Of a stretch of DNA of 64,000 nucleotides, positions 1 through 64,000 are shown one piece after another. A program made the translations under genes and the position numbers. The number at the start of each line of letters is the position of its first letter. The stretch's first letter is position 1. Source of the stretch: Streptomyces sp. NBC_01275 (GTDB lineage: Bacteria > Actinomycetota > Actinomycetes > Streptomycetales > Streptomycetaceae); assembly GCF_026340655.1 (NCBI RefSeq), contig NZ_JAPEOZ010000001.1:9982001-10046000 (forward strand), read 5' to 3'. The notes beneath the pieces are model-generated. The model was not told the DNA's origin. It searched no databases and saw only the letters and a list, made by a program, of their open reading frames with translations.

Positions 1-11
1 CGGGCAGGTCG

Positions 12-1355
12 TCAGGCGAGGGTGACCTCGACCGGCAGCTTCTTGATGCCGTTGACGAAGTTGGAGCGGACGCGCGGGACGTCGCCGGCCAGCCTGATGT
101 CGGCGATCCGTGGGATCAGCTCCTCGAACATGATGCGGATCTCGGTGCGGGCGAGGAGGTTGCCCAGGCAGAGGTGGGGGCTGCCCTTGCCGAAGGTGAC
201 GTGGTCGTTGTCGGCGCGGGCGACGTCGAAGTCGTAGGGGTCGCCGAACACGGTCTCGTCGCGGTTTCCGGAGGCGAACCACATGACGACCTTGTCGCCC
301 TCCCTGACCTGCTTGCCGCCGAGTTCGACGTCGCGGGTCGCGGTGCGGCGGAAGTGGTAGACGGGGGAGGCCCAGCGCAGGAACTCCTCGACCGCGCCGG
401 GGATCAGGGAGGGGTCGTCCTTCAGCCTGGCCAGCTGCTCGGGGTGCTGGAGGAGGGCCAGCAGGGAGTGGGAGATGGTGTGCCGGGTGGTCTCGTTGCC
501 GGCGACGACCAGAAGCAGGAAGTAGTTGTCGAAGTCCTGCGCGGACAGCGGGACTCCGTCGCGCGGGGTGGTGTTGACTAGCCGGGAGACCAGGTCCGTG
601 CCGTCGCCGCCGCGCCGCTGCCGGGCCAGCTCACGGCCGTACTCGAAGACCTCGAGGGAGGCGGGGGAGCGGAAGGGCAGATCGCGGTACTGCTCGCTCT
701 CCGTACTGTGCAGCAGTACGTCGGCGTAGTCGGGGTCGGTGTTGCCGATGATGCGGTTGCCCCAGTCGATGAGCTGCTGGTTGTCCTCCGGCGGCACGTC
801 GAGCAGGCGGGCGAGGACGTTGATGGGGAAGTCGGCGGAGACGTCGGCGACGAAGTCGAAGGAGCCCTTGGCCAGGGCCGCGTCCAGGGTCCTGGCGGTC
901 AGGCCGCGCAGGAAGTCGCCGTAGCTGTTGATGACGCCGGCGCCGAACTGGCGTTGGATCACGCTGCGCATCGCGCGGTGGCGGACGCCGTCCATCTCCA
1001 GGATGGAGGCGCGCTTCTTGATCTGGTCGTCGTCGACCTCTTCCAGGTTGACGAACCGGGTCGAGGTGAAGGTCTCGGCGTCCCGGTCGACGCGGGCGAT
1101 GTCCGCGTGCCGGGTCACCGCCCAGAAACCGGAGTTGGGGGCCTCCTCCGGCTGCCAGTGGACCGCGTCCTCGTGGCGCAGGGTGTGGAACATGCGCCAC
1201 GGTGTGACGCCGTCCGCGAAGTTGTCGAGGTCGGCGAGGTCCACCTGGTCGAGCGGCAGGGGCTCGTCGAGGGCGGCGCGCAGCTCGGCGCGGGTGGTGG
1301 GGACGGTGGGGACGGTGGGGACGGTGGGGACGGTGGGGACGGCGGGACTGGTCAT
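12..1355 (-). CDS. Cytochrome P450
   Basis: A heme monooxygenase of 447 residues, predicted to insert one oxygen atom into an organic substrate using electrons from a ferredoxin. Visible P450 signatures are the I-helix AGNETTR (about residue 287), the K-helix ExxR in EEFLRW (about 323) and the heme-cysteine loop FGKGSPHLCLG (Cys about 395). The N-terminal half resembles the CYP124/125/142 type. The start is the ATG at 1355 because GGAG lies just upstream. The N-terminus carries a Pro-Thr-Val repeat from a 9-base tandem repeat. It lies 31 bases downstream of the glutamine-synthetase-like gene on the same strand, and its likely redox partners are the divergent ferredoxin and reductase. The substrate is unknown; the context suggests an amine or gamma-glutamylated amine. 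Confidence 0.95.
   Translation of the reverse strand: MTSPAVPTVPTVPTVPTVPTTRAELRAALDEPLPLDQVDLADLDNFADGVTPWRMFHTLRHEDAVHWQPEEAPNSGFWAVTRHADIARVDRDAETFTSTRFVNLEEVDDDQIKKRASILEMDGVRHRAMRSVIQRQFGAGVINSYGDFLRGLTARTLDAALAKGSFDFVADVSADFPINVLARLLDVPPEDNQQLIDWGNRIIGNTDPDYADVLLHSTESEQYRDLPFRSPASLEVFEYGRELARQRRGGDGTDLVSRLVNTTPRDGVPLSAQDFDNYFLLLVVAGNETTRHTISHSLLALLQHPEQLARLKDDPSLIPGAVEEFLRWASPVYHFRRTATRDVELGGKQVREGDKVVMWFASGNRDETVFGDPYDFDVARADNDHVTFGKGSPHLCLGNLLARTEIRIMFEELIPRIADIRLAGDVPRVRSNFVNGIKKLPVEVTLA
1301..1345. repeat. 9-base tandem repeat inside the P450 gene
   Basis: Five head-to-tail copies of GGACGGTGG (the last has one change) encode Pro-Thr-Val triplets near the N-terminus of the P450. 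The unit is a multiple of three, so copy number can change without breaking the frame. Confidence 0.9.
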
Positions 1356-1386
1356 GGCGGATCTCCTGACGACGGCTTCGACGGGC

Positions 1387-2751
1387 TTACAGGTGGTAGG
1401 CGTACTCGGTGAACTCCCAGTCGGTGACATGCCGTCGGAAGCGTTCGACCTCGTCCCGTTTGTAGGTGACGAAGGAGGTGGTGAAGTCCTTGCCGAGGAC
1501 GTCGGTCAGGGCGGTGTCCGCCTCCAGCGCGTCGAGCGCGGCCGACAGACTCGCGGGCAGCAGGGCGGAACGGGCGGTGTCGTAGCCGTAGCCCTCCAGC
1601 GGGGCGGGCGGCTCCTCGCCGGCCTGGACGCCGAGCAGGGCGGCGGCGATCGTGCCCGCGATCAGCAGGTAGGGATTGGCGCTGGCGTCGCCGAGGCGCA
1701 GTTCGAGACGGGCGCCGCCGCCGCGCTCGGGCGGGACGCGGACCATGGCGCTGCGGTTGTCGAGCCCCCAGTCGATCAGCCAGGGCGCGAGGGTGTCGGG
1801 TCCGAAGCGCTTGTACGAGTTCACGGTCGGGTTGGCCAGGGCCGCGAGCGCGGGCGCGTGGGCGAGGATGCCGGCGAGGGCGTGCCGTGCGGTGGCGGAG
1901 AGGCCGTAGGCGCCGGAGGGGTCGTCGAAGGCGTTGCGGACCCCGTCCTCGTCGGAGGCGTCGCAGGACAGGTGGAGATGGAAGCCGGAGCCGCCCGCGT
2001 CGCCGAAGGGCTTGGCCATGAAGGTGGCCATGTTGCCCTCCTTGCGGGCCAGCTCCTTGACGGCCGCCTTGAAGCGGAAGGCGCGGTCGGCGGCGTCCAG
2101 GGCCTCGGAGTGGGTGAGGTTGATCTCGTACTGGCCGCCGTCGAACTCGTGGTTGCCGGTGACGACGCCGAGGCCCAGGTCACGCAGCTGCCGCAGGGTG
2201 CGCAGCAGATGGTTCTCGGGGTCGGCGCGCAGGCCGGCGGTGTAGACGGCGCCGGCGGCCTCCGGCGAGCGGCGCCAGCCGGTGGGGGCGCCGGGGGCGG
2301 GCTCCAGGAGGAAGTACTCCAGCTCGGGCCCGACGACCGGCCGCAGGCCCTGCTCGCGGCAGCGGGCCAGGACGGTGCGCAGCAGGTCGCGCGGTGACTC
2401 GGGGGCGGGGAGGCCGGTCGCCGGGTCGGTGACCTCGCCGAGACAGGTGGCGACGCCCGGCTCCCAGGGCAGCGGGGTCGTCGTGGCCAGGTCGGGGCGG
2501 ACGCACACGTCCGGCAGGCCGGCGTCCAGCCCGCCCGCGACCGGGACCACGTCGCCCTGTGGGGTGGTGTGGTACACGGCGCGACAGAAGGCCAGGCCGT
2601 GGTCGCAGGCCGACGGCAGGTGGTCCAGCAGAACGTCCCGGCCGCGGTCGGTGCCGATGAGGTCGGGGTAGATCACCCGGACCACGTCGACGCCCTCGGC
2701 GGCGAGCCGTTCCATGTGCCGGCGGATGTCTGGGGTGTCGGATGCGCTCAC
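1387..2751 (-). CDS. Glutamine-synthetase-like gamma-glutamyl ligase
   Basis: A 454-residue class of glutamine synthetase fold expected to join glutamate to an amine with ATP (GlnA3/GlnA4, PuuA, IpuC or gamma-glutamylanilide synthase type) rather than to assimilate ammonia. Glutamate- and metal-binding signatures are present: NHEFDGGQYEINL (about residue 200), GSGFHLHLS (about 255), NSYKRFGP (about 312) and RLELRLGDASANPYL further on. The GTG at 2751 is chosen because AAGGAG lies six bases upstream. It is the first gene of a leftward unit with the P450. Its promoter region carries two copies of the locus palindrome. The match with a PuuD-like amidase and a permease in the same locus supports an amine-catabolic role. 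Confidence 0.9.
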   Translation of the reverse strand: MSASDTPDIRRHMERLAAEGVDVVRVIYPDLIGTDRGRDVLLDHLPSACDHGLAFCRAVYHTTPQGDVVPVAGGLDAGLPDVCVRPDLATTTPLPWEPGVATCLGEVTDPATGLPAPESPRDLLRTVLARCREQGLRPVVGPELEYFLLEPAPGAPTGWRRSPEAAGAVYTAGLRADPENHLLRTLRQLRDLGLGVVTGNHEFDGGQYEINLTHSEALDAADRAFRFKAAVKELARKEGNMATFMAKPFGDAGGSGFHLHLSCDASDEDGVRNAFDDPSGAYGLSATARHALAGILAHAPALAALANPTVNSYKRFGPDTLAPWLIDWGLDNRSAMVRVPPERGGGARLELRLGDASANPYLLIAGTIAAALLGVQAGEEPPAPLEGYGYDTARSALLPASLSAALDALEADTALTDVLGKDFTTSFVTYKRDEVERFRRHVTDWEFTEYAYHL

Positions 2752-2779
2752 CGATGTCTCCTTGGGCGGGTGGGCAACT

Positions 2780-2795
2780 CGTTTGGTCCCGAACG
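2780..2795. promoter_or_regulatory. Operator site A, ligase/P450 promoter
   Basis: CGTTTGGTCCCGAACG is an inverted repeat (six of seven arm positions match) just upstream of the ligase start. It is one of five related sites in this locus and probably binds the local MarR or TetR protein. Confidence 0.6.
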
Positions 2796-2859
2796 GTATG
2801 GAGGCGGGTCGCCGTCCCGCAAGAGGGTGGTCCAAAGAATTTATCCACCTGGACAGGTA

Positions 2860-2888
2860 TTGACCAGAGGGGAGCGACTTCCTATGTT
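2860..2888 (+). promoter_or_regulatory. Promoter of the ferredoxin operon
   Basis: TTGACC and TATGTT are separated by 17 bases, a good vegetative promoter pair reading toward the ferredoxin gene. Site B begins right at the -10 element, so a bound repressor would block initiation. Confidence 0.6.
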
Positions 2889-2903
2889 GTTTGAAGCCAA
2901 ACG
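2888..2903. promoter_or_regulatory. Operator site B, ferredoxin operon promoter
   Basis: TGTTTGAAGCCAAACG shares the CAAACG half-site and two-base centre with the other locus palindromes. It abuts the -10 element at 2883-2888, the position expected of a repressor site. Confidence 0.6.
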
Positions 2904-3023
2904 AGTCAGGGGTGCGGCTCTTTCGCACCCCTTTGGCCGAGGGGCCCGGCCCGGCCGCGACCGGGTCGGGCCCCTCCCACCCCCTCTCCCCGCTCCGACG
3001 CCCTCACCCTCAGGAGGACCGCG

Positions 3024-3212
3024 ATGAAGGTCGTCGTCGACATGAACAAGTGCCAGGACCACGGCCAGTGCGTCTTCGCCGCCCCCGACGTCTTCTCCCT
3101 GGACGACGACGGACACCTGATCTACGTCTCCGACCCCGACGACGCGCTGCGCGACGAGGTCGAGGAGGCCGCGGACGTCTGTCCGCTCCAGGCCATCCGG
3201 ATCGCGGGCTGA
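3024..3212 (+). CDS. Small 3Fe-4S type ferredoxin
   Basis: A 62-residue acidic electron carrier, probably the direct donor to the P450. Three cysteines are visible: Cys10 and Cys16 (C-x5-C) and Cys54 in a Cys-Pro pair. This is the pattern of the single-cluster ferredoxins that partner bacterial P450s, with the fourth position replaced. AGGAGG sits upstream of the ATG. It is the first gene of a rightward operon (ferredoxin, reductase, ADC-like, HpaE-like, HpaD-like, FAH), which ties P450 oxidation to ring cleavage. Confidence 0.92.
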   Translation: MKVVVDMNKCQDHGQCVFAAPDVFSLDDDGHLIYVSDPDDALRDEVEEAADVCPLQAIRIAG

Positions 3213-3218
3213 GTCCCC

Positions 3219-3305
3219 GTGACCGCACCCATGAACGCTCCCCGGGCCGCATCCATGACCGGGCGCGCGACCGCACCCACGACCGCACCCATGACCACAC
3301 CCATG
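3219..3305. repeat. Degenerate GACCGCACCCATGA-like repeats at the reductase N-terminus
   Basis: Imperfect copies of a 12-14 base unit around ACCGCACCCATGA give a low-complexity Thr/Ala/Pro/Met N-terminus and several candidate ATG starts in the same frame. Confidence 0.7.
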
Positions 3306-4511
3306 GCAGGGCGCATAGTCGTCGCGGGCGCCTCGATGGGCGGCCTGCGCGCCGCCGAGCAGCTTCGCGCGGCGGGCTGGACCGGGGCGATCACGGTCGT
3401 CGGCGACGAGCCGCACATGCCCTACAACCGGCCTCCGCTGTCCAAGGAGGTCCTGGCCGGCAAGGCCCCCTTCGAGTCGCTGGCCTTCACACCGAAGGCG
3501 GCCGCCGCCGACGTGGAATGGCGGCTCGGCACGAAGGTCGTCGCGGCACGACTCTGCGAACGGATCGTCGTACTCGACGACGGGTCGGAGATCTCGTACG
3601 ACGGACTGGTCGTCGCCACCGGAATGCGCCCCCGGCGGCTGCGCTGCAAGGGCCCGCTCGCCGGCCGTCACACCGTCCGCACCCTCGCCGACGCCCAGAC
3701 CCTGAGGGACGAACTGACCCGGCCGGACGCCCGAGTGGTCGTCGTCGGCGCCGGATTCATCGGCTGCGAGGTCGCCGCCACCGCTGTAGGACTCGGCGTC
3801 CGCGAGGTGACCGTCGTCGATCCGCTGCCGTTGCCCATGGTGGGCCCGCTCGGCGAGCTGCTCGGACGCGCGCTGCTGAAGCGGCACGAGGAGCGCGGGG
3901 TGCGTTTCGCGCTCGGCGCGGGCGTCGCCGGGTTCGAGGGCGAGGACCGGGTGACCGGGGTCGTCCTCGGCGACGGGAGGGTCCTGCCGGCCGACGTGGT
4001 CGTGGAGTCCGTCGGCTCGATCGCCAACGTCGAGTGGCTGCGGGACAACGGACTCGACCTCTCCGACGGCGTGCTGACCGACGAGCGGCTGCGGATCGGC
4101 GGACACCCGGAGGTCGTCGCGGTCGGCGACGTCGCCCGCTTCCCCAATGCCCGCTACGACGGCGTACCCCGCCGCGTCGAGCACTGGTCCATCCCCACGG
4201 ACACCGCCAAGCATGCCGCGAAGACCCTCGTGGCCCATCTCGCCGGCGCGGACGGGGAGTCGGCTCCCTTCGCGCCGCTGCCGACCTTCTGGAGCGACCA
4301 GCACGAGTTCCGGCTGCAGTCCTTCGGAGCGCCCGTCCTCGGCAAGGGCGACGTCCGTGTCCTGGAAGGAGATCCGGACGGAGACGTCCTGGTCGGCTAC
4401 CACGCCGGCGGTCGGCTGGTCGGCGTCGTCGCGCTCGGCGGCCAGGCCGTGGCGAGGGGCGCCGCCGGTTATCGCGCCCAGTTGCTCAAGTCGCCCGCCC
4501 TCACCGTGTAA
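3219..4511 (+). CDS. FAD-dependent ferredoxin reductase
   Basis: A pyridine-nucleotide disulfide-oxidoreductase family protein, expected to pass electrons from NAD(P)H through FAD to the ferredoxin. It shows an N-terminal FAD-binding glycine motif (GASMGGLRAAEQL), the RPPLSKE motif of putidaredoxin-reductase-type proteins, a second dinucleotide motif (VGAGFIGCEVAA) and a VGDVARFPN segment near the C-terminal FAD site. The start is uncertain: the GTG at 3219 gives about 28 extra residues coded by a degenerate repeat, while the ATG at 3303 would start directly before the FAD motif. It begins six bases after the ferredoxin stop. Confidence 0.92.
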   Translation: MTAPMNAPRAASMTGRATAPTTAPMTTPMAGRIVVAGASMGGLRAAEQLRAAGWTGAITVVGDEPHMPYNRPPLSKEVLAGKAPFESLAFTPKAAAADVEWRLGTKVVAARLCERIVVLDDGSEISYDGLVVATGMRPRRLRCKGPLAGRHTVRTLADAQTLRDELTRPDARVVVVGAGFIGCEVAATAVGLGVREVTVVDPLPLPMVGPLGELLGRALLKRHEERGVRFALGAGVAGFEGEDRVTGVVLGDGRVLPADVVVESVGSIANVEWLRDNGLDLSDGVLTDERLRIGGHPEVVAVGDVARFPNARYDGVPRRVEHWSIPTDTAKHAAKTLVAHLAGADGESAPFAPLPTFWSDQHEFRLQSFGAPVLGKGDVRVLEGDPDGDVLVGYHAGGRLVGVVALGGQAVARGAAGYRAQLLKSPALTV

Positions 4512-4522
4512 GGAAGCCCGTC

Positions 4523-5329
4523 ATGTCCCCTGTCCGTGGTTACTTCCACCCCAAGACGGCGACCGGTTCGTCGTCGCTGATCCCGTCCCCGCCGTGGCGC
4601 TACTCCGGCGACCTGCTCACCGTCGAGTACCGCACGGATCCCTCGCGGGTGCGTGAACTGCTGCCCGAGCCACTGGAGTTGGCGGACGAGGACCCCGGCG
4701 CGGTCGCGCTGATCTGGGCCGACTGGCAGTCCTGCTCCGGGCCGGGAGAGGAACTGCTGGACCCGGTGCGGGCTCAGTACAAGGAGGCGTTCGCGGTGGT
4801 CCGCTGCCAGTACAAGGGGCGGACCTACACCCGCTGCGTCTACATCTGGGTCGACAAGGACTTCGCGATCGCGCGCGGTCTGCACCAGGGCTATCCGAAG
4901 AAGCTCGGCTCGATCCATCAGACGCGTCCTCATCCGTACGGTCCCGCTCCGCGGATCGAGGCCGGGGCGCGGTTCGGCGCGACCCTCGCTGCCGCCGACC
5001 GACGCCTCGCCCAGGTCGTGGTGACCCTGCGGGAGCCGTCGGAGACGAACGGCTTCGTCAACGGGCATCCCATGGCCCACCACCGCTGGCTGCCGTCGAT
5101 CGAGAAGGGCAAGGGGCTCGCCCTCGACGAGCTCATCGAGTCCGGCGCGGCTTCCTTCGAGGGCGGGCAACCGTGGGTCGGCGACGCCGAGTTGGAGATC
5201 TTCGAGGCGCCTACCGAGGAGCTGGCCCGGCTGGAGATCAGGGAGCCGATCGCCGCGTACTACCGGCAGGTGGGCGTGGTCTGGGACGGCGGCCGGCTGT
5301 TGGAGTCCGGCACGTCCGGAGTCGAGTAG
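4523..5329 (+). CDS. Acetoacetate decarboxylase family protein
   Basis: A 268-residue protein of the ADC fold. The segment HQGYPKKLGSIHQT contains the lysine pair of the family, where one lysine forms the Schiff base in true acetoacetate decarboxylases. AAGGAAG precedes the ATG. It lies between the ferredoxin reductase and the HpaE-like dehydrogenase. No acetoacetate step is expected in homoprotocatechuate meta-cleavage, so it may act on a ring-cleavage intermediate such as a 2-oxo acid or hydrolyse or decarboxylate an adduct. That assignment is inference. Confidence 0.85.
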   Translation: MSPVRGYFHPKTATGSSSLIPSPPWRYSGDLLTVEYRTDPSRVRELLPEPLELADEDPGAVALIWADWQSCSGPGEELLDPVRAQYKEAFAVVRCQYKGRTYTRCVYIWVDKDFAIARGLHQGYPKKLGSIHQTRPHPYGPAPRIEAGARFGATLAAADRRLAQVVVTLREPSETNGFVNGHPMAHHRWLPSIEKGKGLALDELIESGAASFEGGQPWVGDAELEIFEAPTEELARLEIREPIAAYYRQVGVVWDGGRLLESGTSGVE

Positions 5330-5366
5330 CAACCCCGTTACAGCACACAGGACTTGGAGAGTGGAC

Positions 5367-6830
5367 ATGACCGAGCACACCCTCACGGTGGCCGGGGTCG
5401 CCGTCGACGCCCGGCACTGGATCGGCGGCCGACGCGTCGCCTCCGCCGAGACGTTCACCGACGTCTCACCGATCGACGGCCATACGATCGGCGAGATCGC
5501 CCGCGGTACGGCGGTGGAGGTCGCGGCCGCCGTCGCCGCGGCGAAGGCCGCCTTCCCCGCCTGGGCGGGCACCTCCCGCGCCGAACGCGCCCGCATCCTG
5601 CACGCCGTCGCCGACGGCGTGGAGAAGCGGATCGAGGAACTGGCCATCGTCGAGACCACCGACAACGGCGCGCTCCTGCGCTCGCACCGCCGGGGTGTGA
5701 TGCCCAGGGTCGCCCACAACTTCCGCTTCTTCGCGGACTGGCTGCTGACGCTGGACCGCGAGGACTTCGACACCCGCGGTCACTCGAATCACGTCTCGTG
5801 GGACCCGGCGGGCCCCAGCGTGCTGATCACTCCGTGGAACGCGCCCTTGATGCTGGCCACCTGGAAGGTCGCCCCGGCTCTGGCGGCGGGGAACACGGTC
5901 GTCCTCAAGCCCGCCGAGTGGTCCCCGCTGACCGCCTCCCTGCTGGCCGACATCGCGGCCGAGGCCGGGCTGCCCGCCGGTGTCCTCAACGTCGTCCAGG
6001 GCTACGGCTCGGAGATCGGCGACGCCCTCACCTCGCACCCGGACGTGCGCCGGATCAGCTTCACGGGCTCCGTCCCGACCGCCAAGCGGATCGCCGAGTC
6101 GGCCGCCGCCAACCTCACTCCGCTCAGTCTCGAACTCGGCGGCAAGTCCCCGCTGTTGGTCTTCGCCGACGCCGACCTCGACCTGGCCGTGGACCTCGCG
6201 GTGGAGCAGTACGACAACGCCGGACAGGTCTGCCTCGCGGCCACCCGTCTCCTCGTCGAGGAGTCGATCAGCGAGGAGTTCACCCGCCGGTTCGTGGAGA
6301 AGGCCGCAGCGCTCACGCAGGGCGACCCGCGCGAGGAGGCCACCGACATCGGGCCGAACATCCACCCCCGCCAGCTGGAGAAGATCGACGGCTTCGTGCA
6401 GCGGGCGCTGGACGCCGGAGCCCGCGCGGTCATCGGCGGACACCGCAAGGACGGCCAGTACTACGAACCGACCCTGCTCGCCGACGTCGCCCAGGACTCG
6501 GAGATCGTCCAGGAGGAGGTCTTCGGCCCGGTCCTGACCCTCCAGACCTTCACCGACGAGGAGGAAGCCGTCCGGCTCGCGAACGACACCCGCTTCGGGC
6601 TCGCCGCCACGCTCGCCACCGGTGACCCCGCACGCGCCGAACGCGTCACCGCGCAGCTCGTGGCGGGCACGGTCTGGGTCAACTGCTTCTTCGTCCGCGA
6701 CCTCCAGGCCCCCTTCGGCGGCTCCCGCCACTCCGGCGTCGGCCGCGAGGGAGGCACGTGGAGCTTCGACTTCTACTGCGACCTCAAGAACACCGTCACC
6801 GCACCGAACGGATGGCACGACCATGGGTGA
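5367..6830 (+). CDS. hpaE: Aldehyde dehydrogenase, HpaE-like (carboxymethyl-hydroxymuconic semialdehyde)
   Basis: A 487-residue NAD(P)-dependent aldehyde dehydrogenase, almost exactly the length of E. coli HpaE. The catalytic glutamate lies in LELGGKSP (about residue 255) and the nucleophilic cysteine in NAGQVCLA (about 289). The cofactor segment is ITPWNAPLML, and FTGSVPTAKR follows. The ATG at 5367 is preferred over the GTG at 5361 because GGAG is seven bases from the ATG. It overlaps the ring-cleavage dioxygenase gene by eight bases, so the pair is probably translationally coupled. Likely role: oxidise the semialdehyde produced by that dioxygenase. Confidence 0.88.
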   Translation: MTEHTLTVAGVAVDARHWIGGRRVASAETFTDVSPIDGHTIGEIARGTAVEVAAAVAAAKAAFPAWAGTSRAERARILHAVADGVEKRIEELAIVETTDNGALLRSHRRGVMPRVAHNFRFFADWLLTLDREDFDTRGHSNHVSWDPAGPSVLITPWNAPLMLATWKVAPALAAGNTVVLKPAEWSPLTASLLADIAAEAGLPAGVLNVVQGYGSEIGDALTSHPDVRRISFTGSVPTAKRIAESAAANLTPLSLELGGKSPLLVFADADLDLAVDLAVEQYDNAGQVCLAATRLLVEESISEEFTRRFVEKAAALTQGDPREEATDIGPNIHPRQLEKIDGFVQRALDAGARAVIGGHRKDGQYYEPTLLADVAQDSEIVQEEVFGPVLTLQTFTDEEEAVRLANDTRFGLAATLATGDPARAERVTAQLVAGTVWVNCFFVRDLQAPFGGSRHSGVGREGGTWSFDFYCDLKNTVTAPNGWHDHG

Positions 6831-7758
6831 GATCGTCGGGGCGGGCCTCCTCGCCCACGTCCCCACCATCGTCCTTCCCGAGGCCGACCGGCTCGAACTC
6901 AACGACGGCAAGGAGATCACCCTCGTCACCGGCCTGAGGCAGCTCCGCAAGGAGGTCTTCGAGCGCGACGACTACGACACCGTCGTCGTCCTGGACTCGC
7001 ACTGGGCGACCACCGTCGAGTTCGTCGTCACCGCCCAGCAGCGCCGCGCCGGTCTCTTCACCTCGGAGGAGCTGCCGCGCGGCATGTGCCGGATGCCCTA
7101 CGACTTTCCCGGCGATCCCGAACTCGCCCGGAACATAGAGAAGTTCGCGGACGAGCACGGCACCTGGATCACCGCGATCGAGGACGACTACCTGCCGATC
7201 TACTACGCGACCATCAACCTCTGGAAGTTCCTGGGGGAGGGGCTGCCCGACAAGCGGTGGGTGACCATCGGCGTCTGCCAGACTGGTGACATGGAGGACC
7301 ACCTGCGTCTCGGGCGGGCGCTCGCCGACGGCATCGCCGCCACCCCCGGCCGGCGCGTCCTGCTCATCGCCTCCGGCGCCCTCTCGCACACGTTCTGGCC
7401 GCTGCGTGAGCTGCGCGACCACGAGTCCAGTGACCCGGTGAACATCTTCACGCCTCAGGCGCGCGCGGCGGACCACGAGCGCATCGACTGGTTCAAGGAG
7501 GGCCGGCACGACAAGGTCCTCGACACGATGGACGAGTTCGGGAAGTACAGGCCCGAGGCGAAGTTCTTCCACTACCTGATGATGGCCGGCGCCCTCGGCG
7601 AACAGGCCTGCGTTGCCAAGGCCCGTCAGTACGGGGAGTACGAGAACTCGATCGGCACCGGCCAGGTCCACCTCTGGTTCGACCGCCCGGCCGACGGCTG
7701 GACCGGCGCCGGCCTGCCCGCGACCCCGTCCCCGCGCACCCCTCACAGCCGTAGCTAG
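6823..7758 (+). CDS. hpaD: Extradiol ring-cleavage dioxygenase, homoprotocatechuate 2,3-dioxygenase type (LigB family)
   Basis: A 311-residue class III extradiol dioxygenase similar to E. coli HpaD: LLAHVPTIVLPE at the N-terminus (His12), VVVLDSHWATT, LFTSEELPR, SGALSHTFW and a C-terminal GTGQVHLWF. These histidines supply the iron site and the catalytic base in this family. It should open a 3,4-dihydroxyphenylacetate-like catechol next to the hydroxyls. Relative to the enteric enzyme it has a longer middle part and about 20 extra C-terminal residues rich in Pro, Thr and Ser. It is coupled to the HpaE-like gene. Confidence 0.9.
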   Translation: MGEIVGAGLLAHVPTIVLPEADRLELNDGKEITLVTGLRQLRKEVFERDDYDTVVVLDSHWATTVEFVVTAQQRRAGLFTSEELPRGMCRMPYDFPGDPELARNIEKFADEHGTWITAIEDDYLPIYYATINLWKFLGEGLPDKRWVTIGVCQTGDMEDHLRLGRALADGIAATPGRRVLLIASGALSHTFWPLRELRDHESSDPVNIFTPQARAADHERIDWFKEGRHDKVLDTMDEFGKYRPEAKFFHYLMMAGALGEQACVAKARQYGEYENSIGTGQVHLWFDRPADGWTGAGLPATPSPRTPHSRS

Positions 7759-7776
7759 TCGTATCCAGGAGCCCTC

Positions 7777-8622
7777 ATGCCCCAATACCGCCGTATCCTC
7801 CTCGCCGGCGCCGCCGTCCAGGTCACCGTCGACGGCGACGAACTCGTCGCCGGGGACGGCCGCCGCGTCAAGACCGAGGAGGCGCAGCACCTGCCCCCGG
7901 CGGTCCCCTCGAAGGTGATCGCCGTCCACCTCAACCACCGCAGTCGCGTCGACGAGTTCGGGATCGAACTCCCGGCCACGCCCACCTACTTCCACAAGCC
8001 GACCTCCTCCCTCAACTCCCACCAGGGCGCGATCGTCCGCCCCGAGGGCTGCAAGTGGCTCAACTACGAGGGCGAGGTCGCCATCGTCATCGGCAGGACG
8101 GCGCGGAACGTCTCCCCGGCCGAGGCGGGGGAGTACATCGCCGGCTACACGATCGCCAACGACTACGGCCTGCACGACTTCCGCGACACCGACGCCGGCT
8201 CCATGCTCCGCGTGAAGGGCTCCGACACCCTCTGCCCCCTCGGCCCCGGCCTGGTCACCGACTGGGACTTCCACGGCAAGACCCTGCGGACGTACGTCAA
8301 CGGCGAGGTCGTCCAGGACGGCTCGACCGACGAGATGCAGTGGGACATGCACTACCTCGTCGCCGACATCGCCCGCACCATCACCCTCCATCCCGGCGAC
8401 GTCCTGCTCTCCGGCACCCCCGCCAACTCCCGGCCCGTACAGCCCGGCGACGTCGTCGAGGTCGAGGTCGAGGGCCTCGGCAGACTCACCAACCACATCG
8501 TCACCGGCCCCACCCCCATCCGCACCGACGTCGGCGCCCAGCCCACCGAGTCCGAGGAAGTGCTGTCCACCGCGCTCGGCGGCGACTGGGAGTTCCGCGG
8601 CATCCGCCCGCCCAGGCGCTGA
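7777..8622 (+). CDS. FAH-family hydratase/isomerase/decarboxylase (HpaG-like)
   Basis: A 281-residue fumarylacetoacetate hydrolase-fold protein. The metal-binding Glu-x-Glu is visible in LNYEGEVAIVIGR, followed by IAGYTIANDYGLHDFR and GDVLLSGTPANS, typical of the FAH C-terminal domain. In homoprotocatechuate pathways this family isomerises and decarboxylates the oxidised ring-cleavage product. It starts 18 bases after the dioxygenase and ends the rightward operon. No separate HpaH hydratase or HpaI aldolase is present in the window, so the pathway must finish with genes elsewhere. Confidence 0.85.
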   Translation: MPQYRRILLAGAAVQVTVDGDELVAGDGRRVKTEEAQHLPPAVPSKVIAVHLNHRSRVDEFGIELPATPTYFHKPTSSLNSHQGAIVRPEGCKWLNYEGEVAIVIGRTARNVSPAEAGEYIAGYTIANDYGLHDFRDTDAGSMLRVKGSDTLCPLGPGLVTDWDFHGKTLRTYVNGEVVQDGSTDEMQWDMHYLVADIARTITLHPGDVLLSGTPANSRPVQPGDVVEVEVEGLGRLTNHIVTGPTPIRTDVGAQPTESEEVLSTALGGDWEFRGIRPPRR

Positions 8623-8692
8623 TGGCGTCCATGCCCGTTCACCCCGTCGGACTCATGCCCGGTCACGGAAGCGGCCGGGTAGGGTCGCAGCC

Positions 8693-9319
8693 ATGACCGA
8701 ATCCGCCGAGACTCCTGAAGACGGCAAGCCGCGTCCGCGCATGAACTACGGACAGGGCCGGGAGGCCCTGCTCAACGCCGCCGTGCGGGTCGTGGCGCAG
8801 GGCGGGTTGCGCAAGCTCACCTACCGGGCGGTCGCGCAGGAGGCGGGGACCACGCACGGACTGGTCGTCCACCACTTCGGCTCCCGGGACGCGCTGATCG
8901 AGGAGGCGCTCGCGCACGCGATCCGCACCTCGCTGAACACCAGCGCTCTGGAGCCCGGCACCGGCGAGGTCGCGGACTTCTCGGTGGGGGTGTCCGACAT
9001 GGTCACGGCCGATCCCGACATACAGGCCTTCCAGTACGAGCTGCTGCTGGAGTCCCGGCGCCGCCCCGAGCTGCTGCCGCACCTGCGCGCGCTGTACGAC
9101 GAGTACTTCGACGCCACCGGGCGCGAGCTGACCCGGATGCTGCCCGACGGGGCCGGCCGCCCGCTGACCCGACTGGTCTTCGCCGCCCTGGACGGGCTCG
9201 TGCTGCACCAGCTGGTCTTCGGCGAGCCCGAGACCACCGACGCCGCCATCGAGGAGCTGCGCACCCTGCTCCGACTGCTGGCCGCCGCCGGACACGACGC
9301 CCCGGAAAGCGCCGTCTGA
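8693..9319 (+). CDS. TetR/AcrR family regulator
   Basis: A 208-residue repressor with a canonical N-terminal helix-turn-helix (GGLRKLTYRAVAQEAGTTHGLVVHHFGSRDALIEEAL, about residues 35-70). The C-terminal ligand domain is of the FadR-like TetR type. It lies 70 bases downstream of the FAH gene on the same strand and is followed by a strong terminator. Its own upstream gap lacks the CGTTTGG palindrome, so it is less likely than the MarR protein at 13.3-13.9 kb to bind those sites, though it cannot be excluded. Confidence 0.9.
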   Translation: MTESAETPEDGKPRPRMNYGQGREALLNAAVRVVAQGGLRKLTYRAVAQEAGTTHGLVVHHFGSRDALIEEALAHAIRTSLNTSALEPGTGEVADFSVGVSDMVTADPDIQAFQYELLLESRRRPELLPHLRALYDEYFDATGRELTRMLPDGAGRPLTRLVFAALDGLVLHQLVFGEPETTDAAIEELRTLLRLLAAAGHDAPESAV

Positions 9320-9337
9320 GCCACTGACCCGCGCATT

Positions 9338-9372
9338 CCGAGGCCCTGGACGTCCGTCGTCCGGGGCCTCGG
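9338..9372 (+). terminator. Long hairpin after the TetR gene
   Basis: A 9-bp arm (CCGAGGCCC with GGGCCTCGG) encloses a second 5-bp arm (GGACG with CGTCC) around a 5-base loop. It lies 18 bases after the TetR stop. No T-run follows, as is common in Streptomyces terminators. Confidence 0.75.
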
Positions 9373-9437
9373 CGGTTTCGCAGCGGTTACGGTCCCGCAA
9401 GGAAGCGGAAGGCGCCCGAGGATCTCCGCGCAACCCC

Positions 9438-9491
9438 TTGCCAAACGGATAGTTCCAACCCACTATGAAGCAACTCGTTTGGCCTGAAACG
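9438..9491 (+). promoter_or_regulatory. Permease promoter with operator site C
   Basis: TTGCCA (9438-9443) and CACTAT (9461-9466) are spaced by 17 bases. CGTTTGGCCTGAAACG (9476-9491) lies around the expected transcription start, and a CCAAACG half-site (9441-9447) overlaps the -35. The arrangement mirrors the ferredoxin promoter. The palindrome argues against translation starting at the ATG at 9465. Confidence 0.6.
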
Positions 9492-9521
9492 ATTCCCTCT
9501 TCTCCCTGGCAGGTGATCCGA

Positions 9522-10979
9522 GTGGACAGTCAGACGGCGGTCGTGAACGAGACCGCGCCCGACGCCTCCACCGCAGGCAAGCTCAAGCCCAACTCGCTCG
9601 GCGTTCTGGGCATCCTCTTCTTCGTCCTCTCCGCCCAGGCCCCGCTCACCGGGGTCGCGGGCGCGGTGCCCATCGCCGTGGCCATCGGCAACGGCGCCGG
9701 CGCCCCCGCCGCCTATCTGGCGGCCGGTGTGATCACCCTGCTGTTCTCGGTCGGCTTCGTGGCCATGGGCCGGCACGTCGTCGACGCCGGGGCCTTCTAC
9801 ACGTACATCGGCAAGGGCCTCGGTCGGCGCCTCGGGACCGGCAGCGCCGGGATCGCGCTCTTCGCCTACTGTGCGATCCAGGCCGCCATGTACGGCCTGT
9901 ACGGCGCGACCGTGAGCGGTCTGCTGGGGCAGTACACGGGTGCGGACGTGCCCTGGTGGGCGTGTGCCGTGGTCACCATGGCGATCGTGCAGGTGCTGGG
10001 CGCGTCGGGCATCGAGATGGGCGCGAAGGTGCTGGCCGTCTTCGTGCTGGCGGAGTTCAGCATCCTGGCGGTCTTCGCGCTGGTCACCCTCTTCAAGGGC
10101 GGCGGGCCCGAGGGGCTCGGCCTCGCCCGGTCGTTCTCCCCGGGCGCGGCCCTGGACGGGGCGCCGGGGGTGGCGCTGATGTTCGCCGTGGCGTCGATGG
10201 TGGGCTTCGAGGCCACCGCGATCTACGGCGAGGAGGCGCGCGAGCCTCGCAAGACGGTGCCGCGGGCCACGTATCTGGCCGTCGTCTTCGTCACCGGCTT
10301 CTTCGCCTTCGCCTCCTGGATGCTGATCTCGTCGTACGGCGCTTCGAAGGCGACCGCGGCCGCGGGCAAGGCCCTGGAGGGCGGCGACTCGACGGCCTTC
10401 GTCTTCGCGCCGATCGCCGACCTGTTCGGCGCCTGGGTCAACGACGTCCTGCCCGTCCTGCTGGCCACCTCCCTGTTCGCAGGCATCCTCGCCTTCCACA
10501 ACTCCGCCAACCGCTACCTGTTCTCCCTCAGCCGCGACGGGCTGCTGCCCCGCAAGCTGTCGGCGATCAACCGCCGTCACTCGCCCGCCGTGGCCGGGTG
10601 GGTCCAGACGGCCGTCGCGGTCCTGCTGGTCGTCCCGTTCGCGCTGGCGGGCAAGGACCCGGTCCTCGCACTGTTCTCCTGGGGCAGCGGGGTGGCCGTC
10701 CTGGGCATCATGCTGCTGTACCTGCTCACCTCCCTCTCCGTGGTCGCCTTCTTCCGCCGTGAGCGGCTGGACGCCCGGCCGTGGAACACGCTGATCGCCC
10801 CGGCCCTGGGCGCACTCGGCATCGCCGGTGCGATCTGGCTGATCGTGGAGAACTTCACCACGCTCATCGGCGGCGAGCAGAGCACCGCCGTCTGGCTGGA
10901 GCTGACCGTCCCGGCGGTCCTGGCCGCGGGAGTGGCCGCGGAGCGGCTCACCCGCGGCAGGACGGCGGCCGGCGGCTGA
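9522..10979 (+). CDS. APC family amino acid/amine permease
   Basis: A 485-residue inner-membrane transporter with a row of hydrophobic helices and the APC-type first helix segment (LSAQAPLTGVAGAVP), then FEATAIYGEEAREPRKTVPRA and FHNSANRYLFSLSRDGLLP in the core. Family members import amino acids or polyamines with protons or by exchange. The GTG at 9522 is chosen because the upstream ATG at 9465 precedes the operator. Sharing an operator type with the gamma-glutamyl ligase suggests it imports that pathway's amine. It is followed 145 bases later by the PuuC-like dehydrogenase under its own operator. Confidence 0.9.
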   Translation: MDSQTAVVNETAPDASTAGKLKPNSLGVLGILFFVLSAQAPLTGVAGAVPIAVAIGNGAGAPAAYLAAGVITLLFSVGFVAMGRHVVDAGAFYTYIGKGLGRRLGTGSAGIALFAYCAIQAAMYGLYGATVSGLLGQYTGADVPWWACAVVTMAIVQVLGASGIEMGAKVLAVFVLAEFSILAVFALVTLFKGGGPEGLGLARSFSPGAALDGAPGVALMFAVASMVGFEATAIYGEEAREPRKTVPRATYLAVVFVTGFFAFASWMLISSYGASKATAAAGKALEGGDSTAFVFAPIADLFGAWVNDVLPVLLATSLFAGILAFHNSANRYLFSLSRDGLLPRKLSAINRRHSPAVAGWVQTAVAVLLVVPFALAGKDPVLALFSWGSGVAVLGIMLLYLLTSLSVVAFFRRERLDARPWNTLIAPALGALGIAGAIWLIVENFTTLIGGEQSTAVWLELTVPAVLAAGVAAERLTRGRTAAGG

Positions 10980-11088
10980 CACGGTGGAGCGGGCGCCGGC
11001 TGCCACGGCACGGCGGCCGGCGGCTGCCCCGGTACGGCGGGCGAGGCCGTCAGCCGTACCGAGGCGACCGCCACCGCCGCCCCTCTAT

Positions 11089-11104
11089 CGTTTGGATTCA
11101 AATA
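11089..11104. promoter_or_regulatory. Operator site D, PuuC-like dehydrogenase promoter
   Basis: CGTTTGGATTCAAATA lies 21 bases before the dehydrogenase ATG. It is closest to site E upstream of the MarR gene (CGTTCGGAGTCAAATT), which links this promoter to that regulator. Confidence 0.55.
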
Positions 11105-11124
11105 ATCTCTCTGGAGGTCCCCGC

Positions 11125-12615
11125 ATGCTGGACGTCACCCACGAGGAGTGGCAGCGCCGCGCCAAGTCCCTGGACCTGTCCGGCGCCCATCACGTCGACG
11201 GCGCCGACGAGGCCGGCGGAGGGGCGGTCTTCGCCGCCGTCTCGCCCCGTGACGGGCAGGCGCTGACCCAGGTCGCCGACGGGGGCGCCGCCGAGGTGGA
11301 CGCGGCCGTGGCCGCCGCGCGCCGCGCCTTCGACACCGGCCCGTGGCCGCGCCTGGCGCCCGCCGACCGGGGCCGGGCGCTGCTGCGGATGGCCGACGCG
11401 CTCCAGGAGCGCCGCGAGGAACTGGCGCTCACCGTCAGCCTGGAGATGGGCAAGCCCATCACCGACGCGTACGAGATCGAACTGCGCGCCGTCATCAACA
11501 CCTTCCGCTGGTACGGGCAGTCGGCGGACAAGCAGGCCGACGAGTCCCCGCACACCGCCCCGGACGCCCTCGCCCTGGTCACCCGGGAGCCGGCCGGGGT
11601 GGTCGGCGCGGTCGTGCCGTGGAACTTCCCGCTGACGTTGGCGGGTTGGAAGGTCGCCCCGGCGCTGGCCGCGGGCTGCACGGTCGTACTGAAGCCGTCG
11701 GAGAACTCGCCGCTGTCCGCACTGCTCCTCGGCCGGATCGCGACCGAGGCCGGGCTTCCCCCGGGCGTGCTCAACGTCGTCAACGGCAACGGGCCGGTCG
11801 CGGGGCGGGCGTTGGGCCTCCATCCGGACGTCGACGTCCTCGCCTTCACCGGTTCCACCGCCGTCGGCCGCCACTTCCTGCACTACGCCGCCGACTCCAA
11901 CCTCAAGCGCGTCTGGCTGGAGCTGGGCGGCAAGTCGCCCAACATCGTCCTCCCGGACGCCCCCGACCTGGAGAAGGCCGCCGCCACCGCCGCCTGGGGC
12001 GTCTTCTTCAACCAGGGCGAGATGTGCACCGCCCCCTCCCGGCTGCTGGTGCACTCCTCCATCGCCGAGCGCGTCACGGAGACGATCGTCCGGCGCGCCC
12101 GCGAACTGCGCATAGGCGACCCGCTCGACCCCGCCACCGAGATGGGCGCCCTGGTCGGCGAGGACCACCTCGAGCGCGTACAGGACCACATCGGCACCGG
12201 CCTGGCCGAGGGCGCGCGCCTGCTCACGGGCGGCTCCCGCACCCTCGCCGACTCCGGCGGCAGCTTCCTGGAACCGACCGTCTTCGACCACGTCGACCCC
12301 GGCATGCGACTGGCCCGAGAGGAGATCTTCGGCCCGGTGCTGTCCGTGCTCGCCTTCGACGACCTGGACGAGGCGGTGCGGCTGGCCAACGCCACCGAGT
12401 ACGGCCTCGCCGCCGGCCTGTGGACCTCCGACCTGTCCACCGCCCACAAGGTCTCCCGGGCGTTGCGGGCGGGCACGGTGTGGGTCAACTGCTATGAGGA
12501 GGGCGACCTGACCGTCCCCTTCGGCGGCATGAAGCAGTCGGGCAACGGACGGGACAAGTCCGCCCACGCCCTGGAGAAGTACACCGAGCTCAAGACGACC
12601 TGGATCCAGCTGTGA
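11125..12615 (+). CDS. Aldehyde dehydrogenase, PuuC-like
   Basis: A 496-residue NAD(P)-dependent aldehyde dehydrogenase. The catalytic residues are visible in LELGGKSPN (Glu about 265) and NQGEMCTAP (Cys about 301), with the cofactor motif VVPWNFPLTLAGWK and FTGSTAVGR. It resembles gamma-glutamyl-gamma-aminobutyraldehyde dehydrogenases. CTGGAGG precedes the ATG by seven bases. Its stop overlaps the GTG of the PuuD-like amidase by four bases, so an aldehyde oxidation followed by gamma-glutamyl removal is the natural reading, as in putrescine use by E. coli. Confidence 0.92.
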   Translation: MLDVTHEEWQRRAKSLDLSGAHHVDGADEAGGGAVFAAVSPRDGQALTQVADGGAAEVDAAVAAARRAFDTGPWPRLAPADRGRALLRMADALQERREELALTVSLEMGKPITDAYEIELRAVINTFRWYGQSADKQADESPHTAPDALALVTREPAGVVGAVVPWNFPLTLAGWKVAPALAAGCTVVLKPSENSPLSALLLGRIATEAGLPPGVLNVVNGNGPVAGRALGLHPDVDVLAFTGSTAVGRHFLHYAADSNLKRVWLELGGKSPNIVLPDAPDLEKAAATAAWGVFFNQGEMCTAPSRLLVHSSIAERVTETIVRRARELRIGDPLDPATEMGALVGEDHLERVQDHIGTGLAEGARLLTGGSRTLADSGGSFLEPTVFDHVDPGMRLAREEIFGPVLSVLAFDDLDEAVRLANATEYGLAAGLWTSDLSTAHKVSRALRAGTVWVNCYEEGDLTVPFGGMKQSGNGRDKSAHALEKYTELKTTWIQL

Positions 12616-13325
12616 CCCCCACCCCCGTACGTCCCCTGATCGCCGTCCCGGCCCGGTTCTCCGCTACGACCTCCGCACTCCGTCACTCCGCAGAGGTCAA
12701 CGCCCGCGCCCTGATCGAGGCCGTCTGGCGGGCCGGCGGCGAACCGGCGGGCATCCACCCCGCATCGGGGGAGGTCACGTCCCGCCTCGCCCGCTTCGAC
12801 GGCGTCCTGCTCCCCGGCGGCGGCGACCTCGCCCCCCACCGCTACGGCGCGCACGGCGTCCATGCCAGCGTCTACGACGTCGACGACCTCCAGGACGCCT
12901 TCGACCTCGAAGTCGCCGGCCGGGCGCTGGACGTGGGCCTGCCCCTGCTGGCGATCTGCCGCGGTCTCCAGGTCGTCAACGTAGCCCTGGGCGGCGCCCT
13001 GGAACAGGACATGGGCGGCCCCGAGCGCGAACACCGGCACCTGGTGCACCCGGTGGCGATCCAGCGCGGCACGCTGCTGGAGCAGGCCACCGGTGCGCAG
13101 AAGACGGAGGCGTCCTGCTACCACCACCAACGGGTGGACCGCCTGGGCGCGGGACTAGCGGTCAGCGCGCGTGCCGCCGACGGAACCGTGGAGGGACTCG
13201 AACTCCCCGGCGCCCAGGGATGGTTCACCGCCGTCCAGTGGCACCCCGAGGACACCGCCCACGAAGACCCCGCCCAGCAGGCTCTCTTCGACGCCCTCGT
13301 GCGAGCCGCCCGCGACGGACGCTGA
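12612..13325 (+). CDS. Class I glutamine amidotransferase-like hydrolase, PuuD-like
   Basis: A 237-residue peptidase C26/GATase1 protein. The nucleophile is in LLAICRGLQVVN (Cys about 116) and the His-Glu pair in VQWHPED (about 210). The early LPGGGDLAP motif is characteristic. PuuD-type enzymes hydrolyse the gamma-glutamyl bond of a glutamylated carboxylate, releasing glutamate. The GTG start overlaps the dehydrogenase stop in a GTGA junction. Together with the ligase at 1.4-2.75 kb it makes a complete on/off gamma-glutamylation pair. Confidence 0.9.
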   Translation: MTPTPVRPLIAVPARFSATTSALRHSAEVNARALIEAVWRAGGEPAGIHPASGEVTSRLARFDGVLLPGGGDLAPHRYGAHGVHASVYDVDDLQDAFDLEVAGRALDVGLPLLAICRGLQVVNVALGGALEQDMGGPEREHRHLVHPVAIQRGTLLEQATGAQKTEASCYHHQRVDRLGAGLAVSARAADGTVEGLELPGAQGWFTAVQWHPEDTAHEDPAQQALFDALVRAARDGR

Positions 13326-13327
13326 CC

Positions 13328-13900
13328 TCAGCCCTTGGGTCGCCGCCCACTACGGCGCGGCGCCGGCTCGGCGCCGTCGAGGAGCGTCAGGCGACGCTCC
13401 TCCCCGTGCTCCTCGACCTGCCGTACGACCTGGCGCAGCCCCTCCGCGACGCCCCGGCACTCCTCGTCGCTGAGCCCCGAGGCGACGAACGCCTCCTCCT
13501 CGTTGAACTGCGGGAACAGCCGCTGCATCAGCGCCTCGCCCTCCTCGGTGAGGCTGAGCAGCACCAGCCTGCCGTCGGAGGGGTGACCGGTCCTCCTGAC
13601 CAGCCCCCGCCCCTCCAGCGTGCGCGACACCCCGGTGAGCGTCCCCTTGGAGATCCCCGCCTCCTCCGCGACATGCCGGGTCTCCGACTCGCCCCAGACC
13701 CACACCACCCAGAGCACGACGAACGCCGTCCAGGTCAGATCGGCGCCGCGCAGCACCGAGTTCTCCAGGTGCTGACGGACGGCCGACGCGGCGCGGTAGA
13801 TGTTGGCGACCACGGCCATCTGCTCGCGGTGGACCGGTATCCCCCCGAGCTTCGCCGCCGCCAGCTTCTCCGCTTCGGTGATGGACCGGTGGCCGGGCAC
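13328..13900 (-). CDS. MarR family regulator
   Basis: A 190-residue winged-helix repressor: helices around residues 25-55, recognition segment ESETRHVAEEAGISKGTLTGVSRTLEGRGLVRR and wing HPSDGRLVLLSLTEEG. The GTG at 13900 is chosen because AAGGAG lies seven bases upstream. Its promoter holds a palindrome (13918-13933) closely matching that of the PuuC-like gene, so autoregulation and control of the amine locus are likely. It converges on the amidase with only two bases between stops. The C-terminal tail is basic (APRRSGRRPKG). Confidence 0.9.
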   Translation of the reverse strand: MPGHRSITEAEKLAAAKLGGIPVHREQMAVVANIYRAASAVRQHLENSVLRGADLTWTAFVVLWVVWVWGESETRHVAEEAGISKGTLTGVSRTLEGRGLVRRTGHPSDGRLVLLSLTEEGEALMQRLFPQFNEEEAFVASGLSDEECRGVAEGLRQVVRQVEEHGEERRLTLLDGAEPAPRRSGRRPKG

Positions 13901-13917
13901 AGGCACGCTCCTTCGAT

Positions 13918-13933
13918 CGTTCGGAGTCAAATT
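13918..13933. promoter_or_regulatory. Operator site E, MarR promoter
   Basis: CGTTCGGAGTCAAATT sits just upstream of the MarR ribosome binding site and aligns with site D at 13 of 16 positions. This is the expected place for autorepression. Confidence 0.55.
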
Positions 13934-13956
13934 GTACGAGATGGCCGGGCGGCGGA

Positions 13957-15058
13957 TCAGGGGCGCGGGAGCCTGCCTGCGCCGCTGAGGGCGGTGACGG
14001 TGTTCTCGGGCCGGGCGAGGGAGCGGGCGGCGAGTCGGAACTGGTCGAGTCCGTCGACGACGGTCCGGCCGACCGGGGTGTGGCCCCAGACGCTGATGCC
14101 CTGGTGGGTGCTGGGCTGCCAGGTGGTCTCGTCGATGACGGTCGGGTTCCAGCCCACCTCCCATTCGAAGCCCGAGGGGGTGCGGGCGTAGTAGGACAGC
14201 TCCTTGTCGTTGGTGTGCTGGTCGACGGAGAGGGCCATGTCTAAGCCGAGCTCGTGCACGCGTTCGTAGCTGCGGGCGAGGTCGTCGAGGCTGGCCGCCT
14301 GGACGTTGAGGTGCTGGACGCGGGTGCGGACCGGGTCGACGGGCAGACGGCAGACGGCAGACGGCGGACGGCGGCGATCGCGATGGAGTGGTGGCGCTCG
14401 TTCACGCGCAGGAAGCGGATCTTGAGTTTGACGTCGCTGATCGTCTCGTCGATGCAGTCGGTCGGACGGGCGTCGAAGACGGTGTCGAACCACCGCGCAG
14501 GGCGGCCTCCTCGGCGGAGCTCTGGACGAGGGGGACGCCGTGGGAGCGTATCCGGGCCTCGATCCGCTCGAAGGCGTCGTCGTCGACGTGCCATCCGGTG
14601 GCCACGACGTCCTCGGCGGGGCCGCGCCGGACCAGGAAGCGGCACTCCTGGTCGTCGAGGTGCCTCGACTCGATGGCGAGGTAGCCGAGGTGGACGGCGC
14701 CGAAGACGGACGAGGTGTCGGGCGTGTTCATGGAACTGCTCCAGCGCGGGCTGGTAGAGGAACATCTGCGGCGGATGCCCGTGGCCCCGCGGGGTGGGGC
14801 ACGCCCTGATGAAGGGCCGGCCGCGCGCGTCGACGAAGTCGAGGGGGCGCTCGGCCGGCGTGTCCGGTGTGAGCCGCTCGGCCAGGCCGATGCGCTGCCA
14901 GACCGCATGACCTCCTCGTCGGTGGAGACGGCCCGGGCGCGGGAGTGGACCTCGGCGTCGCGTTCGAGCACGACGACCGGCAGGCCCATCGCCCCCGGCA
15001 GGCTCGCCGCGGTGACGCCCGTGGGCCCGTAACCGATCACCGCCACGTCGTAGGTCAT
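13957..15058 (-). pseudogene. Fused remnant: FAD hydroxylase N-terminus and extradiol dioxygenase pieces
   Basis: The leftward reading begins with a good FAD-binding start (MTYDVAVIGYGPTGVTAASL, then VVVLERDAEVHSRARAVSTDEEVMR), as in MhpA-like aromatic hydroxylases. It continues in another frame (GLAERLTPDTPAERPLDFVD), then switches to a BphC-like VOC dioxygenase (HLGYLAIESRHLDDQECRFL, then DVVATGWHVDDDAFERIEAR). Later pieces are FLRVNERHHSIAIA in one frame and VQHLNVQAASLDDLARSYER plus the metal-ligand end GFEWEVGW in another. The hydroxylase lacks most of its body and the dioxygenase lacks internal blocks. At least three frame changes are needed, so no functional product is expected unless the sequence is misassembled. 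Confidence 0.85.
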
Positions 15059-15139
15059 GTCTCCGGCTCTGATCTCGCCCACCGGACCACCTCGCTGTCG
15101 TCCCTGTCGCGACGTGTTGCGATCGTATTGCTGTAGTGT

Positions 15140-15157
15140 TCATTCCAATTGGAATGA
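15140..15157. promoter_or_regulatory. Perfect 18-base palindrome, likely TetR operator
   Basis: TCATTCCAATTGGAATGA is a perfect palindrome between the leftward hydroxylase remnant (start 15058) and the rightward TetR gene (start 15221). It is the obvious binding site for that TetR protein, controlling both directions. Confidence 0.8.
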
Positions 15158-15220
15158 CCGCTACGGTAGTCTGGGTGCAGGACAGGGCCAAGGGCCGGCA
15201 CGACGGGAAGGGCGCCTCGG

Positions 15221-15853
15221 ATGACCAGGGTGCAGACGCCGCGCAAGAGGCGCGCGAACGGGGTGGAGTCGCGGCAGCGGATCCTCGAGGCCACGGTGGA
15301 GATCGCGGGCGAGCGCGGATACGAGGGCACGTCCATCGCGGCGGTCAGCGCCAAGTGCGGACTGCCCGCGAGCTCGATCTACTGGCACTTCAAGGACAAG
15401 GACGACCTGATCGCCGCGGTCATCGAACGCAGCTTCGAGACCTGGCTGGCGGCCGTAGAACTGCCGGGGGAAGCGGCGGGCACACCGCTGGAGCGGATCA
15501 CGGTCATGGCGGCGCACGTGGCGAGGTCCCTGATCGACGCGCCGGACTTCCTGCGCCTGGGCCTGATGCTCGCTCTGGAGCGGCGACCCGCCGAGCCCCG
15601 AGGCCGCACGGTGTTCCTCCAGGTCCGTGACATCGCGGGCCAGAAGATCACCGAGATGGCCAGGACCCTCTTCCCCGACCTGGACGAGGACGCCGTACGC
15701 ATCCTCTCCACCTACGCCGTCGCCGGCGCCGACGGTCTGTTCGTGCACCGGGAGATCCACGGCGACGCCGTCGATCTGGTGGCGATGTTCGAACTGCACG
15801 CGCAGCTGGTCCATGACGCGGCGAGCCGCCTGGCGTCGAGCGGCAAGGGATGA
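15221..15853 (+). CDS. TetR/AcrR family regulator
   Basis: A 210-residue repressor. The helix-turn-helix is GYEGTSIAAVSAKCGLPASSIYWHFKDKDDLIAAVI (about residues 32-67). A GGAAGGG ribosome binding site lies upstream of the ATG. It diverges from the FAD hydroxylase remnant across an 18-base perfect palindrome, and its stop overlaps the ATG of the hydratase remnant. It probably once controlled a complete aromatic meta-cleavage operon of which only part survives here. Confidence 0.92.
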   Translation: MTRVQTPRKRRANGVESRQRILEATVEIAGERGYEGTSIAAVSAKCGLPASSIYWHFKDKDDLIAAVIERSFETWLAAVELPGEAAGTPLERITVMAAHVARSLIDAPDFLRLGLMLALERRPAEPRGRTVFLQVRDIAGQKITEMARTLFPDLDEDAVRILSTYAVAGADGLFVHREIHGDAVDLVAMFELHAQLVHDAASRLASSGKG

Positions 15854-16459
15854 CCCTGACCGCACCACAGCGCGAGGAAGCCCGTCGGCTGCTGCGCGAG
15901 GCCCAGCGGTGCGTGACGCCGATCGACCCGCTGTCGACCCTGCTGCCCGGCCTGGACCCGGCCGACGCCTACGTCGTCCAGCAGGGCAACATCGCCCGGC
16001 GCCTGGCCGCCGGGGACTCTGTCGTCGGCCACGAGGTCGGCCTGACCGCGGCCGCGATGCAGCAGCTCCTCGGCGTCGACGAGCCGGACTTCGGTCACCT
16101 GCTGGACGACATGGTCCACCGCGACGGCGGTGTCGTCCTGGCGGCCACCGACGCGGTCGCTCCGGCTCTGGAGATCGTCGACAGCCGGATCCGCGACTGG
16201 AAGATCACTCTGGCCGAAACGGTCGCCGACAACGCCAGCTCCGCCGGTCTGGTCTGCGGCCCCTGGCCCCCTGGCCGAGGTACCCGACCTCGCCGCCGTC
16301 CTCGTGGACCTGGTCGTCGACGGCGAGCGCGTCGCCTCGGGCAGCGGAAAGGAGGTGCTGGGCCATCCGGCCGCCGCGGTCGCCTGGCTGGCCGACACCC
16401 TCGCCGCCTTCGGCATCGACCTGGAGCCCGGGCACCTGGTGTCGGTGACCTTCGTCTGA
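15850..16459 (+). pseudogene. Damaged 2-oxopent-4-enoate hydratase (MhpD-like)
   Basis: The start reads as an MhpD-like hydratase: VGHEVGLTAAAMQQLLGVDEPDFGHLLDDM and later VAPALEIVDSRIRDWKITLAETVADNASSAG. Between HRDGGVV and LAATDAVAP a block normally present in the family (including the Glu-rich metal region) is absent. Near 16260-16275 the frame breaks at a tandem CCCCTGGC pair, and the rest (LAEVPDLAAVLVDLVVDGERVASGSGKEVLGHPAAAVAWL) continues in another frame. The end jumps from LEPGHLV to SVTFV, missing the usual C-terminal segment. Total coding length is about 203 codons against about 260-270 for the family. The ATG overlaps the TetR stop. Confidence 0.85.
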
Positions 16460-16489
16460 CCTCCCACGATCCGCCCGAGGAGCACCCGC

Positions 16490-17539
16490 ATGCCTCCTGC
16501 CCCCGCGAGCCGGATCGACGTGCACCAGCACCTCGTCCCCTCCTTCTACCGCGACCTCCTCGCCAAGGCGGGCATCGCCGAAGCCGGCGGCCGGGCCCTG
16601 CCCGACTGGAGCCCGCAGGCCGCGCTGGAGCTGATGGACCTGCTGGGCGTCGCCACGGCCTTCGTGTCCGTCTCCACCCCCGGCGCCGGCTTCCTCGCCG
16701 ACCCGGGCGAGGCCGCCGATCTGGCCCGGCGGCTCAACGACTTCTCCGCGTCCCTCGCCGCCGAACACGCGGGCCGTTTCGGGTACTTCGCCACCCTGCC
16801 CATGCCCGATGCCGCCGCCTCCGCCGTCGAGGCCGAGCGGGCCCTGGACGAGCTGGGGGCCGACGGGGTCACCCTGCTCGCCAACAATCAGGGCGTCTAC
16901 CTCGGCGCGGGCGGCCAGGACGCGCTGTGGCGGCCCCTGAACGACCGCGGCGCCGTCGCGTTCATCCATCCCGCCGACCTTCCGGCGCCGGCCGTCGACG
17001 GGATCCCGCCGTTCGCCGCCGACTTCCTCCTCGACACCACCCGGGCCGCCTACCTCCTGGTCCGCAACGGCGTCGTGCGCGCGTACCCGAACATCCGGTT
17101 CATCCTCGGCCACGCCGGCGGTTTCGTCCCGTACGCCTCCCACCGCATGGCCGTCGCCATCGCGGCCGACACCGGACGCAGCCCCCTGGACGTGCTGGAC
17201 GACTTCCGCGGCTTCTACTTCGATACGGCCCTGTCCTCCAGCCCCGCCGCCCTGCCCACCCTGCTCGCCTTCGCCCGCCCCGGACACGTCCTGTTCGGCA
17301 GCGACTGGCCGTTCGCCCCCACGCCGGCAGGCCAGTACTTCGCGGGCGGCCTCGACAGCGGCGTCGACCCCGACGTCCTCCAGGCCGTCAACCGCACCAA
17401 CGCCGAAGCCCTGTTCCCCCGCCTGGCCGCCGCCCCCGTGCGGACTCCGCCTCGTCCGGTCCCGGCACGGCTGCGCCGGGCCGCCCAACGGGCCGCCGCC
17501 CGCCTCGTCTTCAAGCTCGTCCAGCCCGGCGCCGACTGA
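16490..17539 (+). CDS. Amidohydrolase family protein (ACMSD/aromatic decarboxylase type)
   Basis: A 349-residue metal-dependent TIM-barrel enzyme. Ligand motifs are visible: DVHQH near the N-terminus, FIHPAD mid-protein, LGHAGG and FGSDWP near the C-terminus. This amidohydrolase_2 group includes 2-amino-3-carboxymuconate semialdehyde, 5-carboxyvanillate and resorcylate decarboxylases. An AGGAG site precedes the ATG. It follows the damaged hydratase and is intact, so it may still work alone on an aromatic or muconate carboxylate. The last 40 residues are basic and Ala/Arg rich, beyond the catalytic domain. Confidence 0.88.
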   Translation: MPPAPASRIDVHQHLVPSFYRDLLAKAGIAEAGGRALPDWSPQAALELMDLLGVATAFVSVSTPGAGFLADPGEAADLARRLNDFSASLAAEHAGRFGYFATLPMPDAAASAVEAERALDELGADGVTLLANNQGVYLGAGGQDALWRPLNDRGAVAFIHPADLPAPAVDGIPPFAADFLLDTTRAAYLLVRNGVVRAYPNIRFILGHAGGFVPYASHRMAVAIAADTGRSPLDVLDDFRGFYFDTALSSSPAALPTLLAFARPGHVLFGSDWPFAPTPAGQYFAGGLDSGVDPDVLQAVNRTNAEALFPRLAAAPVRTPPRPVPARLRRAAQRAAARLVFKLVQPGAD

Positions 17540-17581
17540 TACCCGCCCCTCCCTGCCACGGCGCAGGTCAAGCGCTGGGGA

Positions 17582-17608
17582 GAACGGCGATCGGCGGTGC
17601 TGCCGTTC
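17582..17608. terminator. Hairpin between convergent genes
   Basis: GAACGGC and GCCGTTC form a 7-bp stem with a 13-base loop between the amidohydrolase and the leftward exporter gene. It could end transcription from either side. Confidence 0.45.
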
Positions 17609-18890
17609 AGCGTGCGAGCTGCTCGATCGGTTCCGGGACGGTCGCCGGTCGGTGTCGACGGGCGGAGAAGCCGAGCCCGACGGCGCCGATCGACCCGGCG
17701 AGCGCGAGTACGCCCATGGCGGCCGCCAGGCTGCCGACGGCGGCGGTGAGCGCGAGCACCACGAGCGGGCAGACGAACTGGCCGATGAAGAAGGAACCCG
17801 TCCACAACCCGGTGCCGCGGCCGCGGTCGGCGTACGCGAGCTTGGACATGGCGAGGGTGAGCAGGCTCGGCAGCATGATGCCGCCGCCGAAGCAGTTGAT
17901 CACGGCGCCGAGGGTCAGGACGACGGGGCCGGGGGCGAGCCAGATCACGGCGAAGCCGAGCGCGCACAGGGCGAAGACGGTGGGCAGCCAGGAGGCCGGG
18001 CTGCGACCGGCCTTGGCGAAGACGCCGGCGCCGATCACGGTCGCCGCGCTGGAGGCGGCGATGGCCAGCCCGATCACGCCGGGGTCGGTGACGCCCATGT
18101 CGTCGAGGAGGAAGGCCATCTCCACCTGGACCGTGTAGAAGAGGACGGCGCCGAGGACGGTCAGGGCGCAGGTCCCGGCCAGCGGCCGCCAGGGGAAGGG
18201 ACGTGCCGGCTCGGAGGGCGTGGTGGGGGAGGGGACGGCGGCCCTGTCGGCCGGTCGGGGCCGACGCAGACAGGCGGCCAGGGCGGGGGCGAGCAGCAGG
18301 CTCGCGGCGTACGCCCAGAACGGTGTGCGCCAGCCGGCCGACCCGGCCACGCCGCCCAGCACGAAGAAGGCAGTCGCGGAGATCGAGGCGCACATGGTCT
18401 GCAGGGCCAGGTAGCGGTCGCGTTGTCTGCCGGAGTAGTAGTCGCCGATCAGGGTGGTGCAGCAGGTCATGATGGCGGCTTCGACGACGCCGACGAGGGC
18501 GCGGCTGGCGACGATGGCGGCGAGGGAGTCCAGCCACAGCGGGGCGGTGCCGAGGATCGCGTAGAGCACGGTCGCGACGACGAGCAGGCGTTCGCGGCCG
18601 AGCCGGTCGACGACGACGCCGGCGAAGGGCGCCAGCAGCGCCAGGGAGAGGGCGGGGATCGTCAGGGCCATCGGGACCAGCGCGTCGACGCCCGGCACGT
18701 CGGCGAAGTGGTCCTGCATCCGCGGCAGGACGGGAGCGATGAGCACCGCGCCCAGGATGGGCAGACAACTGCCCGCCATCAGCAGCGTGATGCGAAGCCG
18801 GTGGCCGGGACCGGACACGGTCCGCTCGGACGGGTCGTCCACGAGGGGTGAGGGCGGCGGGGAGGGGAACGCGGGCACGGGTGCAGGCAT
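17607..18890 (-). CDS. Major facilitator superfamily transporter
   Basis: A 427-residue membrane transporter with about 12 hydrophobic segments. The N-terminal half carries the first helix LLMAGSCLPILGAVLIAPVLP and the loop motif GVVVDRLGRERLLV. The ATG at 18890 is chosen because GTGGAG lies seven bases upstream; readings further upstream are basic and low-complexity. It resembles drug or small-molecule exporters, and the substrate is not evident. It stands alone on the minus strand between two aromatic-catabolic groups, so export of a toxic aromatic is possible. Confidence 0.9.
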   Translation of the reverse strand: MPAPVPAFPSPPPSPLVDDPSERTVSGPGHRLRITLLMAGSCLPILGAVLIAPVLPRMQDHFADVPGVDALVPMALTIPALSLALLAPFAGVVVDRLGRERLLVVATVLYAILGTAPLWLDSLAAIVASRALVGVVEAAIMTCCTTLIGDYYSGRQRDRYLALQTMCASISATAFFVLGGVAGSAGWRTPFWAYAASLLLAPALAACLRRPRPADRAAVPSPTTPSEPARPFPWRPLAGTCALTVLGAVLFYTVQVEMAFLLDDMGVTDPGVIGLAIAASSAATVIGAGVFAKAGRSPASWLPTVFALCALGFAVIWLAPGPVVLTLGAVINCFGGGIMLPSLLTLAMSKLAYADRGRGTGLWTGSFFIGQFVCPLVVLALTAAVGSLAAAMGVLALAGSIGAVGLGFSARRHRPATVPEPIEQLAR

Positions 18891-19196
18891 GCGGGAACTC
18901 CACCTGGCGTAGCGGGAAGGGAAGAGGGCGCGGCCACCTGGGGGAGGCCGTGAGGCCGCCCCGAGCGCGGGACGGATGTGGAGCGGGGGCGCCGATGACG
19001 GCCGTGGCGTCGCGAAGGTCCGGCTTGCCGGGGGCCTGCGCCGACCCGGCAGCGGTGAGCGGTGCGGCTCCGGCGCCGGGTTGAGACGACTATGGGTCAC
19101 CGGGCAGGTCCTGCCTAGCCCTCGCCCGATCGAGATCGAAGATGTGGATCATTCATGCCTTGGATGCCGCAAGGCGGGAGTGGCGATACGGCCGGG
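18891..19196. other. Intergenic region upstream of the exporter
   Basis: About 300 bases between the exporter start and the LysR stop. It must hold the exporter promoter (minus strand). No gene, strong palindrome or terminator was recognised. Confidence 0.5.
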
Positions 19197-20117
19197 TCAG
19201 CGACCGTACGCCGAAGCGGCGAGCCCCGCTCCCACACGGGCGGCGGTCTCGCGCAGCCACATGTGGGCCGCGTCCTGGGTGTGGACCGGGTGCCACCAGA
19301 GAGCTTCCTGTAGAGGCACCGCCTCGTAGGGGGCCTCCATGACGCGTACGGCGGCCACCCCGCTCAGCCGTTCGGCCAGGCGCTGTTGCACGAGGGCGAT
19401 CCGTCGGGTGCCGGCGACCAGGAAGGGCAGCACCTGGAAGCTGTCGACGGACACCTCGACGCGGGGGTCGACGCCGAGCATGCTCAGCTGCCGCGCGGCG
19501 GGCGCGTCGTAGGTGCGCTGGTAGGTGACCCAGGGCAGCCGTGCCAGGTCGTCCATGGTCAGCCGGTCGCCGACCTCGTCATTGGCCTCGGCGACGAGGA
19601 CGACCCAGCGGTCGGCGAACAGCTCGACGGCGGGGAAACCGCTGATGACGCCGTGCGGCATCAGCAGCCCGTCGGCCGTGCTGAGCAGCGTCTCGGTGTC
19701 CTCCGCCACCTCGGTCGGAGGCCGTTGGAAGCGCAGCCGTACCCCTGGGGCCTCGGCGTGCACGGTACGGGCGAGTTCGGCGCCGTACACGGCGATGGCG
19801 TAGTCGGAGGCGAGCAGGGTGAACTCGTGCTCCTCGCTGCCCGGCAGGAAGTCGGCCCTGCTGCTGAACACCCGTTCCAGCAGGTCACAGGCGGTGGCCG
19901 TGCGCTCGAGCAGGGCGCGGCCGAGGGCGGTGAGTTCGTAGTGTCCGCCGACCCGGGAGAGCAGTTCGTCGTCGAAGTGGCGGCGCAGGCGGGCCAGGGC
20001 GGCGCTCATCGCGGGCTGACTGAGCCCGATGCGCTGTCCGGCGCGGGTGACGTTGCGTTCCTCCAGCAGGGCCCGCAGGGACAGGACGAGATTCAGATCG
20101 AGGCCGGACAGGTGCAC
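19197..20117 (-). CDS. LysR family regulator
   Basis: A 306-residue regulator of the NahR/NodD-like branch. It has an N-terminal winged helix-turn-helix (LDLNLVLSLRALLEERNVTRAGQRIGLSQPAMSAALARLR, residues 5-44) and a substrate-binding-like effector domain. The GTG at 20117 is chosen because GGAGG lies four bases upstream; residues further upstream do not belong to the family. It diverges from the seven-gene aromatic operon, the classic arrangement for a LysR activator that senses a pathway substrate. Confidence 0.92.
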   Translation of the reverse strand: MHLSGLDLNLVLSLRALLEERNVTRAGQRIGLSQPAMSAALARLRRHFDDELLSRVGGHYELTALGRALLERTATACDLLERVFSSRADFLPGSEEHEFTLLASDYAIAVYGAELARTVHAEAPGVRLRFQRPPTEVAEDTETLLSTADGLLMPHGVISGFPAVELFADRWVVLVAEANDEVGDRLTMDDLARLPWVTYQRTYDAPAARQLSMLGVDPRVEVSVDSFQVLPFLVAGTRRIALVQQRLAERLSGVAAVRVMEAPYEAVPLQEALWWHPVHTQDAAHMWLRETAARVGAGLAASAYGR

Positions 20118-20177
20118 AGCGCCTCCAGAACGAGTCCGCCCGAGCCGCGACACGCACCCGAGCGACATTTGTGCGGT

Positions 20178-20192
20178 GGATGATCGACATCC
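20178..20192. promoter_or_regulatory. Inverted repeat in the LysR/operon divergent promoter
   Basis: GGATG-ATCGA-CATCC is a perfect 5-bp inverted repeat, flanked by T and A, about 70 bases before the operon's first gene. It fits the T-Nx-A dyads bound by LysR regulators. Confidence 0.5.
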
Positions 20193-20262
20193 AAAGAATC
20201 TATTTCCCAGATTACGAGGTGTCGGGCCAGATTAGTCGCACCGCAATCAGGAGGACATTCCC

Positions 20263-21255
20263 GTGAAACCCGCAGCCTCTTCCGCGTCCTTCTCCGGACC
20301 CTTCGCCCTCGGCACTCTCTCCGCCCCTGACCAGGTGCCTTTCCCCGCTCTCGTGATCCCCGGGGAGCGTGTGCTGAACCTTCGCACGGCCCTCGGCGAC
20401 CCCGCCTCGACGACCCGGGGGATCCTCGAGCACTGGGACGAGACGCTGCCCCGTCTGCGGACGCTGGCGGCGGACCCGACCGGCGCCTGGCAGCCTCTCG
20501 ACGGCCTGCAGGTGTACGCCCCCGTCGAGCCCCGCCAGGTCTTCCAGTCCGGCGCCAACTACCGGCAGCACGTGATCGATCTGGAGGTCGCCCACCGCCC
20601 GCCCGACGACCCGCGCACGGTGGAGGAGGCGCGGGCGGAGATCGCGGAGGTCATGGACCGCAGGGCGGCGGACGATCTGCCGTACGTGTTCATCGGCCTG
20701 CCGAGCGCCGTCACCGGCCCGTACGACGACGTGGTGCTGCCCGCATGGGCCGAACAGCCGGACTGGGAGCTGGAGTTGGCTGCCGTCATCGCCAGGCCCG
20801 CATACCGGGTGACGGTCGAGGAGGCGTCGGCGCACATCGCCGGGTACACCATCGCCAACGACCTCACCGACCGCGCCACCGTCTTCCGCCGGGACATGAA
20901 GGCCATCGGCACCGACTGGCTGCGCAGCAAGAACGCGCCCGGCTTCACCCCGCTCGGCCCGTGGATCGTGCCGGCGGAGTCGGTAGCGGACCCGTCCGAT
21001 CTGAGGGTCACGCTGAAGCTGAACGGCGAGACCATGCAGGACGAGTCCACCAAGGACATGCTCTTCGGCATCGCACGGCTGGTGTCGTACGCCTCGCAGA
21101 CCGCCCGACTCCTCCCCGGCGACCTCGTGTTGACGGGCAGCCCGGCCGGCAACGGCATGCACTGGGGGCGGTTGCTGCGGGGCGGCGACGTCATGGAGGG
21201 CTCGATCACCGGGCTCGGCGCCCAGCGCACCCGCTGCGTCGCGGAGGCCTCCTGA
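20263..21255 (+). CDS. FAH family hydrolase
   Basis: A 330-residue fumarylacetoacetate hydrolase-fold enzyme, expected to cleave or hydrate a 2,4-dioxo acid made by ring fission. Seen are VFQSGANYRQHVIDLE (N-terminal substrate region), ELELAAVIARP (metal glutamates), IAGYTIANDLTDR, LGPWIVPAESV and PGDLVLTGSPAGNG. AGGAGGA precedes the GTG. It is the first gene of the LysR-controlled operon and shares the TGATG stop/start with the next gene. It is longer than the other FAH proteins here, with about 40 extra N-terminal residues. Confidence 0.9.
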   Translation: MKPAASSASFSGPFALGTLSAPDQVPFPALVIPGERVLNLRTALGDPASTTRGILEHWDETLPRLRTLAADPTGAWQPLDGLQVYAPVEPRQVFQSGANYRQHVIDLEVAHRPPDDPRTVEEARAEIAEVMDRRAADDLPYVFIGLPSAVTGPYDDVVLPAWAEQPDWELELAAVIARPAYRVTVEEASAHIAGYTIANDLTDRATVFRRDMKAIGTDWLRSKNAPGFTPLGPWIVPAESVADPSDLRVTLKLNGETMQDESTKDMLFGIARLVSYASQTARLLPGDLVLTGSPAGNGMHWGRLLRGGDVMEGSITGLGAQRTRCVAEAS

Positions 21256-22220
21256 TGACTCTCGACCGCACCGACCCCGAGGGCGCGATCGCCGAAGCCG
21301 CCAAGTCCTGGTCGAACTGGGGCCGTTGGGGTGAGGACGACGTGCTCGGCACCCTCAACTTCCTCGACGAGGCCAAGCGCCGTGCGGGAGCCGCGCTCGT
21401 ACGGCGCGGGGCCAGCTTCTCGCTGTCGCAGCGGTTCGACATGAACGGCCCGCAGAAGGGCTGGCGCCGCCGCACCAACCCCGTGCACACCATGCTCGAC
21501 ACGGGCACGGACGCGGCGCTGGGCAACCAGGGCTTCCCGCACGGCATCGGCGGCGCGGACGACGTGATCGCGATGCCGTTGCAGTGCTCCACCCAGTGGG
21601 ACGGCCTCGGTCACATCTTCGACCACGGCAGGGCGTGGAACGGGCGGGCGGCCGAGAAGGTCGTCACCTCGGACGGCGACCTCGTCACCGGCATCGAGCA
21701 CATGGCGCCGTACGTCGCCGGGCGTGGAGTCCTCCTCGACGTCGGCCGTGCGGCGGGCGACGAACGCGGTGAGCTGCCGGACGGTTTCGCGATCACCGAG
21801 GAACATCTGACCGCGACCGCCGAGGCGCACGGCGTGACGGTCGGCCGCGGGGACATCGTCGTCGTGCGGACGGGCCGGCTGGCGCGCGCCCGCCGCGAGG
21901 GCTGGGGCGACTACGCGGGCGGCGACTCGCCCGGCCTGTCCTTCACCACGGCCGGCTGGCTGCACCGCACCGAGATCGCCGCGATCGCCACCGACACCTG
22001 GGGCTTCGAAGTCCGGCCCAACGAGTTCGACGAAGCCTTCCAACCGCTGCACCAGGTCGCCATTCCCCACCTGGGCCTGCTCATAGGCGAGATGTGGGAT
22101 CCCGAGGCGCTCGCCGCCGACTGCGCGGCCGACGGCGTGCACGAGTTCTGGCTCACCGCCGCCCCCCTTCCCATCACCGGAGCCGTCGGCTCCCCTGTCA
22201 ACCCGGTCGCCGTCAAGTGA
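21255..22220 (+). CDS. Cyclase family protein (kynurenine formamidase-like)
   Basis: A 321-residue metal-dependent hydrolase of the cyclase/KynB superfamily. The family's metal motif is recognisable as QCSTQWDGLGHIFDHGRAWNG (the usual HxGTHxD is replaced by S-T-Q-W-D-G-L-G-H). Further conserved stretches are GRGDIVVVRTGR and LHQVAIPHLGLLIGEMWD. Relatives hydrolyse cyclic or N-formyl aromatic compounds and lactones. It begins with one base of overlap with the FAH gene. In this operon a lactone or enol-ester opening step is plausible, but the substrate is not known. Confidence 0.88.
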   Translation: MTLDRTDPEGAIAEAAKSWSNWGRWGEDDVLGTLNFLDEAKRRAGAALVRRGASFSLSQRFDMNGPQKGWRRRTNPVHTMLDTGTDAALGNQGFPHGIGGADDVIAMPLQCSTQWDGLGHIFDHGRAWNGRAAEKVVTSDGDLVTGIEHMAPYVAGRGVLLDVGRAAGDERGELPDGFAITEEHLTATAEAHGVTVGRGDIVVVRTGRLARARREGWGDYAGGDSPGLSFTTAGWLHRTEIAAIATDTWGFEVRPNEFDEAFQPLHQVAIPHLGLLIGEMWDPEALAADCAADGVHEFWLTAAPLPITGAVGSPVNPVAVK

Positions 22221-22243
22221 CCGGCGGAACAAGGAAGTCCCCC

Positions 22244-23374
22244 ATGTCCGACACCCGCACGGTCCTCGTCATCGGCGGCGGCGCCTCAGGCAACGCCGTC
22301 ACCGTCCTGCTGCGCCGCGCCGGCCTCGCCGTCGACCTGATCGAGGCCAGACCCGACTGGAACGCCACCACCGGCTCGGGCATCACCCTCCAGGGCAACG
22401 CCCTGCGCGTCCTGCGCGAGTTGGGCGTGTGGGAGCAGGTGGCGGCCTCCGGGTTCGCCTACGGCTCGCTGGGGGTGACCGCCCCCGACGGCGCCCTGCT
22501 GTTCGTCAAGGAGGACATGAGGACCGGCGGCGACGACCTGCCCGCCACCCTCGGCCTGCAACGCCCGCAACTGCAGCGGATCCTGATCGACGCGGTCCGC
22601 GCCTGCGGCGCCACCGTGCGTCTCGGCACCACCGCCGAGACGCTGAAGCAGGACGCGGACGGTGTCTCCGTCCGGTTCAGCGACGGCGCCGAGGGCCGCT
22701 ACGACCTGGTCATCGCCGCCGACGGCGTCAGCTCCCGGACCCGCGCCGAGATCGGCATCGCCGACCGGTCCGAGCCCGTCGGCATGGCCATCTGGCGCAC
22801 CCCGGCCCCGCGCCCCGAGCGCGTCACCCGCACGGACCTCACCTACGGCGGCCCGGCCTACATCGCGGGCTACACCCCCACCGGCGAGCACACCCTCTAC
22901 GCCTACGTGGTGGAGGCCTGCCGCGACCGCAGGACCATCGACCCGTCCGCCTACGCGGACGAGATGCGCCGGCTCGCCGAGCAGTACGGCGGCGTCTGGC
23001 CCGAGATCACCCAGCACATCACCGACCCGGACCAGGTCAACTACACCTGGTTCGACCGCCTGCTGGTCGAGGGCTCCTGGCACCGCGGCCGGGTCGTGCT
23101 CATCGGCGACGCCGCGCACTGCTGCCCGCCCACCTTCGCCCAGGGCGCGGCCATGTCCCTGGAGGACGCCTCGGTCCTGACCGAACTGCTCACCAGCGGC
23201 CGGCCATGGGACGACGACCTGTTCCAGGCCTACTACGAGCGCCGCATCCCGCGCGTGCGGACCGTCGTCGAGGCGTCCGTACAGCTCTGCCAGTGGCAGC
23301 TGGACGGGGTGCGCGACGCCGACGTGCCCGGACTGATCGGCCGCACCATGACCGTTCTCCGGGAGCTGCCGTGA
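22244..23374 (+). CDS. FAD-dependent aromatic hydroxylase (PHBH fold)
   Basis: A 376-residue class A flavin monooxygenase that should hydroxylate an aromatic ring using NAD(P)H and oxygen. It has the N-terminal dinucleotide motif VLVIGGGASGNAVTVLLRRAG, the mid DLVIAADGVSSRTR (DG motif) and the GD motif VVLIGDAAHCCPPTFAQGAAMSLEDA. AAGGAAG precedes the ATG. Its stop overlaps the GTG of the next gene by four bases. It probably makes the diol for the type I extradiol dioxygenase two genes downstream. Confidence 0.92.
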   Translation: MSDTRTVLVIGGGASGNAVTVLLRRAGLAVDLIEARPDWNATTGSGITLQGNALRVLRELGVWEQVAASGFAYGSLGVTAPDGALLFVKEDMRTGGDDLPATLGLQRPQLQRILIDAVRACGATVRLGTTAETLKQDADGVSVRFSDGAEGRYDLVIAADGVSSRTRAEIGIADRSEPVGMAIWRTPAPRPERVTRTDLTYGGPAYIAGYTPTGEHTLYAYVVEACRDRRTIDPSAYADEMRRLAEQYGGVWPEITQHITDPDQVNYTWFDRLLVEGSWHRGRVVLIGDAAHCCPPTFAQGAAMSLEDASVLTELLTSGRPWDDDLFQAYYERRIPRVRTVVEASVQLCQWQLDGVRDADVPGLIGRTMTVLRELP

Positions 23375-24378
23375 CGCCCCCCACCGTCCCCACCGTCGAC
23401 GTCCACGCCCACGTCCTGCTGCCCCAGGTCGAGGAACTCGTGGCCGGCCTTCCCGGTCTGGCCGAGGCCCGGGCGCTGGACGCCCGGCGCAACGGCCCCG
23501 CCTCCCTGGCCGTCAGCGGCCCCATGGTGCGCGAGCGCATCCCGAAGCTGACCGACGTCGGTGTGCGGCTGGCCGCGATGGACGCGCAGGGCGTGGACGT
23601 CCAGCTGGTCAGCCCCTCCCCGTCGCACTACCACTACTGGACGGACGAGGAGACGGCCGAGAAACTGCACCGGCTGGCCAATGAGGCGACGGCCGCGCAC
23701 TGCGCCCAGGCGCCCGACCGGCTGCTCGGGCTCGGGCTCGTCCCCCTCCAACACCCGGACCTGGCCGTGCGCGCCCTCGAACACGCCCTGGACCAGGGCC
23801 TGTCAGGCGTCGAGATCTCCAGCCACGCTCCGGGGCGCGAGCTGTCCGACCCGGCGTACGAACCCTTCTGGACACGCGCCGAGCAGACGGGCGCGATCCT
23901 CTTCCTGCACCCCTTCGGCTGCACGCTCGACGAGCGGCTGGACCAGTGGTACCTGTCCAACACCGTCGGCCAGCCCACCGAGAACGCGGTCGCGCTGTCC
24001 CACCTCGTCTTCTCCGGGGTACTGGACCGCCACCCCGGACTGAAGCTGATCGCCGCGCACGGCGGCGGCTATCTGCCCACCCACCTCGGGCGCTCCGACC
24101 ACGCCTGGTCCGCCCGCTCCGACGCCGGCGCGGGCTGCGCCCACCTGCCCAGCAGCTATCTGCGGCGTCTGTACTTCGACTCCCTGGTCCACGACCCGCA
24201 CGTACTGCGGGAGTTGATCCGCGTGGCCGGCGCCGACCGGGTCCTGCTCGGCTCCGACTTCCCCTTCGACATGGGCGCCGAGAACCCGGTCGGCGCGCTC
24301 CGTGCCGCGCGGCTCTCGGATGCCGACTTCCACGCCGTCCGGGGCGGCAACGCCGCCGCCCTCCTCCGGAAGGACTGA
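23371..24378 (+). CDS. Amidohydrolase family protein (aromatic decarboxylase type)
   Basis: A 335-residue amidohydrolase_2 TIM-barrel enzyme. Metal ligands are visible in VDVHAHVLLP, FLHPFGCT, AAHGGGYLP and GSDFPFDMG, as in ACMSD and related non-oxidative decarboxylases. The GTG overlaps the FAD monooxygenase stop. In the operon it could decarboxylate an aromatic acid before ring cleavage or a muconate-type product after it. It is a paralogue in type of the amidohydrolase at 16.5-17.5 kb, though not close in sequence. Confidence 0.9.
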   Translation: MTPPTVPTVDVHAHVLLPQVEELVAGLPGLAEARALDARRNGPASLAVSGPMVRERIPKLTDVGVRLAAMDAQGVDVQLVSPSPSHYHYWTDEETAEKLHRLANEATAAHCAQAPDRLLGLGLVPLQHPDLAVRALEHALDQGLSGVEISSHAPGRELSDPAYEPFWTRAEQTGAILFLHPFGCTLDERLDQWYLSNTVGQPTENAVALSHLVFSGVLDRHPGLKLIAAHGGGYLPTHLGRSDHAWSARSDAGAGCAHLPSSYLRRLYFDSLVHDPHVLRELIRVAGADRVLLGSDFPFDMGAENPVGALRAARLSDADFHAVRGGNAAALLRKD

Positions 24379-24382
24379 CACC

Positions 24383-25315
24383 ATGCGCCTGCTCACCCAC
24401 CTGCGGCACGTCGATCTGGCCGTGCCCGACTACGACAAGCAGCTCGACTTCTACTCGGGTGTCTGGGGCCTGACCAAGGTCGCCGAGGACTCCGGGATCT
24501 CCTTCCTGGCCGCCGAAGGCTCCCCCGAGAGTTACGTCGTGCGGCTGCGCAAAGCCGAGGAGAAGCGCCTGGACCTCGTCTCCTACGGCGCCGCGAGCGC
24601 CGAGGACGTGGACACGCTCGCTGAGCAACTCCTGGCCGGGGGAGTGGAGTTGATCTCGCAGCCGGGCACAGTCGACACCCCCGGCGGCGGCTACGGCTTC
24701 CGCTTCTTCGACGTCGACGGCCGCACCGTCGAGGTCTCCGCCGACGTCGGGGCCAGGCGGCACCGCAGGATCGAGGAGAAGGAGGCGATCCCGGTCAGGC
24801 TGTCCCACGTCGTTCTCAACTCACCCGACCTGAACCGCACCCGGGAGTGGTACGAACGACACCTCGGCTTCCGTCTCTCCGACACCCTCATGCATCCGAG
24901 GATGGGCGAGGCGATGCACTTCATGCGCATCAGCAGCCAGCACCACTCCATGGCCATCGCCCAGGGCCCGCACACCGCCCTGCACCACGTCTCCTTCGAG
25001 ATGCGCGGCATCGACGAGTACCTGCGCGGCTCGGGCCGGGTGATCCGGGCCGGTTTCCGCAAGCTGTGGGGGCCGGGCCGGCACACGGCGGGCGACAACA
25101 CGTTCACGTACTTCCTGGACCCGCAGGGCAACACGGTCGAGTACACGACGGAGCTGGAGGTCCTCGACGAGGACACCTGGCACCCGCACGTCTACGACTT
25201 CTCCCAGCCCGACGTCGCCGACCAGTGGGGCACCGCGAACCCGATGAACGAGCTGGTCGCCAAGGAGTCGTTCAACGACGTCGACCGCGGCGTGTTCGTC
25301 GCACCGCCGGTGTAA
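24383..25315 (+). CDS. Type I extradiol (VOC) ring-cleavage dioxygenase
   Basis: A 310-residue two-domain vicinal-oxygen-chelate dioxygenase of the catechol 2,3-dioxygenase/BphC type. The first domain begins LRHVDLAVPDYDKQLDFYS. The second, catalytic domain begins LSHVVLNSPDLNRTREWYERHLGF (first metal His), then ALHHVSFEM (second His) and GNTVEYTTELEVL (metal Glu). QHHSMAIAQGPH supplies the active-site histidine region. It starts five bases after the amidohydrolase and is intact, unlike the similar remnant at 14-15 kb. Likely role: open the catechol made by the FAD hydroxylase. Confidence 0.92.
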   Translation: MRLLTHLRHVDLAVPDYDKQLDFYSGVWGLTKVAEDSGISFLAAEGSPESYVVRLRKAEEKRLDLVSYGAASAEDVDTLAEQLLAGGVELISQPGTVDTPGGGYGFRFFDVDGRTVEVSADVGARRHRRIEEKEAIPVRLSHVVLNSPDLNRTREWYERHLGFRLSDTLMHPRMGEAMHFMRISSQHHSMAIAQGPHTALHHVSFEMRGIDEYLRGSGRVIRAGFRKLWGPGRHTAGDNTFTYFLDPQGNTVEYTTELEVLDEDTWHPHVYDFSQPDVADQWGTANPMNELVAKESFNDVDRGVFVAPPV

Positions 25316-25327
25316 GGGGCGTCGGCC

Positions 25328-26254
25328 ATGCGTATCGCCGCCTACCTGCACGAGGGCCGCCGCCGATGCGGCGTCGTGCAGGACACCGCCGTACGGTCCC
25401 TGCCGGACGGCGCCTCACCGCTCGACGCCCTCCGGGTCGCTCCCGTGGGCCCGGCCGTCCCGCTCACGGACGTACGCCTGCTGCCACCGCTGCAGCCGCC
25501 GACCATCCGCGACTTCGTCACCTTCGAGGAACACGTCGAAGGCGTACGGCGGTCCGTGGACGGCGCCGGCGGGGTCCCGGAAGCCTGGTACGACGCCCCG
25601 ACCTTCTACTTCACCAACCCCTACGCGGTCATCGGCCCCCACGACGACGTCCCCGTGCCCCCGGGCTCGCAGGTCCTCGACTTCGAACTCGAGGTCGCGG
25701 CCGTCATCGGTCGCGAGGGCCGCGACCTCACCCCCGAGCAGGCGCGGGACCACATCATCGGCTACACGATCCTCAACGACTGGTCCGCACGAGACCTCCA
25801 GTCCCGCGAGATGCAGGTCCGCCTCGGCCCCTGCAAGGGCAAGGACACGGCCGCCACCCTGGGGCCGTACCTGGTCACGGCCGACGAGCTGGAGTCGTAC
25901 CGCGACGCCGACGGCTTCCTGCGGCTCGGGCTCAGCGCATCGGTGAACGGCGAGGTCGTCGGCACGGACCTGCTGTCCAACATGAGCTGGACCTTCGAGG
26001 AGATGGCCGCCTACGCCTCACGGGGCGCCGTCGTGCGCCCCGGAGACGTCCTCGGCTCGGGCACCTGCGGCAACGGCGGCTGCCTGGCGGAGCTGTGGGG
26101 CGTCCGGGGCGAGCCCTCCCCGCCGCCGCTCAAGCCCGGCGACACGGTCACCCTCACCGTCGAGGGCATCGGCACGGTGTCCAACACCGTCGTCGAGGGC
26201 GTCGATCCGGTGCCGCTGCCGCCCGCCCGCCGCCGCACCCGGGAGCGGCCATGA
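25328..26254 (+). CDS. FAH family protein (second copy in operon)
   Basis: A 308-residue fumarylacetoacetate hydrolase-fold protein: RDFVTFEEHVEGVRRS at the start of the catalytic domain, FELEVAAVIGREGRDL (metal glutamates), HIIGYTILNDWSARDLQ, KGKDTAATLGPYLVTADEL and GDVLGSGTCGNGG. It resembles acylpyruvase/fumarylacetoacetase-like hydrolases more than the operon's first FAH gene, so the two probably act at successive steps. Its stop overlaps the ATG of the SDR gene by four bases. Confidence 0.9.
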   Translation: MRIAAYLHEGRRRCGVVQDTAVRSLPDGASPLDALRVAPVGPAVPLTDVRLLPPLQPPTIRDFVTFEEHVEGVRRSVDGAGGVPEAWYDAPTFYFTNPYAVIGPHDDVPVPPGSQVLDFELEVAAVIGREGRDLTPEQARDHIIGYTILNDWSARDLQSREMQVRLGPCKGKDTAATLGPYLVTADELESYRDADGFLRLGLSASVNGEVVGTDLLSNMSWTFEEMAAYASRGAVVRPGDVLGSGTCGNGGCLAELWGVRGEPSPPPLKPGDTVTLTVEGIGTVSNTVVEGVDPVPLPPARRRTRERP

Positions 26255-27006
26255 CCGCCTCGGGCAGGCTCCTGGGCAAGGTAGTGGTCGTCACCGGAGC
26301 CGCCCGCGGCCAGGGCGCCGCCGAAGCCGCGGCCCTGGCACGCGAAGGCGCAAGGGTCATCGCCACCGACGTCGAGCCGGAGGGCGACTGCCGCCGCCTC
26401 GACGTCACCAGCGAGGCGGCATGGGCCCGACTGGCCGCCGAACTGAGGGAGACGTACGGCGAGGTCCACGGCCTGGTCAACAACGCGGGCATCACCTGGC
26501 GTGCCCGCCTCGACGACGTACGACCCGACGACGTCGCCCGCGTCCACGCCGTCAACGTCACCGGGCCGCTGCTGGGCATCCAGCACCTCGCCCCGCTGAT
26601 GCCGCCCGGCTCCTCCATCGTCAACGTCGGCTCCTCCGCCGCCCTCACCGGCCACTACCCGGTCGCCTACACGGCCAGCAAGTGGGCCCTGCGCGGCCTG
26701 TCGAAGGCCGCCGCCACCGAGCTCGGTCCGCGCGGCATCCGGGTGAACACCGTCCATCCCGGCTTCATCGAGACCGACATGACCGCCTCCGCCCACCCCG
26801 CCTTCCGCACGGCCAACCTCCGCGAGACCCCGCTCGGCCGCACCGGCGCCGTCGACGAGGTCGCCCCGCTCGTGGTCTTCCTGCTCTCCGACGACGCCTC
26901 CTTCATCACCGGCGCCGAGATCCCGGTCGACGGCGGCCTCACCGCACACGGCGGCGTCAAATCCCTCTCGGACGCCCTGCGTCCGCAGACGCCGGCCACC
27001 GAATGA
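26251..27006 (+). CDS. Short-chain dehydrogenase/reductase
   Basis: A 251-residue NAD(P)-dependent oxidoreductase. Cofactor motif VVVTGAARGQGAAEA, NNAG at about residue 75, catalytic Ser and YTASK in VGSSAALTGHYPVAYTASK, and the C-terminal FITGAEIPVDGG typical of classical SDRs. It is the last complete gene of the operon, coupled to the FAH gene by an ATGA overlap. It may oxidise or reduce an alcohol/ketone on the aromatic side chain or on a cleavage product. Confidence 0.93.
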   Translation: MTASGRLLGKVVVVTGAARGQGAAEAAALAREGARVIATDVEPEGDCRRLDVTSEAAWARLAAELRETYGEVHGLVNNAGITWRARLDDVRPDDVARVHAVNVTGPLLGIQHLAPLMPPGSSIVNVGSSAALTGHYPVAYTASKWALRGLSKAAATELGPRGIRVNTVHPGFIETDMTASAHPAFRTANLRETPLGRTGAVDEVAPLVVFLLSDDASFITGAEIPVDGGLTAHGGVKSLSDALRPQTPATE

Positions 27007-27134
27007 CGGACACCGAGGCCACCCGCAGCGCCCTCCTCGCGGGCCTTCGTGCGCCGATCTGCCGTTTGATGTCTCAAACGACCTGGGGCGAGCGGCGACT
27101 ACCTGGCCTCCAGTGCCAGCACCGGCGTCAGTAG
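27003..27134 (+). CDS. Short open frame after the SDR, possible truncated gene
   Basis: A 43-codon frame starts in an ATGA overlap with the SDR stop, as real genes in this operon do, but ends quickly with no recognisable domain. The first part (MTDTEATRSALLAGLRAP) reads like a normal protein start. It may be the stump of an eighth operon gene. Confidence 0.3.
   Translation: MTDTEATRSALLAGLRAPICRLMSQTTWGERRLPGLQCQHRRQ
27063..27080. repeat. Perfect inverted repeat between convergent genes
   Basis: CGTTTGA-TGTC-TCAAACG has 7-bp perfect arms. The arms resemble the half-sites of the 2.8-13.9 kb operators, but the centre is four bases instead of two. It lies between the SDR and the leftward MarR gene, so it may be an orphan operator or a small hairpin. 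Confidence 0.5.
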
Positions 27135-27186
27135 AGCACCAGCGTCAGCAGAGCACCAGCAACCCGCGGGCCCGAGGTGTCCGCCG

Positions 27187-27690
27187 TCAGTCGTGGCCCA
27201 CGCGGGTCTCCATGGCCTCCACCAGCCGTTCCAGCGCCTTGCGCACCCATTCCCGGTCCTCTCCCAGTCCCGCCAACAGATCCACTTCGGCGGCCAGTTG
27301 GCGGGGGAAGAAGTCGTCGACGGCGCGGGCGCCGGCCTCGGTGACGGTGACCAGCGCGGCACGGCGGTCGGCGGGGTTGGGGGTGCGGGCGATGAAGCCG
27401 CGCTTCTCGAGTCTGCCGAGGGTCTTGCTGACGCCCGCCCGGGACAGGCCCAGCCGCTCGGCGAGGCTGCGGGCGATGAGCGGGTCGGTCGCGTGGCGCA
27501 GGGGGATGAGCATGTCGACCTCGGGCGCGGTGAGGGGGGCGCCCGCGTAGAGGGGCTCCACGGCACGGCTGAGCAGGCCCGTGGCGTGCTTGAGCAGGCC
27601 GACCAGTTCCATGGGGGAGGTGTCCAGGCCGGGGTTGTGGGTGGCCCACTGGGCGCGGACGTCCTCGGGGGAGGCGGGGGAGGAGGACAT
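27187..27690 (-). CDS. MarR family regulator
   Basis: A 167-residue winged-helix repressor. The recognition region is PLIARSLAERLGLSRAGVSKTLGRLEKRGFIARTPNPADRRAALVTVTEAG. The start ATG at 27690 lies close to the divergent exporter start at 27752. It is divergently paired with a Bcr/CflA-type exporter, a standard arrangement in which MarR represses both genes until a drug-like ligand binds. Confidence 0.92.
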   Translation of the reverse strand: MSSSPASPEDVRAQWATHNPGLDTSPMELVGLLKHATGLLSRAVEPLYAGAPLTAPEVDMLIPLRHATDPLIARSLAERLGLSRAGVSKTLGRLEKRGFIARTPNPADRRAALVTVTEAGARAVDDFFPRQLAAEVDLLAGLGEDREWVRKALERLVEAMETRVGHD

Positions 27691-27723
27691 GCGGCTCGCC
27701 TTCTCGCTCTCATATTTGTTAGC

Positions 27724-27733
27724 TAGTGAACTA
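27724..27733. promoter_or_regulatory. Short dyad between MarR and exporter genes
   Basis: TAGT-GA-ACTA lies in an AT-rich stretch rare for this genome (ATATTTGTTAGCTAGTGAACTA region), about 20 bases before the exporter ATG. It is the best operator candidate for the MarR protein. Confidence 0.5.
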
Positions 27734-27751
27734 TTGGCTATCTTTATCTCC

Positions 27752-29035
27752 ATGGTAGCTCCGTCCTCCTCCCGTATCGCCACCGTGCCGGACCCCGCCG
27801 GTCTCGTTCCTTCCGGGCGTACGGTCGCCGTCCTCGTCGCCGTCCTCGGCGCCCTGACCGCGGTCGCCCCGCTCGCGACCGACATGTACGTCCCCGGCTT
27901 CCCCTCGATGGGGGACGCGCTCGGGGCGAGCAGTTCGGCCGTCCAGCTGACGATGACCGCGTTCCTGGCCGGACTGGTCGTCGGACAGCTGATCATCGGC
28001 CCGCTCAGCGACGGGCTGGGCCGGCGCCGGCTGCTGATATCCGGGGCGGCCGGGTTCGTCCTCCTCTCCCTCGCCTGCGCCGTCGCCCCGAACGTCGCCG
28101 TCCTGACCGGCGCCCGCTTCCTGCAGGGCGTGGCCGGTGCGGCGGGCATGGTGCTGGCCCGTGCCGTGCTCACCGACCGCTTCCACGGGGCCGAACTGCC
28201 GCGCCACTTCGCGGTGCTCTCCCAGGTGATGGGCGTGGCGCCGATCGCCGCGCCGGTGCTCGGCGGTGCGATCCTGTCCGTCGCCACCTGGCGCGCGGTG
28301 TTCGCCGTACTGGCCGTGCTGGGTGTGCTGCTCCTGCTCGCCGTACTGCGGGCGGTGCCCGAGTCGCTGCCGCCCGAGCGGCGTCACGGCGGAGGAGTCG
28401 CGAGCACGTTCCGCGCGATGGGCTCGCTGCTCGCCCGCCGCACGTTCATGGGGTACGTCCTCGTCATCGCCCTGGTCTCGGCCGCGCTGTTCACCTACAT
28501 CAGCGGCTCCAGTTTCGTCTTCGAGAACCTCCACGGGGTCTCCTCGACGACGTACTCGCTCATCTTCGCCACCAACGCCGTGGGCATGCTGGTCGCCGGG
28601 GCCGTCTTCTCCCGCCTGGCCGGCCGGGGCGTCCGTCTGAACACGCTCCTCACGGCCGGGGTCGGCATCTCCTTGGTGGGCGCACTGGCGCAGGTTGTGC
28701 AGGTCATGGCCGTGGGCGAGACCCTCGTGGGCACGTGGATCACGCTGTTCGTGACCGTCACCGGCATCGGCCTGGTCTTCCCCGGAGGCATGAGCATCGG
28801 CCAGGCGGTGGGGCGGGCGGCTCCCGGCGCGGCGTCCGCGCTCCTGGGCGGCCTGCAGTTCCTCTTCGGGGCCCTCGCCTCACCGCTGGTGGGAGTGTTC
28901 GGCGAGGACAGCTCCCGGCCGATGGCGCTGATCATGCTGATCGCCGTGGCCGCGGCGGGGCTCGCCCTCGTAGGCCTCGCCCGGCCCTGGCAGGGGCACG
29001 GCGAACCGGACCGTCCGACAGTGCGGGGTCGGTAG
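27752..29035 (+). CDS. Bcr/CflA-type multidrug MFS exporter
   Basis: A 427-residue, 12-helix drug:proton antiporter. The first loop motif is ATDMYVPGFPSMGDAL and motif A is GPLSDGLGRRRLLISG, as in Bcr/CflA proteins; GARFLQGVAGAAGMVLARAVLTDRF is also typical. The ATG at 27752 has no clear ribosome binding site and sits close behind the AT-rich promoter, so the message may be nearly leaderless. It is divergent from its probable MarR repressor. Confidence 0.92.
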   Translation: MVAPSSSRIATVPDPAGLVPSGRTVAVLVAVLGALTAVAPLATDMYVPGFPSMGDALGASSSAVQLTMTAFLAGLVVGQLIIGPLSDGLGRRRLLISGAAGFVLLSLACAVAPNVAVLTGARFLQGVAGAAGMVLARAVLTDRFHGAELPRHFAVLSQVMGVAPIAAPVLGGAILSVATWRAVFAVLAVLGVLLLLAVLRAVPESLPPERRHGGGVASTFRAMGSLLARRTFMGYVLVIALVSAALFTYISGSSFVFENLHGVSSTTYSLIFATNAVGMLVAGAVFSRLAGRGVRLNTLLTAGVGISLVGALAQVVQVMAVGETLVGTWITLFVTVTGIGLVFPGGMSIGQAVGRAAPGAASALLGGLQFLFGALASPLVGVFGEDSSRPMALIMLIAVAAAGLALVGLARPWQGHGEPDRPTVRGR

Positions 29036-29278
29036 TCCCGGGCTGGTAGTCCGGGGTGTCGAGCGTGTCGAGCGAGGTGTTCGGTTTCGTCGACGAAGGC
29101 GCGGGCGCCGTCCGAGAGCGCGCCGGGCTCCCCGAGGGCGCCACGACGTGTGTACGGCACGGTCGGCAGGTGTGACGGACCGGTCACCGGCCTGGGTCGC
29201 GCAGCGCAGGTGAAACACGGTCAGCCGGGCAGTCGTCCCGTGGCACCGTCGTTCTACCAAGGGATATTGGGGACATTG

Positions 29279-30076
29279 ATGGAGAATCTCAGGGAAGAGG
29301 GGGAACGGGCGCCGAAGCGCAGAGTGCTCGACCTGACCGCTGTGCAGGTGGTGGCGAGCGCACTCGCGACCGTGGTGGGCGCGGTACTGGCGTCCCTGTT
29401 GGGGGTGACCGGGACGATCATCGGCGCCGCCGTGGTCAGCACCAGCGCGACCACCGGCGCGGCGGTCTTCCAGCATGCCTTCCGGCGGACGGGCGAGGGA
29501 ATCCGTAACCGGGTGCCGCCGGTCGGAGTGCCGAGGACACCGGGCGAGGAGCGGGCGGAACACCGCGCGGACGCCCGGGCGGCCTTCGGGTTACCGGCCG
29601 ACGCCTCGGTCGTCGACGGGGTACCCCCCTTCACCCCCTCCGAAGGCGAGTCGGTCACCACCTATCGGGGCGGCTCCCTCCGGCGGTCCGTCGGCTGGAA
29701 GAAGTACGCCCTGGCGACGGGCCTGGTGTTCGCCCTGGCGATGATCACGGTGACCGCGGTGGAGCTGATCGCGGGCAAGCCGGTAGCGGCCGTGGTCAGG
29801 AACGAGCCGGGCAAGGGAACTTCGGTGGGCGGCGGCTCGGCCGGTACCTCCGGTCCCACGGACAGCCCGACGCCCACCCCGGCCGCGTCCAGGGGCGCGG
29901 CGCCGCAGACGGACGGCTCTGACTCGCCGGACGCGAGCACGGCGCCGGACACCAGCTCCGCCCCCAGCCCGAGCCACAGTCCCCACTCCAGCTCCAGCTC
30001 CGGCCCTAGGGCTTCGGCGTCGCCCGAGCCGTCCGACGACGATGCCGTGAGCAGCTCCGACCCCACCGCTCCTTGA
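29279..30076 (+). CDS. Anchored membrane protein with long Ser/Pro-rich tail
   Basis: A 265-residue protein of unknown function. A hydrophobic segment near residues 20-50 (VVASALATVVGAVLASLLGVTGTIIGAAVVS) is followed by about 90 mostly polar residues, then a second membrane span (YALATGLVFALAMITVTAVELIAG, about 145-168). The C-terminal ~95 residues are low-complexity Ser/Thr/Pro/Asp, probably a flexible extracytoplasmic tail. The ATG has GGGGA six bases upstream. Streptomyces encode many such proteins. No domain with a known role is recognised. Confidence 0.75.
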   Translation: MENLREEGERAPKRRVLDLTAVQVVASALATVVGAVLASLLGVTGTIIGAAVVSTSATTGAAVFQHAFRRTGEGIRNRVPPVGVPRTPGEERAEHRADARAAFGLPADASVVDGVPPFTPSEGESVTTYRGGSLRRSVGWKKYALATGLVFALAMITVTAVELIAGKPVAAVVRNEPGKGTSVGGGSAGTSGPTDSPTPTPAASRGAAPQTDGSDSPDASTAPDTSSAPSPSHSPHSSSSSGPRASASPEPSDDDAVSSSDPTAP

Positions 30077-30164
30077 GCGGCGGACCGAGCTCGACGACCT
30101 CAGCCCGGCCGCCGGCGATCACCACGACGAGGCGGGCACGCGGCTGCTCGACCGCTGAGGCGGC

Positions 30165-30875
30165 TCAACCGGCAAGCTCACGGCGCAGGTCGCGGAGCAA
30201 CGCGATCTCGGCCATGTGGTGGATGAATTCGAGGTTGGCCCCCGACAGCACGGCGACGAACGGGTCGTCGGGGTCGGAGCCGTACGGGTACTGGGAGAAG
30301 CCGACCGTGTCGAGCTGCTCTTCGGTGACGGCGGCGACGCTGTCGCGCCAGCGGTCGATCAGCGCCCAGAACCGCTCGAGGGCCAAGGCGGCGGAGGGGG
30401 TGAAGTCGACCAGGAGCTTCGGCTCCCGCCGCCGTTCGCCGAAGGTCCACTCCCATCCGCCCGCGAAGTGGAAGTGCAGATGCGCCAGCCGCCACGCGAT
30501 GGTCGTGACGGGCGTTTCGTCAGGCTCCGGCGCACCGGTGTGAGCGAGGATCTGCTCGACCCGCTCGACGCTCACGCTCCAGTCGTCGGCGATCTTGGCG
30601 ACGCTCATGCCGCCGGCGGCCTGCCGGCCGACCTCGGCGTACTCGCTGGCCGGGATGTCCGCCTCGCCCAGGTCGAGCACCCACTCGCCCGGCCCGAACG
30701 CCCTGGGCGTCGCCGCCTCGCCCCGCCGACGGATCGACCAGCAGCCGGGCGCCGGCTCCCACAGGTACTCCTCGTCGCCGAGCCCCGTCAGCCGTACCCG
30801 GGCCATCTCCCTGGCCTTGTCGAACTGGTCGAGCAGTAAGCCCAAACGGTCGGTCCGCGTGCCTTCAGTCTCCAT
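30165..30875 (-). CDS. DinB family protein with an internal insertion
   Basis: A 236-residue four-helix-bundle protein of the DinB/YfiT superfamily, which includes metal-dependent thiol transferases. Typical parts are RLTGLGDEEYLWEPAPGCWSIRRR near the start, PVTTIAWRLAHLHFHF in the middle and LEFIHHMAEIALLRDL at the end, with histidines at the usual metal positions. Between about residues 72 and 118 there is an unusual block (ASEYAEVGRQAAGGMSVAKIADDW and following) that reads like a DUF433-type or HTH-like helix set. The ATG at 30875 has GGGAG upstream. Confidence 0.8.
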   Translation of the reverse strand: METEGTRTDRLGLLLDQFDKAREMARVRLTGLGDEEYLWEPAPGCWSIRRRGEAATPRAFGPGEWVLDLGEADIPASEYAEVGRQAAGGMSVAKIADDWSVSVERVEQILAHTGAPEPDETPVTTIAWRLAHLHFHFAGGWEWTFGERRREPKLLVDFTPSAALALERFWALIDRWRDSVAAVTEEQLDTVGFSQYPYGSDPDDPFVAVLSGANLEFIHHMAEIALLRDLRRELAG

Positions 30876-31037
30876 GTCCGGCTCCCTTTGCGGTCGCGTC
30901 TCGCACCTCACTGCGCTCAGGCGGAAGCTATCGGCTCACCTCACCGGGCGCGACCGACTTCCTCGCGCGGCGCCGGCGAGCCGTACCGCGAAGGGCAGCG
31001 GGTCCTGCACGGACAGTTCGCCGGCGAGCGTGATCGT

Positions 31038-31886
31038 CTATCTCGACGGGGTGGTCTCCAGCAGTTCGCGGGCCATCCGCTGTGCGGGCGCCGCGGTCTG
31101 TTCGGCGACGCGGCGGAAGGTCTCCTGGGCAGGGCGGGCCGGCCAGTCGGGGGGAAGATGCCTGGCGGGGAGGCGGGGGTCCGTGCGGATGGTCCAGAGC
31201 CACTCGCTGACCAGCCGCAGTCGGGTGCCGATCGGGTCGTCTCCGGATCCGGCGTCCAGGTGGGCGGTCCAGCGTTTGTCGAAGGTGACGTACCGGGCGG
31301 CGATGCTCTCCAGGTCCCAGGTGTCACGGACCATCAGCTCGATGTCGGTGGCCTGGTCGGCCTGGGCGTGGAAGATCTTCACATGGTCGGTGAGCCCGAG
31401 TTCCGCGACGACGCCGGCCACGTCCACGTTGCCGGGGGCGAGCCACAGCCCGCTGTACAGCGCGCCGAATCCGGACCAGGTGAGCCGGGAGCGCAGGTCG
31501 TGGCGCTGGCGTTTCCAGGAGTCGGGCAGGGAGAAGCCCAGCAGTGTCCAGGAGCCGTCCCAGTCGTCGTTGACCGCGCCCTGCTGCCAGATGCGGGTGC
31601 GGCCGTCGTCGAGTATGCGCGTCGCCTGCGGGGTCAGGCCGAAGTACATCCTGCGGCCCTCCCGTTGGCGTTGCAGCAGACCGCGGTTGACCATGCGGGT
31701 CAGCGTGGAGCGTACGGCCTGCTCACCGACGCCGACGCGGCCGAGGACGTCGATGATGCTGCCCGAGTAGACGCACACGTCACGGTCCCCCTCTTCCAGG
31801 ACGTGGTTGCCGAAGAAGGCGAGCATGAGCGACTGCGGGCGCGGCTGCGGGCCGTCCGGGGTGTCCAGGATGTCGTCGTCCTCCAC
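31038..31886 (-). CDS. PaaX family transcriptional regulator
   Basis: A 282-residue PaaX-type repressor: N-terminal winged helix (PQSLMLAFFGNHVLEEGDRDVCVYSGSIIDVLGRVGVGEQAVRSTLTRMVNRGLLQRQREGRRMYFGLT) and the PaaX C-terminal domain (WDGSWTLLGFSLPDSWKRQRHDLRSRLTWSGFGALYSGLWLAP). PaaX proteins repress phenylacetyl-CoA catabolism in response to that thioester. No paa genes are in the window. The GTG at 31886 gives the family start but lacks a clear ribosome binding site. Confidence 0.9.
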   Translation of the reverse strand: MEDDDILDTPDGPQPRPQSLMLAFFGNHVLEEGDRDVCVYSGSIIDVLGRVGVGEQAVRSTLTRMVNRGLLQRQREGRRMYFGLTPQATRILDDGRTRIWQQGAVNDDWDGSWTLLGFSLPDSWKRQRHDLRSRLTWSGFGALYSGLWLAPGNVDVAGVVAELGLTDHVKIFHAQADQATDIELMVRDTWDLESIAARYVTFDKRWTAHLDAGSGDDPIGTRLRLVSEWLWTIRTDPRLPARHLPPDWPARPAQETFRRVAEQTAAPAQRMARELLETTPSR

Positions 31887-31938
31887 AGGGGCAAGCGTAC
31901 GGCCGCCCGCCGACGACGCGGCGGGCGGCCGTGCGGCG

Positions 31939-33333
31939 TCACTGGCCGTCGGCGGGGTGGGCAAGGTCGTACGGGCGCAGGTACGGGGTGGGCCGGTAGT
32001 CGACGTAGCGGGCGGCCGTCGTCGGATCGGCCGCCGCGGCACGGGAGTCGAGCGACTGCGGGTCCGTGCCCTGCCAGCGGCCGGTGGTGAGGCGGTCCTC
32101 CAGGGCGTGCAGGGCGGCGAGCTGCTCGGCGGCGCTGAAGGTGCAGTGCCCGGCGTTGTCGACGTACGCCTGTCGCAGCAGCGCCGACGACCCGGCGGCG
32201 GTGACGGCGCGGCGCAGGGCGCTCTCGGTCTGCACCGGGACGAGGGCGTCGCCGATGGTGTGGACGGAGAGCTGGGGCTTGGTCAGCTCGCCGGTGAAGG
32301 AGCTGGTTGCGCTCATCCACGCGACGGCGGCCGGATCGGCGCTGATCCGCGGGGCGCGGTTCAGGGTGGCGAGGTCGGCCTTCAGGGAGAGCCCGGCCTT
32401 CTTGTACAGCTCGGTGACCTCCTTGCGTACGGAGGACCGGCCGAGCAGCTTCGCGTAGTCGACGCCGGTGTTCCAGGACATGTTGCCGCCCGCCCGGACC
32501 TCGGCCTCCTGCCGCCGGTTGAAGGCGGCGATCTTCAGCAGGCCCTTGACGGCGTCGTACTGGTTGACCTGCTGGGCGTCCCAGTCGGTCGCGGCGGGCC
32601 GGGTCTGCGTCGGCTGGTTCCAGACCGGGATGTTGTGCAGGGCGGCGGCCAGGGCGATGCGGGCCCGTCCTGCGGCCGTCGTCTGCGCCGAGTCGACCAC
32701 GGTCGTCAGGGCGTTCGCCGCGTCGGTGGCGGCCGTCTGGTCGGCGAGGTTCACCAGCGGGACGTCGGAACCGGGTGCGAGGAGCGTCTTGACGGCGAAG
32801 GCGGGGTCGAGGGTGTTGTTCCAGTTCGCGACGCCGCCGTGGACCAGGCCGCACAGGGCGATGGAGCCGTCGATCCGCTCCGGGTGGCGTTCGGCGATGG
32901 CGGTGGTGACGAGTCCGCCGTACGACCGGCCCCAGGCGATGGTGCGGGAGGCCGCCCCGAAGCGTTCGGTGAAGGCGGTCAGGGTGGCGAGCTGGTCGGG
33001 CACCGCGTCCGTCACCGCCCAGCCGGTGGTGGCGTACGAGGAGCCGATGAGCGCGTAGCCCTGCTGAAGGAGGAGGGCCTTGGTGGCGTCGTCGGGGGCG
33101 TCCTGCGCGGGGTTGGCCGGGCCGGCCGTGTAACCGTGGCTGAAGAGCAGGACGGTGCCGTTCCAGGCGGCGGGCACGTCCATCAAGTACGTGGCGCCCG
33201 AGGGGAGCCGACCTTCCAGGTGAGTCGGGTCCGCGGCAGCCACGGCCGAGGTGGGCGTTGCGGTGAGGGCGAGCAGAAGTGCGGCGGCGCAGGCGGTGCG
33301 ACGTGCCGTACGGGTGCGGGTGCCGGTCGTCAT
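31939..33333 (-). CDS. Secreted alpha/beta hydrolase
   Basis: A 464-residue protein with an N-terminal export signal (Arg-rich start, then AACAAALLLALTATPTSAVAAA) and an alpha/beta hydrolase core. The nucleophile elbow is GRSYGG (about residue 143-148) and the late DNAGHCTF provides the catalytic histidine region; an oxyanion-like FSHGYT occurs early. It may be a tannase/feruloyl-esterase-like or peptidase-type secreted hydrolase. It is translationally coupled to the upstream symporter gene (ATGA overlap), suggesting that the hydrolysis product is imported. Confidence 0.85.
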   Translation of the reverse strand: MTTGTRTRTARRTACAAALLLALTATPTSAVAAADPTHLEGRLPSGATYLMDVPAAWNGTVLLFSHGYTAGPANPAQDAPDDATKALLLQQGYALIGSSYATTGWAVTDAVPDQLATLTAFTERFGAASRTIAWGRSYGGLVTTAIAERHPERIDGSIALCGLVHGGVANWNNTLDPAFAVKTLLAPGSDVPLVNLADQTAATDAANALTTVVDSAQTTAAGRARIALAAALHNIPVWNQPTQTRPAATDWDAQQVNQYDAVKGLLKIAAFNRRQEAEVRAGGNMSWNTGVDYAKLLGRSSVRKEVTELYKKAGLSLKADLATLNRAPRISADPAAVAWMSATSSFTGELTKPQLSVHTIGDALVPVQTESALRRAVTAAGSSALLRQAYVDNAGHCTFSAAEQLAALHALEDRLTTGRWQGTDPQSLDSRAAAADPTTAARYVDYRPTPYLRPYDLAHPADGQ

Positions 33334-34694
33334 GCGGGGATCTCCTGGGTGTGGGGGGAGGTGGAGTCTTCGACGGTGTGGGCGAGGGAGGTCCGGCTGG
33401 TCTCGCGTACGAAGCAGACGGTCACCGCGGTGATGAGGGAGCCGCCGCAGAGCAGCAGGGCGACGGGGGCGCCGCTGCCGCCGGCGGCCACCAGACTGCC
33501 GGCGATCATGGGGGAGAAGCCGGCGCCGACGAGGGTGGCGCCCTGGTAGCCGAGGGAGGCGCCGGTGTAGCGGACCCGGGTGCCGAACATCTCGCTGAAC
33601 AGGGCGCCCAGCGGCCCGTACATCGTGGACTGGGCGATGCCGTGGCCGAGGACGACGGCGAGGATCAGCAGTCCGGGCGACTTCGAGTCGATCAGTGCGA
33701 GGACGGGGAAGGCGAGGGCGGCCGAGGCGAGGGCGCCGGCGAGGACGACCGGGCGGCGGCCGATCCGGTCGGAGAGCGCGGAGGCGCAGGGCAGCACGAC
33801 GAGGGCGACGGAGGCGGAGACCGTGAGGGCGGTGAGCACCTGGGGGCGGGCGTAGCCGATGCCGGTGGCGTACGAGATCAGGTAACTGGTCAGCAGCGAC
33901 TGGGCGGTGAAGGCTCCGATGCCGACGCCGCAGGCCAGCAGTACGGGACGCGGGTGGCGCAGCACGTCGAGGATCGGCAGCCGCGCTTCGGCGCGCTCCT
34001 TCCTCACCTCGGCGAAGAGCGGGCTCTCCACCACCTTGAGCCGTACGAGGAGTCCGACGCCGAGCAGCACGACGCTCAGCAGGAACGGCACGCGCCAGCC
34101 CCAGGCCGTGAACTCGTCCTTGGGGAGGGTGACCACGAGGGCGACGACGGCGGCGGAGATCAGGGAGCCGAGCGGTGCTCCCATCTGCGTGAAGCTGGAC
34201 CACAGGCCGCGCCGCCGGTTCCCGGCGTGCTCGACGACCATCAGGGTGGCGCCGCCCCATTCACCGCCGATGGCGATGCCCTGGACGACGCGCAGGGTGA
34301 TCAGGAGGACCGGCGCCCAGACGCCGATGGTGTCGTACGTGGGCAGCAGGCCGATGAGGAAGCTGGCGGCTCCCATCAGGCCCATGGTGAGCAGCAGCAT
34401 GGACTTGCGGCCGAGGCGGTCGCCGTAGTGTCCGAAGAGGATGCCGCCGAGCGGTCGGGCGACGTAGCCGGCGGCGAAGGTGCCGAACGCGGCGACCGTG
34501 CCGACGGCGGGATCGGCGCCGGGGAAGAACAGTTCGCCGAAGACGAGGGCGGCGACGGTGCCGTAGACGAGGAAGTCGTAGAACTCCACGGCGGTGCCGA
34601 GCAGGCCGGACGCCGCGACTAAGCGCAGTTGCCGGGTTCGTTCCGGACTCGTGGGCGGGGGCGGGGGCGGTGATGCGACGGGGGACGGGGGCAT
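33330..34694 (-). CDS. MHS-family metabolite:proton symporter (MFS)
   Basis: A 454-residue, 12-helix transporter of the metabolite:H+ symporter type (ShiA, KgtP, YhjE relatives): GTAVEFYDFLVYGTVAALVF in helix 1, GYVARPLGGILFGHYGDRLGRKSMLL in the first loop and RVVQGIAIGGEWGGATLM in helix 4. These import aromatic or organic acids. The ATG at 34694 has AAGGGAG six bases upstream. It is followed by the coupled secreted hydrolase, and a good promoter lies at 34730-34758. Confidence 0.93.
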   Translation of the reverse strand: MPPSPVASPPPPPPTSPERTRQLRLVAASGLLGTAVEFYDFLVYGTVAALVFGELFFPGADPAVGTVAAFGTFAAGYVARPLGGILFGHYGDRLGRKSMLLLTMGLMGAASFLIGLLPTYDTIGVWAPVLLITLRVVQGIAIGGEWGGATLMVVEHAGNRRRGLWSSFTQMGAPLGSLISAAVVALVVTLPKDEFTAWGWRVPFLLSVVLLGVGLLVRLKVVESPLFAEVRKERAEARLPILDVLRHPRPVLLACGVGIGAFTAQSLLTSYLISYATGIGYARPQVLTALTVSASVALVVLPCASALSDRIGRRPVVLAGALASAALAFPVLALIDSKSPGLLILAVVLGHGIAQSTMYGPLGALFSEMFGTRVRYTGASLGYQGATLVGAGFSPMIAGSLVAAGGSGAPVALLLCGGSLITAVTVCFVRETSRTSLAHTVEDSTSPHTQEIPA

Positions 34695-34729
34695 CGCGGT
34701 CTCCCTTGACCGGGGGAAGGACACCCGCG

Positions 34730-34758
34730 AACTTAGGCGCATGTTTGATTGTCGTCAA
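34730..34758 (-). promoter_or_regulatory. Promoter of the symporter/hydrolase operon
   Basis: Reading leftward, TTGACG and TAAGTT are spaced by 17 bases, with the transcript start expected about 30 bases before the symporter ATG. Confidence 0.6.
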
Positions 34759-35144
34759 GAAAGTGCACAACATTCCCTGGTGGGGTCCGTCGGGGGCCGG
34801 GACGCACCGCGCAGTTCGACGGCCGCGGGCGCGGACGTTCTCGGCGGCGCGCTGATGGGGCCGGGTTCCGGAACTCGGCTTCAGACGTGGGGCGTTCAGC
34901 GCCCGGGCTGACGGATGATCAGTGGACGGCGGCGCGACAGAGTGCGGCTGCGACACGTACCAGGTCGACGCGGCGGCCGCAGGTCAGCGGCTGGCACGGC
35001 ATGCGGCGATGCAAGCATGGCGACTCGGGGCGTCAACGACTGTCACCATCCGGAACGATCACTGCCGGGGATCTGAACTGCGTGTGCCGGAAGCTCAGTT
35101 CGCTCTCCCGGCCAAGCGGTCGGCTTCCTGTCGCGAACGCTTCG
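34759..35144. other. Intergenic region without a recognised gene
   Basis: About 390 bases between divergent promoters. One frame contains LTDDQW, a string common at the start of IS5-type transposases, but nothing after it continues that family. I see no other gene or strong structure. Confidence 0.4.
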
Positions 35145-35173
35145 TTGACACCCACCGCCCCGCGTGCTTGCAT
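35145..35173 (+). promoter_or_regulatory. Promoter of leader peptide 1 / sulfite-oxidase-like gene
   Basis: TTGACA and TTGCAT are separated by 17 bases. The predicted start is within a base or so of the leader ATG at 35180, so the leader could be translated from a leaderless message. Confidence 0.6.
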
Positions 35174-35179
35174 CCCGCC

Positions 35180-35263
35180 ATGCCGTTGTCGGAGCCTCTG
35201 ACCCGTCGCCGCGCCGTGGACCTCGTCCGGGTCGCCGCCGCCCTGTGTCGCACGACAGCCTGA
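35180..35263 (+). CDS. Leader peptide 1 (27 aa, Cys near the C-terminus)
   Basis: A 27-residue peptide with the core RRRAVDLVRVAAALCR, matching the actinobacterial leader pattern RR-h-V-D-L-x-R-V-x-x-A-x-C found before sulfur-assimilation genes. The Cys codon is near the stop. In mycobacteria, translation of similar Cys-containing leaders senses cysteine supply and controls the downstream operon. The stop is 42 bases before the sulfite-oxidase-like gene. A weak hairpin (TCCT-GACG-AGGA) includes that gene's GAGGA ribosome binding site. Too short for routine gene calling. Confidence 0.7.
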   Translation: MPLSEPLTRRRAVDLVRVAAALCRTTA

Positions 35264-35305
35264 TCACGCGCTTCCTGCCGTCACTTCTCCTGACGAGGAC
35301 CCGCC

Positions 35306-36583
35306 ATGCCTTCACCCACCCCCGCCGGTGACCCCCGCGAAACCGACTACGACCGCCGCAGACTGCGCCAGTGGCTCGCCGGTGAGGCCAGAGCCGACGG
35401 CGTCACCCGCCGCCGGCTGCTCACCCTGCTCGCCGCCACCACCGCCTCCGCGACCGCACTCGGCGCCGCGCGGCCCGCCCAGGCCACCGACGGGCCGATC
35501 GTCAAGCCCCTGCCGCCCGAGTGGTTCATCCCGCGCGGCACCAACGCCGAGACCCGCTGGGAGGCGTTACGCGGGACAGGCCGCCACGCCCCCAACGAGC
35601 TGTTCTTCGTGCGCAACCACACCGCCACCCCCGTCCTGGAGGCCGACGACTGGCGGCTGCGGCTGTGGGGGAGCGGGCTGCGCGGCGCCCCCGGCGAGGA
35701 CCGGCCGGTGGAGTTCGGGTACGACGATCTGCGCGCCCTGCCGGCCGTCACCCGTACCGCCTTCGTCGAGTGCGCCGGAAACGGCCGCTCCTACTACACG
35801 ACACAGCAGGGCGAGACGGTCGCCGGCACCTCGTGGACCCTGGGAGCGATCGGCGTCGCACGCTGGCGCGGGGTGCGCCTGGCCGACGTGCTGCGCAGGG
35901 CCGGGCTGTCCTCGTACGCCGTGGACGTGCAGCCGCGCGGCCTGGACGCCGAGTACGTCAGCGGCGGCGAGAGCCTGGGCCGGGTACGCCGTCCGCTGCC
36001 GCTGGCCAAGGCGCTGGACGACGTACTGCTCGCGTACGAGATGAACGGCGAGCGGCTTCCGTACGACCACGGGTATCCGGTGCGGGTGCTGGCGCCCTCC
36101 TGGGTGGGGATCGCGTCGATCAAGTGGGTCGGCGACATCGAGGTGTCCGCGCAGCCGCTCTACTCGCCCTGGAACACCACCTTCTACCGGATGTTCGGCG
36201 CCTCCTACCCGGAGGGCGGCAGCGCGCCGCTCACCCGGCAGACCACGAAGAGCGCCTTCGAGCTGGCGAGCGGCGCCACCTTCACGGCGGGCCGGCGGCA
36301 CGTACTGCACGGACGGTCGTGGTCGGGCGCGGGCGCCGTCGCCCGGGTCGACGTCAGCACCGACGGCGGGGCGAACTGGCGGCGCGCCCGGCTGCACGAC
36401 CGGCCCCGCGCCGGGACCTGGACCCGCTGGTCCCTCGGCTGGCGGCCCGACGCGCCCGGCGCCACCCATCTGCTGGCCCGGGCCACGGACACCGCCGGCC
36501 GTACGCAGCCGGACACCGCCGTGTCCAACACCCAGGGCTACCTGTTCGACGCGGTGGTGCGCCATCCCGTGAGCGTGGTGTGA
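35306..36583 (+). CDS. Sulfite-oxidase-like molybdopterin enzyme
   Basis: A 425-residue oxidoreductase with a twin-arginine-like export signal (TRRRLLTLLAATTASATALGAARPAQA, about residues 34-60) followed by the oxidoreductase molybdopterin-binding domain. The molybdenum-ligating cysteine lies in FVECAGNGRSYY (about residue 156). The C-terminal half is the Mo-co dimerisation domain (VDVSTDGGANWRRARL, then the WSLGWRP region). Exported relatives oxidise sulfite or reduce methionine sulfoxide. The upstream Cys leader supports a sulfur role such as detoxifying sulfite released by flavin monooxygenases. GAGGA precedes the ATG. Confidence 0.9.
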   Translation: MPSPTPAGDPRETDYDRRRLRQWLAGEARADGVTRRRLLTLLAATTASATALGAARPAQATDGPIVKPLPPEWFIPRGTNAETRWEALRGTGRHAPNELFFVRNHTATPVLEADDWRLRLWGSGLRGAPGEDRPVEFGYDDLRALPAVTRTAFVECAGNGRSYYTTQQGETVAGTSWTLGAIGVARWRGVRLADVLRRAGLSSYAVDVQPRGLDAEYVSGGESLGRVRRPLPLAKALDDVLLAYEMNGERLPYDHGYPVRVLAPSWVGIASIKWVGDIEVSAQPLYSPWNTTFYRMFGASYPEGGSAPLTRQTTKSAFELASGATFTAGRRHVLHGRSWSGAGAVARVDVSTDGGANWRRARLHDRPRAGTWTRWSLGWRPDAPGATHLLARATDTAGRTQPDTAVSNTQGYLFDAVVRHPVSVV

Positions 36584-36652
36584 CCGGCAAGCCGTCCCGG
36601 CCGGATCCGCCGCCCTCGCCCCGGTCGCCGTCTCACCCGTCGGGACGCTCGG

Positions 36653-36681
36653 TGGACGCACCTGCGCGCGTGTGCTTTGAT
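36653..36681 (+). promoter_or_regulatory. Promoter of candidate leader peptide 2
   Basis: TGGACG and TTTGAT are separated by 17 bases, and six bases (CCGGCC) separate the -10 from the leader ATG. The geometry equals that of leader 1 (-10, CCCGCC, ATG), again allowing a leaderless start. Confidence 0.5.
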
Positions 36682-36687
36682 CCGGCC

Positions 36688-36777
36688 ATGGAGACCACTG
36701 GCCAGGCACACACGGTGCTGCTCGACCCGTTCTGGGTGAGCCGCCGCGCCGACCAGTTCGACGAGATCTGTCGTTGA
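36688..36777 (+). CDS. Candidate leader peptide 2 (29 aa, ends Ile-Cys-Arg)
   Basis: A 29-residue frame ending FWVSRRADQFDEICR: the double Arg, Asp and a Cys next to the stop recall the leader family, but the VDLxRV core is not kept. Promoter geometry is identical to leader 1, and a strong hairpin lies between it and the next gene start at 36926. Probably a divergent member or a different Cys-sensing leader. Confidence 0.5.
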   Translation: METTGQAHTVLLDPFWVSRRADQFDEICR

Positions 36778-36848
36778 CCGCCGTGTAACGGCCCGCGTCT
36801 CGACCCTCTCTTCCCCGACCCGCTCTCGGCGCACTCCTCTGTTCTGTC

Positions 36849-36879
36849 GGCAATCGGCCGTTCCCGTACGGCCGTTGCC
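36849..36879 (+). promoter_or_regulatory. Attenuator-like hairpin after leader 2
   Basis: Two stacked stems, GGCAA with TTGCC and CGGCCGT with ACGGCCG, separated by one bulged T, close on a 6-base loop. It lies 71 bases after the leader stop and 46 bases before the downstream ATG, the position expected of an attenuator. Confidence 0.6.
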
Positions 36880-36925
36880 GCGCGCGCCGCCGCGTCCGGG
36901 TCCGCTGCCGCCGCGAAGGAATCCC

Positions 36926-38192
36926 ATGGCGCAGCCCACCGTCCTCCCCGTCATCGACATCTCCCGCTTCCGAGATCCCGGCACCGACCGCGACGCCTTT
37001 CTGGCCGAACTCCGCGCCGCCGCCCACGAAGTGGGGTTCTTCTACGTCACCGGACACGGCGTTCCCGCGTCCGTACGGGACGAGGCCCTGCACGCGGCCC
37101 GCGCCTTCTTCGCCCTTCCGGAACACGTCAGGTCCACGCGGGCGCCGTACCGGATCCCACCACCGGCGCACGCGCCGTGCCGATCCACCAGACCACCAGC
37201 TACGTCTACCGCGACACCGCGCACGCCGCCGCAGCCTTCGAACTCGCCGACCTCACCACGCACGCGTACACCCGGCTGTCGAACCCGACCACCGCCGTGG
37301 CCGAGGAGCGCATCACGGCCCTGGAGGGCGGCTCGGCGGCCGTCGCCGTGGCCAGCGGACAGGCCGCGACAGCCCTCGCCCTGCCCAACCTGGCCCGCGC
37401 CGGAGACCACGTCGTCGCCTCGTCGTCCCTCTACGGAGGCACCCGTACGCTCCTGGAGCACGCCTTCGCCGACTTCGGCATCGCGGTCACCTTCGTCGAC
37501 GACCCGGACGACCTGGGCGCCTGGTACTCGGCCGTACGTCCCGGCACCAAGGCGCTGTTCGGCGAGAGCATCGGCAACCCGCGCGGCAACGTCCGCGACA
37601 TCGAGGCGGTCGCCCGGATCGCGCACGAGGTCGGCGTCCCGCTCGTCGTCGACAACACCGTGCCGCGCTGTCCGTCATCACGGCCCCGACCGAATCCGAG
37701 GCCCGCGACAAACTGGCCCGCCTCACCGCGTTGCTGCCCCCGCAGGTCGCCCTGGCCGACCTCTCCTACTGGCTGGGCGGCTTCGACCTCAGCGACCACC
37801 CGCTGGACGGTCCGCTGCCCGAACTCCCCGTCTCCAACCAGTCGCACACCGCACAGCAGCAGATCTACGAGGACGCACGGCGAGACGACCTCACCATCCG
37901 CGACCTCGTCCAGCGGGTCGCGGGCGACGACCGCACCATCACCGGGACTCCGCGGCAGATCACCGACCACATCGAGGAGTGGTTCCACGGCCGCGCCGCC
38001 GACGGCTTCAACGTGGTCTTCCCGTATCTGCCCGGCACGCTGTCCGACGTCGCCGACCTGGTCGTGCCCGAGCTGCGCCGCCGAGGCCTCTTCCGCACCC
38101 ACTACACGGGCACCACCCTGCGCGACCACCTCGGCCTGCCGCGGCCGCCACGGCTCGGTCGAGCGCCGCTCGAGCGGGGCCGCGCGTGGTGA
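36926..38192 (+). pseudogene. Triple fusion remnant: 2OG oxygenase, MetY and flavin monooxygenase fragments
   Basis: Three gene pieces follow each other in three frames. 36926 to about 37120: the start of a 2-oxoglutarate/Fe(II) dioxygenase (VIDISRFRDPGTDRDAF, then FFYVTGHGVP), about 65 of about 330 residues. About 37120-37665: O-acetylhomoserine sulfhydrylase (TRQVHAGAVPDPTTGARAVP, YTRLSNPTT, ALEGGSAAVAVASGQAA), broken off at VVDNTVP before the PLP lysine. About 37665-38192: the C-terminal third of an NtaA/DszA-type flavin monooxygenase (TAPTESEARDKLARL to GTTLRDHLGL). Each junction cuts into a conserved domain, as if two long deletions had joined three neighbours. All three families fit sulfur scavenging. 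Confidence 0.88.
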
Positions 38193-38252
38193 CGAACCCG
38201 CCATGAGCCCGCCACGACCATGCCATGAGTCCGCCACGAACCCGCCATGAGC
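38192..38252. repeat. Imperfect 22-base direct repeats
   Basis: Two and a half copies of a unit like CCGCCACGAACCCGCCATGAG lie directly after the fusion remnant. No coding or structural role is apparent. Confidence 0.7.
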
Positions 38253-38286
38253 TCGTCACACACGAGCGGGAATGCACCTCGCGCGC

Positions 38287-38546
38287 ATGCCGGTCGCCCT
38301 GGGTATGACCATCGGCGCAGCGCTCGCTCTCCACAACCGGATCGACGGCACGGTGCAGCTCGCGCGGGAGGCTCACGAGGCCGGACTGCGCTCCGCCTGG
38401 TTCGGGCGGAGGAGACCGTCGCCGCCGAGGTGCGCCGGTACCGAGAGGCCGGGGCGACGGAGGTGGTGTTCACCGCGACGGACCTGGGCGGCGAGGCGGA
38501 CCGACACCGCACCTGGAAGCTGCTCGGAGAGCTGGCCAACGGCTGA
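38287..38546 (+). pseudogene. F420-type luciferase-like oxidoreductase with its middle deleted
   Basis: The N-terminal 40 residues (MPVALGMTIGAALALHNRID and on to EAHEAGLRSAWFG) and the C-terminal 47 residues (ETVAAEVRRYREAGATEVVF to WKLLGELANG) of a luciferase-like monooxygenase are kept. The roughly 200 residues between are missing and the two parts are in different frames. The join is near 38405. No active protein is expected. Confidence 0.85.
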
Positions 38547-38672
38547 CGCGCACCGGGACCGTGGCGGCGACGGTCGGCGCGGGCGGGCAGCCGTCGGTGG
38601 TGGTGGGCGACTGTCGATGGTGGTGGGCGGCCGTCGGTGCGGCCCTGGTGGATGCGCGTACATCTAATGTTC

Positions 38673-38703
38673 TTGACATCTTCCGGGCCCGACGACGTAG
38701 GTT
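38673..38703 (+). promoter_or_regulatory. Promoter of leader 3 / flavin monooxygenase pair
   Basis: TTGACA (38673-38678) and TAGGTT (38698-38703) are spaced by 19 bases, slightly long. Transcription would start about 25 bases before the leader ATG, leaving room for its GGAGG site. Confidence 0.5.
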
Positions 38704-38736
38704 GAAGCGATCAGTCCCGGACGAGTGGAGGCCCCG

Positions 38737-38853
38737 ATGCGCGCACATGACGCCGCACCGCACGGCGCCGGCCCGGGCACGCTGCTGATCATCCGGCGCC
38801 ATGTCGACTACTGCCGCACCGCCTCCGCCGTCTGTCCTTCCGCACGACCCTGA
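38737..38853 (+). CDS. Leader peptide 3 (38 aa, two Cys)
   Basis: A 38-residue peptide with the family core IRRHVDYCRTASAVC close to its end, giving two cysteines (positions 26 and 33). GGAGG lies six bases before the ATG. It is followed directly by a 7-bp GC hairpin and, 53 bases after its stop, by the flavin monooxygenase pair. The combination of leader, hairpin and sulfur genes fits cysteine-responsive attenuation. Confidence 0.75.
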   Translation: MRAHDAAPHGAGPGTLLIIRRHVDYCRTASAVCPSARP

Positions 38854-38858
38854 CCTCC

Positions 38859-38877
38859 GCCGGCCTGTCGGGCCGGC
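38859..38877 (+). promoter_or_regulatory. Attenuator-like hairpin after leader 3
   Basis: GCCGGCC-TGTCG-GGCCGGC is a perfect 7-bp GC stem with a 5-base loop, starting five bases after the leader stop. A ribosome stalled at the Cys codons would cover or free it. Confidence 0.65.
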
Positions 38878-38906
38878 CGTCTCGTTGTGCCCTCGGAAGG
38901 AACCCC

Positions 38907-40010
38907 ATGTCCGGCCCCGCCCTGCGGCTCGCCCTCGAACTCGACGGCGACGGCGCCCACCCCGCGGCCTGGCGCCGCGCCGCCCACTCGCCCGACCATC
39001 TGCTGACCCCGCGCCGGGTGGCCCGCGTCGCCGCCGCCGCCGAGAACGCCGGGTTCACCCTGCTCACCCTGGACGACGGCGCACTCCCGCCCGGCGCCAC
39101 GCCCGACGTGGTCGGCCGCATCGGCGCGGTGGAGCGGGCCGCCTTCCTCGCCGCGTCGACGAGCGTCATCGGCATCGCGCCGGTCGTCCCGGTCACCTAC
39201 GCCGAACCCTTCCACGTCTCCAGCCAGTTGGCGTCCCTGGACCACATCTCGATCGGGCGCTCCGGCTGGGTGGTGGGCGAGGAGGCCCGCCCCGAGGCGG
39301 CCCGTGCCTGGGGCCGCCCCCTCGTCGACGGCGCCGCCGCCCGCGCCCGCGAGTCCCGCGACGGCCTCGAGGTCGTCCGCGCCCTGTGGGACTCCTGGGA
39401 GGACGACGCCGTCATCCGCTCCGTGGCCACCAGCCGCTACCTCGACCGCGACCGGCTCCACTACGTCGACTTCACCGGCGACGCCTACGCCGTGAAGGGC
39501 CCGGCGATCGTGCCGCGACCGCCCCAGGGCCAGCTCGTCGTGCTCGGCCGGCCCGACCTCGTGCCCGCCGAACAGCTCGACGTCGCCCTCGTCCAGGGCC
39601 GCGACGTCACCGCGGTCGCCGCGGCCGCGGCCGCCGCCGGAACGCCGCGTGCCTTCGCCGAGATCGAGGTCGCCCTCGACACCGCGGCCGCCCCGGCCGA
39701 CGAACGCGTCGCCGACCTGGAGCGACACGCTCCCTGGAACGACCGGGGACGGCTGCGCCACATCGGCTCCGCCGCCGGACTCCTGGCCCTCCTCGCGGAG
39801 TTGAGAGGCGTCGTGGACGGAGTGCGCCTGCACCCGCTGGTGCTGGACGAGGACCTTCCGGAGCTGTCCCGGCTCGTCCTGCCGCACCTCTTCGAACAGC
39901 GCCACGCCGTCCGCCCACTGGCCGGCGCGTCCCTGCGCACCCACCTGGGCCTCGAGCGGCCCGCCAACCGCTACGCCGCCGCCCGCACGGCCGGGGAGGA
40001 GACCCGATGA
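38907..40010 (+). CDS. Luciferase-like flavin monooxygenase
   Basis: A 367-residue LLM-class oxidoreductase that should use reduced FMN and oxygen. The TIM-barrel start (RLALELDGDGAHPAAWRRAA), PVTYAEPFHVSSQLASLDHISIGRSGWVV (flavin-binding core) and the family-typical end HLFEQRHAVRPLAGASLRTHLGLERPANRY are visible. AAGGAA precedes the ATG. It overlaps the next monooxygenase by four bases. It lies behind a Cys leader and hairpin, so desulfonation or C-S cleavage of organosulfur compounds is the likely role. Confidence 0.9.
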   Translation: MSGPALRLALELDGDGAHPAAWRRAAHSPDHLLTPRRVARVAAAAENAGFTLLTLDDGALPPGATPDVVGRIGAVERAAFLAASTSVIGIAPVVPVTYAEPFHVSSQLASLDHISIGRSGWVVGEEARPEAARAWGRPLVDGAAARARESRDGLEVVRALWDSWEDDAVIRSVATSRYLDRDRLHYVDFTGDAYAVKGPAIVPRPPQGQLVVLGRPDLVPAEQLDVALVQGRDVTAVAAAAAAAGTPRAFAEIEVALDTAAAPADERVADLERHAPWNDRGRLRHIGSAAGLLALLAELRGVVDGVRLHPLVLDEDLPELSRLVLPHLFEQRHAVRPLAGASLRTHLGLERPANRYAAARTAGEETR

Positions 40011-41407
40011 CCCACACCGACCCCCTCGACGTCCCTCGCCCCGACGCCCAGCTCCACCTGGGCGTCTTCTTCCAGGGCGTCAACCACTGGACCATCTGGT
40101 CCGACCCGGCCAGCGGCTCCCAGATCGATCCCGCCAACTTCCGGCGCGTCGCCCAGACCGCCGAACGAGGCCTGTTCGACGCGTTCTTCCTGGGGGAGGG
40201 GCTGAGGCTGCGCGAGGTCGACGGGCGGATCCACGACCTCGACATCACCGGGCGGCCGGACGCCGTCACCCAGCTCGCCGCCCTGGCCGCCGTCACCGAC
40301 CGGATCGGCCTGGTCTCCACCTCCAACACCACCTTCAACGAACCCGCCGACCTCGCCCGCCGTCTCTCCGGCCTCGACCTGCTCTCCGAGGGCCGCGCCG
40401 GATGGAACGTGGTGACCACCGACAACGCCTGGACGGGCGCCAACTTCCGCCGCGGCGGTTACCTCGACCACGCCGACCGCTACCGGCGCGCCGAGGAGTT
40501 CCTCACCGTCGCCCGCGCGATCTGGGACGGCTGGGAGACCGGGGCCGTCTCCGGATCCCCGGGCGCCCCGGCCTGGGCGGCACCGGGCGCCGTACGCCAA
40601 GTCCGCCACCAGGGGCACCAGTTCGACGTCGACCTCGCGCCCACGCTGCCGCGCAGCGCCCAGGGTCACCCGGTGATCTTCCAGGCCGGGGACTCCGGCG
40701 AGGGCCGGGACTTCGCCGCCCGCAACGCCGACGTCGTCTTCTCCGCGCACGGCAACGACTACGACGACGCGCTCGCCTTCGCCGACGATCTCCGGCGCCG
40801 CCTGCGGGCCGTCGGCCGGCCCGACGACGACCTGCGCATCCTCCCCGGCACGGAGATCATCATCGGCGCCACGGAGGAGGAGGCGCAGGAGAAGAAGCGC
40901 TGGATCCGCCTCCAACAGGTCACTCCGGCAACCGCGTTGGGCATCGCAGGACTCCTGTGGGGCCTGGACCTCTCCGATCGCGACGCCGACGGTCCACTGC
41001 CCAAGGAGGACCCGGTCGTCGCCGAGAACGACGGCTCCTTCGGCGCCCGGCGTATCGCCGACTCGCGCAAGGTGGTCGCCGAGTGGCGGGAGAAGGCCGA
41101 GGCGCACGGGTGGTCGCTGCGCGAGACCGTCATCGCGCTCGGTCCCCAGCGTGGCCATGTCGGCACTCCGGCGGGACTGGCGGACAAGTTCGCCCACTTC
41201 GTCCGGCACGGCGCCGTCGACGGCTTCAACGTCACGCCGTACCTGATCCCCGACGGCCTCGACGACATCGTCGACCTGCTCGTCCCCGCACTGCAGGAAC
41301 GCGGGGTCTACCGCACCGAGTACACCGGTACGACGCTGCGCGAGCACCTGGGCCTGCGCGAACCCCTCACCCACCGCTCCACGACCGACCGGCGGGAGGC
41401 CGGCTGA
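40007..41407 (+). CDS. NtaA/SnaA/DszA-family flavin monooxygenase
   Basis: A 466-residue FMN-dependent monooxygenase of the nitrilotriacetate/dibenzothiophene-sulfone type. Features: LHLGVFFQGVNHWTIWSDP, SNTTFNEPADLARRLSGLDLLSEGRAGWNVVTTDN, GHPVIFQAGDSGEGRDFAARNADVVFS and the C-terminal EYTGTTLREHLGLREP. Relatives break C-N or C-S bonds with FMNH2 supplied by a separate reductase, which is not in the window. Its ATGA start is coupled to the preceding monooxygenase. It ends the sulfur-linked region. Confidence 0.92.
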   Translation: MTHTDPLDVPRPDAQLHLGVFFQGVNHWTIWSDPASGSQIDPANFRRVAQTAERGLFDAFFLGEGLRLREVDGRIHDLDITGRPDAVTQLAALAAVTDRIGLVSTSNTTFNEPADLARRLSGLDLLSEGRAGWNVVTTDNAWTGANFRRGGYLDHADRYRRAEEFLTVARAIWDGWETGAVSGSPGAPAWAAPGAVRQVRHQGHQFDVDLAPTLPRSAQGHPVIFQAGDSGEGRDFAARNADVVFSAHGNDYDDALAFADDLRRRLRAVGRPDDDLRILPGTEIIIGATEEEAQEKKRWIRLQQVTPATALGIAGLLWGLDLSDRDADGPLPKEDPVVAENDGSFGARRIADSRKVVAEWREKAEAHGWSLRETVIALGPQRGHVGTPAGLADKFAHFVRHGAVDGFNVTPYLIPDGLDDIVDLLVPALQERGVYRTEYTGTTLREHLGLREPLTHRSTTDRREAG

Positions 41408-41689
41408 CCTTCCGCCGCCGACCCGGGTCCCCTCCTGGAGGGCCCTTGCGAAGGGCGGGCAGGTCGCCGGGTCCGTGTAGGCGCAGGCCAGGTTCGCGGT
41501 GCGGTGGAGGTCGAGGTGACGTCGAGGGTCACCCTGCCCGCGCCGATGCCGATTACTGATCAAGACCGATCGCGGGAGCCGACCGGTGGCGTGCTCCGGC
41601 GGCGGCTCGGGTGCGGATCACCGGAAGAGCGCCGGCAGGGCCGACGGACGGTCAGCGGACCGTCCGAATCGGCCTGCCGTGGGCGGGTG

Positions 41690-42322
41690 TCATGCGTCGG
41701 CCGGAGCGGGCTCCTCCTCGGTCTGCGCCGGGGCGGTCGACTTCGGTGCGTCGGCAAGGGTGTAGAAGACCGAGGTGCCTTGCTTGCTGCGCTGGGCCTG
41801 GGCCTTGGCGACGAGGCCTTCGAGGGTGGTGCGCACCACGGTGGTCTTGACGGTGCGTTCGGGGTGGGCCTGGCCGAGGGTGGTGGCGATCTCCGCCGCC
41901 GAACGGGGTTCGTTCTGATCGGCGAGGTGACGACGGACCAGGTCGACCAGCGTCGGCTGGGCCGTGCTCGCGGCTTCGGCCTTGGCCGCGCGCTTGTCGT
42001 CGGCCGGCTTCGTGTCCGGGCGGGTGGGCTGGGCGGCGGTCTTCTGGGGCTGTGCCGGCTTACGGGTACGGGACTTGGCGGGGGTCTTCTTGCGCGGGGC
42101 GGGCAGCGGGACGCTGTCGGACGACGGTCGGGCCGTCGTGTCGATGGCCTGCTGGATGCTCACCAGCACGGCGTGGTCCCGCTCAAGGGCCGCCAACTGC
42201 CCCTGCAGGTCGGCGATTTCGGCACCGACCCGTCCCTGTTCCTTGGCGTTGCGTTCCAGATCGGCGGTCACCTGAGCGGTGTACTGGGAGGTGATCTCGG
42301 TGGCGGAAGCGTTCTCGGACAT
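41690..42322 (-). CDS. Coiled-coil and winged-helix protein of unknown role
   Basis: A 210-residue protein. Residues about 8-60 are heptad-like and charged (TSQYTAQVTADLERNAKEQGRVGAEIADLQGQLAALERDHAVL), a predicted coiled coil. A basic Pro/Lys/Arg/Thr linker (about 65-120) follows, then a small winged-helix-like domain (TLVDLVRRHLADQNEPRSAAEIATTLGQAHPERTVKTTVVRTTLEGLVAKA) and an acidic tail. It could bind DNA through the linker and wing. Streptomyces carry such proteins without a defined function. GGAAAGG lies upstream of the ATG. Confidence 0.8.
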   Translation of the reverse strand: MSENASATEITSQYTAQVTADLERNAKEQGRVGAEIADLQGQLAALERDHAVLVSIQQAIDTTARPSSDSVPLPAPRKKTPAKSRTRKPAQPQKTAAQPTRPDTKPADDKRAAKAEAASTAQPTLVDLVRRHLADQNEPRSAAEIATTLGQAHPERTVKTTVVRTTLEGLVAKAQAQRSKQGTSVFYTLADAPKSTAPAQTEEEPAPADA

Positions 42323-42560
42323 GAAGCGCACGACCTTTCCTCGGTGTGAGGCAGCAGATGACGGGCCTGCCACGCGCGCCGCCCCGACGGGCTGACGCCT
42401 GTCGGGCACGCAGATAGGTCCATGTGCAGAGCACAGTGGAAGAGATAGTACGGACAAGTGGAGCAGATGGTTCTCCACGGGCATGAGGCTGAGGGGGCGG
42501 GCCGAGGCCGAGGCCGAGGTTCCAGAAGGCCGGCTGTGTCCGATGTCCGCGTGGACGGCC

Positions 42561-43120
42561 TCACTCCAGACGCCACCCCCACCTCCGTACCTGTCGAGCC
42601 TGTTCCGTACCGGTGGCGCTGGACGACGACGGCATCGGCGCCCTGGGCTCGGCGGCCCGCTGGGCCGCGACCGCGTCGAGGGTCGCGAGCTGTGTGGCCA
42701 CGGGTTCGGTGCCGTCCCAGCCCAGGCGGTAGGCGGCGCCGATGCCGATCGGGCTGACGGCGCCGACGGCCTTGATGCGGCGGTCGGTCATCGTGGCGTT
42801 GACGGCGTAACCGGCGCGGGCGCAGATGCCCAGCGCCCCGATGCGGTCGGCGTCGACGTAGCCGAGCGTGGACAGGTGGTCCACGGCCGAGCGTACGTCC
42901 TCGACGCGGGAGGCGGGGTCTGCGAGGTGGCGGGGCGCGCCGCCGCTCTCGACCTGGTGGAACGCGTCGAAGGCGAGGGTGACGAGCCCTCGCGGGCGAG
43001 CCTTTCGGCGTAGAGACCGGCCGTCTGCTCCTTGACGCCGCCGCCGGGGTGAACGGCGACGATCGCCGGGTACGACCGGTCCTCCGAGAAGTCGGCCGGG
43101 AGGCAGAGGTTCCCGGCCAT
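42561..43120 (-). pseudogene. Frameshifted alpha/beta hydrolase (YcjY/dienelactone-hydrolase-like)
   Basis: The leftward start (MAGNLCLPADFSEDRSYPAI, then VAVHPGGGVKEQTAGLYAERLAREG) is a clear hydrolase N-terminus with its oxyanion loop. The frame then breaks near 42985. The next frame continues VDHLSTLGYVDADRIGALGICARAGYAVNATMTDRRIKAV with GICARAG in place of the usual G-x-C/S-x-G elbow. The protein ends early, without the normal C-terminal His/Asp part. One frameshift and a truncation make it inactive. Confidence 0.8.
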
Positions 43121-43129
43121 CGTGGTGCC

Positions 43130-43477
43130 CTACAGGTGGAGCAGTCGTTGGGTGATCTCCCGGTACTCCCTCAGCGCGATCCGGAGTTCGGCCGACTGTG
43201 TGGCAGGGTCCTGGTCCTGCCAGCCCGCGCGCAGGGCTCGCCGCCGTTCCGCGAGGGCGTTCACCAACTGGGCGGAGGCTTCCTCGAGGGCGGCGTCGGC
43301 CTCTTCGAGCGCCTCGCGCGGGGTGTCGGCGAAGGTGTTGAGGGCGCGGCCGAGGCGCCGGACGATCTTGTCCCGTTCGTCCGACGGGAGGAGTGGCTCC
43401 GGGCGGGCCGTGCCGCGTTCGGCAAAACCCCGGGATCGGTCCGCGGGCTGCTGGGCGCGTGTCTGGTCGTACATCAT
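43130..43477 (-). CDS. Small helical protein of unknown function
   Basis: A 115-residue charged protein, rich in Ala, Glu and Arg, with probable long helices (RDKIVRRLGRALNTFADTPREALEEADAALEEASAQLVNALAERRRALRAG). No signal peptide or membrane span. Two adjacent Met codons begin it. It lies between the damaged hydrolase and the divergent desaturase. I do not recognise a family. Confidence 0.6.
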   Translation of the reverse strand: MMYDQTRAQQPADRSRGFAERGTARPEPLLPSDERDKIVRRLGRALNTFADTPREALEEADAALEEASAQLVNALAERRRALRAGWQDQDPATQSAELRIALREYREITQRLLHL

Positions 43478-43741
43478 CAGGTGCCGCTTCCGTTGCGTCT
43501 GAAGGCGTCCTTGGTCTTCTCGACGCTGCCAGTCAATGTCCGGCGAGGATCCCTGTCAACGCGGTGGTCACGCGATCGGGGTCGCCTCGTCACGGAGCCT
43601 GCGGGAGTACGGTGGAGGAAGCGAGGGCACTTCGTACGTCGGTGTCCGGACCGGCCTCGTCCTCGCGATCTCGCGATTCCGCTCACAGGGGCAGCCCCTG
43701 ACCCCGGCCGCGCCATCCGCACCGAGGCCGAGGAGCCCCGT

Positions 43742-44743
43742 ATGTCACACACGTCCAGCACCCCCACGACGGCGCCCCCGCCGGACGCCGCCCCGCCGAC
43801 CCAGGGCTACGACGGGACCTCGCCCTTCCCGCTGGACGGAACCGCGCCCGAGCGCGGCGGCGGGGAACGGCTGTACGTGACGGTGACGGCGGTGATCGTC
43901 GTCCTGCCGTTCCTCGCGCTCGGCCTGGCCGGCTGGCTGCTGTGGGGCCGTCTCATCCACCCCGTGGACGTCCTGCTCGCGGTCGTCCTCTACACGATCA
44001 CGGGCCTCGGCGTCACCGTCGGCTTCCACCGCGGTCTCACCCACGGGAGCTTCCGGGCCGTCCGCCCCGTGCACATCGCGCTCGCGGTGGCCGGGTCGAT
44101 GAGTTTCCAGGGCGACGTCATCGGCTGGGTCGCCACGCACCGCCGCCACCACGCCTTCACCGACCGGCCAGGCGACCCGCACTCCCCGTACCGCTACGGC
44201 ACGCATCTGCGCGGCCAGTTGCGCGGTCTGCTGCACGCGCACGTCGGCTGGCTGTTCCGCAACGACCGGACGCCGGCTGAGCGTTACGCCCCCGACCTGC
44301 TCGCCGACCGCGACATCCGGGCCGTCAACCGCGCGTTCCCGGTCCTGTGCGTGCTCACGCTCGCGCTGCCGTTCGGGCTGGGCTGGGCGATCGGCGGCAC
44401 CTGGCTGTACGGCGTAACGGCCCTGTTGTGGGCGGGACTTGTGCGCATCGCACTGCTTCACCATGTCACCTGGAGCGTCAACTCGCTGTGCCACCTGATC
44501 GGCGAGCGCCCGTTCCGCACCCGGCGCCACGACCGCGCCACCAACCTGTGGCCGCTGGCCCTGCTCTCCTTCGGCGAGAGCTGGCACAACCTCCACCACG
44601 CCGACCCCACCAGCGCCCGGCACGGCGTCGACCGCGGCCAGATCGACCCGTCGGCCGCCGTCATCCGCCTCCTCGAACGCCTCGGCTGGGTGTACGACGT
44701 GCACTGGCCGACTCCGGCCCGAGTCGCCGCCCGCCGCGCTTGA
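43742..44743 (+). CDS. Acyl-CoA delta-9 fatty acid desaturase
   Basis: A 333-residue integral-membrane diiron desaturase. The three histidine boxes are present: HRGLTH (about residue 94), HRRHH (about 133) and HNLHH (about 281), with hydrophobic segments between them (VIVVLPFLALGLAGWLLWG and others). It introduces a cis double bond into saturated acyl chains using electrons from a ferredoxin or cytochrome system. The first about 45 residues are a Pro/Thr-rich cytoplasmic leader. It stands alone. Confidence 0.95.
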   Translation: MSHTSSTPTTAPPPDAAPPTQGYDGTSPFPLDGTAPERGGGERLYVTVTAVIVVLPFLALGLAGWLLWGRLIHPVDVLLAVVLYTITGLGVTVGFHRGLTHGSFRAVRPVHIALAVAGSMSFQGDVIGWVATHRRHHAFTDRPGDPHSPYRYGTHLRGQLRGLLHAHVGWLFRNDRTPAERYAPDLLADRDIRAVNRAFPVLCVLTLALPFGLGWAIGGTWLYGVTALLWAGLVRIALLHHVTWSVNSLCHLIGERPFRTRRHDRATNLWPLALLSFGESWHNLHHADPTSARHGVDRGQIDPSAAVIRLLERLGWVYDVHWPTPARVAARRA

Positions 44744-44828
44744 CGCCGACGGTGGCATGCCGAGGCTGTCCGGCAGCGAGCGTGGGGGAGGTGAGGACAG
44801 TCCTCGCAGAAGAGACCATCATGGGGGG

Positions 44829-45365
44829 ATGTCTGAGAACCACTCCCCTGCGGCACCGACCGTGATTCGGCTCCCTCGGTACACGAAGACGGAGCAGGCC
44901 GAGATCCTCGGCGACGGAGACGATCCCTTCGGCGTCGCCGCGGCCGGGTTGACCTGGCTGCCCAAAGAAGAGCACTTCGGGATCAGGCACGGCGGCCGAC
45001 TGGTGGCGCACACCGGCCTGCTGCGGCTGCCGGTAGCGATCGGCGACGCCGAGACGGAGGTGGTGGGCGTCGGAGGAGTGGCCGTCGCACCCGACCTGCA
45101 AGGCCAGGGGCTGGCTCGCCTCGTGGTCACGGCGGCACTCGACCACGCTCGCACGATGGGTCCTCAGCACGCGCTCCTGTTCTGCCGACCTCCCCTGGCG
45201 CCGCTGTACCAGCGCCTCGGCTGGCGTCCGCTCGACGAGGACGTACTCGTCGAACAACCCGGGAACCGCCTGGTGATCATGCCGCTGCGGACCATGGTGA
45301 CTCCTCTGCACGACAACGCGTCCTGGCCTTCGGGGCCGGTGCGCCTGCTCTCCCTTCCGATGTGA
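44829..45365 (+). CDS. GNAT family acetyltransferase
   Basis: A 178-residue acetyl-CoA-dependent N-acetyltransferase. The acetyl-CoA motif is VVGVGGVAVAPDLQGQGLARLVVTAALDHAR (about residues 77-107), then ALLFCRPPLAPLYQRLGW in motif B. It starts at the ATG at 44829 behind a G-rich site. The substrate is unknown. A second GNAT gene of a different subtype follows 48 bases later. Confidence 0.88.
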   Translation: MSENHSPAAPTVIRLPRYTKTEQAEILGDGDDPFGVAAAGLTWLPKEEHFGIRHGGRLVAHTGLLRLPVAIGDAETEVVGVGGVAVAPDLQGQGLARLVVTAALDHARTMGPQHALLFCRPPLAPLYQRLGWRPLDEDVLVEQPGNRLVIMPLRTMVTPLHDNASWPSGPVRLLSLPM

Positions 45366-45413
45366 CGGAGACCGTCGGCGTCGGGTGGGAGGGCCGCCGC
45401 ATATGATCGATCG

Positions 45414-46070
45414 GTGGATACCCATGTCGTCCTCGAGGTTGTCGCGACGCCGTCCTTTCCTGCTCTCGTGCTCCGCCCCTGGTGCATGCAGGACGCGGCC
45501 GCATTGGTCGAGGTGTTCCGGGATCCAGGACTGCGCCGCTGGACGAGCCATGTCGTGGACGACGACGCCGACGCGGCACGGTGGGTCCAGGCCCAGCAGC
45601 GACACTGGGCAGCGGGGGACCGGTTCGGCTTTGCCGTCCTCGAGGCACAACCCGGCCCGGCTCGCGAGCAGTTGGTGGGCAACGTGGTGCTCAAGGAAGT
45701 CGCCCCAGGCAGACCGGCGGCCGAGGTGGGCTACTGGACCGCGGCGCACGCACGCGGGAGGGGAGTGGCCCCCCGGGCTCTGGAGGCGCTCACCGGCTGG
45801 GCCTTCGACACCTTCGCAGCCGACGGGCTGGAGCGACTCGAACTCCTGCACCAGGTGGACAACCTGGCGTCGTGCAGGGTCGCGCAGAAGAGCCGATACG
45901 ACTTCGACAGCGTGCTGCCCGCGGCGCCGCCCTCCTTCCCCCATGACGGCCACCTGCACCTACGCGGCGCCCGAACAGGGCCGCACCCCGATGGGTACGG
46001 CCCTGACGATGACGGGAATGCGACCGTGCTACGTCCTGCGGGTCACCGGTGGTGCGGTGATGTCAGGTAG
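45414..46070 (+). CDS. RimJ/RimL-type GNAT acetyltransferase
   Basis: A 218-residue acetyltransferase of the RimJ/RimL subtype: LVLRPWCMQDAAALVEVFRDP, VGYWTAAHARGRGVAPRALEALTGWAF (acetyl-CoA motif) and LELLHQVDNLASCRVAQKSRYDFDSVLPAAPPSFPHDGHLHLRGA near the usual family end. About 30 residues follow beyond that end and overlap the tail of the convergent DUF3500 gene by 28 bases, suggesting a lost stop codon. It begins at GTG 45414. Confidence 0.85.
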   Translation: MDTHVVLEVVATPSFPALVLRPWCMQDAAALVEVFRDPGLRRWTSHVVDDDADAARWVQAQQRHWAAGDRFGFAVLEAQPGPAREQLVGNVVLKEVAPGRPAAEVGYWTAAHARGRGVAPRALEALTGWAFDTFAADGLERLELLHQVDNLASCRVAQKSRYDFDSVLPAAPPSFPHDGHLHLRGARTGPHPDGYGPDDDGNATVLRPAGHRWCGDVR

Positions 46071-47389
46071 TGCTGCCTGAGGAGCTCCTTTCCGTAGTCG
46101 TTGCCGTTGGGGGTGCGGACGATGGAGTGGACGTGCTTCTGGGTGGCGCCGCTGCCCTGGGTCGCGCCGTAGGCCCCGGCGAGCGGTCCGGGGGCCTGGC
46201 AGTCGACCTCGATCCATACGACGGGGCTGTGGACACGGACGTAGAAGGCGTCGTCGTCGCCGGTGCCGCCGGCCCAGGTGACGTAGGTGTCGTCGAGGTG
46301 CTTGCGGACCTCGGCCAGCCGGACCTTCGCCACATCGGCCTTGGCGCGGCCGACGAAGGCCTTGACTATGCCGAGGAGCTTGCTCTTCTGCGCGGCCGTC
46401 AGTACGTCGCCGCGGATGCCGGTGTACGCCTGGACGGCGTTGTCGGAGAACGCGCCCGCCTTCATCGACTCGTTCGACTTGGTCGAGGACTCGATCGCGA
46501 CCGCCTGCTGCGCCTCGGTCAGGGAGTTGATGAACGCCAGGCCGGCCACCACCTCCTCGTGGCAGACCGTCACCGTCTCGCCGTCGATCTCCATCGAGGT
46601 CGGTTCCGAACCCCAGAAGCAGGGGCTCATGACGACCTGGTCGCCGAGCACGAAGTAGTTGATCACCAGGTGGTGGCCGTCGAACTGGAAGCCCCAGGGC
46701 TCGGTCTTCGACGGGGTGCCCATCACGGTCCAGTAGTAGGCGTCCTCGTTGAAGGAGGTGGTGTTGCCGATGGCCTCGCCGGCCGCCTGGTTGATGCGGC
46801 GGATCTTCTCGGTGGTCTCCAGGCCGTCGGCGCTCAGGGCCGCCTTCAACAGGGCGGTGCCCAGGGCTTTCTGATCGTCGCTCAGGTCGGCGAGGGAGAC
46901 GCCCTGGCGGTCGTAGGAGTCGATGTTGCTCCACAGCCGCCACTCGGTGGAGTGGACCGTGAACTGGGTCGAGGTCTTCTGGGTGTCGGTGAGGCCGTCC
47001 AGGAAGGCGTTCGCGGCGGAGATCACGGGGGCGGTGGCCACGCCTGTGGAGTGGATCGTGAACAGGTCGTCGATCCGTCGGCCGTCGGTGGTGAGGCCGA
47101 AGAAGTCCTCGGTGATCGACTGGTTGCCGGGGCCGCCCGCGCCCCCGCCCGGCCCGCCGCTGGGAGCACCGCTCGGCGCGGCGGAGGCGGAGGCGGAGGC
47201 GTCGGCGGTGGGGGTGGCGTCGTCGGCCGTGGCGACCCACGCCCCGGCGCCGCCCATGGTCGCGACGGCCGTGGCGCCGCTGGCGAAGAAGACCTTGCGC
47301 ATGAAGTTGCGGCGGCTCGCCTGGGCACGGCTGCCGGCCTCGGACTGCGGCTCCCGGGCCGTCGGCTCACCGGTGTCGAGCTCGGTCAT
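46043..47389 (-). CDS. DUF3500 family exported protein
   Basis: A 448-residue protein with a twin-arginine signal (ASRRNFMRKVFFASGATAVATMGGAGAWVA, about residues 24-53), a Ser/Ala/Pro/Gly-rich linker and then the DUF3500 domain (FFGLTTDGRRIDDLFTIHSTGVATAPV, EPWGFQFDGHHLVINYFVLGDQVVMSPCFWG, DDAFYVRVHSPVVWIEVDCQ). Family members are exported and have no established reaction. The conserved DGHHL and HSPVVWIE segments suggest a metal or ligand site. Its promoter must lie in 47390-47594. Confidence 0.88.
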   Translation of the reverse strand: MTELDTGEPTAREPQSEAGSRAQASRRNFMRKVFFASGATAVATMGGAGAWVATADDATPTADASASASAAPSGAPSGGPGGGAGGPGNQSITEDFFGLTTDGRRIDDLFTIHSTGVATAPVISAANAFLDGLTDTQKTSTQFTVHSTEWRLWSNIDSYDRQGVSLADLSDDQKALGTALLKAALSADGLETTEKIRRINQAAGEAIGNTTSFNEDAYYWTVMGTPSKTEPWGFQFDGHHLVINYFVLGDQVVMSPCFWGSEPTSMEIDGETVTVCHEEVVAGLAFINSLTEAQQAVAIESSTKSNESMKAGAFSDNAVQAYTGIRGDVLTAAQKSKLLGIVKAFVGRAKADVAKVRLAEVRKHLDDTYVTWAGGTGDDDAFYVRVHSPVVWIEVDCQAPGPLAGAYGATQGSGATQKHVHSIVRTPNGNDYGKELLRQHYLTSPHHR

Positions 47390-47594
47390 CGTCGCTGATT
47401 CCCTTCGTCATGGGCACATCCACACTGGACGGCCGCCCGGTGATCACTCTGGAGCAGCGAACTTAGCCAGGCCTTAAGGAGAGGCGGTACGCCCGTCGGA
47501 ATGCGGGCGCGAGCGACGGGCGGAGGCGGCCTGAGCTGCCTTTCTGTGAGAGTGCTTAGGACCTTGGGACTTGGGATCGGCAGCGGTGAGGTCG

Positions 47595-48374
47595 CTATCG
47601 GGAACGGCTCGCGACGAGGTGGGTGAGGCCGTCCAGGACGCGTTGCAGTCCGAAGTCGAAGGCGTGCTCGGGGTGGTGCACGCCCTGGTGAGCTGCGCCG
47701 GCGGCACTTCCGACCCGCGCTGCGAGGGGGAACCGGCCAGGATCGAAGACCCTGGCCAGAAGGGGCGCGTTGGCGGCCCACCACTGCTCGTCGGACAGGG
47801 CGCTGTCGCGGGCGGCGGCCTGGGCGTCGAGTTCGGCGCGGGCGACGGACTGGACGAAGCCGAGCAGGAAGGTGAGGGCCGCGTCCATTTCGACGTCGTC
47901 GAGCCCGAGGCCGTCGAACGCGGCCAGTTCGTGCTCGTACTTGGCCATGAGCCCGGGGCCGAGCGGCGGGCGGGTGGTGGGCAGGGTCGCCACCCAGGGG
48001 TGGCGCCGGTACAGGTCGCGGTTCTCGCGCGCGACGGCCTCCACCCTCGTAGGCCAGGGGGCGGCGGTGTGATCGGTGCGCGGCATCTGTAGATAGGCGG
48101 CGTCCAGCATGAGGCCGAGCAGCTCCGCCTTGCCCGGGACGTACGTGTAGAGCGTCATCGGCGTGACGCCCAGCCGCTGGGCGACGCTGCGCATGGTCAG
48201 GGCGTCCAGTCCACCGGAGTCGGCGAGCTCGACGGCGGCCCGGACGACGGCGTCGACCGTCAAGCCCTGCTTGGGCCCGCGCCGGGGGCCGCCTTGTCCG
48301 GGCTCGCGCCACAGCAGTTCCAGGGTGCGGGCCGGGTCATCCGCGCCGCTTCGTTCCTTGGCCATGCGCTCCAT
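47595..48374 (-). CDS. TetR family regulator
   Basis: A 259-residue repressor of the TetR_C type. The helix-turn-helix is GGLDALTMRSVAQRLGVTPMTLYTYVPGKAELLGLMLDAAY (about residues 55-95). Two starts are possible: the ATG at 48374 (four bases after GGAGG) or 48365. It diverges from a small VOC protein across a strong inverted repeat, so it probably represses both genes. TetR/VOC pairs often deal with antibiotic or electrophile stress. Confidence 0.9.
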   Translation of the reverse strand: MERMAKERSGADDPARTLELLWREPGQGGPRRGPKQGLTVDAVVRAAVELADSGGLDALTMRSVAQRLGVTPMTLYTYVPGKAELLGLMLDAAYLQMPRTDHTAAPWPTRVEAVARENRDLYRRHPWVATLPTTRPPLGPGLMAKYEHELAAFDGLGLDDVEMDAALTFLLGFVQSVARAELDAQAAARDSALSDEQWWAANAPLLARVFDPGRFPLAARVGSAAGAAHQGVHHPEHAFDFGLQRVLDGLTHLVASRSR

Positions 48375-48421
48375 CCTCCCTCCTGCTCCCGCCTGAGCGT
48401 TTCGGCCCCGCGCCTCTTCAT

Positions 48422-48456
48422 ACTCTGTACGACGTATATAGTACTGTGTACAGAGT
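48422..48456. promoter_or_regulatory. Operator between TetR and VOC genes
   Basis: ACTCTGTAC and GTACAGAGT are perfect 9-bp arms with a 17-base AT-rich centre that contains further GTAC steps. It overlaps both expected promoters. Confidence 0.75.
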
Positions 48457-48485
48457 TTGATCTCGAGCGAGCTCCAGGAGAAGCC

Positions 48486-48872
48486 ATGAAGATCACTTCC
48501 ACTGCCGTCTCCCTGACCGTCGACGACGTCCCCGCCTCCGCCGCATTCCTGACCAGGCACTTCGGCTTCAAGGAGGCCATGGCAGCCGAAGGCTTCGCCT
48601 CCCTGGTCCGTGAGGACTCCGTCAACGTGATCTTTCTGCAGCGTGGCATCGAGGTTCTGCCCGAGGGCGTCAGGGACCAGCACGCCGCAGGTGTGGTCAC
48701 CGCGTTCACCGTGACCGACCTGGAGGCCGAGTACGAGCGACTGCAGAGCGAAGGCGTCGCCGTCACCCTGCCGCTGCGCGAAGAGCCGTGGGGCGAGCGC
48801 CTCTTCCAGGTCACCGATCCGAACGGCGTCATCCTCCAGCTCGTCGCCTGGGCCGCACCCGGCGACCGGTGA
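48486..48872 (+). CDS. VOC (glyoxalase/bleomycin-resistance-like) protein
   Basis: A 128-residue single-unit VOC protein: KITSTAVSLTVDDVPASAAFLTRHFGF at the start and LREEPWGERLFQVTDPNGVILQLVAW at the end, with the family's final Glu/Gln position occupied by Gln. It may bind or modify a small toxic molecule. Its TetR neighbour and operator suggest induction by that compound. AGGAG lies upstream of the ATG. Confidence 0.9.
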   Translation: MKITSTAVSLTVDDVPASAAFLTRHFGFKEAMAAEGFASLVREDSVNVIFLQRGIEVLPEGVRDQHAAGVVTAFTVTDLEAEYERLQSEGVAVTLPLREEPWGERLFQVTDPNGVILQLVAWAAPGDR

Positions 48873-48879
48873 CGGCGGG

Positions 48880-50370
48880 TCAACCGCCGGTCGGGAGCCG
48901 CACCGAGAACTCGGTGCGTCCCGGCTCGCTCGCCACGTCGATGCGTCCTCCGTGTGCCTCCGTGATGGCCGCGGCGATGGCCAGCCCGAGGCCCGACCCG
49001 CCGTCCTTGCCAGGCGTGCGCGAGCGGGAGGCGTCGGCTCGGGTGAAGCGTTCGAAGACCGTGGGGAGGAGCTCGGACGGGATCCCCGGACCGTCGTCGC
49101 GCACCCGGATCACACACTCCGGGCCGGCCTCCGCGTCCGCGGCGCCGACCGTCTTCACCGTCTCCACGACGACGGTGATCTTCGTGCCCGCGGGCGTGTG
49201 CACCCGGGCGTTGGTCAGCAGGTTGGCCACCACCTGGTGGAGCCGGGACGGGTCGGCCACGACCTTCACCGGGCCGTCGAGGCGCAGTGCGAGCTGCCAG
49301 TCGTGTTCGCCGCCGGCGGCCTGCGCGTCCCACACCGCCTCGGCGACCAGCGTCGCGAGGTTCACCTCGATCCGCTGCAGCGGCCGTCCCTCGTCGATGC
49401 GGGCGAGCAGCAGCAGATCCTCGACGAGGTCGGTCATGCGGGCCGACTGGGCGGAGACGCGGTGCCAGGCCAGCTCCGGTTCGATGGTCCCGTTGCCGCC
49501 GTTCATGTATTCGGCGTATCCGGCGATCGAGGCGAGGGGAGTACGCAGTTCGTGGCCGGCGTCGGCGAGGAAACGACGCATGCGCTGCTCGGTGCGACGG
49601 CGTTCGGCGAGCGACGACTCGACGTGGTCGATCAGCAGGTTCAGCGCGACACCGACCTGGCCCGCCTCGGTCCCCGGGTCCGTGTCCCGTGCGTCGACGC
49701 GGGTGAGCGCGGCGACCTCACCGCGGTCCAGCGGCATCCGGGCCACCTCGGCCGCGGTGGCGGCGACCCGGACCAGAGGGCGCAGCCGACGTCGTATGAC
49801 CACGGCGGAGGTGCAGGCCGCGGCGGTCAGGCCGGCCGCGGCGAGCACTGTCTCGACGACGACCAGACGGTCCATCACCCGCTGGACGCCGGCCATGGGG
49901 AGTCCGGCGAGTACGGGGATGCCGTCGCCGTCGATCGCGGTCAGCCGGTAGGCGCCCAGACCGGGGATCGTGCGCGTGTGCAGGGAGCCGTTCGCGGAGA
50001 TCCCCTTCAGCGCGGCGAGCTGCGACGCGGTCAGGGTCTTCTGGTGACCGTCCGCCGTCACCACCTCGGCGGCGATGACCTCCCCGTCGGCGAAACGGGC
50101 CGCCAGCGTCCCGGTCGGCTGGCCCCGCTCGTTGAGGAAGCCCAGGTCCGTGGCGCCGCCCGTGCGGCGCTGCAGCCCGCCCTGGCTGCGCTCCGCGGCG
50201 TCGGCGACCCGCTGGTCCAGATCCCCCAGCAGATACACCCGCTGCACGAACACCGTGGTCAGCGCCATCGCCGTACACACCACGACCAGGGTCACGGAGA
50301 CGAAGAGCACCAGGCGGACCCGCAGCGAGCGCCACCCGAGACCGCCGGTCGCCGCGGCCGTCACGCCCAT
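48880..50370 (-). CDS. Sensor histidine kinase
   Basis: A 496-residue membrane kinase. Two membrane segments (about residues 18-40 and 163-190) flank an extracytoplasmic sensor part. A HAMP-like linker follows, then the phospho-acceptor box HELRTPLASIAGY (His about 272), N-box LLTNARVHTPAG (about 385), DDGPGIP (about 428) and GSGLGLAIA (about 458). It overlaps the upstream response regulator gene by ten bases. The signal is unknown. The type is related to TrcS/CutS-like kinases of Streptomyces. Confidence 0.95.
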   Translation of the reverse strand: MGVTAAATGGLGWRSLRVRLVLFVSVTLVVVCTAMALTTVFVQRVYLLGDLDQRVADAAERSQGGLQRRTGGATDLGFLNERGQPTGTLAARFADGEVIAAEVVTADGHQKTLTASQLAALKGISANGSLHTRTIPGLGAYRLTAIDGDGIPVLAGLPMAGVQRVMDRLVVVETVLAAAGLTAAACTSAVVIRRRLRPLVRVAATAAEVARMPLDRGEVAALTRVDARDTDPGTEAGQVGVALNLLIDHVESSLAERRRTEQRMRRFLADAGHELRTPLASIAGYAEYMNGGNGTIEPELAWHRVSAQSARMTDLVEDLLLLARIDEGRPLQRIEVNLATLVAEAVWDAQAAGGEHDWQLALRLDGPVKVVADPSRLHQVVANLLTNARVHTPAGTKITVVVETVKTVGAADAEAGPECVIRVRDDGPGIPSELLPTVFERFTRADASRSRTPGKDGGSGLGLAIAAAITEAHGGRIDVASEPGRTEFSVRLPTGG

Positions 50371-51086
50371 GTGTCCGCGGCCCTGATCGCGTACCCCACG
50401 CCCCGCACGGTGCGGATCATCGGCGACCGCCCTTTGTCGATCTTCGCGCGCAGGCCGTGGATGTAGACCTCGACGAGGTTTCCCTCGCCGTCGAAGGAGG
50501 CGTTCCACACGTGGTCGAGGATCTGCGCCTTGCTGAGCACCTGGTGCGGATGGCTCATCAGGAACTCCAGGAGGTCGAACTCCTTGGTGGTGAGCGCGAT
50601 CGCCGTGCCGCCGCGCTGCACCTCCCGGGTGCTCTCGGCCAGCACGAGGTCACCGAGGACGCGGACACAGCCTCGGTCGGACGGATCGGCGGGGCCCGCA
50701 CGGCGCACCAGGCCCCGCAGCCGCAGCATGACCTCCTCCAGCGAGAACGGCTTGGTGACGTAGTCGTCCGCGCCGGCCGACAGTCCGTCCAGCCGGTGCT
50801 CCAGAGCGTCCCGGGCGGTGAGCATCAGCACGGGCAGCCGGGTGTTCTCGCTCCGCAGCCGGCGCAGCACCTGCACCCCGTCCACGTCGGGCAGCATCCC
50901 GTCCAGGACGACGACGTCCGGGGCGCAGTCCCGCGCGATGCGCAGCGCGCTGCGCCCGTCCTGCGCCGCGAGGGACCGCCACCCCGCTTCGGTCACGGCC
51001 GCGGAGAGCAACTCGGTGAGCTCGGGCTCGTCGTCGACTATCAGCACGCGAACCGTGCCTTCACGGGTACCGGAGGCGCCAGACAT
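50361..51086 (-). CDS. OmpR/PhoB-type response regulator
   Basis: A 241-residue regulator. The receiver domain has VDDEPEL (acidic pocket), VVVLDGMLPDVDG (phospho-Asp about 58), LMLTARDA and DDYVTKPF (Lys). The C-terminal winged helix contains LTTKEFDLLEFLMSHPHQVLSKAQILDHVW and LVEVYIHGLRAKID. It is the first gene of the pair with the kinase and is probably phosphorylated by it. Targets are unknown; a Streptomyces pair of this type often controls its own promoter. Confidence 0.95.
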   Translation of the reverse strand: MSGASGTREGTVRVLIVDDEPELTELLSAAVTEAGWRSLAAQDGRSALRIARDCAPDVVVLDGMLPDVDGVQVLRRLRSENTRLPVLMLTARDALEHRLDGLSAGADDYVTKPFSLEEVMLRLRGLVRRAGPADPSDRGCVRVLGDLVLAESTREVQRGGTAIALTTKEFDLLEFLMSHPHQVLSKAQILDHVWNASFDGEGNLVEVYIHGLRAKIDKGRSPMIRTVRGVGYAIRAADTWA

Positions 51087-51137
51087 GAGTCGATCATCTC
51101 TCGGTCGGCCATGAGAATCCTGTGTGCGGCCCGGGTG

Positions 51138-51187
51138 CGGGCCGTGAGGCCGTGAGGCGTGAGGTCGTGAGCCGTGAGGCCGTGAGC
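51138..51187. repeat. Short GTGAGGCC-type tandem repeats
   Basis: About six degenerate copies of an 8-base unit (GCCGTGAG, GGCGTGAG, GTCGTGAG and similar) lie between the response regulator and enoyl-CoA hydratase genes. Confidence 0.75.
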
Positions 51188-51255
51188 CCGTCAGGAGACA
51201 GGGGACGGCGGCAGCGACGACCAGCGAGGCGTGGGGATGGTGATAGACCAGAGAG

Positions 51256-52341
51256 GTGCTGCCGACCACACCGATCTCCGTCGCCGAACTCGCCGCCGGG
51301 GCGGCCGACGCCGACCTCCTGGACGGCGACGGCACTCCGTGCCGACCGCTGCTGGTCGTCGATCTGGATCTGACGCCCGTACCCACGGCCGCCGAGCTGG
51401 AGCGTGCCGTCCGCCGGGCCCGGGAGGGCGACCGGCTGCTGGTCGGGTGCAGCGCCCGCACGGTTCCCGAGTGTTCCGGCGCCCTCCTGGACGCCCTGGA
51501 CCTGACGCTCGTACGTGCTCCCCGTGACCGCCTCTGCGCCGTGGACGCCGCCGGGTCCCCGGCCACGGTCGCGGTCGTGGATCCGGCGGCCGAGGCCGCA
51601 TTCCTGCGCGGCCGGGCGGAGGAGCAGCCGCAGGCGGCTCTGGTGCTGCGCCAACTCCTGCGTCTTTCGGCGCGGTTGCCGGTGGAGCAGGCGCTGGACG
51701 CGGAGTCGCTGGCGTACTCGACGCTGCTCGGCGGGTCCGGCTTCGCCGGGTGGCTCGCCGCCCGCGGTCCGCGCCCCGCGCCGCCGCGCGCGAACGGCGA
51801 CCTCGTCCTGGTGCGCCGGGAGGAAGCCGTCCTGCGGATCACGCTCAACCGCCCCGAGCGGCGCAACGCCCACGGCGCGCAGCTGCGCGACGCACTGGCC
51901 GCCGCCGTCGAGGTCGCCCTCTGGGACCCGAGCGTGCGCGAGGTGGTCCTGGACGGCGACGGACCCTGTTTCAGCTCCGGCGGCGACCTGGACGAGTTCG
52001 GCGCCGCGACGGACCTCGCGGCCGCGCATCTGATCCGTACGCGAGCGGGGGCGGCATCCCGCCTGCACGCCGTCGGTGGACGGCTCACCGCGAGACTCCA
52101 TGGTCATTGCGTCGGCGCCGGCATCGAACTTCCGGCCTTCGCCTCCCGTGTCGTGGCCGCCCCGGACACCCGCGTCCGTCTGCCCGAGCTGGCCATGGGC
52201 CTGATCCCCGGCGCCGGAGGCACGGTCAGCCTGCCGCGCAGGATCGGCCGCCCGCGCACCCTGTTCCTGGTCCTGGACGGCCGTGCGGTCGACGCCGAAC
52301 GCGCCCTGGCGTGGGGGCTGGTGGACCGGGTCGAGGAGTGA
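51256..52341 (+). CDS. Enoyl-CoA hydratase/isomerase family protein
   Basis: A 361-residue crotonase-fold protein. Its C-terminal about 190 residues hold the core: LVLVRREEAVLRITLNRPERRNAHGAQLRDAL, FSSGGDLDEFG (oxyanion loop), HGHCVGAGIELPAFASRVVA and PELAMGLIPGAGGTVSLPRRIG, with the catalytic Glu position in LPELAMG. The N-terminal about 160 residues are an unusual Ala/Leu-rich domain not typical of crotonases. It converges on icmF with one base between stops, so a link to acyl-CoA metabolism is plausible. Confidence 0.88.
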   Translation: MLPTTPISVAELAAGAADADLLDGDGTPCRPLLVVDLDLTPVPTAAELERAVRRAREGDRLLVGCSARTVPECSGALLDALDLTLVRAPRDRLCAVDAAGSPATVAVVDPAAEAAFLRGRAEEQPQAALVLRQLLRLSARLPVEQALDAESLAYSTLLGGSGFAGWLAARGPRPAPPRANGDLVLVRREEAVLRITLNRPERRNAHGAQLRDALAAAVEVALWDPSVREVVLDGDGPCFSSGGDLDEFGAATDLAAAHLIRTRAGAASRLHAVGGRLTARLHGHCVGAGIELPAFASRVVAAPDTRVRLPELAMGLIPGAGGTVSLPRRIGRPRTLFLVLDGRAVDAERALAWGLVDRVEE

Positions 52342-52342
52342 G

Positions 52343-55300
52343 TCAGACGTTGCGGCGGTACTGGCCGCCGACCTCGAAGAAGGCGTCGGTGATCTGCTGG
52401 AGGGAGCAGACCCGGGCGGCCTCCATGAGTTCGGCGAACACGTTGCGGCCTTCCAGCGCGGCGTCCTTGAGGGCGGTCAGGGCCGCGTGCGCCGGCTCGT
52501 GGTGGGTGGCCTGGTAGGTGTGCACGCGCTCCAGCTGGGAGTGCTTCTCCTCCTCGGTGGCGCGGGCGAGTTCGATGACGCCGGGTTCGGCGGTGTCGGC
52601 GTGGGGGTTGCGGAAGGTGTTGACGCCGATGAGGGGCAGGGTGCCGTCGTGCTTGCGCTGCTCGTAGAGCATCGACTCGTCCTGGATGCGGCCGCGCTGG
52701 TAGCCGGTCTCCATGGCGCCGAGCACACCGCCGCGCTCGCTGATCCGCTCGAACTCCTGGAGCACGGCCTCCTCGACCAGGTCGGTGAGCTCGTCGATGA
52801 CGAACGAGCCCTGGAGGGGGTTCTCGTTCATCGCCAGGCCCCACTCCCGGTTGATGATCAGCTGGATGGCCAGGGCGCGGCGGACGGACTCCTCGGTGGG
52901 GGTGGTGACGGCCTCGTCGTAGGCGTTGGTGTGCAGGCTGTTGCAGTTGTCGTAGATGGCGATGAGGGCCTGGAGGGTGGTGCGGATGTCGTTGAAGTCC
53001 ATCTCCTGGGCGTGCAGGGAGCGTCCGGAGGTCTGGACGTGGTACTTCAGTTTCTGGCTGCGCTCGTTCGCGCCGTACTTCTCCTTCATCGCGACGGCCC
53101 AGACACGGCGGGCGACCCGGCCCAGGACGGAGTACTCGGGGTCCATGCCGTTGGAGAAGAAGAAGGACAGGTTGGGGGCGAAGTCGTCGATGTGCATGCC
53201 GCGTGCGAGGTAGGCCTCGACGTAGGTGAAGCCGTTGGCGAGGGTGAAGGCGAGCTGACTGACGGGGTTCGCGCCGGCCTCGGCGATGTGGTAACCGGAG
53301 ATGGACACCGAGTAGAAGTTGCGGACCTGGTGGGCGATGAACCACTCCTGGACGTCGGCCATCATCCGCAGGCTGAACTCGGTGGAGAACAGACAGGTGT
53401 TCTGGCCCTGGTCCTCCTTGAGGATGTCGGCCTGGACCGTGCCGCGGACGTTCGCCAGTGCGTGGGCGCGCAGTTCGGCTGTCTCCTCGGGGGAGGGTTC
53501 GCGGCCCTCGCTCGCCCGGAACCGCTCGAGCTGCTGGTCGACGGCGGTGTTGAGGAAGAAGGCGAGGATGGTCGGGGCGGGTCCGTTGATCGTCATGGAG
53601 ACCGAGGTGGTGGGGGAGACCAGGTCGAAGCCGTCGTAGAGCGCCTTCATGTCGTCCAGGGTGGCCACCGACACGCCGGAGGTGCCGACCTTGCCGTAGA
53701 TGTCGGGGCGTTCGTCGGGGTCGCGGCCGTAGAGCGTGACCGAGTCGAAGGCGGTGGACAGGCGGGTGGCGGGCTGGCCCTCGGAGAGCAGCTTGAAGCG
53801 GCGGTTGGTGCGGAACGGGTCGCCTTCGCCGGCGAACATACGGGCCGGGTCCTCGCCGTCGCGCTTGAAGGGGAACACCCCTGCGGTGAAGGGGAAACGG
53901 CCCGGCAGGTTCTCCCGGCGCCAGAACCGCACCAGCTCCCCGTGATCGGTGAACCGGGGCAGCGAGACCCGGGGGATCCTGTTCCCCGACAGGGACTCAC
54001 GGGTCAGCTTGGTGCGGATCTCCCGGTCCCGCACCGTCACCACCTGCTCGTCCCCGGAGTACGACGCCACCACGGCCGGCCAGTTCGCGAGCTGGTGCGT
54101 GATGTCGTGCGGGAGCCGTCCGCGGGCGTCGTCCAGCAGCGACCGTACGTTCCCGGCGTCCGAGCCCGCCTCGACCAGCTCGCCCTCGACCGCCGCCAGG
54201 CGCTGCACCCGTCGGGCCGCCTCCGCCAGTTGCCCGGTGGCGGCGTGATAGGCGCGCACCGTGTCGGTGATCTCGGCCAGATAGCGCACCCGCTCGGCGG
54301 GCACGACCTGCCGGATGCCGGAGGAGTGACGCACGTCGACCGGCGCCAGCGTGGCCTCGGACAACGGCAGCCCCCGCTCGGCCAGCATGGGCTTCAACTG
54401 CTGGTAGAGCGCGGTGACTCCGTCGTCGTTGAAGGTGGCCGCCGAGGTGCCGTACACCGGCATGTCCTCAGGACGCATCCCGAACGCCTCGCGGTTGCGG
54501 ACCAGTTGGCGGCCCACATCACGCAACGCGTCCTTCGCGCCCCGCCGTTCGAACTTGTTGATCGCCACGACGTCCGCGAAGTCGAGCATGTCGATCTTCT
54601 CCAGCTGTGAGGCGGCGCCGAACTCCGGCGTCATCACGTACAGCGAGGTGTCGACGAACGGCACGATCGCCGCGTCGCCCTGGCCGATGCCCGGCGTCTC
54701 CACGATCACCAGGTCGAACCCGGCCGCCTTCACCACGTCGATCACGTCGGACAGATGCTCGGGCAGCTCGCGGCTGCCACGGGTGGCCAGGCTCCGGAAG
54801 AACACCCGGTTGCCGTCCAGGGAGTTCATCCGGATCCGGTCGCCGAGCAGTGCGCCGCCGCCCCGGCGGCGGGTCGGGTCGACCGCGATCACCGCGATCC
54901 GCAGCTTGTCCTGCTGGTCGACCCGGAACCGGCGCACCAGCTCGTCGGTCAGCGACGACTTTCCTGAGCCGCCCGTGCCGGTGATGCCGAGCACCGGCAC
55001 CGCCCGCGCCGCCGCGGCGGCACGCGTCTGCTCCAGGAACTGAGGGGGCAGCTTGCCCAGTTCGGCCCCGGTGATGGCGCGGGCGATCGCGAACCGGTCG
55101 CCCGCGAGGACCGCGGTCACGTCGGCCGGCTTGCCGTCCCAGAGGTCGAAGTCGCAGTCCCGCACCACCGAGTTGACCATCCCGGTCAGGCCCATCCGCT
55201 GCCCGTCCTCCGGGGAGAAGATGGTCACCCCGCTGCCGCGCAACCGGGCGATCTCCTCGGGCACGATCACCCCGCCCCCGCCGCCCACCACCCGCACCTG

Positions 55301-55573
55301 CTCCGCGCCCTGCGCGCGCAGCGACTCGACCAGGTACTCGAAGTACTCCACGTGGCCGCCCTGGTACGACGACACGGCCACACCGTGGGCGTCCTCCTCC
55401 AGCGCCGCGTCCACGACCTCCCGCACCGACCGGTTGTGCCCGAGGTGGATCACCTCGGCCCCCTGCGACTGGAAGATCCGCCGCATGATGTTGATCGACG
55501 CGTCGTGCCCGTCGAACAGCGCCGAGGCGGTGACCAGACGGACGGGGTGCACGGGACGGTGCAGATCGCTCAT
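52343..55573 (-). CDS. icmF: Fused isobutyryl-CoA mutase (IcmF)
   Basis: A 1076-residue adenosylcobalamin enzyme interconverting isobutyryl-CoA and n-butyryl-CoA. The N-terminal B12-binding domain shows SALFDGHDASINIMRRI (about residues 18-34). A MeaI/MeaB-type G-protein domain follows with the P-loop GITGTGGSGKSSLTDEL (about 196-212). The C-terminal mutase barrel has MFAGEGDPFRTNRRFK, VSVATLDDMKALYDG, QTSGRSLHAQEMDFNDIRTTLQAL and the isoform-typical end. The GTPase domain chaperones cofactor loading. This gives valine and butyrate units for catabolism or polyketide supply. Upstream is a 12-base palindrome. Confidence 0.97.
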   Translation of the reverse strand: MSDLHRPVHPVRLVTASALFDGHDASINIMRRIFQSQGAEVIHLGHNRSVREVVDAALEEDAHGVAVSSYQGGHVEYFEYLVESLRAQGAEQVRVVGGGGGVIVPEEIARLRGSGVTIFSPEDGQRMGLTGMVNSVVRDCDFDLWDGKPADVTAVLAGDRFAIARAITGAELGKLPPQFLEQTRAAAAARAVPVLGITGTGGSGKSSLTDELVRRFRVDQQDKLRIAVIAVDPTRRRGGGALLGDRIRMNSLDGNRVFFRSLATRGSRELPEHLSDVIDVVKAAGFDLVIVETPGIGQGDAAIVPFVDTSLYVMTPEFGAASQLEKIDMLDFADVVAINKFERRGAKDALRDVGRQLVRNREAFGMRPEDMPVYGTSAATFNDDGVTALYQQLKPMLAERGLPLSEATLAPVDVRHSSGIRQVVPAERVRYLAEITDTVRAYHAATGQLAEAARRVQRLAAVEGELVEAGSDAGNVRSLLDDARGRLPHDITHQLANWPAVVASYSGDEQVVTVRDREIRTKLTRESLSGNRIPRVSLPRFTDHGELVRFWRRENLPGRFPFTAGVFPFKRDGEDPARMFAGEGDPFRTNRRFKLLSEGQPATRLSTAFDSVTLYGRDPDERPDIYGKVGTSGVSVATLDDMKALYDGFDLVSPTTSVSMTINGPAPTILAFFLNTAVDQQLERFRASEGREPSPEETAELRAHALANVRGTVQADILKEDQGQNTCLFSTEFSLRMMADVQEWFIAHQVRNFYSVSISGYHIAEAGANPVSQLAFTLANGFTYVEAYLARGMHIDDFAPNLSFFFSNGMDPEYSVLGRVARRVWAVAMKEKYGANERSQKLKYHVQTSGRSLHAQEMDFNDIRTTLQALIAIYDNCNSLHTNAYDEAVTTPTEESVRRALAIQLIINREWGLAMNENPLQGSFVIDELTDLVEEAVLQEFERISERGGVLGAMETGYQRGRIQDESMLYEQRKHDGTLPLIGVNTFRNPHADTAEPGVIELARATEEEKHSQLERVHTYQATHHEPAHAALTALKDAALEGRNVFAELMEAARVCSLQQITDAFFEVGGQYRRNV

Positions 55574-55618
55574 GGTGCCTTCCCAGACAGATCACGGGAA
55601 CTCTTACTGAAGAGATAG

Positions 55619-55630
55619 TAGGACGTCCTA
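55619..55630. promoter_or_regulatory. Palindrome upstream of icmF
   Basis: TAGGACGTCCTA is a perfect palindrome 45 bases before the icmF ATG, in an AT-richer stretch (TTACTAGG, TAGTAAAT). It is likely an operator for a TetR-type regulator elsewhere. Confidence 0.6.
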
Positions 55631-55866
55631 GTAAATGACAGAAGGTGAGGGCGATGTGACCAGAGGCACAGGGGGCGGTGAGGGGGCGGAGAGGGGGGGC
55701 GGACGGGGCCCGGACGGCCGCCGACCCGGGCCAGGCGGCAGCTGATCGACCGCATGCGCCTCCACGGCACGGGCGATCACCACTATTTGGGTTACTTCGA
55801 CGCGAAGCGCTCTGCTGTCGGCCAAGACAGTCGTGCCTCCGAAGGCATGGGCGACAGGATCGTCAC

Positions 55867-56562
55867 ATGCAGCCGATCTTCGTTCTCGTGCACAGTCCAT
55901 CCGTGGGACCCTCGGCCTGGCACCCGGTGGCCGAACACCTGACGACGGCGGGATACCAGGCGCGGGTGCCGTCCTTACTGCACATAGGCGCCGGCGCTCC
56001 GCCCTTCTGGCCCCGCATCGTCGACGCCGTCCGCGACGACCTCCGGCAGGTCCCGGCCGGAAGCCCCGTCACGTTGGTGGCACACAGCAACGCAGGCTTG
56101 TTCATCCCGACGATCCGCGCGGGCCTCGACCATCCGGTGACCAGCTCGATCTTCGTCGATGCCGCGCTGCCGGCCCGGACCGGACCGACTCCTGTCGCCA
56201 CACCCGAACTGCTGGAGTTCCTTCGCCCGATGGCTGTGAACGGCAGGCTGCCACGCTGGACCGATTGGTGGGACGAGGCAGACATCGCACCCATGTTCTC
56301 CGATCCGCTGGTGCGGCAGACAGTCGTTGAGGAGCAGCCCACCCTGCCGCTGTCCTATTACGAGCAGCACATCCCGGTCCCCGACGGCTGGGACGACCAT
56401 CCCTGCTCCTATGTGCTGTTCGGCCCTCCGTATGACGACCATTCCGCCGAGGCACGCGAACGCGGCTGGGCCGTGGCACACCTGCCCGGCGCACACCTCC
56501 ATCAGATCGTCGATCCTGCCGGCACCGCCCAGCACCTCGTCGAACTCGCCACTAGGACTTGA
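55867..56562 (+). CDS. Alpha/beta hydrolase
   Basis: A 231-residue cytoplasmic hydrolase. The start (FVLVHSPSVGPSAWHPVAEHLTTAGYQARVPSL) carries the family's oxyanion region, the elbow is LVAHSNAGLF (G-x-S-x-G degenerate: His-Ser-Asn-Ala-Gly, Ser about 78), and the late LPGAHLHQIVDP holds the catalytic His. The elbow has Ala-His where Gly-His is usual, so activity is uncertain. It begins at ATG 55867. A fragment-rich gap of about 290 bases separates it from icmF, in which I saw no other gene. Confidence 0.85.
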   Translation: MQPIFVLVHSPSVGPSAWHPVAEHLTTAGYQARVPSLLHIGAGAPPFWPRIVDAVRDDLRQVPAGSPVTLVAHSNAGLFIPTIRAGLDHPVTSSIFVDAALPARTGPTPVATPELLEFLRPMAVNGRLPRWTDWWDEADIAPMFSDPLVRQTVVEEQPTLPLSYYEQHIPVPDGWDDHPCSYVLFGPPYDDHSAEARERGWAVAHLPGAHLHQIVDPAGTAQHLVELATRT

Positions 56563-56594
56563 TCCACTTCCGATACCCGTCCCCGACCACTCGA

Positions 56595-59126
56595 CTACTC
56601 GACGGTGACCACGACGTCCGCCGGATCGCACCCGGGTGCGGTGGCGAGGAGGCGGATCCTGCCGGGGCCGGTCGGGCGGAGGACGGCCAGGGCACGGCCT
56701 TCGTAGGTCCGGCGCTCGGTGGCGTCGAAGCGTTCCTCGGTGGACGGGTCCGCGCTGCCGAAGCCGAGCAGGACGCCCGCTCCGGAGACGTCCACGCGCA
56801 CCGGGCGGTCGGCCGCGGTGTGGAGGGTGCCGTCCGGGTCCGTCAGAGTGAGGGAGACGTAGGCGAGGTCGCCGCCCTTCGCCGTGATGACCGGGCGGTC
56901 GGCCTCGGCGCGCAGACCCACCGGGCCGGTGACGGAACGGAGGGCTGTACGGCCGGTTTCGGCGCCGTCGCGGTAGGCGATCGCGAGGAGTTCGCCAGGC
57001 TCGTACGTCGTGTCGAACTCGGTGCGGAAACGGTGGCCCTCACCCACCGGTCGCCGTCCGAGAGAGCGGCCGTCGAGGAGAAGTTCGACCTCGTCGGCGT
57101 CGCCGTAGACCTCGATCGTGACCGGTTCGCCTTCCCAGCCGGGCCAGGTCCAGGTGGCGACGGTGTCGCTCCACGCCCACGGCGTCCCCGCGTCCGTCTT
57201 GCCGTGGTGCTGCGGGCGCCGGACCGCGATGTAGGGCTGTGTGCGCAGGCCGAAGACGATCTCGCGGTAGTAGGAGGCGGGGCGACGGTGGCCGGTGATG
57301 TCGAGGTCGCCGCAGCCCGCGACCAGGTAGGGGTAGGGCGCGGTGTGGGCGGGGCGGGGCGCGTCGGGGGTGAGGTACTGGGGGCGGCCGATGCCGACCT
57401 CGCCGAGGTAGTCCCAGCCGGTCCAGGTGAAGTCGCCGATGACGTGGCCGTGTTGCTCGACCAGGCGCCAGTTGCCGTCGATGCGGGTGGGGAAGGTCTC
57501 GGTGCCGAGGATGATCCGGTGGGGGAACAGGTCCTTGTCCAGGGCATAGCGCGCCTCGGCGTAGTTCATGCCTGCCACGTCCAGTACCGCGAAGGACTCG
57601 GCCGTCTTCTGGGTGACGAGGCCGGAGGCGCTGATCGCGTTCATCATGTCCCCGGCGTCCGCCATGAGGGTGTTGATGCCCTTGTCCTCGACGGCTGCGC
57701 TCTCCGTGTTCTCCGTGTTCTCCGTCTTCGCCGGTGACTGTTGCCGTAGCTTGCCCAGTTCGGACATGACGGCGAGCATGCCGTTGACGGCGTTGGTGAC
57801 GTAACGCGTGTGGTCCGACGAGCGGACCTTCTCGGCGAGTCTGCGTCCCCAGGCGGCTCCGAGGGGCGAGCCGGTCTCGGGGATCTCGTTGCCGATCGAG
57901 TACATGATGACGCTGGGGTGGTTGTAGTCCTTGGCGACCATCGCCTCGATGTCGCGTTCCCACCACTCGGGGAAGTTCAGGCTGTAGTCGAACTCGCTCT
58001 TGCCGGACGTCCACACGTCGAAGGCCTCGTCCACCACGAGCATGCCCAGGCGGTCGCAGGCGTCCAGCATCGCTTTGCTCATCGGGTTGTGGGACATGCG
58101 GATCGCGTTGAACCCGGCGTCCTTGAGGAATCGGACCCGGCGTTCCTCGGCGCGGGCGAAGGTCGCCGCGCCCAGAACCCCGTTGTCGTGGTGGACACAG
58201 GCGCCGCGCAGCTTGACCGTCTCACCGTTGATCCGCAGCCCGTGCTCGGGATCCAGACTCAGCGAACGGATGCCGAAGGCGACGGTCTCCACGTCCACGT
58301 CCACGTCCACGTCCACGTCGGCGACGGCGTCGGCGGCCAAGTACGCCTCCGCCTCCGCCTCCTCCTTGAGGGCCACGGTGGCGGTGTAGAGGGCCGGTGC
58401 GTCCGGGCTCCACAACAACGGGCCACGGACGTACAGGCGTTGACGCACGGTCGCGGGCTCGCCCGGCAGCACCGTGGCCTTCGACACGTCGCCGGCGACG
58501 ACACTCCCGTCGGGGTCGCGCAGCTCCGTGACGACGTCGACCGTACGGATCGCCAGCGAGTCGTTCTCGACCCTCGTCGCGACCTCGACCACCGCCCGCT
58601 CCCCGTCGATGTCCGGGGTGGCGACACGGACCCCGTCGGGTGAGATCCGGACCACCTCGCCGACGAGCATCCACGTGTCGCGGTAGATGCCCGCGCCGGT
58701 GTACCAGCGCGAGTCGCGATGGGCGCGGGCCTCGACCCGGATCTCGTTGTCCTGGCCGAAGCGCAGGAAACGGTCCGCGTCGATGAAGAAGTGCGAGTAA
58801 CCGAAGGGCCGCTGCCCGGCGTAGTCCCCGTTGACGTACACGACGGCATCGCGGTAAACGCCCTCGAACTCGAAGAGGATCCGCTTGCCCCGGTGCTCCT
58901 CGGGAACGGAGAAGGTCTTGCGGTACTCGTACGTCCCGCCAGGGAAGTACGCGCCGGCGCCCCCCTCCATCGTGGCCTCGCCGCCCGGGGCCGCGCGTTC
59001 CCGCTCGATCATCGCGTCGTGCGGCAGCGTCACCGACCGGAAGGGGACCTTAGCGCCGGACAGTTCGGCGAAGAGGTTGACCTTGGGGCGGGTCTGCCAG
59101 CCGTCGTTGAAGGACGTGCGCATCAT
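56595..59126 (-). CDS. Glycoside hydrolase family 2 enzyme (beta-galactosidase/glucuronidase type)
   Basis: An 843-residue retaining glycosidase. The N-terminal sugar-binding domain shows FNDGWQTRPK and GAYFPGGTYEYRKTF; the barrel carries MSHNPMSKAMLDACDRLGMLVVDEAFDVW. The acid/base Glu is in YSIGNEIPE (about 414) and the nucleophile Glu in GTETFP (about 540). C-terminal beta domains follow. No signal peptide is seen, so it acts on imported oligosaccharides. Low-complexity inserts (Val-Asp repeats near residue 275 and ENTENTES near 472) come from short repeats. The damaged hydrolase and LacI gene upstream suggest local control. Confidence 0.93.
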   Translation of the reverse strand: MMRTSFNDGWQTRPKVNLFAELSGAKVPFRSVTLPHDAMIERERAAPGGEATMEGGAGAYFPGGTYEYRKTFSVPEEHRGKRILFEFEGVYRDAVVYVNGDYAGQRPFGYSHFFIDADRFLRFGQDNEIRVEARAHRDSRWYTGAGIYRDTWMLVGEVVRISPDGVRVATPDIDGERAVVEVATRVENDSLAIRTVDVVTELRDPDGSVVAGDVSKATVLPGEPATVRQRLYVRGPLLWSPDAPALYTATVALKEEAEAEAYLAADAVADVDVDVDVDVETVAFGIRSLSLDPEHGLRINGETVKLRGACVHHDNGVLGAATFARAEERRVRFLKDAGFNAIRMSHNPMSKAMLDACDRLGMLVVDEAFDVWTSGKSEFDYSLNFPEWWERDIEAMVAKDYNHPSVIMYSIGNEIPETGSPLGAAWGRRLAEKVRSSDHTRYVTNAVNGMLAVMSELGKLRQQSPAKTENTENTESAAVEDKGINTLMADAGDMMNAISASGLVTQKTAESFAVLDVAGMNYAEARYALDKDLFPHRIILGTETFPTRIDGNWRLVEQHGHVIGDFTWTGWDYLGEVGIGRPQYLTPDAPRPAHTAPYPYLVAGCGDLDITGHRRPASYYREIVFGLRTQPYIAVRRPQHHGKTDAGTPWAWSDTVATWTWPGWEGEPVTIEVYGDADEVELLLDGRSLGRRPVGEGHRFRTEFDTTYEPGELLAIAYRDGAETGRTALRSVTGPVGLRAEADRPVITAKGGDLAYVSLTLTDPDGTLHTAADRPVRVDVSGAGVLLGFGSADPSTEERFDATERRTYEGRALAVLRPTGPGRIRLLATAPGCDPADVVVTVE
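58283..58318. repeat. 6-base tandem repeat in the glycosidase gene
   Basis: Copies of GTCCAC (GTGGAC on the coding strand) encode alternating Asp-Val residues inside the glycosidase. The unit keeps the reading frame. Confidence 0.85.
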
Positions 59127-59196
59127 GCGGTCTCCGTGGATTGTGGGGCGGGCACCGGCTCCGGGCCGGTGCGGGAGCAAGGTGCTGCGCGAACGC

Positions 59197-59932
59197 TTAC
59201 GCCTCGCCGGGGACCGTGGAGGCCGATCCGGTCAGCCGTGCGCCCAGCCAGGCACGGCTGCGCTCCAGCAGCTCCCGGGCGACGCGCGTGTCGGGAACCC
59301 ATGCCTCGAAGCCGTGCGGAGCGCCGGGGACGAGGTCGAAAGCGCAGTCCACGCCCGCGTCGCGCAGGCGTGCGGCGTAGGTGCGGCACTCGTCGGCGAA
59401 CAGGTCGATGGCGCCCACGCTGATCCAGGCCGGCGGCAGACCGCGCAGGTCGGCGCGCCGGGCCGCGACCGCATGGTCGGGGGTGTGCGGGCCGTCGGGC
59501 TCGGCGCCGAGGTGGGCGCCCCAACCGGTCCGGTTCGCGGCGTTGTTCCACACCCGGTGTCGCACCTGGTCGAGCTCGCGACGCGCGGCGGTGCGGTCGT
59601 CGAGCATCGGAGAGAACAACCACTGCCCGACCGGCTGGATCCCTCCGGCGTCGTGCAGCCGCTGCGCCAGGCAGGCCGCCAGACCCGCGCCGGCGCTGGA
59701 GACGACGACGCGCTCCTGGTCGACTCCGAGTTCCCCGGCCGACCGATGCAACCACGCGTAGGCCCTGGCCCTGGGCGACGTCTCTGACCTCGACGCCCTC
59801 CGCCGGCTCGCCGAGCGCGCGCCGACGGATCAGGGCACGCACGACGCGGCGACCCCATGCCCGACGGATCGGCAGGCGCGGGATGCGCGCGACGCTGCGG
59901 CGCAGTTCCGGGTCGACCAGGTCGAGCTTCAT
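59197..59932 (-). pseudogene. Esterase-type alpha/beta hydrolase with a deleted middle
   Basis: The leftward start (MKLDLVDPELRRSVARIPRL and on to GEPAEGVEVRDVAQG) is the N-terminus of a hormone-sensitive-lipase-like esterase. At about 59762-59773, where CAGGGC stands in tandem, the frame shifts and the protein resumes at ARAYAWLHRSAGELGV. The HGGG oxyanion block that should lie between is missing. The following VVVSSAGAGLAACL lacks the usual G-x-S-x-G. The rest (QWLFSPMLDDRTA to PGAPHGFEAW) is normal. Its position between the glycosidase and the LacI gene suggests it was part of that sugar operon. Confidence 0.85.
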
Positions 59933-59976
59933 GGGCGCCACTCCTCGAATCCGGTCCAGGGCACGCATCCCGCAGT

Positions 59977-59994
59977 TGGTAAATCGTATTACCA
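59977..59994. promoter_or_regulatory. LacI-type operator
   Basis: TGGTAAATCGTATTACCA is an inverted repeat (6-bp perfect arms) centred on C-G, the layout of LacI-family operators. It lies between the leftward esterase/glycosidase unit and the rightward LacI gene. Confidence 0.75.
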
Positions 59995-60097
59995 GCCACC
60001 TGCGGTACGGTATCCAGCGCATCCCACGCCGCACAAGCCCCAGACCAGACCGCACGCAGGGGGCCCGCCGCCGGCCCCCGTCCCGAGGAGCGAGTGA

Positions 60098-61030
60098 GTG
60101 AGCAGACCTGCGCGCGCGACCGCCAAAGACGTCGCCCGGGCCAGTGGCGTCTCACAGACCACGGTGAGCTTCGTCCTCAACGGAGCGGCCGGGCACGTCT
60201 CGCAGGAGACGCGGGAACGGGTGCAGCAGGCCGCTCGCACGCTCGGCTACGTCCCCAACGGCTCGGCGCAGGCGTTGCGCAAAGGGGCGTCCCGCATCGT
60301 CCTGCTCAACATCGAGGGAATCCCTGCCGGCAGCAGCCTCGGCAGCTACATCCGAGGCCTCGACGCCGAGCTCGCGGCACACGGACACGTGCTCCTGGTA
60401 CTCCACGGCCACCTCTCCTCGCAGGCGCTCTCCGACGTGGCCCAGGCCGTCTCGGCCCGGGCCGTGATCGACCTGAGCGGCGTCGGCCGTGCGGACGCGA
60501 TCGTCACCGACGCCGAGACGTCCCTCGACGCCTTCTCCGCACAGGCCGACGTCCCGGTCCGGTACCTCGTCGAGCGAGGCCACCGACACCTCGCCACCGC
60601 CATGCCGGACACCCCGGAACTCCAGGCTCTCGCCGGTCTGCGCGAGCGGCTCATCCGGCAGGCCGCCCGCACCGCGGGCCTCCCCGACTGCCCGACGCTC
60701 GTCCTTCCCGGCAGCCTCGGCGCCGCCGAGGAACGGCTACGAGCCTTCCGCGCCGAACACCCGGAAGTGACGGCCGTCCTCGCCTACAACGACGACCTCG
60801 CCCTCCTGACCCTCGCCGCGATGCGACCCATCGGATGGCGGGCGCCGCAAGACCTCGCAGTCATCGGGTTCGACGACACCCCGCACGGAGCACTGTTCTC
60901 ACCTGCTCTGACCACCGTGCACATCGACGCGGAAGCCATCGGCCGCATCGCCGCACGCACCGCCCTGGGCCTCCCGGCGGCCGACACCACCCCCGAACCG
61001 GCACGTGTGATCGTCCGACAGTCTGCGTAA
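60098..61030 (+). CDS. LacI family regulator
   Basis: A 310-residue repressor: N-terminal helix-turn-helix ATAKDVARASGVSQTTVSFVLNGAAGHVSQETRERVQQAARTLGYVPN and a periplasmic-binding-protein-like sensor domain (VTAVLAYNDDLALLTLAAMR, DLAVIGFDDTPHGALFSPALTTVHID). GTG 60098 is chosen behind GAGGAG. It diverges from the damaged esterase and the family 2 glycosidase and probably represses them through the palindrome at 59977. It is slightly short in the sensor half compared with most LacI proteins. Confidence 0.93.
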   Translation: MSRPARATAKDVARASGVSQTTVSFVLNGAAGHVSQETRERVQQAARTLGYVPNGSAQALRKGASRIVLLNIEGIPAGSSLGSYIRGLDAELAAHGHVLLVLHGHLSSQALSDVAQAVSARAVIDLSGVGRADAIVTDAETSLDAFSAQADVPVRYLVERGHRHLATAMPDTPELQALAGLRERLIRQAARTAGLPDCPTLVLPGSLGAAEERLRAFRAEHPEVTAVLAYNDDLALLTLAAMRPIGWRAPQDLAVIGFDDTPHGALFSPALTTVHIDAEAIGRIAARTALGLPAADTTPEPARVIVRQSA

Positions 61031-61381
61031 CCGACTGCCGCCACATTGCACCGAGCTGCCCGTGGGCGTCGATTTCGGTGAGGAGTGCGCGCAGAGCGCG
61101 CAGGGCGTCGTCGTCTCGGGGGGCGAGGGAGCAAGGGCACCACGGCCCTGCACCAACGGGCGATCTTCCGCCCCGTCCCCGGCGCGGGCCGACCCGAGAC
61201 CCCCGTCAAGGGCCTCTCCACGGAGCCCAGAGACTCTCACCGGCTCACCGGCTCACCGGCTCACCAAGTCCCAGGCCGAACACCCCGGTTGCCGCTACAT
61301 GTCGGCGCAACACAGTCTTCGCAATCGCGGCCCATCATTGATCGAGGGGACCACGTCGATGAACCGCGTCGGGAGGCAGCC
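61031..61381. other. Intergenic region with a short tandem repeat
   Basis: About 350 bases follow the LacI gene. CTCACCGG occurs in tandem (about 61235-61265). Short frames read like broken ends of genes on both strands (for example RDDDALRALRALLTEIDAHGQ leftward), but none is identifiable. No promoter stood out. Confidence 0.4.
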
Positions 61382-61579
61382 ATGGGCATCAGCCGCAGAA
61401 CCCTGCTCGCAGCGGGCGCCGGTGACGAACTGCTCGCCGACGCCGGCCCGGACGTCTTCGAAGGCGGCCCCGCCCTCGACCAGATCCAGCAGCGCGGGCG
61501 CGGTCGTTCTGGCGCTGACCCGGAGAACTCCGTCACCCCGAGACGACACCGATCGTCGGTGAGAATGGACGAGTCGTGA
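61382..61579 (+). CDS. Short open frame with twin-arginine-like start, possible gene stump
   Basis: A 65-codon frame begins MGISRRTLLAAGAGDELLAD, where SRRTLLAAGAG resembles the start of an exported binding protein, then loses that character. It ends in a GTGA overlap with the flavin monooxygenase, as coupled genes do. It may be what remains of an upstream substrate-binding protein gene. Confidence 0.35.
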   Translation: MGISRRTLLAAGAGDELLADAGPDVFEGGPALDQIQQRGRGRSGADPENSVTPRRHRSSVRMDES

Positions 61580-62889
61580 GCGCGAAGCAGCCCAGGACAC
61601 TGAAGACCGTCACTGGAGCCGGCGGTACGTCGGAGACGTACGACCTGGCGATCGACCCGACGCGGTCCACGCTGGACACCGCCGTGCGGGTGGCGAAGCT
61701 CGCCGAGGTCGCGAGGATCGACGCACTCTTCACCGCCGACCTGCTCAGCTTCGACGCCCAGGGCACCATCGGGTCGCAGGAGCCGCTGGTCTTCGTCTCG
61801 GCGCTGAGTCAGGTGACGTCGCGGATCGGTCTGATCGCCACGGTGTCGACGACGTTCCACCACCCGTTCAACCTGGCCCGGCTGTTCGGGACCCTGGACC
61901 ACGTCAGCAACGGGCGGGCGGCCTGGAACCTGGTGACCTCCTCGATCGGTGAGGAGAACTTCGGTCCCGGCGAGCTGCCCAGCCCGGAGGAGCGATACGC
62001 GCGCGCAGCGGAGACGCTGGAGGTGGTCAACGCGCTGTGGGACAGCTGGGAACCCGGTGCCTTGACCGTCGGTGCGGGCGGGAAGGCGGTGCTGCACCGC
62101 GACCGGGTGCACCCGATCCGCCACTCCGGCCGGTTCTTCGACGTGGCCGGTCCGCTGAACATCCCGCCCCTGCCGCAGCGACGCCCGGTGCAGATCCAGG
62201 CCGGGCAGTCCGAAGCGGGCACGGCGCTGGGCGCCCGCTACGCCGAGATCGTCTTCACCTCGCTCCCGACCCTCGACTACGCGTGGGACTTCACGCGGAA
62301 GATCCGCGGCCAGGCCGAGCAACTGGGAAGGGCCGATGGACTGCCGCTGATCTTCAGCTCGTTCCACGCCACCTACGGCGCCACCGAGGAGGAGGCACGG
62401 CGGCTCGTACGCGAGAGGCGCGAGTCGATCGACTTCGAACGCGGCCGCGCCCAGGTGGCCGACATGCTCGGCGGCGGAGTCGACCTGTCGGACGTCCCCC
62501 TCGACGCAACGCTGCCGGAGAGCCTGCTGCCCGAGGTCACTTCGGTGAACCGCCGCCGCGGCCGGGTCGACGTCTTCACCGGTTACGTGCGGCAGGGCTA
62601 CACGCTGCGGGAGCTCATCGTCGCCGCCCAGGACACGGGGCACTGGGCCGCCGCGGGAACCCCCGAGCAACTTGCCGACGCGGTCGAGGAACGGTTCCGG
62701 GCAGGCGTTCTGGACGTGATCTCCCTGAGTGGTCTCGCCGACCCACGACAGCACGACTTCGTCGTCAACGGCCTGCTGCACGAACTGCGCAAGCGGAAGA
62801 TCGTCGCCGCCGACTACACGGGCACCACGCTGCGCGAGAACCTCGGACTTGAACTGCCGGCCCGCAAGGTTTCGGCCGTCCGGACCTGA
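61576..62889 (+). CDS. NtaA/DszA-family flavin monooxygenase
   Basis: A 437-residue FMN-dependent monooxygenase: DPTRSTLDTAVRVAKLAEVARIDALFTADLLSF, TTFHHPFNLARLFGTLDHVSNGRAAWNLVTS, PVQIQAGQSEAGTALGARYAEIVFTSLPTL and the end DYTGTTLRENLGL. Relatives use FMNH2 to break C-N or C-S bonds in small organics. The first about 25 residues do not match the usual start LHLGAF-x-x-G-x-H, so the N-terminus may be replaced or divergent. It begins at GTG 61576 in overlap with the short upstream frame. Confidence 0.88.
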   Translation: MSAKQPRTLKTVTGAGGTSETYDLAIDPTRSTLDTAVRVAKLAEVARIDALFTADLLSFDAQGTIGSQEPLVFVSALSQVTSRIGLIATVSTTFHHPFNLARLFGTLDHVSNGRAAWNLVTSSIGEENFGPGELPSPEERYARAAETLEVVNALWDSWEPGALTVGAGGKAVLHRDRVHPIRHSGRFFDVAGPLNIPPLPQRRPVQIQAGQSEAGTALGARYAEIVFTSLPTLDYAWDFTRKIRGQAEQLGRADGLPLIFSSFHATYGATEEEARRLVRERRESIDFERGRAQVADMLGGGVDLSDVPLDATLPESLLPEVTSVNRRRGRVDVFTGYVRQGYTLRELIVAAQDTGHWAAAGTPEQLADAVEERFRAGVLDVISLSGLADPRQHDFVVNGLLHELRKRKIVAADYTGTTLRENLGLELPARKVSAVRT

Positions 62890-63001
62890 CCCGAGAGCGC
62901 GGAGCGCTCGGGTTTCCAGAACGGGGACGTCCATCGGTGGGGACCGGTGGCTGTGAGGACTTGGCCCGCGGGGACCCGCTCGAACGGCAACCGCTCAGGT
63001 T

Positions 63002-63300
63002 CAGGACTCGAGGAACTCAAGCGCCGTCGTCACGAATTCATCGTGGTACTGGAAGATTCCCCCGTGTCCGGCATCCGGGTAGAGGGGGACGAGTTCTTCT
63101 CTGAACTACCGGAGGCAGCACAGCAGCTGCCGGGACGGACCTCATCGAGCGGTTCTGCCCAGGGAACCCTGATGGGGGTCATCCGCCGCTCGAAGAAGAC
63201 GTGCGCGGCACCGATGAGGGCTGGGGCCTGGTCGACGATCCCGGAGAATTGTTTGGCCCAACGATCGTGGCTCAGCGAAGTTAGTGGGGTCAGGCTGGCA
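63002..63300 (-). pseudogene. Alpha/beta hydrolase C-terminal remnant
   Basis: The end reads LVPLYPDAGHGGIFQYHDEF then VTTALEFLES and a stop, a typical hydrolase C-terminus with the catalytic His. It is preceded in frame by a stop near 63106. Upstream, in another frame, a reading such as AALIGAAHVFFERR cannot be tied to the same domain. The remaining gene body is absent. Confidence 0.6.
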
Positions 63301-63357
63301 CATCGCTCCACTTGGCCATTCGGAGACACGGCCGTCTCGGCCGGCCCCACGGCTGGG

Positions 63358-64000
63358 TCAGCCCGGCTTGACCGCCAGCGTCGCAAAATAGTTCGACATG
63401 TACTGAGCGGATGCGTTGGATTGGTGCGGCGCTTCCGCGAAGCCGGTGAGGACGAACCCCGCGGCGAGTTGCCCGCCGATCTGGTCGGCGAGGGTGTGGC
63501 TGTATTCAAGAGGGGCATCCGCGCCGAACTTCGTGGCGCGTTCCTCGGCGGAGTACTGCGTGACATCGCTGTAGGGCAGCTTGTGCACGACGATCAGCTC
63601 GCCGCGCTCGTCGAGCGCCTCGTGGTCGAACAAGTACGCGTCAGGGTTGAGGAAGCCCACGAGCAGAGTTCCGCCCGGTCGCAGGACGCGGAAGCACTCA
63701 CGCCACACCGGTGCCAAGTCCGGTACGAAAAGGTTGGAGACCGGATGGAACACGACGTCGAATGCTGCGTCGCCGAAGGCGCTGAGGTCGCGCATGTCGC
63801 CTAGGACGGTGCGCAGCTCGAGTCCGTCGCGCGCCGCCACCATCTGGTCCTGGCCGAGCTGGCGGGGTGAGTTGTCGAATACGGTGACCCGCGCCCCTGC
63901 GGCGGCGAGGATCGGACCCTGCTGGCCACCGCCGGAGGCCAGGCACAACACGTCCGTGCCGGTCAGGTCTGTCGGCAGCCAGGAGCGGTCGACTGGCGCA
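63358..64000 (-). CDS. Class I SAM-dependent methyltransferase (N-terminus outside the window)
   Basis: A Rossmann-fold methyltransferase cut by the window edge; about 213 residues are visible. The SAM-binding motif is [32 protein letters not shown], followed by [41 protein letters not shown] (motif IV/post-IV). The reading continues to the window edge as [15 protein letters not shown]. Acceptor unknown; the GQQGP variant is found in small-molecule methyltransferases. Confidence 0.85.

Follow-up and report, generated by a model that had tools for sequence, protein, structure and literature searches.

The region lies in a 64,000-nucleotide stretch of Streptomyces sp. NBC_01275 DNA, here called the window. 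Three short ORFs, proposed as leader peptides in an earlier sequence-only reading, were confirmed at 35180, 36688 and 38737, each with a cysteine near its end. Leader 1 precedes a sulfite-oxidase-like gene, leader 2 a fused gene remnant, and leader 3 a pair of flavin monooxygenase genes (Table 1). An Rfam search at the gathering threshold gave no matches in the 64-kb window.

Table 1. Features of the leader region, in window coordinates.
Feature	Position	Strand	Basis or detail
Leader 1 -10-like TTGCAT	35168..35173	+	Six bases 5' of ATG; sequence
Leader 1, MPLSEPLTRRRAVDLVRVAAALCRTTA, stop included	35180..35263	+	Sensing Cys codon TGT 35246-35248
Shortened spacer (42 nt) from leader 1 to its gene	35264..35305	+	Locus comparison
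Sulfite-oxidase/SoxC-like molybdopterin oxidoreductase	35306..36583	+	PF00174, PF03404
Leader 2 -10-like TTTGAT	36676..36681	+	Six bases 5' of ATG; sequence
Leader 2, METTGQAHTVLLDPFWVSRRADQFDEICR, stop included	36688..36777	+	PFWxSR-type leader; Cys codon TGT 36769-36771
Small hairpin GCCGT/ACGGC directly 3' of leader 2 stop	36780..36792	+	-6.5 kcal/mol, z -2.03
Strong hairpin between leader 2 and remnant gene	36849..36879	+	-20.9 kcal/mol, z -4.15
Remnant: 2OG-Fe(II) oxygenase, N-terminal part	36928..37122	+	Alignment with intact copies in L131 and L121
Remnant: MetY, middle part	37123..37663	+	PF01053, alignment
Remnant: NtaA/DmoA-type monooxygenase, C-terminal part	37668..38192	+	Alignment
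Promoter-like TTGACA - 19 nt - TAGGTT before leader 3	38673..38703	+	By eye
Leader 3, MRAHDAAPHGAGPGTLLIIRRHVDYCRTASAVCPSARP, stop included	38737..38853	+	Sensing Cys codon TGT 38833-38835
Anti-Shine-Dalgarno CCTTCC (CCUUCC) directly 3' of sensing Cys codon	38836..38841	+	Exact in 15/20 orthologues
Inner stem-loop of leader 3 structure	38859..38877	+	z -2.56; 5/200 shuffles as stable
Shine-Dalgarno GGAAGGA	38895..38901	+	Pairs with anti-Shine-Dalgarno in predicted off-state
Two intact luciferase-like flavin monooxygenases	38907-40010, 40007-41407	+	PF00296

Leaders 1 and 3 and the genes they precede

By sequence, leaders 1 and 3 belong to an already known kind, the Cys leaders of actinobacteria. 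Leader 1 scores 30.4 bits against NF042934 (putative leader peptide, Cys), at or above the cutoff of 27, and 36.8 bits against NF042933 (the Ms5788A equivalog), under its cutoff of 45. Leader 3 is a near miss to NF042934 at the same cutoff, with 25.7 bits and an E value of 6.4e-6 (25.2 bits in a second run). The core RRxVDLxRVxxAxC, which had been read into both, holds for leader 1; leader 3 has Y and T in place of L and V.

The leader 1 core was found in 10 of the 29 orthologue loci whose upstream DNA could be read, and part of it is visible in L197 too. The promoter geometry described as common to leaders 1 and 2, a -10-like hexamer followed by six bases and the ATG, was confirmed in the window and recurs with small changes in relatives, and across the 10 leader 1 loci compared TTGCAT shows small changes only. 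The spacer that follows leader 1 is shortened: the distance from leader to protein match is 137-192 nt in nine orthologue loci, and the spacer in the window is 81-97 nt below that of four relatives. The product of the sulfite-oxidase-like gene scores 196 bits against TIGR04555, under the cutoff of 420.

The leader 3 core is upstream in 20 of 29 target-gene matches (19 by script, L174 by eye). This leader does not look leaderless, since a -35/-10-like pair and a GGAGG, both recognised by eye, lie before it; a sigma-70 consensus scan reported zero sites in this promoter region. The first of the two monooxygenases falls below the TIGR03860 cutoff of 279.7 (147.8 bits) and the second lies above it (383.5 bits).

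Cysteine genes of M. smegmatis are described as under translation attenuation in PMC13236596, with a citation of Canestrari 2020. Leaders 1 and 3 resemble the mycobacterial Cys-rich leaders of the Ms5788A/Ms4527A type (NF042933, NF042936), and NF042934, in the RRxVDxxR..A.C core, in the cysteine near the end and in the short distance to sulfur-type genes, and leader 1 resembles them further in its leaderless-type promoter. They differ in having one sensing cysteine or a cysteine pair, against the poly-cysteine ORFs named in the title of Canestrari 2020, and in their targets, here a sulfite-oxidase-like gene and flavin monooxygenases; leader 3 differs in possessing its own promoter-like pair and Shine-Dalgarno sequence.

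Leader 2, the fused remnant and the PFWxSR leaders

Leader 2 lacks the RRxVDLxRVxxAxC core and has no match in NCBIfam (E up to 10) or Pfam. At E<1e-10 it was detected in 8 of 150 Streptomyces genomes, its own counted. Alignment to intact genes shows the gene 3' of it to be a fusion of three truncated genes, joined through two deletions; the intact 2OG-Fe(II) oxygenase gene of L121 carries PF14226 and PF03171, and positions 37668-38154 are 86.9% identical to 17893-18379 of L121. Among the downstream genes named beforehand, the sulfite-oxidase-like and flavin monooxygenase genes are as described, and the supposed MetY-like gene is no MetY gene: it is this fused remnant, with MetY sequence in its middle.

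A wider family with the core PFWxSR..FD..C, to which leader 2 belongs, was detected in 337 of 392 Streptomyces genomes. Its long form is upstream of glnRII in 72/72 named loci checked, and other members sit before a sulfatase, a sulfatase-maturase or a MetY/monooxygenase operon. By sequence comparison this is a leader family other than the classical Cys leaders: six PFWxSR-type leaders tested (leader 2, the own-genome glnRII leader and four more) had no NCBIfam match, and no homology to the classical leaders was detected, the profile comparison giving a probability of 0.4%. By eye, a register R.H.D..RV is alike in the two. The family resembles the mycobacterial Cys leaders in being short, leaderless-type ORFs with a cysteine end and adjoining sulfur-type genes, and differs in its own core, for which no NCBIfam model was found. 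The sequence-only reading missed leader 2 as a separate family with a long form before glnRII.

The excess of third-codon-position variation expected of coding DNA is absent from leader 2 (0.059/0.042/0.050 in 14 distinct cores), so that the DNA is conserved but lacks the customary mark of a coding sequence. This is what would be seen if leader 2 were an RNA or DNA element conserved without translation. However, the leader 2 peptide aligns with the glnRII leaders, in which variation at third positions is seven times that at first positions, and the start codon and -10 spacing of leader 2 are retained in most relatives, making an untranslated element highly unlikely.

Proposed cysteine-codon attenuation

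For the leaders, an upstream ORF with a Cys codon is conserved ahead of the same gene, and in leaders 1 and 3 third-position variation is 3 to 4 times that at first positions. Flavin monooxygenases, MetY, sulfatase and FGE-sulfatase are among the genes that follow such leaders, either in the window itself or in relatives. The preferred reading, to which a probability of roughly three in four is assigned, is that all three ORFs encode the leader peptides of translational attenuators which sense cysteine and control genes for sulfur acquisition, with leaders 2 and 3 acting through Shine-Dalgarno release, leader 2 being of a separate family, and leader 3 alone retaining an intact target and structure. 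GC-rich DNA often contains short ORFs, but position, sequence and target are conserved here across genomes, and a chance origin is vanishingly improbable.

In the proposed mechanism, scarcity of charged tRNA-Cys would slow the ribosome at the Cys codon, and the stalled ribosome would cover the next ~12 nt. Those nucleotides are predicted, for leaders 2 and 3, to form part of an RNA structure that hides the Shine-Dalgarno sequence of the next gene, and cysteine starvation, the presumed signal, would open that sequence in the folding model. For leader 3, masking 12 nt past the Cys codon raises modelled openness from 0.18 to 0.38 (n=20), a gain of 0.20 against a highest value of 0.11 among 40 shuffled set means; the orthologues are related, and set means in these comparisons are not independent. 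For leader 2, openness rises from 0.25 to 0.40 (n=15), a gain of 0.15 against a highest shuffled set mean of 0.08 (of 40), with the 15 of 30 loci that have a pattern-recognised Shine-Dalgarno sequence and start used and the others left out; the window's own copy is already fairly open in the model, at 0.42. The gain for leader 1 is 0.00 (9/10 sequences used), with no signal in the window or in relatives, and the fold stability of its window region is unremarkable (z -0.38).

The leader 3 structure is supported by the fold of region 38830-38909 (z -4.56, 0/200 shuffles as stable), and by the proline codon after the cysteine, which is CCT in 16 of 20 orthologues versus 28 of 883 proline codons in window genes; covariation of the arms is weak (permutation p 0.045). 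Taken whole, the 206-nt leader 2 region of the window shows no exceptional stability (z -1.15). Many leader 2 relatives have, by eye, a comparable hairpin directly after the stop.

Strong GC stems had been proposed after leaders 2 and 3 and were recovered in both places (Table 1). These hairpins, together with pyrimidine-rich stretches seen by eye after leader 2 in relatives, would suit transcription attenuation, by intrinsic or Rho-dependent termination, in place of Shine-Dalgarno masking, as would the description of several S. lividans amino-acid leaders as transcription attenuators in PMC8079986. However, no stem and U-tract of an intrinsic terminator lies between any leader and its gene, the single such site being inside the remnant gene, and the modelled release signal in leaders 2 and 3 also speaks against termination, which is considered unlikely. 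The S. lividans TK24 leaders of Table 4 in that source are likewise short ORFs before amino-acid genes, several of them leaderless; unlike the leaders here, none of the eight is termed cysteine-dependent there, and the metL leader, which ends in CMCRRMCAF and is Cys-rich, is filed under methionine.

Conservation upstream of the cysteine exceeds what codon sensing needs, with nine invariant columns in 21 sequences, and could point to a peptide that arrests the ribosome in response to sulfide, a thiol compound or a drug instead of charged tRNA-Cys. The invariant end is nevertheless a cysteine, and the nameable neighbors are sulfur-type, carbonic anhydrase or glnRII (L143, L149, L154 and L160, among others, have other or unnamed neighbors), so an arrest peptide appears decidedly unlikely.

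TGT occupies the sensing position in 67/67 distinct glnRII leaders, 46/47 other PFW leaders, 20/20 leader 3 orthologues and 16/16 own-genome leaders with a core cysteine (17 listed, one without it); the other cysteine of the leader 3 orthologues is TGC in 19/20, and across window genes TGT accounts for 14 of the 88 Cys codons. UGU as a universal sensing codon was rejected, since classical leaders before GlnRII-like genes carry TGC in 14/14 cases, which makes UGU a bias of some groups and not a rule.

The "local set of cysteine-responsive attenuation switches" first proposed therefore survives as to the kind of element, given the NF042934 family match, positional conservation, the sulfur-type targets, third-position variation in leaders 1 and 3 and the release model for leaders 2 and 3, and not as an intact set. 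The spacer of leader 1 is shortened and without a release signal, and leader 2 stands before an operon remnant, which leaves leader 3 as the one switch here with intact target and structure.

GlnRII as a candidate sulfur regulator

GlnRII has long been filed under nitrogen regulation, where its role has never been clear; mutants of glnRII are reported for S. venezuelae and S. coelicolor. The gene after the long-form leader is assigned to GlnRII by sequence, being an OmpR-type wHTH gene (PF00486) adjacent to glnII, in the order glnII-leader-wHTH, with the region of the S. venezuelae glnRII primer (PMC3087709). The 25-nt 3' part of that primer matches with 2 mismatches in 5 of 80 named loci and with more elsewhere, and the exact 30-nt primer has 0 matches in the genome contigs. 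Among the GlnRII-like genes examined away from glnII, 21 of 22 have sulfur-type neighbors and 14 of 22 a classical Cys leader.

For the glnRII leaders themselves, the release model gives a gain of 0.04 against a shuffle maximum of 0.05 (35/36 sequences used). A four-segment GCGCG switch was considered in this leader; the segments are conserved, with two-sided change in only 6 of 44 predicted pairs, and as there is hardly any covariation and the model lies at the shuffle edge, the switch is not claimed. In the part of the glnRII and sulfur literature that was covered, GlnRII is given neither a role in sulfur metabolism nor a leader, and a non-exhaustive search found no paper pairing glnRII with cysteine or a leader peptide.

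The leader before glnRII and the sulfur-type neighbors of GlnRII-like genes make GlnRII a candidate sulfur/cysteine regulator. On balance, it seems probable that the GlnRII family consists of cysteine/sulfur-status regulators and not of nitrogen regulators, and that cysteine-codon attenuation determines how much of them is made. Two unrelated leader families would serve different copies in this reading, PFWxSR the glnII-adjacent copy and classical RRHVD those inside sulfonate/taurine-type loci.

Mycobacteria are already known to use leader peptides for cysteine attenuation; in Streptomyces it would form a wide network of at least two leader families, with no detectable kinship and one of them without an NCBIfam model. 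What is new here is the previously undescribed PFWxSR leader family, whose link to glnRII points to a possible part for GlnRII in sulfur metabolism.

Leaders 1 and 3 and their conservation

All three short leader ORFs of the window lie on the + strand of a 10.4-Mb genome, and two of them, leaders 1 and 3, are, judged by sequence, of an already known kind. Against NF042934 (cutoff 27), leader 1 reaches 30.4 bits, and leader 3 falls below cutoff at 25.7 bits; leader 1 is also below the cutoff of 45 for the Ms5788A model (NF042933), at 36.8 bits. The genome contains 14 NF042934 matches at E<0.002, 11 of them above cutoff, so that three leaders within 3.7 kb represent a real cluster, one member of which (leader 2) belongs to a separate family.

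The gene targeted by leader 3 was searched in 246 Streptomyces genomes at E 1e-60, with 29 matches. An RRHVDYCRTxSAxC leader precedes it in 20 of these 29 loci (19 detected by script and L174 by eye), and four of the remaining nine have a classical Cys leader of different sequence. The leader-1 target is present in 89 of the 246 genomes; 30 loci were fetched, and among the 29 with upstream DNA, ten have the leader-1 core, L197 has a partial core, and five have another short ORF whose last residues are GCC or GCCR. Third codon positions of the cores carry the most base changes, both for leader 3 (0.162 vs 0.049 and 0.034 at the others; 19 distinct cores) and for leader 1 (0.127 vs 0.032 and 0.008; nine distinct cores).

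Five sulfite-oxidase-like orthologues (L207, L208, L210, L212 and L216) are preceded by a different Cys-ending leader, e.g. MILSRRRTTAPRSRVLVLHGCC, possibly a third leader type at an unchanged position; the single one tested had no NCBIfam match. The S. lividans metL leader, as listed in Table 4 of PMC8079986, ends in CMCRRMCAF, and could be a cysteine rather than a methionine leader.

Operon loss and the predicted leader-3 switch

The region is collinear with locus L131 of genome G586, where the order is leader 1, oxidoreductase, leader 2, 2OG-Fe(II) oxygenase, MetY, ABC transporter and monooxygenase. The sequence-only reading had placed a MetY-like gene after leader 2, which does not stand: two deletions fuse the 2OG oxygenase, MetY and the monooxygenase end. 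The leader-1 spacer is also 81-97 nt shorter than in L131, L193, L194 and L195. Of 26 METT-like leader loci, the window included, six still have full-length 2OG oxygenase and MetY genes after the leader (manual count); thus, the leader often survives loss of the operon. Across METT-like loci L116-L138, the operon is gone or shortened in many genomes with the leader kept. The start of a further, apparent luciferase-like remnant resembles L116 2581-3450 by eye, and Pfam gave no match on window 38272-38420.

Leaders, deletion junctions and neighboring features in the window
Feature	Position	Remark
Leader 1	35180..35263	
Leader 2	36688..36777	
Deletion joining 2OG oxygenase to MetY	37122/37123	864 bases present in L131
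Deletion joining MetY to monooxygenase end	~37663/37668	about 8.1 kb present in L121
Short repeat-like runs, GCCATGAGCCCGCCACGA type (by eye)	38190-38260	between remnant gene and leader 3
Apparent truncated, frame-broken remnant of another luciferase-like monooxygenase gene	38272-38546	
Leader 3	38737..38853	

In the window, UCCUUCC begins on the final base of the sensing Cys codon of leader 3 and, in the predicted fold, pairs with GGAAGGA, the Shine-Dalgarno (SD) sequence of the next gene, a pairing lengthened by GCACGAC/GUUGUGC; the fold of the whole region has -37.5 kcal/mol and z -4.56. In 20 orthologues, the Cys codon and the start codon are anywhere between 74 and 228 nt apart; despite this, CCTTCC exactly follows the Cys codon in 15 of them, and a CCT proline codon, rare in the window (28/883), does so in 16. 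A ribosome stalled at the Cys codon would cover the following 12 nt, leaving the SD more open. When these 12 nt are masked, mean modelled SD openness rises from 0.18 to 0.38, compared with a mean gain of 0.01 (at most 0.11 across 40 sets) for shuffled upstream sequences; exchanging arms between genomes makes pairing only a little weaker (p 0.045). With equal masking, openness goes from 0.25 to 0.40 in leader 2 (shuffle maximum 0.08; 15 of 30 loci usable) and from 0.50 to 0.54 in the glnRII leaders (shuffle maximum 0.05; 35 of 36 used), with no gain for leader 1 (9 of 10 loci).

The leaders of L042, L046, L113 and their orthologues strongly prefer the rare codon UGU for the sensing Cys, with UGC used for the non-sensing Cys of leader 3. 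This preference is absent from leaders preceding GlnRII-like genes of sulfur loci.

The suggestion of local cysteine-responsive attenuation switches survives in part: the leaders are real, and the putative switches are mostly of a known kind and partly broken in this strain, with every functional step inferred.

A separate leader family preceding glnRII

Leader 2 matches nothing in NCBIfam or Pfam, and has strong relatives in 8 of 150 genomes, its own included. Weaker matches represent a longer leader, MASFQ..TGRxDLEPFWPSRQHHDFDRVCCRA, with TTCAAT placed six bases ahead of its ATG. An alignment of both forms (A1, 21 rows) was searched against 392 Streptomyces genomes, of which 337 have the family and the other 55 no match; across the order it detects the family in 240 of 293 genomes and seven of nine genera, a set that is mainly Streptomyces and partly overlaps the 392. 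The 116 database proteins found are all hypothetical, uncharacterized or nameless, one (P0065) being from S. venezuelae. On sequence grounds, leader 2 is the entry to a leader family so far without a model.

PFWxSR leaders of this family lie immediately 5' of a sulfatase gene (L156), a sulfatase-maturase gene (L155) and three tested carbonic-anhydrase genes. In L145, L146, L161 and similar loci, a carbonic-anhydrase gene (PF00484) follows a PFWxSR-type leader.

The strain's own long-form copy (G000:C1:2480416) lies between glnII and a gene for an OmpR-type wHTH protein. Among the matches listed, 80 named loci were chosen by exact leader DNA; the wHTH gene is 3' of the leader in 72 of 72, and glnII is 5' in 61 of the 63 where the sequence extends far enough. 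The wHTH gene is, by position and sequence, glnRII, because PMC3087709 puts glnRII beside glnII, and the 3' part of the glnRII primer given there matches at the same place (two mismatches; 5 of the 80 loci among those listed). In five loci from non-Streptomyces genera of the same taxonomic family, the leader remains with glnRII, and no glnII is present in the fetched 10-12 kb.

GlnRII-like genes near sulfur genes

A GlnRII-like protein (E<1e-26) is encoded in 9 of 20 genomes taken from the 55 without an A1 match, and eight of the nine genes adjoin sulfur-type genes: sulfatase (two), TauD (two), TauE, FMN reductase and cysDN/sulfonate-transport-type (two), with Pfam support for one of the two sulfatases and the cysDN/sulfonate-transport-type names given by likeness. 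One of these eight also has a classical Cys leader, as does the ninth gene, near which no sulfur neighbor was seen.

GlnRII-family proteins occur in 138 of 150 genomes, with two copies in 14, of which 13 second copies were examined (the G071 copy was left out). All 13 lie beside an SfnB/DszC-like gene; one of these scored 243 bits against DszC and 217 against SfnB in NCBIfam, both under cutoff, and the other 12 were named by likeness of their ends. Sulfonate-type ABC, TauD or sulfite-oxidase genes are near 11 of 13, L405 and L412 being counted by weak ABC likeness alone; the substrate-binding protein in L406 is above cutoff for the SsuA family. A classical RRHVD Cys leader is upstream of 12 of 13. 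Overall, GlnRII-like genes away from glnII have sulfur-type neighbors in 21 of 22 cases and a classical Cys leader in 14 of 22. The copies near sulfur genes, mostly ~50-63% identical to the GlnRII of the same genome over the matched part, are relatives and at most putative orthologues.

GlnRII-family proteins may accordingly be regulators of cysteine/sulfur status rather than nitrogen, made under cysteine-codon attenuation via two leader families. The probability of this is put at 0.62, lowered because several neighbors were named by likeness only. Against it, PMC10704036 describes GlnRII binding to the glnA, glnII and amtB promoters and a possible role in favoring differentiation under nitrogen limitation, and PMC2267785 describes GlnRII as the exclusive activator of glnII. 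In the S. venezuelae study (PMC3087709), a nitrogen role of GlnRII was not found. Leader 2 is the surprise of this region, pointing to a new, testable candidate role for GlnRII.
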